NCBI GenBank assembly: GCA_947311635.1
Contig: CAMZLD010000120.1
Span: forward strand, 1-41,160
Length of the DNA: 41,160 nt
Direction: 5' to 3'
Origin: an uncultured Flavobacteriaceae bacterium
GTDB taxonomy: Bacteria > Bacteroidota > Bacteroidia > Flavobacteriales > Flavobacteriaceae
The notes beneath the pieces were generated by a model that saw only the letters and a list, made by a program, of their open reading frames with translations, was not told where the DNA came from and searched no databases. Each line of letters starts with the position of its first letter. The stretch's first letter is position 1. The position numbers and the translations under genes are program-made. Positions 1 through 41,160 of the stretch are shown piece by piece.

Positions 1-500
1 CTAAAGAAGTATTAAAAAACGGTTATTTTCATACTGGTGATACAGGCGAATTTGACGCTGATGGATTTTTGAAAATTACAGGGCGAAAAAAAGAAATGTT
101 TAAAACATCTGGCGGAAAATACGTTGTTCCGCCACTATTAGAAGGAGAATTAAAACAATCACGTTTTATTGAACAAGTAATGGTTGTTGGTGAAGGCGAA
201 AAAATGCCAGCTGCTATTATTCAACCAAATTTTGATTTTTTAAGAGAATGGGCAAAACGGCACCAGATTGATTTTAATACTACTGCTGAATTAATTTCGA
301 ACCAAAAAGTAATAGAACGTATTCAAAAAGAAGTAGACCAATGTAATTCACATTTTGCAAAATGGGAAACCATAAAACGTTTTGAACTTACACCAGATCA
401 ATGGACTATTGATGGAGGGCATTTAACACCAACCATGAAAATGAAACGAAAAATAATCAAAGAAATTTATAAAGATTTATACAATAAAATCTATTGTTAA
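1..500 (+). CDS. Long-chain acyl-CoA synthetase / AMP-binding protein, C-terminal part (5' truncated by window edge)
   Basis: Frame is open from position 3 (KEVLKNGYFHTGDTGEFDADGFLKITGRKKEMFKTSGGKYV), the A8/A10-type motif of AMP-forming synthetases; the listed TTG start at 69 is internal. Confidence 0.9.
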   Translation, partial: KEVLKNGYFHTGDTGEFDADGFLKITGRKKEMFKTSGGKYVVPPLLEGELKQSRFIEQVMVVGEGEKMPAAIIQPNFDFLREWAKRHQIDFNTTAELISNQKVIERIQKEVDQCNSHFAKWETIKRFELTPDQWTIDGGHLTPTMKMKRKIIKEIYKDLYNKIYC

Positions 501-536
501 TTCTTATTTTTGTCTTTGTAATAGCCTTCAATTTTC

Positions 537-2243
537 ATGGAACATTTTATAGTATCAGCTCGTAAATATAGACCGCAAACATTTCAAGATGTTGTTGGCC
601 AGCAAGCTATAACCAATACTTTAGAAAATGCCATAAAAAACAACCATCTAGCACAAGCTTTATTATTTACTGGCCCTAGAGGTGTTGGCAAAACTACCTG
701 TGCACGTATTTTAGCAAAAAAAATTAATCAAGACGGACAAAAAGAAGTCGATGCTGACGAAGATTTTGCTTTTAATATTTTTGAATTAGATGCCGCATCT
801 AATAATAGTGTTGATGATATTAGAAACCTAACAGAGCAAGTACGCATTCCACCCCAAACTGGCCATTACAAAGTGTATATCATTGATGAGGTGCATATGT
901 TGAGTGCTGCAGCTTTTAATGCTTTTTTAAAAACATTAGAAGAACCGCCTGCACATGCCATTTTTATTTTGGCAACAACAGAAAAACATAAAATCATACC
1001 TACAATTCTATCACGTTGTCAGATTTTTGATTTTAAAAGAATTGGTGTTTTAGATATGAAAAATTATCTAAAAACCATTTCAGAAAAAGAAAACATTACA
1101 GCAGAAGATGATGCATTACACATCATTGCCCAGAAAGCAGATGGCGCATTAAGAGATGCACTTTCTATCTTTGACCGTGTAGTGAGTTTTTCTGGTAACA
1201 AACTCACAAGAAAAGCAGTAGCCGAAAACTTAAACGTTTTAGATTACGATACGTACTTTGAAATGACCGACTTATTATTAGAAAATAAAATACCAGAAGC
1301 CTTAACGCATTTTGATACTATTCTTAGTAAAGGTTTTGAAGGTCATCATTTTATTAATGGCATTGCTTCTCATTTTAGAAATTTATTGGTCGCTAAAGAT
1401 AAAGCAACTATTGCCCTACTTGAAGTTGGTGATGCTGCAAAAAAGAAATACTTACAACAATCAGAAAAAGCCAGCCTTACATTTTTAATAAAAGCTATAG
1501 AAAAAGCAAACGATTGTGATTTGCAGTATAAAGTAAGTAGAAACCAACGCTTGCTTGTAGAATTAACACTTATGCAGATTGCCTCTATCACTTTTGATGG
1601 AGAAAAAAAAAAGCATAAACGCTTTATAATACCAGCTTCTTACTTTATTAGTAACATTATAAAAAATACACTTGTAACTGAAAAAATTGATCGCGTAATT
1701 TCTACTCCAAAATCAACAACTTCAATCCCAGAAATACAACTTCCGAAGCGAAAAAAAATAGCAAGTCCATCATTTCAAAGCTCTGAAAAAAGAAAAGGAT
1801 CTGCATTATCCTTAAAAAGTATTCACGCAAAAAAGGAAACTAAAAAACAACAAATTGAAGAAGATTACAGTCAGCATCCTCGCACACCATTTTCTGAAGA
1901 AAGCTTACAAAAATTCTGGAAAGATTACGCAGATAAAATGGAATTAAAAGGTGAAAAAATTATTGCATCAATTTTAAATGCAACACTTCCTACACTTGAA
2001 AATAACGTTATTCAGTACACGCTACCAAATACATTAATGAAAGCTGATTTAGAACGGAATAAAAACAAACTCATTGGGTTTCTTAGAGAAAAATTAAATA
2101 ATTATGGCATATCACTCAATGTACTCGTTAATGAAGAAGCAAGAAAAAAATATGCATATACACCACAAGAGAAATATGAAAAAATGAAGGCGAAAAACCC
2201 AAATCTTGCTTTGCTTCGTAAAACTTTTGACTTAGACTTATAA
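537..2243 (+). CDS. dnaX: DNA polymerase III subunit gamma/tau
   Basis: SARKYRPQTFQDVVGQ, Walker A GPRGVGKTTCARI, IDEVHMLS, LKTLEEPPAHAIFILATTE, TILSRCQIFDF. Confidence 0.95.
   Translation: MEHFIVSARKYRPQTFQDVVGQQAITNTLENAIKNNHLAQALLFTGPRGVGKTTCARILAKKINQDGQKEVDADEDFAFNIFELDAASNNSVDDIRNLTEQVRIPPQTGHYKVYIIDEVHMLSAAAFNAFLKTLEEPPAHAIFILATTEKHKIIPTILSRCQIFDFKRIGVLDMKNYLKTISEKENITAEDDALHIIAQKADGALRDALSIFDRVVSFSGNKLTRKAVAENLNVLDYDTYFEMTDLLLENKIPEALTHFDTILSKGFEGHHFINGIASHFRNLLVAKDKATIALLEVGDAAKKKYLQQSEKASLTFLIKAIEKANDCDLQYKVSRNQRLLVELTLMQIASITFDGEKKKHKRFIIPASYFISNIIKNTLVTEKIDRVISTPKSTTSIPEIQLPKRKKIASPSFQSSEKRKGSALSLKSIHAKKETKKQQIEEDYSQHPRTPFSEESLQKFWKDYADKMELKGEKIIASILNATLPTLENNVIQYTLPNTLMKADLERNKNKLIGFLREKLNNYGISLNVLVNEEARKKYAYTPQEKYEKMKAKNPNLALLRKTFDLDL
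1602..1618 (+). other. Candidate slippage/frameshift site in dnaX (G-A10-G then -1 frame stop TAA)
   Basis: gAAAAAAAAAAgcaTAA; zero frame GAA AAA AAA AAG CAT, -1 frame AAA GCA TAA. Placed just after the RLLVELTLMQIAS end of domain III. Confidence 0.5.
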
Positions 2244-2245
2244 TT

Positions 2246-2827
2246 ATGTTAGGACTCAAATTACCTACCGATCCACGCTGGGCAAACATTGCCGAAAAGC
2301 ATATAGAAGAAATACTCATTGACCATGCACACTGCGAATTGAAAGCTGCTGCTACTGCAAATTCTTTAATTATGAGTTTTCCAGAATACCCAGAATTAGT
2401 AACTGAAATGGTGGCACTTGCCAAAGAAGAAATGGGACATTTTAGCTTGGTACACAAACGATTACTAGAAAAAAACATAACATTAGGTAGAGATCGTAAA
2501 GATGTGTATGTGCATAAATTACTTTCATTTTTTCCGAAAGGAGGCAGTAGAACCACCCAACTGGTACATAGATTATTGTACGCTGCACTCATAGAAGCCA
2601 GAAGTTGTGAACGGTTTCGACTTTTATCAGAACAGTTAAAAGACAAAGAGTTAGCTGCTTTTTATGAAAAATTATTGGTTTCAGAAGCTAATCATTACAC
2701 CCTGTTTTTAGGCTTTGCGCGTAAGTATGGCGACAAAAAAATAGTAGATACTAAATGGCAAGAACTGCTTAAATTTGAAGCGGAAATTATGAAAAATCTA
2801 AACAATAAATCATTTATACATGGATGA
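2246..2827 (+). CDS. miaE: tRNA-(ms2io6A)-hydroxylase, MiaE-like diiron protein
   Basis: HAHCELKAAATANSLI, EEMGHFSLVHKRL, EARSCERF, EANHYTLF: diiron ligand pattern and MiaE-like length. Confidence 0.85.
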   Translation: MLGLKLPTDPRWANIAEKHIEEILIDHAHCELKAAATANSLIMSFPEYPELVTEMVALAKEEMGHFSLVHKRLLEKNITLGRDRKDVYVHKLLSFFPKGGSRTTQLVHRLLYAALIEARSCERFRLLSEQLKDKELAAFYEKLLVSEANHYTLFLGFARKYGDKKIVDTKWQELLKFEAEIMKNLNNKSFIHG

Positions 2828-2902
2828 ATTTTCCTTTTCATATACTATTTAACAAATTAAATAGTTTATATACTAAACTTAAGCCCCATAAAGCTAATTA
2901 TT

Positions 2903-3790
2903 ATGAAAAAACTAATTTTAACCCTAACAGTTGTTTTATTAGTGACCTCTTGTGTTTCTAAAAAGAAATACGTTGCACTAGAACAGCAATTAACAGACAC
3001 CAAAGGTAGTCTCCAAAAAACAACACTTGCTAAAGAAGAATTAGAAGCCAAAATGGCAAAAATTCAACAGCGCGTAGAAAATTACAATAACAAAATCAAC
3101 TCTTTACGAAATGTAAATGCTAGTTTAGAAAGCACAAACTCTGGATTACAAAGAGAAAACGATATTAAACTAGATATGGTTGGCAATGTTGCAGTGATGT
3201 CTAAAGCAATGAAACGTAGAATGAATGAAACTTTAGCAAAAGTGCATCCTTCTGTTTTAGCACAAGCTAAAGACTTAAAAGATTCTTTAAACATTGCAAT
3301 GTCTTACAATTTAAAAAGAAATATAGATACTTCTGATCTAGAAAACTATGATGATATTAATATCAATATTGACCAAACAGTTGTCATGATTTCTATTTCT
3401 GATAAATTACTTTTTAACACCGCTAGTTATAAAGTAAATAGAAAAGCTTATAAATTATTAGGCAAACTTGCAGAAATAATGAAATCAGAACCAAGTATGG
3501 ACGTAATGGTAGAAGGACATACAGATGCCCGTTCTATACACAATGCAGTTGTACAAGACAACTGGGATTTAAGTGTCAAAAGAGCCACTTCTATTGTGCG
3601 TTTGTTAGAAACAAAATTTAATGTGCCCGCAAACAGATTAATTGCATCTGGTAGAGGAAGTTCTATGCCTTTAGTAGGCAATTCCACTAGAGAAGACAGA
3701 GCCAGAAACCGTAGAACGCGTATTATTATTTTACCAAACTTAGATAAGTTTTTCGGATTGCTTGCCCAAGATGGCACCTACAAACCCTAA
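2903..3790 (+). CDS. OmpA-family lipoprotein
   Basis: Lipobox LVTSC, coiled-coil region, C-terminal OmpA motif VEGHTDAR...NWDLSVKRATSIVRLL...RIIASGRGSS-like, NRRTRIIILP. Confidence 0.9.
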   Translation: MKKLILTLTVVLLVTSCVSKKKYVALEQQLTDTKGSLQKTTLAKEELEAKMAKIQQRVENYNNKINSLRNVNASLESTNSGLQRENDIKLDMVGNVAVMSKAMKRRMNETLAKVHPSVLAQAKDLKDSLNIAMSYNLKRNIDTSDLENYDDININIDQTVVMISISDKLLFNTASYKVNRKAYKLLGKLAEIMKSEPSMDVMVEGHTDARSIHNAVVQDNWDLSVKRATSIVRLLETKFNVPANRLIASGRGSSMPLVGNSTREDRARNRRTRIIILPNLDKFFGLLAQDGTYKP

Positions 3791-3808
3791 AAATTTATTA
3801 TAAACCTC

Positions 3809-3846
3809 TAAAAGCGTTATTTTTACTAAATAGCGCTTTTTTTATT
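3809..3846 (+). terminator. Rho-independent terminator after OmpA lipoprotein gene
   Basis: AAAAGCG..TATTTTTACTAAATAGCGCTTTTTTT hairpin plus T-run. Confidence 0.7.
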
Positions 3847-3914
3847 TAAATCATCTTCTAAAATTAAAAACCATATAATTTTAATAGCCAGCAAGTTTCT
3901 TGTATTTTTGCTTT

Positions 3915-5294
3915 ATGATAAATAACGACACCATCATTGCTTTAGCAACACCTTCTGGTGTTGGTGCCATAGCAATCATTCGCCTGTCTGGTAAAAATGC
4001 TATTTCTATTTGTGCGCCTTTGTTTAAATCTATAAATGGTAAAGATTTAAACAAGCAAAAAAGTCACACATTACATTTAGGACATATCATAGAAAAATCA
4101 AAAGTTTATGATCAAGTACTGGTAAGTGTATTTAAAAACCCACACTCTTATACAGGTGAAAATGTCATTGAAATTTCTTGTCATGGCTCTACCTTTATAC
4201 AGCAAGAAATTATACAATTATTTTTAAAAAAAGGCTGTAGAATGGCAAACAATGGCGAGTTTACCATGCGTGCTTTTTTAAACGGAAAAATGGACTTAAG
4301 TCAAGCTGAGGCAGTAGCCGATTTAATTGCTTCTAATTCTGAAGCTTCGCATCAAATGGCCATACAACAAATGCGTGGTGGCATTGCAAATGAATTAACA
4401 GCTTTACGACAGCAACTATTAGAGTTTGCTTCTTTAATTGAATTAGAACTAGATTTTGCAGGTGAAGATGTTGCCTTTGCTGATAGAACTAAATTTACTA
4501 CATTAGTAGCTCAAATTATTACTATTTTAAAACGTTTAATAGATTCTTTTGCTTACGGAAATGCAATGAAAAATGGAATTCCAGTAGCAATCATTGGCCA
4601 ACCAAATGTTGGAAAATCTACGTTGTTAAATACGCTTTTAAATGAGGAACGTGCCATTGTTTCTGAAATAGCGGGGACTACAAGAGATACCATAGAAGAC
4701 GAAGTCATTATTGAAGGTGTTGCGTTTCGATTTATTGATACTGCAGGACTAAGAGAGACGAAAGACATTGTTGAAAATATTGGCATTCAAAAAGCTTACG
4801 AAAAGGCAGAAAAAGCACAATTAATTTTGTTTTTAAGTGACTTAAAAACAATGGAAGACATTCAATCAAAAATTGAAGAATTAACTAAAAAATACCCTAA
4901 TAAGCGTATTATAACAATTCTCAACAAGGTAGATTTATTATCAAACACTACAATAACAAAACTCAAAACTCAAATTCCGAATCTTGTTTTTCTTTCAGCA
5001 AAAGAAAAAACAGGTATTGATGCCTTAAAAAAGCAACTAACTTCATTGGTAAATAAAGGAGCACTTAGTGCAAATGAAACTATTGTGAGTAATTCTCGCC
5101 ATTTTGAAGCTTTAAATAATGCACTAGAAAGTATTACTGCTGTGCAAGATGGTATACAAGCCAATATTCCTTCAGATCTATTTGCTATCGATATTCGAGA
5201 ATGCTTACGCCACCTTGGATCTATTACAGGGGAATTTGATGTAGATAAAGATATTTTAGGCACCATCTTTTCGAGTTTTTGTATCGGAAAGTAA
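3915..5294 (+). CDS. mnmE: tRNA uridine-5-carboxymethylaminomethyl modification GTPase MnmE
   Basis: TPSGVGAIAIIRLSG, GQPNVGKSTLLN, GTTRDTIED, DTAGLRET, C-terminal FCIGK. Start placed at 3915 (MINNDTI) because a TATTTTTG promoter element ends at 3910. Confidence 0.95.
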   Translation: MINNDTIIALATPSGVGAIAIIRLSGKNAISICAPLFKSINGKDLNKQKSHTLHLGHIIEKSKVYDQVLVSVFKNPHSYTGENVIEISCHGSTFIQQEIIQLFLKKGCRMANNGEFTMRAFLNGKMDLSQAEAVADLIASNSEASHQMAIQQMRGGIANELTALRQQLLEFASLIELELDFAGEDVAFADRTKFTTLVAQIITILKRLIDSFAYGNAMKNGIPVAIIGQPNVGKSTLLNTLLNEERAIVSEIAGTTRDTIEDEVIIEGVAFRFIDTAGLRETKDIVENIGIQKAYEKAEKAQLILFLSDLKTMEDIQSKIEELTKKYPNKRIITILNKVDLLSNTTITKLKTQIPNLVFLSAKEKTGIDALKKQLTSLVNKGALSANETIVSNSRHFEALNNALESITAVQDGIQANIPSDLFAIDIRECLRHLGSITGEFDVDKDILGTIFSSFCIGK

Positions 5295-5324
5295 GTTTAT
5301 TTTTAAACCTCAAATACCCTAACA

Positions 5325-6452
5325 TCATTTGAAAATAGCTTTCAAAGCAGACACTACGTAATCTACTTCTTCTTTGGTGTTAAAATGACTAAAAGAAAAT
5401 CGAATGGCTGGTTTTTCTTGCTCTTGTAAAGGCAATATGGTTTGTAATACGTGAGAACCTGCACTACTACCACTTTGACAAGCACTTCCGCTAGAACAAG
5501 CAATCCCTTTTAAATCTAACTGAAAAGGTAATAAATCGGACTTCTCATTAAAACGAACACTTAAAATATTGTAACTAGCACCTTCAAACGTACCATTTAT
5601 TTTAACAGATTCAAAAGTACTTTGCAATTGATCAATCATATATTTTTTTAAACCAAATACATGTTGTTTATCTTTCTCTAAATGGGCATATGCCAAATCT
5701 AAAGCAGCCGCCATACCAAATATAGCATGTACATTTTCTGTACCAGCTCTAGCTCCCTTTTCTTGTGAACCACCAAAAATTAAAGGTTCAATTCCGAAGC
5801 CTTTTTTAAAATAAGCAAAACCAACACCTTTTGGACCATGAAATTTATGAGCGCTTGCTACAATAAAATCTATGGGTGTTTTTTGTAAATCAATAGCATA
5901 ATGACCTATACCTTGCACTGTATCTGAGTGAAACAATGCATCGAATTTTTCACATAATGCACTAACTTTATCACAGTCTAATAATGTGCCTATTTCATTA
6001 TTGGCATACATTAAACTAACCAAAGTCTTTCCAGATGCGTTATGTAATAAAGTTTCTAAATGCTTGTAATCAATAAACCCTTTAGTATCAACATCGACAA
6101 TAAGAACATCGATTTGATATGTTTTATATAATTTTTCAATTGAATGTAACACAGCATGATGCTCAATACGTGATGTAATAATTGTTTTAACATTTAAATT
6201 ACAAACTGCATTATGCAAAATAAGATTGTTTGCTTCACTTGCGCCGGCAGTAAAAATAATTTCTGAAGACGAAACATTTAAATGCTTTGCAATGCTTTTA
6301 CGTGCGGTTTCTACCAATGACTTTGCCGCTCTACCAAAGGCATGCGTAGAAGAAGGATTACCGCAGGTTTCTTGCATGCTCTTTACCATACTTACTATCA
6401 CTTCTGGATGCATTGGTGTTGTAGCTGCATTGTCAAAATATACTTTTTTCAT
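5325..6452 (-). CDS. Cysteine desulfurase (NifS/IscS family)
   Basis: YFDNAATTPMHPEV, GNPSSTHAFGR, SAHKFHGPKGVGF, CSSGSACQSG. Confidence 0.93.
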   Translation of the reverse strand: MKKVYFDNAATTPMHPEVIVSMVKSMQETCGNPSSTHAFGRAAKSLVETARKSIAKHLNVSSSEIIFTAGASEANNLILHNAVCNLNVKTIITSRIEHHAVLHSIEKLYKTYQIDVLIVDVDTKGFIDYKHLETLLHNASGKTLVSLMYANNEIGTLLDCDKVSALCEKFDALFHSDTVQGIGHYAIDLQKTPIDFIVASAHKFHGPKGVGFAYFKKGFGIEPLIFGGSQEKGARAGTENVHAIFGMAAALDLAYAHLEKDKQHVFGLKKYMIDQLQSTFESVKINGTFEGASYNILSVRFNEKSDLLPFQLDLKGIACSSGSACQSGSSAGSHVLQTILPLQEQEKPAIRFSFSHFNTKEEVDYVVSALKAIFK

Positions 6453-6537
6453 TTTTACTAAAGGTTCTAAAACAAAAGTAGCTTTATTTTAGGAAAACTT
6501 TTTGCTTTTACTTCTAAAAAAAAAGTATTTTTGTTAA

Positions 6538-7044
6538 ATGAAAAATATTTTTACTGCTTTAATAATGCTAGCTCTTATAAGCAGCTGTGATGATGGAAAT
6601 TTTGAAGTTCCTTCTTTTGAATTTGAAACTACTGTAAACCATTGTGGTGAGTATGTGCTTTATAAATTAAGTACTAGTAAAACAGAAACTTTGATACTTT
6701 CTTTAACAGCTTCTAGCATTCGAAATACAGTTACAACAACACCTATAGAGGTTAACATTAGTGCTGCAAATGTTAATTACCGTACCTTTTCTGGTGCTTT
6801 AAATGCAAGCACATACTTTTGCGCTGCTGTACCTCCTACTTTGCCTGCTGTTACTAGAAATTGGATCGCTTTATCTGGAAATCAAAATAAAATTATTATT
6901 GAAACTACAGCAGTATTAGATGCTGCAAACACACTTGTTGGCTACAAACACAGTATTGTACTTAAAAATTTGGTACTAGAAAGCAATGGAGAATCTATTA
7001 CGTATGAAACATACGATTTTGGTTCTTTTGAAACTGCTATTTAG
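6538..7044 (+). CDS. Hypothetical lipoprotein
   Basis: Signal/lipobox MKNIFTALIMLALISSCDDG; Bacteroidetes -7 element TATTTTTG at 6526-6533. Confidence 0.75.
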   Translation: MKNIFTALIMLALISSCDDGNFEVPSFEFETTVNHCGEYVLYKLSTSKTETLILSLTASSIRNTVTTTPIEVNISAANVNYRTFSGALNASTYFCAAVPPTLPAVTRNWIALSGNQNKIIIETTAVLDAANTLVGYKHSIVLKNLVLESNGESITYETYDFGSFETAI

Positions 7045-7589
7045 TTGTTTTTATTCTGAAAAATATAAACTTCTGTAGCTCCTTTACCGTATTTTTGATA
7101 CGAAGCATCATACATTTTTACAGGATAATTTTTAAACAAATTATACAATTCTTTTTTTAAAACACCATCGCCAACGCCGTGTATAAAAACAATTTTTTGA
7201 TACCGCTTTTTAATTGCGAATAATAATTTTTGCTCTGCAACTTGAAGCTGAATAGAAAGCATTTCAAAATTTGACATCCCTTTATTACTTTTCGTTAAAT
7301 GGTGAATATGCAAATCTACCTCTAAGGCTAACTGCTTATTTTTATCTTTAATAAATTTTGGTTTATTATCTTTAGGAAGCACATCTTTATCTAAAAAAAT
7401 ACGATTTATCTTCTGAAGCTTCACATCAATTGCTGCTTGTGTTTTTACCAATTCTTTACGTCCATATAAAAACTCAAACCCATCTTTTGTTTGAAATGTA
7501 ATCTGTTCTCCTTTAATAGAAATTACAACACCAATTAGCGTGTCTTCTATGACAGAAACAGTATCTCCGATTTGAATTTTTTTATTCAT
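7041..7589 (-). CDS. Smr/MutS family protein
   Basis: C-terminal Smr-domain features: EVDLHIHHL, KIVFIHGVGDGVLKKEL, GKGATEVYI. Confidence 0.8.
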   Translation of the reverse strand: MNKKIQIGDTVSVIEDTLIGVVISIKGEQITFQTKDGFEFLYGRKELVKTQAAIDVKLQKINRIFLDKDVLPKDNKPKFIKDKNKQLALEVDLHIHHLTKSNKGMSNFEMLSIQLQVAEQKLLFAIKKRYQKIVFIHGVGDGVLKKELYNLFKNYPVKMYDASYQKYGKGATEVYIFQNKNN

Positions 7590-7629
7590 TTTTTTAGCTA
7601 CTTTTACAAAAGTAAATCGCTTTTTTAAA

Positions 7630-8238
7630 ATGGAAGATATAAATCCACTATTTTTTTTTGAAACTGTTTTAACTTCCGAAGCTATTTCAGAAGAACGAAA
7701 AAAACTACTTCAAAAAATAGCACAGCATATTGTTGCAAATAAAATTGAAAATATCAATTTTATTTGTACACATAATTCAAGAAGAAGCCAACTAGCACAA
7801 ATTTGGGCGCATGTTGCCATTGAATATTACACTATTAAAAACTTAGCTATTTTTTCTAGCGGAACTGAAACTACAGCTTTTCATAAAAATACTATCAAAG
7901 CTTTACAAAGTGCAGGTTTTAGTTTTAAAATCATTACATTTTCTCATAAAAACCCAATCTATGCCATTTTTTATAATAGTAAAGATAATCCAATAATTGG
8001 TTTTTCTAAAACCTTTAAAGATCGTAGTATTTTAAAACCATTTGTTGCTATTACTACTTGTGGTAATGCAGAAGAAAATTGTCCGTTTATACCAGAAGCT
8101 AAAGCTCGTTTTCATCTGCCTTATCTAGATCCAAAGCAATTTGATGGTTTAGAAAATACAGAAAATGAGTATCAAAAAACAAGTACAACAATTGCTTGTG
8201 AAATGGCTTATTTGTTTTCTAAGGTTGCTGATTTGTAA
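7630..8238 (+). CDS. Low-molecular-weight protein-tyrosine phosphatase / arsenate reductase-like protein
   Basis: CX5RS loop ICTHNSRRSQLAQ; TTCGNAEENCP. Confidence 0.8.
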   Translation: MEDINPLFFFETVLTSEAISEERKKLLQKIAQHIVANKIENINFICTHNSRRSQLAQIWAHVAIEYYTIKNLAIFSSGTETTAFHKNTIKALQSAGFSFKIITFSHKNPIYAIFYNSKDNPIIGFSKTFKDRSILKPFVAITTCGNAEENCPFIPEAKARFHLPYLDPKQFDGLENTENEYQKTSTTIACEMAYLFSKVADL

Positions 8239-9005
8239 GGTAAACTATTTAAAATGTGTTGTAGTACTTCTGCCCTTGCAGCTGTTTTTTTATTGGCACG
8301 AATCACTTTAAAAGGTATTGCCGTTGCTTTGTTAGAAAGTTTAAACATTTTCTTTTTATAGGTTGTATATGCATCCCATAATTCTTGAGCATGTTCATCT
8401 ACTTTGGTCATTTTCCATTGCTTTAATGGGTTGTTTTTTATTTCTTCAAAGCGTTTGGCTTGCTCATTTTTAGAAATGGACATGTAAATTTTTATAAGTC
8501 GTATACCAGATTCTGTAATCATTTTTTCAAAATTATTTACTTGCTTCATAAAAATTTTGTAATCTTTTTCGGTACAAAAACCATTAACGGGTTCTACAAC
8601 GGCTCTATTATACCAGCTTCTGTCAAAAAATACAAGTTCTCCAGCCTTCGGAAATTTATTTACATAACGCTGAAAATACCATTGCGTTTGTTGATCTTCA
8701 TTTGGTTTTGGCAAGGCTACAATACGTAATTGTCTCGGATTAAGTTTTTCTGTTACTCTACGAATGGCACCACCTTTTCCTGCGGCATCTCTTCCTTCAA
8801 AAATAATAATTACACGCTCATTATTTTCAACAACCCATTGCTGCATCTTAAGTAACTCTACTTGTAATTTTTTAAGATTTGCTTCGTAATTAACGTACCT
8901 AATGGCTCTTTCTGGGTTGTAAATTGATCTTGAAAGCAATGCAATCAAACCTTTTTTTGAATTTAATTTAGCGACATTCTCTGGTGTAAATAAGTTTTCT
9001 TCCAT
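8208..9005 (-). CDS. Polyphosphate kinase 2 family protein
   Basis: FEGRDAAGKGGAIRRV, NPRQLRIVALPKP, WYFQRYVNKFP, FDRSWYNRAVVEPV. Confidence 0.9.
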   Translation of the reverse strand: MEENLFTPENVAKLNSKKGLIALLSRSIYNPERAIRYVNYEANLKKLQVELLKMQQWVVENNERVIIIFEGRDAAGKGGAIRRVTEKLNPRQLRIVALPKPNEDQQTQWYFQRYVNKFPKAGELVFFDRSWYNRAVVEPVNGFCTEKDYKIFMKQVNNFEKMITESGIRLIKIYMSISKNEQAKRFEEIKNNPLKQWKMTKVDEHAQELWDAYTTYKKKMFKLSNKATAIPFKVIRANKKTAARAEVLQHILNSLPYKSATLENK

Positions 9006-9865
9006 TATTTATCAATTTGTTTAGATGAACGGTGATAGCGCATTACAATATTGGGGTCTGGTAATACTGTTGTTTTTGCTTCTTTTTTACCTGTATAATC
9101 AAATCTTGAAAGTACGTAACGTATACTTTCTAATCGTGCTTTTTCTTTGTTGTTTGCTTTTACTAAAATCCACGGACTAAAAGTAGTGTGTGTTTTAGAA
9201 AACATTTCTTCTTTATAATATGTATATCGATCCCATAATTCTTGTCCTTTTTGATCTACGGGACTAAATTTCCAACGTTTTAAAGGATTGTCTAAACGCC
9301 CACTAAAACGTGCTTGTTGTTCTTCTTTTGATATTGAAAACCAAAATTTAATAATGATTAAATCATCTTCATAAAGCATATGCTCAAATTCTGGCACTTG
9401 TACTAAAAATTTTTTGTATTGCGATTCTGAACAAAAACCCATTACAGGCTCTACAACTGCCCTATTGTACCAGCTTCTGTCAAAGAAAACAATTTCACCA
9501 GGATTTGGTAGTTCTTTAATATAACGCCTAAAGTACCATTGTCCTTGTTCTATCTCTGTAGGCTTAGAAAGGGCTACCAAACGCATAGAACGTGGATTTA
9601 AATGTTCTACAAACCTTCTTATAGAACCGCCTTTACCTGCTGCATCTCTTCCTTCAAAAATAATAGCGACTCTTTTGTTTTGTTTAGAAACCCATTGCTG
9701 TAATTTAACTAGCTCTATTTGTAACAATTTAAGTTCTTGATTATAGGCAATGGTTTTTTTAACTTTTCGAATGTCAATACCTTTTGCTTCAATAGTGCTG
9801 AGCAATTCTTCATTTGAACTTATCTTTAAAAAATCTGATTTGTTTAATTGTGGTTTTATCATCAT
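9005..9865 (-). CDS. Polyphosphate kinase 2 family protein (second copy)
   Basis: FEGRDAAGKGGSIRRF, NPRSMRLVALSKP, WYFRRYIKELP, FDRSWYNRAVVEPV; TAATG stop-start junction with the next PPK2. Confidence 0.9.
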   Translation of the reverse strand: MMIKPQLNKSDFLKISSNEELLSTIEAKGIDIRKVKKTIAYNQELKLLQIELVKLQQWVSKQNKRVAIIFEGRDAAGKGGSIRRFVEHLNPRSMRLVALSKPTEIEQGQWYFRRYIKELPNPGEIVFFDRSWYNRAVVEPVMGFCSESQYKKFLVQVPEFEHMLYEDDLIIIKFWFSISKEEQQARFSGRLDNPLKRWKFSPVDQKGQELWDRYTYYKEEMFSKTHTTFSPWILVKANNKEKARLESIRYVLSRFDYTGKKEAKTTVLPDPNIVMRYHRSSKQIDK

Positions 9866-9894
9866 AACACCTAATATTTGGTACTATAAATTTA

Positions 9895-9920
9895 CAAAAA
9901 AAAACACTATTTTACTAGTG
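9895..9920 (-). terminator. Terminator of the CapB-like gene
   Basis: Minus strand CACTAGTAAAATAGTG followed by a T-run. Confidence 0.6.
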
Positions 9921-9947
9921 GCTTTTGCAATTTAAAGTCAATACAAA

Positions 9948-11192
9948 TTATTGCATTGCAGCTGCTATTTTTTTATAATCGCCATTTTCTAATTTGGTGC
10001 GTATTGCAGAAAATGCCAAAATGGTTTCTTCTACATCTTCTAAGGTATGCGAAGCTGTTGGAATCAATCTTAAAATCATTAAACCTTTTGGTATTACTGG
10101 GTATACTACAATAGAGCAAAAGACATTATGATTTTCTCTTAAATCGTGTACTAATGCCATTGCTTCTGGCACTTCTCCTTTTAGAAATACTGGTGTAATA
10201 CAGGTGTGCGTTGTTCCTAAATCAAAACCTGCCGCCCGCAACCCGCTTTGTAATGCATTGGTAATTTTCCAGAGATTTTCTTTAAGTTCTGGCATGGTAC
10301 GAATCATGTCTAAACGCTTTAAGGCTCCTTTTACCATTGGCATTGGTAAAGATTTTGCAAACATTTGAGAACGCATATTGTATTGTAGATATTGAATAAC
10401 GTCTTTGTTACCAGCAAAAAATGCACCAATACCTGCCATTGCTTTTGCAAATGTTGCAAAATACACATCTATTCCATCTTGTACGCCTTGTTCAAAACCA
10501 GTACCTCTACCACCTTCTCCAAGGGTTCCAAACCCATGTGCATCATCTACTAATAATCTAAAGTTGTATTTTTCTTTTAAGGCTATAATTTCTTTTAATC
10601 TACCTTGTTCTCCTCGCATTCCAAAAACACCTTCAGAAATTACTAAGATACCTCCGTTGTTTGCTTCTGCCATTTTTGTAGCACGCTTTAAGTTTTTTTC
10701 AAAACTTTCCATATCATTATGGCGGTATACAAATCGCTTGCCTGCATGTAAACGAACACCATCTATGATACAAGCATGTGTATCCATATCATATACAATA
10801 ACATCGTTTTTAGTAACCAATGCATCAATTGCAGAGACCATTCCTTGATAGCCGAAATTTACTAAATAGGCTGCTTCTTTATCTACAAATGCGGCACATT
10901 CTTGTTCTAATTGTTCATGATATTTTGTGTGACCAGACATCATTCTTGCGCCCATTGGGTAAGCCATACCATATTCTGTTGCTGCTTCTCCATCAATTTT
11001 TAATACTTCTGGATGGTTTGCTAAGCCTAAGTAATCATTGATACTCCAGGTTATAATTTTTTTTCCATTAAAAATCATTCTGTTAGAAATAGGGCCTTCT
11101 AACTTCGGAAATACATAATATCCTTCGGCTTGTTTTGCCCATTTACCTAAAGGTCCTTTATCTGCAATAATTCTTTCAAATAAATCTTTCAT
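9948..11192 (-). CDS. Alpha-oxoamine synthase-family PLP enzyme (serine palmitoyltransferase-like; candidate cysteate-C-fatty acyltransferase CapB)
   Basis: NDYLGLANHPEV, VDDAHGFGTLGEGGRG, TFAKAMAGIGAFFAG; adjacent to a CBS-like synthase. Confidence 0.8.
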   Translation of the reverse strand: MKDLFERIIADKGPLGKWAKQAEGYYVFPKLEGPISNRMIFNGKKIITWSINDYLGLANHPEVLKIDGEAATEYGMAYPMGARMMSGHTKYHEQLEQECAAFVDKEAAYLVNFGYQGMVSAIDALVTKNDVIVYDMDTHACIIDGVRLHAGKRFVYRHNDMESFEKNLKRATKMAEANNGGILVISEGVFGMRGEQGRLKEIIALKEKYNFRLLVDDAHGFGTLGEGGRGTGFEQGVQDGIDVYFATFAKAMAGIGAFFAGNKDVIQYLQYNMRSQMFAKSLPMPMVKGALKRLDMIRTMPELKENLWKITNALQSGLRAAGFDLGTTHTCITPVFLKGEVPEAMALVHDLRENHNVFCSIVVYPVIPKGLMILRLIPTASHTLEDVEETILAFSAIRTKLENGDYKKIAAAMQ

Positions 11193-11261
11193 CTTTCTTT
11201 TTTTATACTCATATTAAGTATTTTACAAGGAGCAAAAATACCTTTTTTTTTTGAAGTTTTC

Positions 11262-11296
11262 AAACAAAAAAAAACACACCATATTTGGTGTGTTTT
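11262..11296 (-). terminator. Terminator after the CapA-like gene
   Basis: AAAACACACCA-TATT-TGGTGTGTTTT hairpin with T-run on minus strand. Confidence 0.75.
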
Positions 11297-11315
11297 AAAT
11301 ACCTAAAAAAAGGAT

Positions 11316-12362
11316 TTATTTTATATATTCTATTTCTTGTTGGGCTTCTTTTTCTGAATCAAAAAAGCCTTGCTCTTGCATCCATTTATCACTATAAATT
11401 TTTGCCATATAGCGTGACCCATGATCTGGAAAAATAATAACGACCTTACTATTTTTATCAAATACACCTCTACTTGCCAGTTGCATAGTAGCTTGCATAG
11501 CAGCACCACTTGTGTAGCCTGCAAAAATCCCTTCTGTTAAGGCAACTTCGCGTGCTTTATGCGCAGCATCTTCATCTGTTACTTTTTCAAAAAAATCTAT
11601 AATATCAAAATCGGTAGCTGATGGTATTAAATTTTTACCCAAACCTTCTATTCTATATGGATAGATTTCGTTAGAATCAAATTCTTTTGTTTCATGAAAC
11701 TTTTTAAGAATAGAGCCAAAAGCATCTACACCAATTATTTTAATATTTGGATTTTGTTCTTTTAAAAAACGGGCTGTTCCAGAAATTGTACCTCCTGTAC
11801 CACTTGCAGCAATGAAATGAGTTATTTCTCCATTTGTTTGCTCCCAAATTTCTGGGCCAGTTGTAAGGTAATGAGCTTCTATATTTAACTCGTTAAAATA
11901 TTGATTGATATATACAGAATTTGCTGTTTCTAAATGCAATCTTTTTGCTACTTGATAATAAGAACGAGGATCGTCTGCACTTACATGCGCTGGGCAAACA
12001 TATACTTTGGCTCCCATTGCTTTTAGCATGTCAATTTTATCGTTTGACGACTTTGAGCTCACTGCTAAGATACATTTATAGCCTTTAATTATGCTTACCA
12101 TTGCCAAGCTAAAACCTGTATTTCCTGAGGTTGTCTCTATAATTGTACTTCCTTTTTTTAGAATACCTTTTTTTTCTGCTTGTTCGATAATGTGTAATGC
12201 GATTCTGTCTTTGGTAGAATGTCCGGGGTTTTGTCCTTCAAATTTTACTAGAAACTCCCCTTCCAAATTCTGGGTGACTTTATTTAATTTTATCATTGGT
12301 GTATTACCAATAAGTTCTAGTATGTTTTGACTAACGCGTAATGGTTGTTTCATATAAATCAA
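11316..12362 (-). CDS. Cysteine synthase / cystathionine beta-synthase-family PLP enzyme (candidate cysteate synthase CapA)
   Basis: [23 protein letters not shown] (PLP Lys), [32 protein letters not shown]; no CBS tandem domains. Start may be M4 (12353). Confidence 0.85.
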
Positions 12363-12370
12363 AAAAATGA

Positions 12371-14491
12371 TTATTTTTCAATATGCAAATTTACTAATTT
12401 TTTTTTATTATTTGGTTTATTTTCTAAATCAAGTATAAAGGCATAATCTCTTGCGACTTCTTTTAATGCATCAAAACGACCAGATGCTCCTCCATGACCG
12501 CTGTCCATATTTGTTTTAAGCAACAATATAGAATTATCTGTCTTCATTTCTCGCAGCTTAGCAACCCATTTTGCGGGTTCCCAATACTGTACTTGAGAAT
12601 CAAATAAACCGGTTGTAACTAACATATTTGGATAAGCTTGTCTTTTAACATTGTCATATGGAGAATATGTTTTTATATAATCGTAAAAATTTTTTATGTT
12701 TGGGTTGCCCCACTCATCATATTCTCCTGTTGTTAAAGGTATGCTATCATCTAACATGGTAGTTACAACATCTACAAAGGGTACTGCAGAAATGATGCCA
12801 TTAAACAATTCTGGGTTTAAATTTATAATGGCTCCCATTAATAGTCCTCCTGCAGAGCCACCCATGGCGTATAAATGCTTTGGTGATGTATGTTTTTCTT
12901 TTATTAAAAATTTTGCGCAATCTATAAAGTCTGTAAAGGTGTTTTTTTTATGTAGTAATTTACCATCTTCATACCATTGCCTTCCAAGATACTCACTCCC
13001 TCTAACATGCGCTATCGCATATACGAAGCCTCTGTCTAACAAACTTAATCTTGTTCTACTAAATCCTGCATCTATGGTATGTCCATAAGAACCATAAGCA
13101 TATAATAATAACGGTGTTTGTGCGCTTAATGGTGTGTCTTTTCGTTTAACTAAAGAAATCGGTATTTTTTTTCCATCACGTGCTAAGGCCCAAATACGTT
13201 TACTTTCGTAATTGTTTTTATTAAATGAACCACCTAAAACGACTTGTTCTTTTTTAATTTCTTTTATTTTGGTTTTCATATTAAAGTCTATGACCGAACT
13301 TGGTGTGGTCATAGAGTTATAACTATACCGAATAACTTCTGTGTTAAATTCTGGATTTGAAAAAACACCTGCTGCATAGGTTTCTTCTTCAAATGGCAAA
13401 TAGTAATCTTTAGTTCCATCCCATCGTTTGATTCTAATTTTATTTAAACCATTTGTGCGCTCTTCTAACACCAAATATTCTTTAAAAATAGAGATATCTT
13501 CTAATAATACTTCTTTTCTATGCGGAATAACATCTGTCCAAAAACCTTTTGTAGTTTGATTTTCTGGTGTCTTCATTAATTTGAAATTTGTTGCACCATC
13601 TTTATTGGTGACAATGTAAAAATGAGTGTCATAATGCGCAAGACTATATTCTAAATTTTCTTCTCTTTGTTGAAAAACTTTAAATTTATTTGCCGGTGTA
13701 TCTGCACTTAAGATTCTAAATTCGGTAGATAAAGTACTATAAGAGCCTATAACTAAATATTTTTCTGATTTGGTTTTTCCGATATAGGCACCAAAGGTTT
13801 CATCTTTTTCGTGATAAACCAATTGATCTTCAGAAACTTTTGTGCCCAATATGTGTTTATAAATTTTATCACTTCGTAAAGTAATGGGGTCTTGTTTTGA
13901 ATAAAAAACAGTTTTATTGTCATTTGCCCAAGTTATACCACCTGTGGTATTTTTTATCTTTTCTGGATATAAATTTCCGGTTTCTAAATCTTTAAACTGA
14001 ATAGTATATTGTCTTCTACTTATTGTGTCTACGGAAAAAGCAGCAATGTTATTGTTTGTACTTATACTAAGACCTTTTAGGTGATAATAATCATGCTCTT
14101 TTGCCATTTCATTGACATTGAATAAAATTTGTTCGGGTGCTTTTAAGGTGTCTTTTTTTCGGGCGTAAATAGGATATTGTTTTCCTGTTTCAAAACGCGT
14201 AATATAATAGTATCCATTCTTTTTAAAAGGCACTGATGTATCATCTTCTTTGATTCTGGCTTTCATTTCTTGAAATAAATCTTCTTGAAACTTTTTGTAA
14301 TGTGCCGTTTTTTCTTCAAAATAGTTGTTTTCTGCTTCTAAGTACTCAAATACATCTTTACTTTGTGCGTCTTTTATTTGAGCTTCTTTTTGAGCATCTG
14401 TAAGTTTCATCCAATAGTAATTGTCGATTCTAACATCATCATGCTTCAATAGTTTGGTTGGTGTTTTTTTTGCTATTGGTGGTTTTGGCAT
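12371..14491 (-). CDS. S9 family prolyl oligopeptidase / oligopeptidase B-like
   Basis: [34 protein letters not shown] catalytic Ser motif, [12 protein letters not shown] catalytic His. Confidence 0.93.
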
Positions 14492-14579
14492 ATTTTTTTG
14501 TTTTATATATTGATTCTTTCTAATTTCAAAATTAAAATTTTAACCAATAAAATGGAAAATCTTTTAATTTGTTTTTGTT

Positions 14580-16010
14580 CTATGAGTCTTTAAAATTTGT
14601 ATTTCCGAAGCCTATTAAATAGAGCTTATTTTTAGCACGCGTTACAGCTGTATACAACCAGCGGTAATAATCAAGGCTTTCTCCTTCTGGCAAGTAGGGT
14701 TTTTCTATAAAAACGGTGTTCCATTGCCCTCCTTGAGATTTATGACAGGTCATTGCATACGAAAACTTGATTTGCAATGCATTAAAATATTTATTCTTTT
14801 TTATGGAAAGCATGCGCTTATAGTTTGATTTTTCATGGGCAAAATCTTTAGCTACTTCTTGATACAGTCTATTATTATCTTCGTAAGTTAAAGAAGGAGT
14901 TTCTGAAGAAAGGGTGTCTAAAAGCAATACGGTTTCAAAAGGTTTTTGATTTTTATAATCAATCATTCGTATTTGAACTTCTGCAAAACGAAAGCCATAT
15001 AATTCTTTAAATTTATAGATTTGTAATATTTCGCAAATATCTCCGTTGGCAATAAAACCAGCTTCATCACTATCTTTTAACCAAAAATAGTTGTTTTTTA
15101 CAATCATAATGTAGTCACCTACAGAAAGCTCATTTTCTTGCCCTCGAATTTTGGTTCTAATTTGTTGATTGTATTGATTTGCACGTTTGTTTGAGCGCAC
15201 AATAAATGCTGTTTCTTCTACGCCATTATTTTGATAAGCTGAATGAATAGCTTCTTCTATTTCATAACCATCTACCAAACGAATAATATCTTTAAAATTC
15301 AAATCAAATGTAAAGGGTGCAGTGCTTTGAGCTGAAATTAATTGCCTTAAATCTGTAGCGTTTGCCAAAATTCCTGAATCTTTATGCTGACGCATTACTT
15401 CGTTCAATTCAATTTCTGAAACATCTTTATTGTAATTTAATGCTAAATTAGATTGATTAAGCGCAGGGCTCAAAGTAGATTTTACAGGTGGTAATTGTGC
15501 GGTATCACCAATTAAAATAAGTTTGCAATTTTTTCCAGCATACACATACGACATTAAATCGTCTAATAAAGAGCCGTTTTCAAACAATTTAGAATTACTT
15601 GTATTGTCAGAAATCATAGAAGCCTCATCAACTAAAAAAATAGTATTGGTATATTTATTTGTTTGTAAGACAAATTGTACACCTCCGTTTTTAATTTTTT
15701 TTGGGTGATATATTTTTTTATGAATGGTAAAGGCTTGTCTTTTAGAATAGACAGAAATAACTTTGGCAGCACGACCTGTAGGTGCTAACAAAACAGCTTT
15801 CATGCCTATTTTCCATAAATTTTTAACCATGGTGGTAATGGTAGTTGTTTTTCCTGTACCAGCATATCCTTTTAAAATAAATAAAGCATCATTATTTTTT
15901 TTTAACACAAAATTAGCCAATTGTTCTAAGAGGTGATCTTGAGTTTGCGTAGGTGTATGTGGAAATCCTTTAACAAGGTCTAGGTAAAATTCTGTAGGAG
16001 TTTTTGTCAT
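14580..16010 (-). CDS. RecD-like / AAA superfamily 1 DNA helicase
   Basis: LKGYAGTGKTTTI, VDEASMI, GDTAQLPPVKS, SYAMTCHKSQGGQWNTVFIE, YTAVTRAKNKLYLIG. Confidence 0.88.
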   Translation of the reverse strand: MTKTPTEFYLDLVKGFPHTPTQTQDHLLEQLANFVLKKNNDALFILKGYAGTGKTTTITTMVKNLWKIGMKAVLLAPTGRAAKVISVYSKRQAFTIHKKIYHPKKIKNGGVQFVLQTNKYTNTIFLVDEASMISDNTSNSKLFENGSLLDDLMSYVYAGKNCKLILIGDTAQLPPVKSTLSPALNQSNLALNYNKDVSEIELNEVMRQHKDSGILANATDLRQLISAQSTAPFTFDLNFKDIIRLVDGYEIEEAIHSAYQNNGVEETAFIVRSNKRANQYNQQIRTKIRGQENELSVGDYIMIVKNNYFWLKDSDEAGFIANGDICEILQIYKFKELYGFRFAEVQIRMIDYKNQKPFETVLLLDTLSSETPSLTYEDNNRLYQEVAKDFAHEKSNYKRMLSIKKNKYFNALQIKFSYAMTCHKSQGGQWNTVFIEKPYLPEGESLDYYRWLYTAVTRAKNKLYLIGFGNTNFKDS

Positions 16011-16115
16011 ATTTTAAATAAAAAAGCAAAGATACGAATCGAAATCTGCATAAAAATTTTAATCATTGAAAAAAAATTGTAGATTTGCGTATAACCAATT
16101 TATAAAAACAATATA

Positions 16116-16841
16116 ATGAATATTTTATTAATCGCGTTAGCGGCACTAGTAGTTACTTTTTTATTAGCATATGTTATTGTAAACTTTATTCCAAGAAAAT
16201 TGCATTGGATTATCTCCATTGCGCTTTTTGCGATAGCTGCCCTTTTGGCTGTTAAGTTGTATGATGGTATTATGAAACCAATTCAGTTTAATAAAAAGAA
16301 AGTTTCTAAATTTACAGAAGTAATACGTAACCTAAAGCTTCTTAGAGAAGCAGAAGTAGCTCATAAAAAAGTTACTGGTAAGTATACCGACAAACCTCAA
16401 GAATTAATCAATTTTATTGAAACAGGTAAGTTTGCTGTTACTGAAGCTAAAAATGTTACTAAAACAAAAAGAATTGGCGGCGGTTTAACAACAGAAATTG
16501 AAGTACGTGTGCTAGATACCATTGGATACGAACCTGTAAAGGCAAGTTTTGCTGGTAAAGATTATAAAAACATGTTTAAAATACCAGGAACAGACAAAAC
16601 TTTTACAATAAAAACAGGTGAGATAGAAAAAGAAAATGGTAACGTAGCGCCAGTTTTTGAAATTACTGTACCAAAAGAAGTTATTTTAGCTGGTATGGAT
16701 AAAGATTTAATTGCTGTAGAAAAAAAGGCAATTGCTAGTAATGAAATTAGAGGCGATATGATTAAAGTTGGCTCTTTAACCGAGGTAAATGATAATGGAA
16801 ACTGGCCACCATCTTATGACGTTGCATTACAAACAAAATAA
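16116..16841 (+). CDS. Conserved hypothetical membrane protein
   Basis: Two N-terminal TM helices then a soluble domain; upstream -7-like TAGATTTG at 16080. Confidence 0.7.
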   Translation: MNILLIALAALVVTFLLAYVIVNFIPRKLHWIISIALFAIAALLAVKLYDGIMKPIQFNKKKVSKFTEVIRNLKLLREAEVAHKKVTGKYTDKPQELINFIETGKFAVTEAKNVTKTKRIGGGLTTEIEVRVLDTIGYEPVKASFAGKDYKNMFKIPGTDKTFTIKTGEIEKENGNVAPVFEITVPKEVILAGMDKDLIAVEKKAIASNEIRGDMIKVGSLTEVNDNGNWPPSYDVALQTK

Positions 16842-17652
16842 AATAGATTCTTTAGAAGGTCTACAAGAAAATTTAAAATTATCCATCCAATTAAGTTTGG
16901 ATGGATTTTCTTTTTGCTTAACAGATACGCTGCAAAATACAATTGTTGCCATCATAGAGCACAATTATGAAAAGCCCTTTGCAAATCATCAAGAATTACT
17001 AACAAGCGTTCAATCTATTCTTTCTAAAGAACCCTTACTTAATAAACCGTTTGAAAAAGTAATCATTTTGCATAGTAATAACTTGTCAACATTTGTGCCT
17101 ACCCCTTTATTTGATAAAGAAAAAGCCGTAGACTATCTCAAATACAATATAAAGACTTTAGAAAATGATTATATTGCTAATGACACCATTCAAACTGCAA
17201 ACATTACTACGGTTTATGTGCCTTTTGTAAACGTAAATAATTATTTTTTTGATATATTTGGGGCTTTTGATTACAAACATATTGCAACCTTACTGGTTGA
17301 GAGTTTATTAGACATAAGTAAGCATAAAGAACTTCAGTTTTATGTGCATTTTCAAAAGCAAGACTTTCAAATCATTGTAATAAAAGATAATAAATTGGTC
17401 TTTTACAATTCATTTTCTTTTGCCACAAAAGAAGATGTTATTTATTATATTTTATTTACAGCAGAACAATTACAATTAAATCCAGAAGTATTTAAACTAG
17501 TATTGCTTGGTGACATTGAAGAAAATTCAGAAATCTATAATAAAATTTATACCTACGTTCGGTATGTTTCATTTGTAGAAACCGAATACAAAATGCACAA
17601 CCATTTAGAAAAAATTGCACCTCATCAATTATTTACCTTAAGAAAATTATAA
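16816..17652 (+). CDS. DUF3822 family protein
   Basis: LSIQLSLDGFSFCLTDT N-terminus and overall pattern; start at 16816 chosen over ORF start 16789. Confidence 0.65.
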   Translation: MTLHYKQNKIDSLEGLQENLKLSIQLSLDGFSFCLTDTLQNTIVAIIEHNYEKPFANHQELLTSVQSILSKEPLLNKPFEKVIILHSNNLSTFVPTPLFDKEKAVDYLKYNIKTLENDYIANDTIQTANITTVYVPFVNVNNYFFDIFGAFDYKHIATLLVESLLDISKHKELQFYVHFQKQDFQIIVIKDNKLVFYNSFSFATKEDVIYYILFTAEQLQLNPEVFKLVLLGDIEENSEIYNKIYTYVRYVSFVETEYKMHNHLEKIAPHQLFTLRKL

Positions 17653-17653
17653 C

Positions 17654-18202
17654 ATGCGCATTGTTTCAGGAATACATAAAAGTAAACGCATTAGCGCGCC
17701 TAAAAACTTACCCGTACGACCAACAACAGATATGGCAAAAGAAAGTTTGTTTAATATTCTAAACAATCATTTTTACTTTGATCAAATTGCGGTAATAGAT
17801 TTATTTGCTGGTACTGGCAATATTAGTTATGAATTTGGTTCTAGAGGTACAGAAAACATTTTAGCTGTAGATGCACATTACGCATGCGTACTATTTATTC
17901 TTCAAACTGCAAAAAAGCTTCATTTACCTATTAAAACTTTTAAAAGTGATGTTTATAAATTTTTAGAAAAAACTACGTTAACCGCAGATGTTATTTTTGC
18001 AGATCCACCTTATGGTTTTGATAAAGAACAGTTTCTTAAAATTGCCGATTTAATTTTTGAAAAAAAAATTTTAAATGAAGATGGGCTATTAATTATAGAA
18101 CACTCTAAACACACTTTATTGGATAAACATCCAAATTATAGTCACTGCAAAAAATATGGAGGAAATATGTTTAGTTTTTTCAAAAACTTAGATGTTGATT
18201 AA
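17654..18202 (+). CDS. rsmD: 16S rRNA (guanine(966)-N(2))-methyltransferase RsmD
   Basis: MRIVSGIHKSKRISAP, RPTTDMAKESLFNIL, DLFAGTGNISYE, ADPPYGF. Confidence 0.93.
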   Translation: MRIVSGIHKSKRISAPKNLPVRPTTDMAKESLFNILNNHFYFDQIAVIDLFAGTGNISYEFGSRGTENILAVDAHYACVLFILQTAKKLHLPIKTFKSDVYKFLEKTTLTADVIFADPPYGFDKEQFLKIADLIFEKKILNEDGLLIIEHSKHTLLDKHPNYSHCKKYGGNMFSFFKNLDVD

Positions 18203-19152
18203 AAAAGGCTTTTAATAATTTGTTCTTCAGAAATCCCTTCTGCTTCTGCTTTGTAATTTTTCACAATTCTATGACGTAATATAGGAAAAGCAACCGCCTG
18301 AACATCTTCTATATCTGGAGAGAATTTTCCATTTACTACGGCATGTGTTTTAGCTGCTAATATTAAATTTTGAGAGGCTCTTGGACCTGCGCCCCAATCA
18401 ATATATTTTGCAACAATTTCTGGTGGATTACTAGATTTTGGTCTGGTTTTACCAACCAAATTAACGGCGTATTCTATAACATTATCAGCAACTGGCACAC
18501 TACGTATTAATTGTTGAATTTTTAAAATTTCATCTGCCGAAAATAACGCATTTACTTTTGAAGTTTCATTACTTGTTGTTCTTTTTACAATAGCTACTTC
18601 TTCTAAAAAAGTGGGATAATCTAAGTTGATAGAAAACATGAAACGGTCTAATTGTGCTTCTGGCAAAGGGTATGTTCCTTCTTGCTCAATAGGATTTTGA
18701 GTTGCTAAAACAAAAAATGGTTTTTCTAAAGTATAATGATGCCCAGCAATGGTAACCGATTTTTCTTGCATGGCCTCTAAAAGAGCTGCCTGCGTTTTTG
18801 GTGGTGTTCTATTAATTTCATCTGCCAAAATGATATTGCTAAAAATGGGTCCTTTTATAAATTTAAAATGGCGTGTTTCATCTAAAATTTCGCTTCCTAA
18901 AATATCTGAAGGCATTAAATCTGGTGTAAATTGAATACGTTTAAAATCAATGCCTAAAGCCTGTGCTACAGTGTGTATTAACAAGGTTTTTGCCAAGCCT
19001 GGAACACCAACCAACAGAGAATGTCCGCCACTAAAAATAGATAACAACACGTGTGTTACTGTTTGGTCTTGACCAACAATAATTTTTGAAATTTCTTTTT
19101 TTAGCGCATTGTATTTAACAACTAGCTCTTTAACGGCAGCAACGTCTGACAT
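18199..19152 (-). CDS. MoxR family AAA ATPase
   Basis: GGHSLLVGVPGLAKT, FKRIQFTPDLMPSDILG, ADEINRTPPKTQAALLEAMQE, ATQNPIEQEGTYPLPEAQLDRF. Confidence 0.93.
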   Translation of the reverse strand: MSDVAAVKELVVKYNALKKEISKIIVGQDQTVTHVLLSIFSGGHSLLVGVPGLAKTLLIHTVAQALGIDFKRIQFTPDLMPSDILGSEILDETRHFKFIKGPIFSNIILADEINRTPPKTQAALLEAMQEKSVTIAGHHYTLEKPFFVLATQNPIEQEGTYPLPEAQLDRFMFSINLDYPTFLEEVAIVKRTTSNETSKVNALFSADEILKIQQLIRSVPVADNVIEYAVNLVGKTRPKSSNPPEIVAKYIDWGAGPRASQNLILAAKTHAVVNGKFSPDIEDVQAVAFPILRHRIVKNYKAEAEGISEEQIIKSLF

Positions 19153-19161
19153 ATTTAAATC

Positions 19162-20511
19162 TTATTTTTTTGACCAATTATTTTTAAATTCACAATCGAC
19201 ATTTTCACCATTTAGCTTAATGTATGTGTCTTTAATTTTATCTGTATTCCATTTTTCTATGGTTTCTTCTTTTTTCTTTAGTAAGGCCATTTTTTGAATT
19301 TTAACATAATCTTTTACAAAATCTGCTGTATGAGCTTCTGTTTTATCTTTCATCAAGATAATTTTAAACATTTTAGGACCTCCTCTTTCTTGATCAAAAA
19401 AGGGTTCTGTTATATCGCCTTTGTTTAAATTTACCACTCTATCATACAAACTCGGGTCCATTCTTGTTAATTCAAAATGTGTATCTTGTGTATATGGGTT
19501 TATGATAACACCTTTATTATTTTTTGTTGATTTATCATTAGAAAATTCGGCTACAGCTTCTTCAAAAGTAATAGAACCATCTAACACTCTTTTTCTAATT
19601 TTTTCTAATTGTTCTTTAGATTTTGAAACTTCTTCTTCATCTATATCTGGTTGAATTAAAATATGGCGTGCATCTACTTCTTGACCTCTAATTTTTTCTA
19701 CTTTAATAATATGATAGCCAAAATCTGTCTTAAAAGGTTCTGACACTTCACCTTCGGCAAGACTAAATGCAACTTCTTTAAATTCTTTAATAAACTGCCC
19801 ATCTCTTTGTACCTGATACAAACCTCCGTTTTGTGAAACGCCAGGATCATCTGATTCTAACATGGCTTTTAAACGCATGCTAGCTCCATCTTCTATTTGC
19901 TTTTTTAAATCTTTAAGCTTGGCAATAACACGTTGTACTTCCTCTTTGGTAGGTTCTATATGTAAAACAATTTGAGCCAATTCTATTTCAGATCCAAATT
20001 CTGGTAGATTATCTGCTTGTTTTAAGGTATTAAAATAGTTTTTAACTTCATCTGGAGTAACACTTACTTTACTAACAATTGCTTCTTTTTCGCCTTGAAT
20101 TAACAACTGTTCTCTTTGTATGGTACCTAATTCTTTTTTTAAATCAGATTCATCATTAAAGCCATAAAATTCTACAACCTTATCTAAAGAGCCAAGTTGT
20201 TGGGTGAAATTTGCAATAATTCTATCTACTTCGCCATCAACTCTTGCTTCTGAAATTTCAATACTATCTATTACAGCATGATGTGCCATTAATTTTTGTG
20301 TCATTATTTCTTCTAACATTTCGCAACGTGAAATATCAATTTTACCTTCACTTCTTAAGTTAATTTCTTTTTGAAATTTTTCAATATCAGAATCTAATAC
20401 GATGTTTTTTCCTACTACTACAGCAACACCATCTACTTTTATTTTATCTTGTGCAAAGCTTGTTTTTACGATTAGCAATAAAAGAATTGCTATAATTACT
20501 TGTTTATTCAT
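19162..20511 (-). CDS. Peptidylprolyl isomerase, SurA-like periplasmic chaperone
   Basis: Signal peptide MNKQVIIAILLLLIVKTSFAQ; parvulin motifs ELAQIVLHI...GGLYQVQRDGQFIKEFKEVAFSLAEGEVSEPFKTDFGYHIIKVE; second RHILI repeat. Confidence 0.9.
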   Translation of the reverse strand: MNKQVIIAILLLLIVKTSFAQDKIKVDGVAVVVGKNIVLDSDIEKFQKEINLRSEGKIDISRCEMLEEIMTQKLMAHHAVIDSIEISEARVDGEVDRIIANFTQQLGSLDKVVEFYGFNDESDLKKELGTIQREQLLIQGEKEAIVSKVSVTPDEVKNYFNTLKQADNLPEFGSEIELAQIVLHIEPTKEEVQRVIAKLKDLKKQIEDGASMRLKAMLESDDPGVSQNGGLYQVQRDGQFIKEFKEVAFSLAEGEVSEPFKTDFGYHIIKVEKIRGQEVDARHILIQPDIDEEEVSKSKEQLEKIRKRVLDGSITFEEAVAEFSNDKSTKNNKGVIINPYTQDTHFELTRMDPSLYDRVVNLNKGDITEPFFDQERGGPKMFKIILMKDKTEAHTADFVKDYVKIQKMALLKKKEETIEKWNTDKIKDTYIKLNGENVDCEFKNNWSKK

Positions 20512-20512
20512 T

Positions 20513-21364
20513 TTAATATTGTTCAAAATTTTTACTGTTAATGGCATCTTCTACCAATGTCTGCTCTATTTTTCTTATTAATTCTAATTTTCTTTGGTAT
20601 AAAATTAGTTGTTTTATTGTGGGTGCAATATAACTAATTGGCGCTATTTGGTGCTGTTTTAATACATCTTTTATAGTGACCAAATAGACGCCTGTAGAAT
20701 CTGATAATTTTACGAATTTATTTTTCTGTAAAAGGCTTGATTTAGGTATTGATGTCAAAGGTGGAATTTCTTTTAAAAGATCTGTATATTTTATCCAGAT
20801 TGTATCATTTAAATGAAACGTTTTTAGTTCTAATTCTCTTAATTTTAACATTTCTAAATCCTTCTCTTTAGAAGATTTAAACAATCTAATCAACTTTGTT
20901 TTTTCTAGTATATCATTGTCAAAGTGTAGATATCTAAATTTAACTAGTATTTCTTTAAGTTTAAAATTTTCTTTATTTAATTGGTAATAATCATTTATCT
21001 CTTGTGTATCAACATTTGTATTTAGCTCTTGATTTATCAATGCTTCTTTATAAGCATTGATAAATAAATCATCACGATATGTTTTTACTAAATTATCAAA
21101 AGATTGCTCTTTTTCAGAAAGATTCATTTCTGCTTTATACAATAACACTTCATGCTTTGCCCAAGAGTTTATATAATTTTTTACAAACAATAAACTGTCT
21201 TCTTTAGTAAGATTTTTAGGAAGTACTTTTGCTATATCTTTTTTGTACAAGTACGTATTATACACTTTTGCAACTGCATTGGTTGTATCTGCTTTTTTTA
21301 TTGCAAAATACTTACAAGAAAAAATTGAACTTAAAATTAATATGTAAAAAATAAATCTCTTCAA
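20513..21364 (-). CDS. SurA/PpiC-related lipoprotein
   Basis: TTG start at 21364 gives MKRFIFYILILSSIFSCKYF lipoprotein signal; located between two parvulin genes. The track start (GTG, 21421) overlaps the upstream CDS. Confidence 0.65.
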   Translation of the reverse strand: MKRFIFYILILSSIFSCKYFAIKKADTTNAVAKVYNTYLYKKDIAKVLPKNLTKEDSLLFVKNYINSWAKHEVLLYKAEMNLSEKEQSFDNLVKTYRDDLFINAYKEALINQELNTNVDTQEINDYYQLNKENFKLKEILVKFRYLHFDNDILEKTKLIRLFKSSKEKDLEMLKLRELELKTFHLNDTIWIKYTDLLKEIPPLTSIPKSSLLQKNKFVKLSDSTGVYLVTIKDVLKQHQIAPISYIAPTIKQLILYQRKLELIRKIEQTLVEDAINSKNFEQY

Positions 21365-21365
21365 A

Positions 21366-23237
21366 CTACTTAGCGTATTTTTTAACAATCTTTTTAAGCA
21401 ATTTCTTGTCGATTTTGACACTATATTTTTCTCGCAGTTCTGCTATCCAATTTTGCTCTAACTCTTTTTGAAAATCACTAATTACAATCCCTTTAATTTC
21501 TTTTAGCTTTTTTGTTTGTGCGGGTAATATAGCAGCTACTAAGACAACTACAAAATGCTGATTGTCTTTATAAATTTTAGAAACACCTAGTTTGGGTATA
21601 AAATTTTGGGGTAGTTGCTTGCTTGTAATTTCATAAACGCCATCGTTAAAGATAATATTGCTAGTATCAATGCTATTAGATATTTTTTCGACTGTCATTC
21701 CTTTTGTTAAAAAGGTATGTATATTTTTTGCTGTTTCTAGGTCTTTACAAATTGCCATATTTACCTTTACACGCTTGTTCCATTTATATTGGTCTGCATG
21801 TTTTGCAAAATAATTTTGAAGCGCTATAGAATCATTAGAAGCATCCCATATTTTTTTCTGAAGCAAATCAAATAATAAAAGTCCGTCTTTATATTCATTT
21901 AGTATGAATGCAAATTCTTTATTGTATTTTTCTAGATGATCACTATAATAGGTAAGAATCTGCGCGTTTTTAAATTTTTCGAAGTTTGCTCTATTTGGCG
22001 TTGCTCTTCTTCTAATTAAAGGTAAAAGATAGGCTCTTGAAGAAATGTCTTTGTCGTTTATTTTAAAAATAGAAGGTGCGTCTAGAAAGTGTTTTACTTT
22101 TTTAGAAATAAAAATACTGTCTAATAAAGTTGTGTTTTCTGTAATTTTAAATTTTTTCTTTAATTTATCTATTAAAGAGTTTGCAATTAATTGCGAACGT
22201 GCGTCTTTTTCAATTTTTTTAATTAAAATTGGCTTTAACGCTTTAAAACTTGGAATCTCGTATTTTTTTAATAATTTAATAATATGATATCCGTATTTGG
22301 TTGTAAAAGGTTTCGAAATTTCGTTTTCTTTGGTCAAAGCAAAAGCCACATCTTCAAAAGATTTTACCATATTTCCAGAGCTAAATTTACGTAACTTCCC
22401 TCCTTTTAATGCGCTGGCTTTATCTTCAGAAAACTTTGAAGCATAATACTCAAACTTTCCTTCTTTTAGAACATCTTTATATATTTTATTAATTTTCAGT
22501 TCATTTTCTTTGGTAACACCTTTTAACATAATGTGGGCAACTTCTACCTCTCCTTTTGAAGGACGAATATCATTCACCTTGACTATATGGTAACCAAAAC
22601 GTGTTTTAAAAGGCTTAGATATAGTGCCTTTTTTTGTTGTATAACTAGCCGTTTCAAAAGGATAAACCATTCTAAATGCATTAAAATAACCTAAATTTCC
22701 GCCATTTTCTTTTACAGAAGGGTCTTCAGAATATTTTTTGGCAATGGCACTAAAATCTTTTCCGCTAAGAAGCTCTTTTCGAGCTTTCATAATTTTAGTA
22801 TATGCTTTTAAGGTGTCACTTGGCAAAGCATTTTGCTTTACCATAATTAAAATATGACTTACGTTTACATCTTTTATGGTACGCTCATAAGCTTCTTTTA
22901 CCAAGGCATTGGTTATTTTTTTATCTTTTAAAAAGGGTTTTGATAGTTGTTTTTTATATGAAGCCAACTCTCGTTTATAACGCGACACTGTGTCTAATCC
23001 CATTTCATAAGCAGCTGCTAATTTTAATTTATAATTGATAAATAAATCCAAATATTTAGTTACATTTTTTTGAGAAGGATCGGTTACTAAATCAATATTT
23101 TTTTCATACACTTTCGAAAATTCAGAAGTATAAATTGGTGTGTTATTAATGGTAACCAAAATTCGGTCTTTTTTTTGAGCTTGTACAGCACTAACAGTCA
23201 GTGCACATAAAATAATAAAGACGTTTTTTAATGTCAT
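21366..23237 (-). CDS. Peptidylprolyl isomerase with two parvulin domains
   Basis: VSHILIMV...GGNLGYFNAFRMVYPFE...FGYHIVKV and AHIMLKGV...GGKLRKFSSGNMVKSFEDVAF...YGYHIIKL. Confidence 0.88.
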   Translation of the reverse strand: MTLKNVFIILCALTVSAVQAQKKDRILVTINNTPIYTSEFSKVYEKNIDLVTDPSQKNVTKYLDLFINYKLKLAAAYEMGLDTVSRYKRELASYKKQLSKPFLKDKKITNALVKEAYERTIKDVNVSHILIMVKQNALPSDTLKAYTKIMKARKELLSGKDFSAIAKKYSEDPSVKENGGNLGYFNAFRMVYPFETASYTTKKGTISKPFKTRFGYHIVKVNDIRPSKGEVEVAHIMLKGVTKENELKINKIYKDVLKEGKFEYYASKFSEDKASALKGGKLRKFSSGNMVKSFEDVAFALTKENEISKPFTTKYGYHIIKLLKKYEIPSFKALKPILIKKIEKDARSQLIANSLIDKLKKKFKITENTTLLDSIFISKKVKHFLDAPSIFKINDKDISSRAYLLPLIRRRATPNRANFEKFKNAQILTYYSDHLEKYNKEFAFILNEYKDGLLLFDLLQKKIWDASNDSIALQNYFAKHADQYKWNKRVKVNMAICKDLETAKNIHTFLTKGMTVEKISNSIDTSNIIFNDGVYEITSKQLPQNFIPKLGVSKIYKDNQHFVVVLVAAILPAQTKKLKEIKGIVISDFQKELEQNWIAELREKYSVKIDKKLLKKIVKKYAK

Positions 23238-23311
23238 AAAGAAATACTTTTTATTGAAAATTTTTAAGGGTGCAATTTATTTTTATTTTTCGGCTTTTGT
23301 TGTTAAAAAAA

Positions 23312-23593
23312 TCACAAAGATATAATACCTTTTATCTTACCAGCTTCTAGATATTTATTTATAATATCGTCTGCTTTATCCATTATAACATGAATGCTAA
23401 CACTTGTATATTTACCAGTTTTAGATTTCTTTGTTGTTATAACAGCACCATTGTGGTTGAAAATATTTTCGAGTTTTTTAACCTTTTCATTATCTGAAGG
23501 TAAAATAAATTTAAAAAGATATTTTAAAGGAAACGTTGAGGTGTCTTCTAACTGTTCTTTTAATTTTTTATAAAAAGCTTCTTGATCATTCAT
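23312..23593 (-). CDS. DUF493 (YbeD-like) family protein
   Basis: FPLKYLFKFILP...YTSVSIHVIMDKADDIINKY; start at M16 of the listed ORF. Confidence 0.75.
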   Translation of the reverse strand: MNDQEAFYKKLKEQLEDTSTFPLKYLFKFILPSDNEKVKKLENIFNHNGAVITTKKSKTGKYTSVSIHVIMDKADDIINKYLEAGKIKGIISL

Positions 23594-23705
23594 ATTTGCA
23601 TCAAAATTTGGTGTACAAAAATACAACATATTCAACAAATAATAAAAAAATGAAAGCTTTTATAGTTTTCATACCAATTTATAAAGAAAACTCTTATTTT
23701 TGTGC

Positions 23706-24233
23706 ATGCAGCAAAAAATCGTCATTTCTGGTGGCCCAGGTACCGGAAAATCTACCATTATAAATTTTTTAAAAAGTGAAGGGCATCAATGCTTAGAAGA
23801 AGTGTCGCGTCATATCATCTTAGATGCGCAAAAAAAGGGCATTGATTTATTTTCTAAAGACCCTATGTTATTTAGCAATTTAATATTAGATGCAAGAATT
23901 TCTCAATTTCACGAAGCAGAACGTGCTAAAAAAGAACTTGTTTTTTTTGATAGAGGATTACCAGATGTTTTTGCATATCTAAATTATATAGATATAAAGT
24001 ACCCAAATCATTTTATAGATCAAAGTGAAAAACACCTTTATCACAAAGTATTTTTAACGCCACCTTGGAAAGAAATTTACACCAATGATAATGAACGTTA
24101 TGAAAATTTTGAACAATCAAAAACCATTCATACATATATCAAACAGGCCTATGAGCAATTGGGCTATAAACCTATAATTATTCCGACAGGAACTATAGAA
24201 GAAAGAGTGGCCTTTATTTTTAAAAATTTATGA
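23706..24233 (+). CDS. NadR/Ttd14-like AAA ATPase
   Basis: IVISGGPGTGKSTIINFL, CLEEVSRHIILDAQKKG, VFFDRGLPDVFAYLNY. Confidence 0.78.
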   Translation: MQQKIVISGGPGTGKSTIINFLKSEGHQCLEEVSRHIILDAQKKGIDLFSKDPMLFSNLILDARISQFHEAERAKKELVFFDRGLPDVFAYLNYIDIKYPNHFIDQSEKHLYHKVFLTPPWKEIYTNDNERYENFEQSKTIHTYIKQAYEQLGYKPIIIPTGTIEERVAFIFKNL

Positions 24234-26134
24234 TATCTTCTGAAGATATTTTACTAAAGTATTGGAAACACAAAAGCTTTAGGCTACAACAAAAACAAAT
24301 TATTGAAAGTGTTTTAGAGGGTAATGACACCATTGCTTTATTACCAACTGGTGGTGGAAAATCTGTTTGCTATCAAGTACCAGCAATGCAAAAAAAAGGT
24401 GTTTGCATCGTAATTTCTCCTTTAATTGCTTTGATGAAAGACCAAGTAACTAGTTTACAAACAAAAGACATTAAAGCCGTTGCTTTAACTTCTGAATTAA
24501 ACATAGAAGATACCATCATTGCCTTTGATAATTTACAATTTGGAAATTACAAATTTGTTTATCTTTCTCCAGAAAAATTACAATCACCACTCATTTTAGA
24601 AAAATTAAAGCAATTATCTATTAACCTTATTGCCATTGATGAAGCGCATTGTATTTCAACTTGGGGGCATGATTTTAGACCCAGTTATTTAAAATTAAAA
24701 ATACTTAAAGAACTTTTTAGCAAAATACCAATTCTTGCATTAACAGCTACAGCAACAACACAAGTTATAGAAGACATTCGTTCAGAAATAAACCTAAAAG
24801 AACCAACAATTTTTAAGTCTTCATTTTACAGAAAAAATATTGCATACCATGTTTTAAAAACCGAAGACACCTTAACTACCTTGGTCAATCTTCTTAAGAA
24901 ACATCAAACCAAACCAAGTATTATTTTTGTAAATACCAGAAAAAAAACACAACAAATACAGTTATTACTTCAAAAAAAAGGACTTCAATCGAGCTATTAT
25001 CATGGTGGATTATCAAACATTGAAAAAGAAAAAGCGTACAATGATTGGTTTTTAGAAAAAAAGAAAATCATGGTAGCAACCAATGCATTTGGCATGGGAA
25101 TTGACAAGAATAATGTAGCCATTATTATCCATCTTCATATTCCTCTAAGCATTGAAAATTACATGCAAGAATCTGGTAGAGCCGGCAGAGACAATTGCCT
25201 TTCAAATGCGCTTATTTTAATTCATACCGCTTCTGCAGTAACCACAAAAAACACATTACAAAAAAACCTGCCTGATATTCCGTTTTTCAAATTGGTTTAT
25301 AAGAACATAAATAATTATTTTCAAATTAGTTTGGGCGAAACACTGAATCACTCTCAGCCTTTTGACCTACATGCATTTTGTGCTCATTTTAAATTGCCTA
25401 TTTTAAAAACAATACATGCGCTACAAATGTTAGAAAATTTAGAAATTATTAGCTATCAACAACACGCCAATAGCCAATCAATTTTAAAATTTAAAATAGG
25501 AGCCAATGAAATATTAAGCTATACGAACGCATATAGCCAGTATCAAAAAGTCATTAAATTATTATTAAGAAGTTATGGCGGTATTATAAACAACCCTACA
25601 ACAATAAATGAAACCTACTTAGCCTCTAAACTCGATATTTCAAAAAAACAACTACAAACTACTTTAGAAATCTTAAAAAAAGAAAACATCATAGTGTATA
25701 AAAAAGCAATTCAAACAGCTTTAATAACATTTTTAGTACCAAGAGATGATAATAGAACCATTTATGCTGTACAACACAAAATAACAGCTGCCAACCAACG
25801 TAAAATAGACAAGGTTAATGCAATGATTAATTATGTTAAAGACGAATCAACATGCCGAAGCAAGCAATTGGTTTCGTATTTTGGAGAAGCGCTTAAGAAT
25901 GATTGTGGAATCTGTGATGTTTGCAAAAAAAAAGGATTACAAAAAACTTTAAGTTTTGACGAATTAGCATTAAAAATTACTTCTTTATTAAAAGCACATA
26001 AAGCTTTAAATTCTAAAGAAATCAGCATCCATTTAAATACTACTAAAGAAAACACCTTAATTGTTTTACAAATGTTATTAGAAAAAAATATAATAAGCTT
26101 AAATTCGCAACATCAATTTAGCATTATTCTATGA
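24230..26134 (+). CDS. recQ: RecQ family ATP-dependent DNA helicase
   Basis: ALLPTGGGKSVCYQVPA, IDEAHCISTWGHDFRPSY, TNAFGMGIDKNNV, QESGRAGRD, CGICDVC zinc motif. Confidence 0.93.
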   Translation: MISSEDILLKYWKHKSFRLQQKQIIESVLEGNDTIALLPTGGGKSVCYQVPAMQKKGVCIVISPLIALMKDQVTSLQTKDIKAVALTSELNIEDTIIAFDNLQFGNYKFVYLSPEKLQSPLILEKLKQLSINLIAIDEAHCISTWGHDFRPSYLKLKILKELFSKIPILALTATATTQVIEDIRSEINLKEPTIFKSSFYRKNIAYHVLKTEDTLTTLVNLLKKHQTKPSIIFVNTRKKTQQIQLLLQKKGLQSSYYHGGLSNIEKEKAYNDWFLEKKKIMVATNAFGMGIDKNNVAIIIHLHIPLSIENYMQESGRAGRDNCLSNALILIHTASAVTTKNTLQKNLPDIPFFKLVYKNINNYFQISLGETLNHSQPFDLHAFCAHFKLPILKTIHALQMLENLEIISYQQHANSQSILKFKIGANEILSYTNAYSQYQKVIKLLLRSYGGIINNPTTINETYLASKLDISKKQLQTTLEILKKENIIVYKKAIQTALITFLVPRDDNRTIYAVQHKITAANQRKIDKVNAMINYVKDESTCRSKQLVSYFGEALKNDCGICDVCKKKGLQKTLSFDELALKITSLLKAHKALNSKEISIHLNTTKENTLIVLQMLLEKNIISLNSQHQFSIIL

Positions 26135-27075
26135 AAGCATTACGTATCGTATTTATGGGCACACCAGATTTTGCTGTGGCAACACTGGCTGCATTATTAA
26201 AAACAAAGCATCAGGTTGTTGGGGTAATAACAGCGCCAGACAAACCAGCAGGAAGAGGACGGAAAATACAACAATCTGCCGTTAAAAAATTTGCTTTAGA
26301 GCATGGGTTAAACATTTTACAGCCCACAAATTTAAAAAACGAACAATTTTTAAAACAACTAAAATCATTACAAGCCAACTTACAAATTGTGGCAGCTTTT
26401 AGAATGCTTCCAACGAGCGTTTGGAAAATGCCAACCTACGGAACTTTTAATTTGCATGCATCATTGTTACCAGACTACAGAGGTGCAGCTCCAATTCATT
26501 GGGCAATAATTAATGGCGAAAAGAAAACAGGTGTAACTACTTTTTTTATAGATGAAAAAATTGATACAGGAGAAGTTATACTACAAAAGAAAATTAAAAT
26601 CTCAAAAACAACTACTGTAGGAGAGCTACATGATGCTTTAATGATTATTGGTAGTAAATTAGTTGTTAAAACAACACATTTAATTGCTAAAGGTAAAGTA
26701 AGTACAATAAAACAACCCAATAGTAGTACAAAAAAAGCACCCAAATTATTTTCTGAAAACTGTAAAATAGACTGGAATGTTTCTAGAAAAAATATTTACA
26801 ATAAAATTAGAGGTTTAAACCCCTTTCCTACTGCTTGGACAAACTTGCATCAAAAAGGAACAATTACTAGTCTTAAAATTTATGATGTTGAAAAAATTAA
26901 AGAGCAGCATAATTTTTCATTTGGAAGTATCATAACAACAAAAAATGAAATTAGAATTGCAGTTAAAAAAGGGTTTATTAACATTAAGACCTTAAAACTA
27001 TCTGGAAAGCGTAAAATGGATGCTAAAAGCTTACTCAATGGCTTTGTATTTGATAAAGATGCGTATTTACTTTAA
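26131..27075 (+). CDS. fmt: Methionyl-tRNA formyltransferase
   Basis: RIVFMGTPDFAV, TAPDKPAGRGRKIQ, NLHASLLPDYRGAAPIHWAIINGEKKTGVTTFFID. Confidence 0.95.
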   Translation: MKALRIVFMGTPDFAVATLAALLKTKHQVVGVITAPDKPAGRGRKIQQSAVKKFALEHGLNILQPTNLKNEQFLKQLKSLQANLQIVAAFRMLPTSVWKMPTYGTFNLHASLLPDYRGAAPIHWAIINGEKKTGVTTFFIDEKIDTGEVILQKKIKISKTTTVGELHDALMIIGSKLVVKTTHLIAKGKVSTIKQPNSSTKKAPKLFSENCKIDWNVSRKNIYNKIRGLNPFPTAWTNLHQKGTITSLKIYDVEKIKEQHNFSFGSIITTKNEIRIAVKKGFINIKTLKLSGKRKMDAKSLLNGFVFDKDAYLL

Positions 27076-27179
27076 GCCTTTATTAACAAGGTTTAACAAA
27101 GATAGACACCATATATCCCCAGGTTATTAACAATTTAGGGGTATTTATTAACAAAATACTGTTTTTTTTAGGGTAAAAC

Positions 27180-27209
27180 TTGCGTAAACCCTTATTACTG
27201 CTATATTTG
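27180..27209 (+). promoter_or_regulatory. Bacteroidetes-type promoter (-33 TTG / -7 TATATTTG) upstream of HU gene
   Basis: TTG 27180-27182, 19-nt spacer, TATATTTG 27202-27209. Confidence 0.65.
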
Positions 27210-27259
27210 TTGTGCTATTAATAGCGAATTATGTTTAACCTTAATAATTAATTAAAATT

Positions 27260-27532
27260 ATGAACAAGTCAGAATTAATCGACGCAATGGCTGCAGATGC
27301 AGGAATTTCAAAAGTAGCTGCTAAAGCTGCGTTAGAATCTTTAACTGATAATGTAACAAAAACTCTTAAAAAAGGAGGAAAAGTTGCATTAGTAGGATGG
27401 GGAACTTGGTCTGTATCTAGAAGAGCAGCAAGAAATGGTAGAAACCCACAAACAGGTGCTACAATCAAAATTAAAGCAAAAAATGTTGTGAAATTTAAAT
27501 CAGGAGCTGGCTTTTCTAAAGCAGTAAACTAA
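27260..27532 (+). CDS. HU family DNA-binding protein
   Basis: MNKSELIDAMAADAGISKVAAKAALESLTDNV...GWGTWSVSRRAARNGRNPQTGATIKI. Confidence 0.96.
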   Translation: MNKSELIDAMAADAGISKVAAKAALESLTDNVTKTLKKGGKVALVGWGTWSVSRRAARNGRNPQTGATIKIKAKNVVKFKSGAGFSKAVN

Positions 27533-27552
27533 TTTAAAACAACAATCGTTTT

Positions 27553-27583
27553 AAAACTTCCTTTTTAAAGGAAGTTTTTTTTT
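27553..27583 (+). terminator. Terminator after HU gene
   Basis: AAACTTCCTTT-TTA-AAGGAAGTTTTTTTTT. Confidence 0.8.
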
Positions 27584-27622
27584 GTGCCATAAATTATTAT
27601 ATTTACAATATAAAGCAAAATC

Positions 27623-28183
27623 ATGGTAAGTTTAAATCCACATAAAGGGAGGTTATTGGTTGCAGAACCATCTATTTTAAATGACCAATCATTTAATAGA
27701 TCTATCATTTTTATAACTAAAAACGATACCGATGAAGGCACCATTGGCTTTATCGTTAACAAACCAACTAATTTTGTATTAAGTGACCTCTTACCAGATA
27801 TAGATTGTGACTTTAAGGTATATACTGGTGGTCCTGTATCTTCAGAAAACCTTTACTTTATCCATAAAATACCACATTTAATACCAAATAGCATTGAAGT
27901 TTCTAAAGGTATTTACTGGGCAGGTGATTTTGAAATGATTGTATCGCTATTGAATGAAAAAAAAATAAACCAAGATGATATTCGTTTTTTTCTTGGATAT
28001 TCTGGTTGGGAAGAAAATCAATTAAAAGATGAGTTAGATATTGATTCTTGGGTTGTTGTAGAAAACAATTATGCCAATATCTTAAATATGGATGCTTCAG
28101 AAGCTTGGAAAAAACAACTTATTGAATTTGGTGGAAAATATCAAATTTGGGCAAATGCCCCAAAAAACCCAAGCTTAAATTAA
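27623..28183 (+). CDS. YqgE/AlgH family protein
   Basis: GRLLVAEPSILNDQSFNRSIIFIT, GTIGFIVNKPTN, GYSGWEENQLKDEL. Confidence 0.92.
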   Translation: MVSLNPHKGRLLVAEPSILNDQSFNRSIIFITKNDTDEGTIGFIVNKPTNFVLSDLLPDIDCDFKVYTGGPVSSENLYFIHKIPHLIPNSIEVSKGIYWAGDFEMIVSLLNEKKINQDDIRFFLGYSGWEENQLKDELDIDSWVVVENNYANILNMDASEAWKKQLIEFGGKYQIWANAPKNPSLN

Positions 28184-29001
28184 AACACCTCTTTCATTAA
28201 TTCTTTTAATGCCAAAGAAGTTTCATTCGAAAATTTTTTCTTTTTATACTGAGTTACTGGCTGTATACCTTGTATGGTGTTTGTAATAAAAATTTCGTCT
28301 GCTTTTTGAATTTCAAAAGGTGATATTTGTGTTTCTTCTATTGTAAACACATCACTCTCAGTAATACTTTCTATTATTTTTTTACGGTAAATACCATTAA
28401 TGCAACCTTCTTCTAGCGCAGGTGTTATGATATGATTTTTTTTAATAAGAAAAATATTTCCGTTAAGTACTTCTGCAACGTGTTTATGATGATTTAACAA
28501 AATACAATTATCAAATCCGTTTTCTGAAGCAAAAACGCTTCCTAAAACATTTATTATTCTATTGGTCGTTTTAATTGTTGATAGTAAGTTAGCTTGTATA
28601 TAAAAATCTTTGTAGAGATCTAATACATAGGGCACAGTGATGTTTATTTTTAAAGGTACGGCTTCAATAATAAAATCAATATCGTTTGTCAATGGCGAAA
28701 AAAAGCCTCCGTCTTTTCTGTAAACCGTAAGACGCACTCTAGCTATTTTATCAATATTATTGGCCTTTATAGTTTTTTTGATTTCATTTTCAAAAAATTC
28801 CAAATTAAAATCCATGGGTACTTCCATTCTTAAAAGATGCATAGATGCCATTAATCTAAAATAATGGTCTTCTAAAAATTGAATGTTGCTATCTATTACT
28901 TTTAAGGTTTCAAAAACGGCATCGCCATATCTAAATGCTCTATTGTCTTTGGTAATAAGTATCTCTGATGAAGCACATATTGCGCCATTAAAATTAATCA
29001 T
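28180..29001 (-). CDS. Class IV aminotransferase (BCAT / aminodeoxychorismate lyase-like)
   Basis: RAFRYGDAVFETLKV, EDHYFRLMASM, EEGCINGIYRKKI, DEIFITNTIQGIQPV. Confidence 0.87.
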   Translation of the reverse strand: MINFNGAICASSEILITKDNRAFRYGDAVFETLKVIDSNIQFLEDHYFRLMASMHLLRMEVPMDFNLEFFENEIKKTIKANNIDKIARVRLTVYRKDGGFFSPLTNDIDFIIEAVPLKINITVPYVLDLYKDFYIQANLLSTIKTTNRIINVLGSVFASENGFDNCILLNHHKHVAEVLNGNIFLIKKNHIITPALEEGCINGIYRKKIIESITESDVFTIEETQISPFEIQKADEIFITNTIQGIQPVTQYKKKKFSNETSLALKELMKEVF

Positions 29002-29019
29002 AGTGGAAATTTAGAAACC

Positions 29020-29070
29020 AAAATTACACAAAAAAACCTTGATAATTTCAAGGTTTTTTTGTGTAATTTT
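29020..29070 (-). terminator. Strong hairpin terminator: perfect 23-bp inverted repeat with 5-nt loop
   Basis: AAAATTACACAAAAAAACCTTGA-taatt-TCAAGGTTTTTTTGTGTAATTTT. Confidence 0.85.
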
Positions 29071-29074
29071 AACG

Positions 29075-29461
29075 TTAAGCGCCAATAGTTTTTTTAAGCA
29101 ATGCTATTTGATTTTCCCAAAACATTTTTGATTCTTCTACCTCATCTTCATCATCTGCAAAATCAGTAACGATAAGAGAAACATCATTGGTTAATTCATC
29201 TACTTGAATTTTAAATTCAAAATAGCTTTTAGCGTCATCATCTTCTTCCCATTTAAATTTTATTCGTTCGTTTGCTTTTTTGGTTAATACTTTTGCTGTT
29301 TCTTCAGAACCATCCCAAATAAAAGTATAATTTACACCTCTAGAATTTACATTATCTGCAAACCATTCTGATAAGCCAGAAGGTGTTGCAAAATATTGGT
29401 ATAACATATGTGGAGAAGCATGGATGGGAAATTCTATTTCGAATTTTATTTTTTCACTCAT
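29075..29461 (-). CDS. START-like / AHSA1-type SRPBCC domain protein
   Basis: MSEKIKFEIEFPIHASPHMLYQYFATPSGLSEWFADNV...FIWDGSEE. Confidence 0.85.
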   Translation of the reverse strand: MSEKIKFEIEFPIHASPHMLYQYFATPSGLSEWFADNVNSRGVNYTFIWDGSEETAKVLTKKANERIKFKWEEDDDAKSYFEFKIQVDELTNDVSLIVTDFADDEDEVEESKMFWENQIALLKKTIGA

Positions 29462-29525
29462 TTTTTTATATTGAATGGACAATATATAGATTTATTTTTT
29501 TAAAAAAAAATAAATAATAAACTTG

Positions 29526-29553
29526 TTGAACAGGTTTTAAACTTCTATATTTG
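29526..29553 (+). promoter_or_regulatory. Promoter upstream of tRNA-Met
   Basis: TTG 29526-29528 and TATATTTG 29546-29553. Confidence 0.6.
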
Positions 29554-29565
29554 CCACCTTAAAAC

Positions 29566-29639
29566 GGCGAGGTAGCTCAGTTGGTTAGAGCGTCGGATTC
29601 ATAACCCGGAGGTCAGGAGTTCAAATCTCCTTCTCGCTA
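29566..29639 (+). tRNA. tRNA with CAT anticodon (elongator Met, or Ile2 if lysidine-modified)
   Basis: Cloverleaf read by eye: GGCGAGG/TCTCGCT acceptor (two GU), GCTC/GAGC D-stem, TTCATAA anticodon loop, AGGAG-TTCAAAT-CTCCT T-arm. Confidence 0.93.
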
Positions 29640-29642
29640 CAA

Positions 29643-29676
29643 AAAAGACAGCTTTTTTAAAAGCTGTCTTTTTATT
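29643..29676 (+). terminator. Terminator after tRNA-Met (probably bidirectional)
   Basis: AAAAGACAGCTTTT-TT-AAAAGCTGTCTTTTTATTTT. Confidence 0.75.
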
Positions 29677-30115
29677 TTATAATTTCCTTATACATAAGGT
29701 AATGCAATCCTATTGAAGGTATATTAAACTTTGTTGTAGTTTTAATAAAGCCCAATTTTTCATAAAAAGTTACCGCAACAACTCTTGCATTGCACCAAAT
29801 AATTTCAACTCCACTATTTTTTAAAGTAGCAAAAACAGCGCAAATTAATTGTTGACCAACGCCTTTTTGCTGAAAACTTGTTGCTATTGCCATGCCTCTT
29901 AATTGGTATTGTTTATAAAAAGAAAAAGCTTGCTGGTTTTTTTTCATTAAACTAACAACACCAATAATAGTATTGTCATAATAGGCACCTAAATGAATTG
30001 TTGTCTTTTCAAAATCTCCGTCAAAAACAAATGGTTTTGTACTATTTTTACGCAATATTTTTTCACGAAGTGTATAGGTTTGCTGTGGAGTTATATGTTG
30101 GATGTTGATTTTCAT
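29672..30115 (-). CDS. GNAT family N-acetyltransferase
   Basis: YQLRGMAIATSFQQKGVGQQLICAVF, WCNARVVAVTFYEKLGF. Confidence 0.88.
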   Translation of the reverse strand: MKINIQHITPQQTYTLREKILRKNSTKPFVFDGDFEKTTIHLGAYYDNTIIGVVSLMKKNQQAFSFYKQYQLRGMAIATSFQQKGVGQQLICAVFATLKNSGVEIIWCNARVVAVTFYEKLGFIKTTTKFNIPSIGLHYLMYKEIIK

Positions 30116-30176
30116 TTTGGTAATACAAACTGTATTAAGGGGTTATAAAATTTATAAAATTAAGGTAAATAAATAC

Positions 30177-30206
30177 TTGTAAGGTTCTTAATAGATTGTA
30201 TATTTG
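30177..30206 (+). promoter_or_regulatory. Promoter upstream of tRNA-Gly
   Basis: TTG 30177-30179, 19-nt spacer, TATATTTG 30199-30206. Confidence 0.65.
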
Positions 30207-30218
30207 TAGCACTTTTAG

Positions 30219-30291
30219 GCGAAAGTAGCTCAGTTGGTAGAGCGTCAGCCTTCCAAGCTGAATGTCGCCAGTTCGAACCTGGTCTTTCGCT
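30219..30291 (+). tRNA. tRNA-Gly (TCC anticodon)
   Basis: GCGAAAG/CTTTCGC acceptor, GCTC/GAGC, TCAGC-CTTCCAA-GCTGA, GCCAG-TTCGAAC-CTGGT. Confidence 0.96.
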
Positions 30292-30295
30292 CTAT

Positions 30296-30326
30296 AACCT
30301 CATCATTTTATGGTGAGGTTTTTTAT
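30296..30326 (+). terminator. Terminator after tRNA-Gly
   Basis: AACCTCA...TGAGGTTTTTT. Confidence 0.7.
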
Positions 30327-30327
30327 T

Positions 30328-30984
30328 TTACAAGCGTAATTTTTTTTCAAAAAAAAGTAATAATACAATGGGAATTCCTAAAAGAAGCGTCATCATTTTA
30401 TTTTCTGAAAATATGGAAGGGTACAACAACAAAGTCAAAGCAAAACCACCAATAGTACCTCCTAAATGTGCCGCATGACCAATATTACCCAATTGCTTTT
30501 TCATACCGTAAATGGTGTATAATAAATATCCTATTCCAAAAACATAAGCTGGCAAAGGTATGGGTAAAGGAAACATAATCAATGTCATTTCTGGTCGTAA
30601 CATAATGGCGGCATATATAACGCCTGCAACTGCTCCAGATGCTCCTACTGCTGAGTAAGCATGGTTATTTTTATGGTAATTTAATGTGAAAAGGCTTCCG
30701 AAGAGTAAACTTCCGAAGTAAATAATTAAAAATTTAGAAACTCCTATATGAGCAATAACTACAGGCCCAAACATATATAATACATACATATTTAGCCCTA
30801 AATGCATATAATCTACATGTAAAAATCCAGAAGATAACATTCTAATTTGCTGACCTGCTTTGATGGGACCTATTTGAAATTTGTATTTTTCAAAAAAATA
30901 ACGATCATTAAATCCTTGTAATGAAAACAAAACATTTGCAATGATAATGATGTAAACAATATTCTGTAATATCATATTTAGCAT
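30328..30984 (-). CDS. Rhomboid family intramembrane serine protease
   Basis: Multi-TM; SAVGASGAVAGV (GxSG) and GHAAHLGGTIGG catalytic His. Confidence 0.92.
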   Translation of the reverse strand: MLNMILQNIVYIIIIANVLFSLQGFNDRYFFEKYKFQIGPIKAGQQIRMLSSGFLHVDYMHLGLNMYVLYMFGPVVIAHIGVSKFLIIYFGSLLFGSLFTLNYHKNNHAYSAVGASGAVAGVIYAAIMLRPEMTLIMFPLPIPLPAYVFGIGYLLYTIYGMKKQLGNIGHAAHLGGTIGGFALTLLLYPSIFSENKMMTLLLGIPIVLLLFFEKKLRL

Positions 30985-30989
30985 ATTTT

Positions 30990-31910
30990 ATGTTCAAAGA
31001 TAAAATTATATACGATATTTGCAGTCATCTTATGCAGTTATTAATTTACATTCTCGTTTACCCGTTACTTTGGCTTATCTCTAAACTGCCTTTTAAAATT
31101 TTTTATTGGCTTTCTGATGCTGTTTATGTGTTGGTATATCATATTATTGGATATCGTAAAAAGGTAGTTCGAGAAAATTTGCGCAGGGTATTTCAAAGTA
31201 AAAGTGATGGTGAATTAAAAAACATTGAAAAAAAATTCTATAAACATATGTGTGATATGTTTTTAGAAATGATAAAGTCAATCTCTATTTCTGAAGATGA
31301 AATGAAAAAACGATTTACTTTTACTAATGTTGATGATTTATTAAAAATACAGCAGCAAAATAAAAGTGTTATTTTAATGTGCGCACATTATGCTAGTTGG
31401 GAATGGATGAATATTTTAGAAAAATATGTTGATTACAAAGGGTTTGGTGTGTATCAACTTATTGGCAATAAGTATTTTGATAAACTTGTTAGATCTATTA
31501 GAGAAAAATACAATACTACTTTAATTATCACTAAAAAAGCGATTAAAACCATTACAGAGAATCAAAATAAAAACGTACTTGGTCTTTACGCCATGGTTTC
31601 TGATCAATCACCACAACCTCATAAAACACATCATTGGTCGCATTTTTTAGGCACCAAAGTACCTTGCTTTACAGGTGCAGAAATGCTTGCTAAAAAATTA
31701 GACATGGCGGTTGTCTACCTACATGTAGAAAAAGTGAAAAGAGGGCATTATCAAGCTACTTTTAAAATATTAGCTACAACTACTAATGAATTTAAAAACT
31801 ACGAAATTACTGATGCGTTTTTAAAAGAGGTAGAAAAACAAGTGTACGCAGTACCAGAATATTATTTATGGACACATAAGCGTTTTAAACACGCACATTT
31901 AGCCAAATAA
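30990..31910 (+). CDS. Lysophospholipid/lipid A acyltransferase (LpxL/HtrB-like)
   Basis: ILMCAHYASWEW (HX4 motif region), VSDQSPQPHKTHHWSHFLGTKVPCFTGAEMLAKKLD, EYYLWTHKRFKH. Confidence 0.9.
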   Translation: MFKDKIIYDICSHLMQLLIYILVYPLLWLISKLPFKIFYWLSDAVYVLVYHIIGYRKKVVRENLRRVFQSKSDGELKNIEKKFYKHMCDMFLEMIKSISISEDEMKKRFTFTNVDDLLKIQQQNKSVILMCAHYASWEWMNILEKYVDYKGFGVYQLIGNKYFDKLVRSIREKYNTTLIITKKAIKTITENQNKNVLGLYAMVSDQSPQPHKTHHWSHFLGTKVPCFTGAEMLAKKLDMAVVYLHVEKVKRGHYQATFKILATTTNEFKNYEITDAFLKEVEKQVYAVPEYYLWTHKRFKHAHLAK

Positions 31911-31915
31911 TGTTC

Positions 31916-32344
31916 TTATTTTTTAATTTTTTGAGGCCAAAGGTAATACCCCGTTACGGCACCAAAGATTAAAAAAATGAGATGCATCCACATTGGTAAA
32001 GGCGTTTGTATATATCTTCCTAAAAGAAAAATGATAAGTGCCATTAATAGTAAAACAACAATACCTGTTAGCTCTGGTATTGTTTTAGCGTCTTTCCCTC
32101 TACAAATAAACAGATGCGCTGCTAAGACACCCCAAACCCAGGTAATTACAAAAAGTTTGTCATGTGCATTGGTATGTATAACACTACTTATAGTATCATG
32201 ATGATTACGATATAAAAAAATATCCCAAATAATAAGAAAAACGGTTATTGCAATGACCACATATTGAGTATAGACAATGGCTTTACTTTTAAAAGCTGCT
32301 GTTACTTTATTTTTAGTTTGTATATTAAATTCTGATAGTTTCAT
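31916..32344 (-). CDS. Hypothetical membrane protein
   Basis: Several TM segments; related to the following ORF (DTIS...WGVLAxHxF). Confidence 0.65.
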   Translation of the reverse strand: MKLSEFNIQTKNKVTAAFKSKAIVYTQYVVIAITVFLIIWDIFLYRNHHDTISSVIHTNAHDKLFVITWVWGVLAAHLFICRGKDAKTIPELTGIVVLLLMALIIFLLGRYIQTPLPMWMHLIFLIFGAVTGYYLWPQKIKK

Positions 32345-32349
32345 CTAGA

Positions 32350-32724
32350 TTAATTTAAAGACCAAAAAAAGTGCCCCATAAACATCCCAAAGAGTAATAA
32401 AACTATTTGTCCGCGTGCTTTAATTCTTTTTCCTAAGACCTTTCCGAAGGTAAAAAAAAGGAGTGCAATAGCTAGAATAAGTGATAAACCAATCAACGAA
32501 TTATCAAATGGAGGGTTTTGGGTTCCTAAAAAAAAATGCCCTGCCAAAACACCCCACAAGTAGGTAATAAAAAAATACGAACGGTACACCCAACCTTTTA
32601 AAATATTGCTAATGGTATCACCTTCGGTTTTATTAAGGTATAAATACATATCGAAAATGATGATAATACCTAGAATACCTATCAAGCCTTTCTCTACAAT
32701 ATGTGCTGTGTCTAGGTAATTCAT
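32350..32724 (-). CDS. Hypothetical membrane protein, likely divergent paralog of 31916..32344
   Basis: Several TM segments; YLNKTEGDTISN...FFITYLWGVLAGHFF. Confidence 0.65.
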   Translation of the reverse strand: MNYLDTAHIVEKGLIGILGIIIIFDMYLYLNKTEGDTISNILKGWVYRSYFFITYLWGVLAGHFFLGTQNPPFDNSLIGLSLILAIALLFFTFGKVLGKRIKARGQIVLLLFGMFMGHFFWSLN

Positions 32725-32730
32725 TATGAT

Positions 32731-34116
32731 TTATAGTATATCTTTTATTTCTGAAATAATACGGTCTGCTAATGTATCTGCATTGCTTTGTGTTGTACTT
32801 TCTGTATAGACTCTAATTATTGGCTCTGTGTTCGATTTTCTTAAATGTACCCATTCTGATTTGAAATTAATTTTAACACCATCTACAGTATTCACATCTT
32901 CATGCTTATATTTAGCTTCCATTGCTTTTAGAATTGCATCAACATTAATTTGTGGCGTTAATTGTATTTTTTTCTTGCTCATAAAATAGTTTGGATAACT
33001 ATCTCTTAAAGCTTTGCATGACATTTTAGAAATGGCTAAATGCGATAAAAATAAAGCGACACCTACAATAGAATCTCGACCATAATGGGATGCTGGGTAA
33101 ATAATACCTCCGTTGCCTTCACCTCCAATAATGGCATTGTTTTCTTTCATACCTATAACAACATTGACTTCTCCTACTGCGCTTGCGGTATATGTACCCT
33201 GATGCTTTTCTGTAATGTCTCTAAGCGCCCTTGAAGATGATAAATTTGAAACGGTATTTCCGCCTTTTTCTTTTCCTAATACATAATCTGCACAAGCTAC
33301 TAATGTATATTCTTCACCAAACATTGATCCGTCTTCACTTACCAAAGCCAATCTATCTACATCTGGATCTACAACAACGCCAAGATCTGCTTTTTCTGAA
33401 ACAACAAGTTTTGAAATTTCTGTTAAATTTTCTTTTAATGGCTCTGGATTATGAGGAAATTGTCCGTTTGGTTCACAATACAATTCTATACACGCTACGC
33501 CTAATTTTTTTAATAACTTTGGAATGATAATGCCTCCTGTTGAATTTACGGCATCAACAACGACTTTAAATTTTGCTGCTTTAATTGCAGCAATATCAAC
33601 GTGTTTTAGCTTTAAAACTTCATCTATATGTTTTTCCATATAGCCTTTTAGTTTGCTATACTTTCCTAGATCATCTACTTCTGCAAAAGTATAGGCATCA
33701 TTTTCGGCTATTTCTAAAATCTTATTTCCTTGTGCTCCATTAATAAATTCTCCTTTATGGTTTAATAACTTTAGAGCATTCCATTGTTTTGGGTTGTGGC
33801 TTGCTGTTAAAATTATACCGCCATCTGCTTTTTCTAAAGCAACGGCAACTTCTACTGTTGGGGTTGTTGACAACCCTAAATCAACCACATTAATCCCAAG
33901 ACCAACTAGGGTGTTTGCTACTAAACTACTAATCATTTTACCAGAAATTCTAGCATCTCTTCCTAAAATAACGGTAAGTTTTTTTGAATTATTTTGAGAT
34001 ATTAGCCAAGTTCCGTAAGCTGCTGCAAATTTTACAGCATCTACAGGTGTAAGGTTTTGATCTACTTTACCGCCAATGGTGCCTCTAATACCAGATATAG
34101 ATTTTATTAATGTCAT
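32731..34116 (-). CDS. glmM: Phosphoglucosamine mutase
   Basis: SISGIRGTIGGKVDQNLTP, ILTASHNPKQWNALK, DPDVDRLAL, GEGNGGIIYP, RKSNTEPIIRVY. Confidence 0.88.
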   Translation of the reverse strand: MTLIKSISGIRGTIGGKVDQNLTPVDAVKFAAAYGTWLISQNNSKKLTVILGRDARISGKMISSLVANTLVGLGINVVDLGLSTTPTVEVAVALEKADGGIILTASHNPKQWNALKLLNHKGEFINGAQGNKILEIAENDAYTFAEVDDLGKYSKLKGYMEKHIDEVLKLKHVDIAAIKAAKFKVVVDAVNSTGGIIIPKLLKKLGVACIELYCEPNGQFPHNPEPLKENLTEISKLVVSEKADLGVVVDPDVDRLALVSEDGSMFGEEYTLVACADYVLGKEKGGNTVSNLSSSRALRDITEKHQGTYTASAVGEVNVVIGMKENNAIIGGEGNGGIIYPASHYGRDSIVGVALFLSHLAISKMSCKALRDSYPNYFMSKKKIQLTPQINVDAILKAMEAKYKHEDVNTVDGVKINFKSEWVHLRKSNTEPIIRVYTESTTQSNADTLADRIISEIKDIL

Positions 34117-34227
34117 TTTCTTGTTTTTGCACAAATATAATTGAATAAGTTGGTTCTAAAAACTATCTCTAAATTTAAAACGTGAATCATATACGTTATA
34201 AGATGAGTTTTATCTTTTACTAATGGC

Positions 34228-34440
34228 AGTGTCCGGTTAAAGACGCAAGACCGATTCTCTATTAGACGAAAGATAAAAGACTTGATTGTAACGATACGAT
34301 AAACAGTTATTTGAAAATTATTATTATTGATAACATAAAATTAAAAAAACAGAAAAAGTAAGGTGTCTATTTTAAAAGGCTCCTAGAACCTCTATTAAAC
34401 ATAACTTTTTAGCGTTTTTATAAATTTTAATCGGACAACT
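34228..34440. mobile_element. Candidate non-coding IS remnant/MITE bounded by imperfect terminal inverted repeats
   Basis: Left AGTGTCCGGTTAAA; right end reverse complement AGTTGTCCGATTAAAA; no ORF between; no obvious target duplication. Confidence 0.35.
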
Positions 34441-34483
34441 ATATTTTACTAAATTTAAACAATAGATGTAATTTATTAACTAA

Positions 34484-34513
34484 AAAACGCCGTTCATTTT
34501 ATGAACGGCGTTT
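34484..34513 (-). terminator. Terminator of rpsA
   Basis: AAACGCCGTTCAT-TTT-ATGAACGGCGTTT with T-run on minus strand. Confidence 0.85.
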
Positions 34514-34536
34514 GAAATATTATAAGAACTAAAAGA

Positions 34537-36870
34537 TTAATTTCCTTCTTCCATTTTTCTTTTCAATTCTGCTAGCCCGCCGATATCACCTAAAGTGGTT
34601 TTATCTGCTTCTGAAGCCTTTTTGGCTGCTGCTCTCATATTTGTTCTTTCTTGTTCTTTAAAAATTGCTGTATGTGATGCTACAATTCTTCTGTAATCTT
34701 TATTAAATTCTAAGATTTTGAAGTCTGCTGTATCTCCTTTTACAATTTTAGAGCCATCTTCTTTTTCTAAATGACGTCCTGGCACAAATGCCTCTACATC
34801 ATTTTCAAAAGTAATGATTGCACCTTTGTCTGTTTTTTCTTTAACAGTTGCTTGGTGTACAGAGTCTATTGCAAAAGTTTTTTCATGCTCATCCCAAGGG
34901 TTTGCTTGCGTTTGCTTATGACCTAAATTCAACTTACGATCTTCTACATTTAATTCTAAAACTTTTACTTCTAGCTTATCTCCTACTTTTACAAAATCAG
35001 ATGGATGTTTCACTTTTTTAGTCCATGATAAATCAGAAATATAAACCAACCCATCAATTCCTTCTTCTAGTTCAACAAAAACTCCAAAGTTTGTGTAATT
35101 TCTTACTGTACCTGTATGAGTTGAACCTATTTCGTATTTTTTAGTAATATCTGTCCAAGGGTCTGGTTGTAACTGTTTAATACCTAGAGACATTTTTCTA
35201 TCTTCTCTGTCTAAAGTAAGTATTTTAGCTTCAATTTCATCTCCAACAGAAACAAAATCTTGAGCAGAACGTAAATGTGTAGACCAAGACATTTCAGAAA
35301 CGTGAATAAGGCCTTCTACTCCTTTTTCTACTTCTAAGAATGCGCCATAATCTGCAATTACAACTACTTTACCTTTAACAACATCACCTACTTTTAATTC
35401 TTTATCTAGAGCTTCCCAAGGATGATCACTTAATTGTTTTAATCCTAATTGAATTCTAGATTTTTCTTCATCAAAGTCTAATATTACAACATTTAATTTT
35501 TGATCTAATTCTAAGAATTCGCTTGGATGATTAATTCTACTCCAAGATAAATCTGTAATATGTACCAAACCATCTACGCCTCCTAAATCTACAAATACAC
35601 CGTAAGAAGTAATATTTTTAACAATACCTTCTAATACTTGTCCTTTTTCTAATTGGCTTATGATTTCTTTTTTCTGAAGTTCAATATCTGCTTCAATTAA
35701 TGCTTTATGAGAAACAACTACGTTTTTAAACTCATGATTAATTTTTACTACTTTAAACTCCATGTTTTTATCAACATACTGGTCGTAATCTCTAATTGGC
35801 TTTACATCAATTTGAGATCCTGGTAAGAAAGCTTCAATTCCGAAGATATCTACAATCATACCGCCACGAGTTCTACATTTAACATGACCGTTAACAACTT
35901 CTCCTGTGTCATGGGCAGCAATAACTCTATCCCACGCCTTTATTACACGTGCTTTTTTGTGCGAAAGTACTAATTGACCTGTACTATCTTCTCTAATATC
36001 TACTAAAACCTCTACTTTATCTCCAACTTTTAAACCTGGATTGTAACGGAATTCGTTTAAAGAAATAACACCTTCAGATTTTGAATTGATATCAATTATG
36101 GCTTCACGATCTGTCATGTGTGTTACCGTACCTTCAATTAACTCTCTTTCTTTAATAAAACCAAGTGTACCTTCTAAGGCTGCGTCAAAAGCTTTTAGTT
36201 TGCTCTCGTCAACTTCTTCTATGCCTTCTTCGTATTTATGCCAATCAAATTCTGCTAAGAATTTTTTTGGATCTACTTTTTCTTTTTTTACAGCTTTTTC
36301 TTCAGTTATTTCAACAACTTCTGCTTCTACTGCATCTTTTGTTACTGTTTTAGCTACTTTTTCTTTATTTTCAACAACAGCATCTTCAGATACTTCTTTA
36401 GTTGTAGCTTTAACTGGTGTAGCAACTTCTTGTTTAACTTCTTTAGTTTCAGCTATTTTATCAACTTTTTCTACTTTTGGAGCTTTCTCTTTTTTGGGTG
36501 CTTCTTTTTTTGCTTCTTTTACTGGAGCATCATCACCATAAACATCTTGCTTAGAAAATGCTTCTACTAAAAGCGTATAAAATATAGCTCTGTATTTATT
36601 TCTATTTGAAGAACCAATGGTTTCAACGGTTTTTGCAATTGCTTCGTCAAGTTTAGGGCTATCTTCTAATCCTAATTTTTTGATTAAAAAATTCTTTTTA
36701 ACCGTTGCCAATTCTTTCTCATCAGAACTAGATACTGTTTCTGCATCTGCTCTGTAAATTGATGGACCTAAACCTTTGGTTACTTTTGCTAATAAGGTAG
36801 TGTCGATTTTAATACCTAGTTTTTCAACTTCTGCAGTATAAAAATCTATTTTTTCTTGTAATTTAGACAT
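34537..36870 (-). CDS. rpsA: Ribosomal protein S1 (six S1 repeats) with in-frame N-terminal DUF2853-like domain and charged linker
   Basis: aa ~1-112 DUF2853-like (TKGLGPSIYRADAETVSSSDEKELATVKKNFLIKKLGL...SSNRNKYRAIFYTLL); aa ~113-200 K/E/A/V-rich; aa ~201-777 flavobacterial S1 (EGVISLNEFRYNPGLKVGDKVEVLVDIRED..., GYGVF-type repeats). Confidence 0.92.
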   Translation of the reverse strand: MSKLQEKIDFYTAEVEKLGIKIDTTLLAKVTKGLGPSIYRADAETVSSSDEKELATVKKNFLIKKLGLEDSPKLDEAIAKTVETIGSSNRNKYRAIFYTLLVEAFSKQDVYGDDAPVKEAKKEAPKKEKAPKVEKVDKIAETKEVKQEVATPVKATTKEVSEDAVVENKEKVAKTVTKDAVEAEVVEITEEKAVKKEKVDPKKFLAEFDWHKYEEGIEEVDESKLKAFDAALEGTLGFIKERELIEGTVTHMTDREAIIDINSKSEGVISLNEFRYNPGLKVGDKVEVLVDIREDSTGQLVLSHKKARVIKAWDRVIAAHDTGEVVNGHVKCRTRGGMIVDIFGIEAFLPGSQIDVKPIRDYDQYVDKNMEFKVVKINHEFKNVVVSHKALIEADIELQKKEIISQLEKGQVLEGIVKNITSYGVFVDLGGVDGLVHITDLSWSRINHPSEFLELDQKLNVVILDFDEEKSRIQLGLKQLSDHPWEALDKELKVGDVVKGKVVVIADYGAFLEVEKGVEGLIHVSEMSWSTHLRSAQDFVSVGDEIEAKILTLDREDRKMSLGIKQLQPDPWTDITKKYEIGSTHTGTVRNYTNFGVFVELEEGIDGLVYISDLSWTKKVKHPSDFVKVGDKLEVKVLELNVEDRKLNLGHKQTQANPWDEHEKTFAIDSVHQATVKEKTDKGAIITFENDVEAFVPGRHLEKEDGSKIVKGDTADFKILEFNKDYRRIVASHTAIFKEQERTNMRAAAKKASEADKTTLGDIGGLAELKRKMEEGN

Positions 36871-37067
36871 GTGTCTATTAAATTTGTATCTTGCTGTTAT
36901 TCAGATTATTAAACGATAATAAAAACAAGAGGTTTTTAAAAAATTTGTTTTTTGGTGCCCTTTTTAAATCTGTTCTCGTAAAAAGGAGTGCAAATTTACA
37001 AAATCTAATTTAATTTACCAAGTGCTAAACCACTGAAATTAAGCATTTTTCTATTCAATAAATTAGT

Positions 37068-37083
37068 TGTCATAGTTATGACA
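37068..37083. promoter_or_regulatory. 16-bp perfect palindrome TGTCATA-GT-TATGACA, operator-like
   Basis: 7-bp arms with 2-nt spacer in the intergenic region between ABC permease 3' end and rpsA 5' region. Confidence 0.3.
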
Positions 37084-37117
37084 CCTAGAATGTTTCAGAC
37101 ATGAAAAAAGAGGTGTG

Positions 37118-38344
37118 TTAAGCAAATTTCAAGATGTTCTTTTTAAACAAACGAACAGAAATTAGAGTCATCACCATACCAATAGCTAACAACACGCCTA
37201 TTCTTGGCAAAATATCAACCAAAGGCAGGCCACGCCAAAAAATATCATAAAACCCTTGAATACCCCAATAATTAACGCTTATTACAGCAATTTTCTGCAT
37301 GATGGCTGGCATAACAAATAAAGGAATCATGCTACCTCCAATGGCAGACATAAGCATGATGATTAAAGTACTATAGCCTTGTAATTGCTGACGTGATTTT
37401 GCAATGGAAACTAAAAAAATTCCGAAGCTAGAGACTGCAAAAGCCGTTGCGAGAATCATTAAAATAAGTGATGATATGTCATTAAAAATGGGCAAACCAA
37501 AAACAATCCAAGAAAAGACAAACATAACCATTAATTGTAATATTGCAATACATAAAGCGGCACTCATTTTTCCAAACAGAATTGTTGTTGGTTTTAAAGG
37601 TGCATAAAGTAAGCGTTTAAAAGTACCTGCTTCTTTTTCGTGTAACAAACCACCGCCAATACCAGAAATACTAAACAATAGCATCATAATAGCTGTACCT
37701 GCAACAGCTTGTATTAAACCAAGGTTTCCTTTTTTGGTGCCTTGTTTAATAATAGATGTCATCTTTAAGGCAGCTCTCTGACTTTTTATGGTATTCATTC
37801 CGCTTTTTCCTGAATCTAAATCCCTAAAAATTTTATTTTTAACATTTGGTGAAATATCTTTAAAGTTCGTATCAAAATAGTTGTTTATTTTCGCTTTTAC
37901 ACTTTTTTCTCCAACAGACGTCATTACATTTTGTATTAATACGCCTTGTAACATGCCCATTTCTATTTCACGAGCTGCATCATATTGCAATTCTAAAGGG
38001 AGTGGTTTTCCTGAAAGAATTGCGTCTTCAAATCCTTTTTCAAAAATCAATACCGCAACGTATTTTCCTTTCTGAACAAGCTTAATTGCAGCTTGTTTTT
38101 CTTTTTGAATAATCAGAATTCCTTTTAAAGAATCTAAGGTTGAAATAACATTTTTTGAATCTGCAGAATGATCATTATCTGCAACCAACAAGGCAATGGG
38201 TTTTGATTGATATTTTTTTCCAATTCCGCCAAAAGCAAAGGCAAATAGTGTAATGAGTAAAATGGGCATTAAAAAGGTAAGAAACATCCCTTTTTTATCA
38301 GAAAAAAATAATTTTAAGTCTTTTTTTAATATGGTTAGTATCAT
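37118..38344 (-). CDS. ABC-2 type transporter permease
   Basis: ILTILKKDLKLFFSDKKGMFLTFLMPILLITLFAFAFGG; GGGLLHEKEAGTFKRLLYAPL; multiple C-terminal TMs. Confidence 0.9.
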   Translation of the reverse strand: MILTILKKDLKLFFSDKKGMFLTFLMPILLITLFAFAFGGIGKKYQSKPIALLVADNDHSADSKNVISTLDSLKGILIIQKEKQAAIKLVQKGKYVAVLIFEKGFEDAILSGKPLPLELQYDAAREIEMGMLQGVLIQNVMTSVGEKSVKAKINNYFDTNFKDISPNVKNKIFRDLDSGKSGMNTIKSQRAALKMTSIIKQGTKKGNLGLIQAVAGTAIMMLLFSISGIGGGLLHEKEAGTFKRLLYAPLKPTTILFGKMSAALCIAILQLMVMFVFSWIVFGLPIFNDISSLILMILATAFAVSSFGIFLVSIAKSRQQLQGYSTLIIMLMSAIGGSMIPLFVMPAIMQKIAVISVNYWGIQGFYDIFWRGLPLVDILPRIGVLLAIGMVMTLISVRLFKKNILKFA

Positions 38345-38358
38345 GGTGTTATTTAAGT

Positions 38359-39279
38359 TCATGAATCACGTAGTTGTTTACCTGTTAAATTCAAAAAGAT
38401 GGCTTCTAAGTTGACTTTATTCAGTTTTAAATCTTCAATCTCAATTTTTTCTGAATTACAAAAAGAAACAATACGTGCCAAATCTGTATTTACATTGCAT
38501 TCTACACGAAGTGTCTTGCCTTCAATTACGGTTGCATATTTTTGTTTCAAACAATCAAATAGCACTTTTTCTTTTCCGTTTACTTTAAGCACAACATGTT
38601 CTTTTGCATTACTTTGCTTCTGAAGCTCTTCTTTTGTGCCTTGTGCAATAATTTTACCTAAATCCATAATAGCAATCCTATCGCACAAACGCTCTACTTC
38701 TTCCATATAATGCGTTGTGTAAACAATGGTCATGCCTTGTTTGTTTAGGGTTTCTACAATATCAAAAATACGATTTCTACTTTGCGGGTCTACACCAACT
38801 GTAGGCTCATCCATAAACAAAACTTTCGGTTTATGTAAAATTGCAGCAGCAATGTTGATTCTACGTTTCATACCACCAGAATAATTTTTAATCAAATCAT
38901 TTTTCCGATCAGCCAATCCAATCAAATCTAAAATTTCTTTAATACGCCGATTTAGTTCTTTCTTTGGAACAGCATATAAACTGCCCCAAAAAAGTAAATT
39001 GTCATAGGCAGAAAAATCATCATATAAAGAAATTTCTTGTGGTACAACTCCAATTAATTGTTTGCACGCTACAGTGTTTTTTTGTACCTCATTACCTGCT
39101 ATAGAAACACTCCCTGCATCACTTTTTAAGAGCGTGCTCATCATATTTATAGTTGTTGATTTTCCTGCGCCATTAGGCCCTAAAAGTCCAAATATTTCGC
39201 CTTCCTTAATTGAAAAACTTATATTTTTAACAGCTTTTAAATCACCAAAAGATTTTGACACGTTAGTTAGTCTAATCAT
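38359..39279 (-). CDS. ABC transporter ATP-binding protein
   Basis: GLLGPNGAGKSTTINMM, YSGGMKRRINIAAAILHKPKVLFMDEPTVGVDPQSR. Confidence 0.95.
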   Translation of the reverse strand: MIRLTNVSKSFGDLKAVKNISFSIKEGEIFGLLGPNGAGKSTTINMMSTLLKSDAGSVSIAGNEVQKNTVACKQLIGVVPQEISLYDDFSAYDNLLFWGSLYAVPKKELNRRIKEILDLIGLADRKNDLIKNYSGGMKRRINIAAAILHKPKVLFMDEPTVGVDPQSRNRIFDIVETLNKQGMTIVYTTHYMEEVERLCDRIAIMDLGKIIAQGTKEELQKQSNAKEHVVLKVNGKEKVLFDCLKQKYATVIEGKTLRVECNVNTDLARIVSFCNSEKIEIEDLKLNKVNLEAIFLNLTGKQLRDS

Positions 39280-39436
39280 ATATACTTATCCATTGTTCAT
39301 TAATAAAAGTTGTACATTATCCTACAAAAGTCATATATTAATATAAGACTTTAAAACTAATTACAATAAATCAAGGTGATTTCAACCGCAATCCTCAAAA
39401 AACAATTTTAGAAAAAAAGAAAATTTAACGGATAAT

Positions 39437-40366
39437 CTAGCATTTTTTATCTTCTCTTACCATTTTTTTGAATTGACTTGGTTTAATTAATTCATGTTTT
39501 TTAAATTGCCTGTTAAAATAACTCACACTATTAAAACCAGATTTATAAGCAGCTTCGCGTATTTGAATATTACTTTCTTTTGATAATATTTTTTTAGAAA
39601 ATTTTATACGCTCTTCATTAATATAATCTATTGGAGAAACACCAAGTGTATCTTTAAATTTTTTATGAAAATGAGAGGTGCTCATATGTGCTTTTTTAGC
39701 AAGAGCTGTAATATTTAGTTTTATATCTGTTAAATTCTCTTTTATATATTTAACTACTGTACCTATTCTTGTATCATTATAAATACCCTCAAGATTAGTA
39801 ATAATACTCTGTCTAGCGTTGGTTTGTAAAAGTCTAATGATTAACTCTTGAATCATTAAATCCAATAAAGCATCTTTAGATTTTGAACTGTTTGTAAAAG
39901 TTTGAACAAGCCGCTTAATTAAATAATCTACTTCTTCTTGATTTTTTAAATGAGAGGATAAATTGGTGATATTCCAATTATTATTTTCGTTTTCAATGGC
40001 AACTTCATGATTAAAACTAGCTGCTATTTCATTTATTTTATTTTGATCAATAGCTAAGGCTAAGCATTGTGTTGGGTTTTCTAGAGACGCCACAGGAAAA
40101 TCAATAATTAACTCTTGCTTAGCAGGAATAACAACAGACTCACCTGGAACAAAATCAAAAGAAGGCATTCCTTTTAAATGCATAACTTTTTTTCCAGTGA
40201 GCATACTGGCAATAATAGGTGCATTAAAAGTAAGATTGACTTTTTTTGAGACTTCATGCGTTTCAAAAATATTTAATTCTGAATATTCTGAACTATAAAT
40301 AGTTCTATTTTCAACTAAAGTCGTTAATTTCCGATTGCTTTTATGTAAACTAAGGTAATTACTCAC
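39437..40366 (-). CDS. AraC family transcriptional regulator
   Basis: C-terminal double HTH: ALAKKAHMSTSHFHKKFKDTLGVSPIDYINEERI...AAYKSGFNSVSYFNRQFKKHELIKPSQFKK. Confidence 0.93.
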   Translation of the reverse strand: MSNYLSLHKSNRKLTTLVENRTIYSSEYSELNIFETHEVSKKVNLTFNAPIIASMLTGKKVMHLKGMPSFDFVPGESVVIPAKQELIIDFPVASLENPTQCLALAIDQNKINEIAASFNHEVAIENENNNWNITNLSSHLKNQEEVDYLIKRLVQTFTNSSKSKDALLDLMIQELIIRLLQTNARQSIITNLEGIYNDTRIGTVVKYIKENLTDIKLNITALAKKAHMSTSHFHKKFKDTLGVSPIDYINEERIKFSKKILSKESNIQIREAAYKSGFNSVSYFNRQFKKHELIKPSQFKKMVREDKKC

Positions 40367-40437
40367 ACTTCAATATTACAAAAAATATAATGAAAAACAG
40401 CGTATAATTTAGAATGACATTAACTATTAATAGAAAT

Positions 40438-40493
40438 GTTCAAGTTTTAAATACAATCGTTCAATTATTTACAATTAAACATAAGTAACTTTG
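40438..40493 (+). promoter_or_regulatory. Tandem AraC-type operator repeats plus -7 element TAACTTTG for the ALDH gene
   Basis: GTTCAAGTTTTAAATACAAT (40438) and GTTCAATTATTTACAAT (40459), 21 bp apart; TAACTTTG 40486-40493. Confidence 0.45.
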
Positions 40494-40553
40494 CTTATAG
40501 AATCATAGATTTTATGACTCTAACTTATTTATTAACTTTTAGACCAAACAAAC

Positions 40554-41160
40554 ATGAGTTATTCAAAACCAACTTTTAAAGAAAGGTACGGAAATTTTAT
40601 CAACGGACAATTTGTAGATCCAGTAAATGGTGAATATTTCGAAAACAGATCTCCTATTGATAATTCGCTTATTGCGAAATATCCACGTTCAAAAAAAGAA
40701 GATGTTCAGCTTGCTGTTGATGCTGCAAATGCGGCAAAAGACGCTTGGGGAAATACTTCCGCAGTAGAACGTGCAACAATGCTCAATAAAGTTGCAGATC
40801 TGATTGAGGCTAATTTAGAAGAATTTGCTTTAGTAGAAACCTGTGATAACGGAAAATCAATTAGAGAAACATTAAATGCAGATGTGCCATTAGCTATTGA
40901 TCATTGGCGTTATTTTGCGGCTGTTATTAGAGCGGAAGAAGGAACTGCTACAGAATTAGACCAGAATACACTTTCTATGAATATCAAAGAGCCGCTAGGT
41001 GTAGTTGCACAAATTATTCCTTGGAATTTCCCATTATTAATGTTGTCATGGAAATTGCCACCAGCATTAGCGGCAGGAAACTGTGTTATTTTAAAACCTG
41101 CAGAACAAACACCATCTACTGCTACCTTATTAATGGAAAAAATAGCCGATGTTTTTCCTC
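40554..41160 (+). CDS. Aldehyde dehydrogenase, N-terminal part (3' truncated by window edge)
   Basis: ATG at 40554: MSYSKPTFKERYGNFINGQFVDP...EPLGVVAQIIPWNFPLLMLSWKLPPALAAGNCVILKPAEQTP. Confidence 0.93.
   Translation, partial: MSYSKPTFKERYGNFINGQFVDPVNGEYFENRSPIDNSLIAKYPRSKKEDVQLAVDAANAAKDAWGNTSAVERATMLNKVADLIEANLEEFALVETCDNGKSIRETLNADVPLAIDHWRYFAAVIRAEEGTATELDQNTLSMNIKEPLGVVAQIIPWNFPLLMLSWKLPPALAAGNCVILKPAEQTPSTATLLMEKIADVFP

Follow-up and report, generated by a model that had tools for sequence, protein, structure and literature searches.

A DUF2853 domain fused through a charged linker to ribosomal protein bS1 in a lineage of marine Flavobacteriaceae

The analyzed window comprises 41,160 nucleotides, corresponding to positions 1 to 41,160 of contig CAMZLD010000120.1 from an uncultured Flavobacteriaceae bacterium (assembly GCA_947311635.1). 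On the minus strand, a single, unbroken reading frame (34537..36870) encodes a protein of 777 amino acids and about 85 kDa, which according to ORF, Pfam, NCBIfam and AlphaFold2 (AF2) analyses consists of a DUF2853 domain, a linker and ribosomal protein bS1 (gene rpsA). The DUF2853 domain covers residues 1-112 (36535..36870), the linker residues 113-200 (36271..36534), and the complete bS1 region with its six S1 barrels residues 198-775 (34546..36279). The S1 N-terminal motif FLAEFDWHKYEEGIE is located at residues 204-218 (36217..36261) and was found by alignment also in unfused flavobacterial S1 proteins. The rpsA leader extends from the promoter-like sequence TAAATTTG (36998..36991) to the start codon (36871..36998, minus strand). 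Downstream of rpsA, a phosphomannomutase/phosphoglucomutase gene (32731..34134, minus strand) was assigned by Pfam and synteny; a phosphomannomutase gene occupies this position in several relatives with fused and unfused rpsA. On its 3′ side, two mutually similar small ORFs of 142 and 124 codons (31916..32724, minus strand) encode membrane-protein-like sequences for which Pfam gave no match.

The N-terminal domain could be assigned by sequence and by predicted fold. Residues 11-108 matched PF11015 over profile positions 2-100 of 101 with 119.6 bits (E = 1e-34), the curated cut-off of this family being 25 bits, and residues 8-112 matched the DUF2853 protein of Jannaschia in the PDB (2pyq, E = 7e-29). 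The AF2 model of the isolated domain had a pLDDT of 91 and was similar to 2pyq in a Foldseek search (E = 8e-9, TM 0.89/0.88, 51% identity), which revealed no other significant fold relative in the PDB. EF-hand and S100 proteins appeared as remote candidates with E > 2, which is not evidence for a relationship. An alignment of 89 fused and stand-alone DUF2853 domains contained 36 near-invariant positions, all of which are kept in the fused domain. Full-length match, invariant residues and fold are thus shared with the known family, whereas its usual form is a free protein of about 112 amino acids and the domain described here is fused to S1 and falls on a separate branch of the domain tree. A described function for DUF2853 was not found in the open-licence papers, the sole DUF2853 paper merely annotating a Bartonella gene.

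The linker is dominated by a few residues (21 K, 17 E, 16 V and 12 A in about 88 amino acids). In the full-length AF2 model, which was based on an alignment of 17 fused homologs, a confident N-terminal domain and six S1 barrels were obtained, and the linker showed pLDDT values of about 26-37, as expected for a disordered segment. Neither ATG nor GTG nor TTG occurs among the linker codons, and codons 105-207 as a whole are free of start codons. The only in-frame ATG between codon 1 and codon 260 is codon 252, GTG is absent before codon 260, and the single TTG (codon 54) lies inside the DUF2853 domain. No conserved start codon was found in the linkers of relatives either. An internal start yielding a normal S1 is therefore ruled out. 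The original prediction, made from the letters of the window, had proposed an uninterrupted 777-residue fusion with a DUF2853 N terminus, a K/E/A/V-rich linker, a six-repeat S1 and no methionine codon between residues 1 and 252, and the analysis bore out each of these features.

Residues 198-775 matched the NCBIfam model of 30S ribosomal protein S1 (NF004953) with 907 bits over model positions 3-578 of 580, and each feature tested places the window protein in both the DUF2853 and the bS1 family. A search for S1 proteins in 36 genomes revealed one full-length S1 per genome, which in carriers of the fusion was the fused form; a second, normal S1 was not found in them. This result holds for carriers with intact contigs, as in two genomes (G170 and G248) the S1 gene is split across two contigs. 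Since the carriers have just one full-length S1, the fused protein is the S1 of the cell. In one further genome (G293:C3, about 295063-296911), the S1 frame is seemingly split into two overlapping frames, which may reflect a sequencing error or a frameshift.

In E. coli, bS1 docks on uS2 at the mRNA exit via a helix preceding the first OB domain and a lysine-containing loop (PMC10123108). The E. coli helix formed by residues 3-11 aligned with KAFDAALEG of the window S1, in which the equivalent of Phe5 is kept and that of Phe9 is Leu. The Lys43-type loop is retained as SKSEG. In the uS2 protein of the same genome, His18 and the zinc-pocket residues are kept and Phe32 is replaced by Tyr. With the contact residues largely kept, anchoring of the fused S1 to uS2 appears plausible.

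The standard flavobacterial bS1 (NF004953; PDB 9zcd, 591 amino acids) has the same six S1 domains, the N-terminal FxxxFDWHxYEEGIE motif, the leader and the position upstream of the phosphomannomutase gene, but lacks the preceding DUF2853 domain and long charged linker. Unfused S1 frames in Flavobacteriaceae mostly comprise about 590-655 codons. Several unfused S1 proteins (genomes G020, G160, G004 and G071) also possess a long K/E/A/V-rich extension of up to about 150 residues before the S1 motif, but carry no DUF2853 domain at its tip; the type of tether is thus not unique to the fusion. A precedent for an unrelated domain ahead of S1 repeats in a single chain is the IspH-S1 fusion (NF000907, PRK00087), in which, however, the partner is HMBPP reductase, the S1 part belongs to another subfamily and the N terminus is not homologous.

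Fused and unfused rpsA genes have in common a promoter-like sequence of the Bacteroidota type (TANNTTTG) near position -128 and a leader of about 125 nucleotides ending in a GATACAAA-type element. Because promoter-like site, leader and start position are common to both gene types, DUF2853 was inserted exactly at the native S1 start, and the conserved start position means that the fused frame is naturally placed for translation. Covariation supported four helices in the leader (all minus strand): helix a, TCCTTTTT/AAAAAGGG (36987-36980 with 36965-36958); helix b, ACGA/TCGT (36979-36976 with 36916-36913); helix c, CAGATT/AATCTG (36972-36967 with 36907-36902); and TCTTG/CAAGA (36930-36926 with 36893-36889). 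In these helices, 85.7% of the alignment cells were paired compared to 47-60% in slid controls, 131 double-sided changes were counted compared to a mean of 43 after shuffling, and none of 500 shuffles reached the observed score. The first three helices follow the order a-b-c-a'-b'-c' and thus cross one another, forming a pseudoknot or alternative structures (a switch). A model of the leader matched in 48 of 60 relatives, almost always once, and the match was located directly 5′ of rpsA in the genomes where the positions of both were compared. The leader is conserved in front of fused and unfused rpsA across Flavobacteriaceae and, as matches occurred also in other families of the order, apparently in other Flavobacteriales. 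Rfam contained no family matching it at the gathering score, matches below this score being at chance level. The natural reading is that the leader represents a candidate S1 autoregulatory RNA.

The original prediction had proposed a survey of the architecture, and the fusion was indeed present in 36 of the 80 named genome records nearest to the fused DUF2853, with two further sequences reaching a contig end. Carriers include the cultured species Aureibaculum marinum, A. luteum and A. flavum, records attributed to Urechidicola croceus, many Lutibacter-like MAGs and two closed single-contig genomes (G136 and G025). In a sample of 400 Flavobacteriaceae genomes, in which DUF2853 was taken as fused when its frame greatly exceeded the length of a stand-alone protein, at least 9 of 237 genera were positive. 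Among 396 genomes from across the phylum, all DUF2853 sequences seen outside this flavobacterial lineage were stand-alone forms. The linkers of the fused proteins vary from about 45 to about 135 residues. The fusion is the architecture of one marine flavobacterial lineage and thus more than an oddity of a single genome. We found no published account of it in the open-licence papers; "unreported" is a limited claim, because the literature covered was open-licence only and databases list architectures automatically. A published count of S1 domains left out those S1 entries that carry other kinds of domain as well (PMC6705787) and could therefore have missed S1 fusions by design.

The DUF2853 family was present in 264 of the 400 Flavobacteriaceae genomes, and its stand-alone form also in other classes. 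Most carriers of the fusion additionally encode a stand-alone paralog, which had been named as a point to check for the window genome. It is present there at G000:C1:11002-11337 beside a yaaA-like gene and shares 90% identity with its stand-alone counterpart in another carrier (G334). In the closed genome G025, no DUF2853 besides the fused one was found. None of the loci examined had translation genes adjoining a stand-alone DUF2853 gene. The dnaK, serine dehydratase and yaaA-like genes located within 5 kb mainly reflect shared Lutibacter synteny and were uninformative as neighbors. In Sulfurovum/Campylobacterales MAGs, stand-alone DUF2853 genes close to the flavobacterial forms lie 3′ of gyrB-like genes, possibly as a result of transfer.

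In the domain tree, constraining 43 fused DUF2853 domains to one clade was compatible with the data (p-AU 0.71) and gave a likelihood above that of the free search. Fission as a source of the stand-alone copies was rejected, as the fused domains group apart from the stand-alone paralogs, although the copies of Sulfurovum and Sphingobacterium were poorly resolved near the fused group in this tree. Monophyly of the fused S1 proteins was rejected in the S1 tree (p-AU 0.001), where several unfused groups, Lutibacter being one of them, branch from within the fused ones and at least five changes are needed. The two trees are most simply explained by one fusion event and several subsequent losses; repeated gains or transfers are also possible. 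The rejected monophyly suggests that DUF2853 was apparently lost several times, and the unfused S1 proteins inside the same lineage indicate that, on an evolutionary time scale, the fusion is dispensable. In close pairs, dN/dS was about 0.05-0.19 for the DUF2853 part (excluding pairs that differ by only a few changes), 0.007-0.09 for the S1 part and 0.08-0.32 for the linker. Purifying selection acts strongly on the fused DUF2853 domain, and the low dN/dS together with the retained near-invariant residues shows that it is maintained while present.

In E. coli, the recruitment of mRNA requires bS1, and initiation in Bacteroidota proceeds largely without Shine-Dalgarno pairing. In F. johnsoniae, bS1 promotes initiation on an mRNA lacking a Shine-Dalgarno sequence (PMC9976891). 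We consider it probable that the only bS1 of the carrier cells bears the tethered DUF2853 domain as an accessory module near the mRNA exit of the 30S subunit. By analogy to E. coli, the first OB domain of bS1 and the helix preceding it would dock on uS2 at this site. Since the matching helix and loop and most uS2 partner residues are retained, DUF2853 would hang next to the mRNA exit, held close to the channel at S1 stoichiometry by a disordered tether of about 90 residues, and the mRNA-exit side of the 30S subunit appears to be its most likely location. There, it could serve as an accessory binding module with mRNA, nascent 30S complexes or a partner protein as ligand, in a bacterial group that seldom uses Shine-Dalgarno pairing.

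The original prediction had likewise read the domain as an accessory module of the small subunit. Its premise that the fused protein is a real S1 gained support from the sole S1 per genome, the native leader, the uS2-anchor residues and the signature of selection; the further step from the fusion to a role of DUF2853 in translation remains an inference. A wider version, in which DUF2853 generally assists the ribosome or translation as an accessory module, helping to select or hold mRNAs where Shine-Dalgarno pairing is nearly absent when permanently tethered to S1 at the 30S mRNA exit, and working transiently at the same site as a stand-alone protein in other bacteria, is possible but rather doubtful. 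As most carriers have a stand-alone DUF2853, the S1 context is not the general working place of the family. The link of an uncharacterised family to the ribosome provides a handle on the action of DUF2853 and on the adaptation of S1 in Bacteroidota ribosomes, and the cultured Aureibaculum strains make the role of the fused domain testable.

A different explanation is that DUF2853 has an unrelated job and that the abundant S1 only sets its level, the ribosomal site being incidental. The widespread stand-alone proteins in Flavobacteriaceae and other classes, their loci free of translation neighbors, the long disordered linker that leaves the domain free to act, and the closed genome G025 with DUF2853 found only in the fused form are all consistent with this explanation. 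We nevertheless regard it as unlikely, since extra dosage of one activity gives little reason for a fusion when most carriers possess a separate DUF2853, and the retention of a single origin across many genera points to a use specific to the lineage. Still less probable is a near-neutral fusion, i.e., one chance capture that was tolerated, repeatedly lost and functionless in the S1 context. The several losses implied by the S1 tree and the variable linker length would fit, but a neutral passenger would decay, whereas this domain, subject to strong purifying selection, has retained its invariant residues.

Cleavage of the chain within the linker into separate S1 and DUF2853 proteins is very improbable: such a long, exposed and disordered segment would be open to proteases, but it changes rapidly (dN/dS up to about 0.3, variable length) and no conserved cleavage site is evident. 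Finally, the window genome is fragmented (80% complete, 139 contigs), but an assembly chimera or a missed stop codon in the linker is ruled out, because the Aureibaculum marinum, luteum and flavum isolates and the closed genomes G136 and G025 show the identical architecture.
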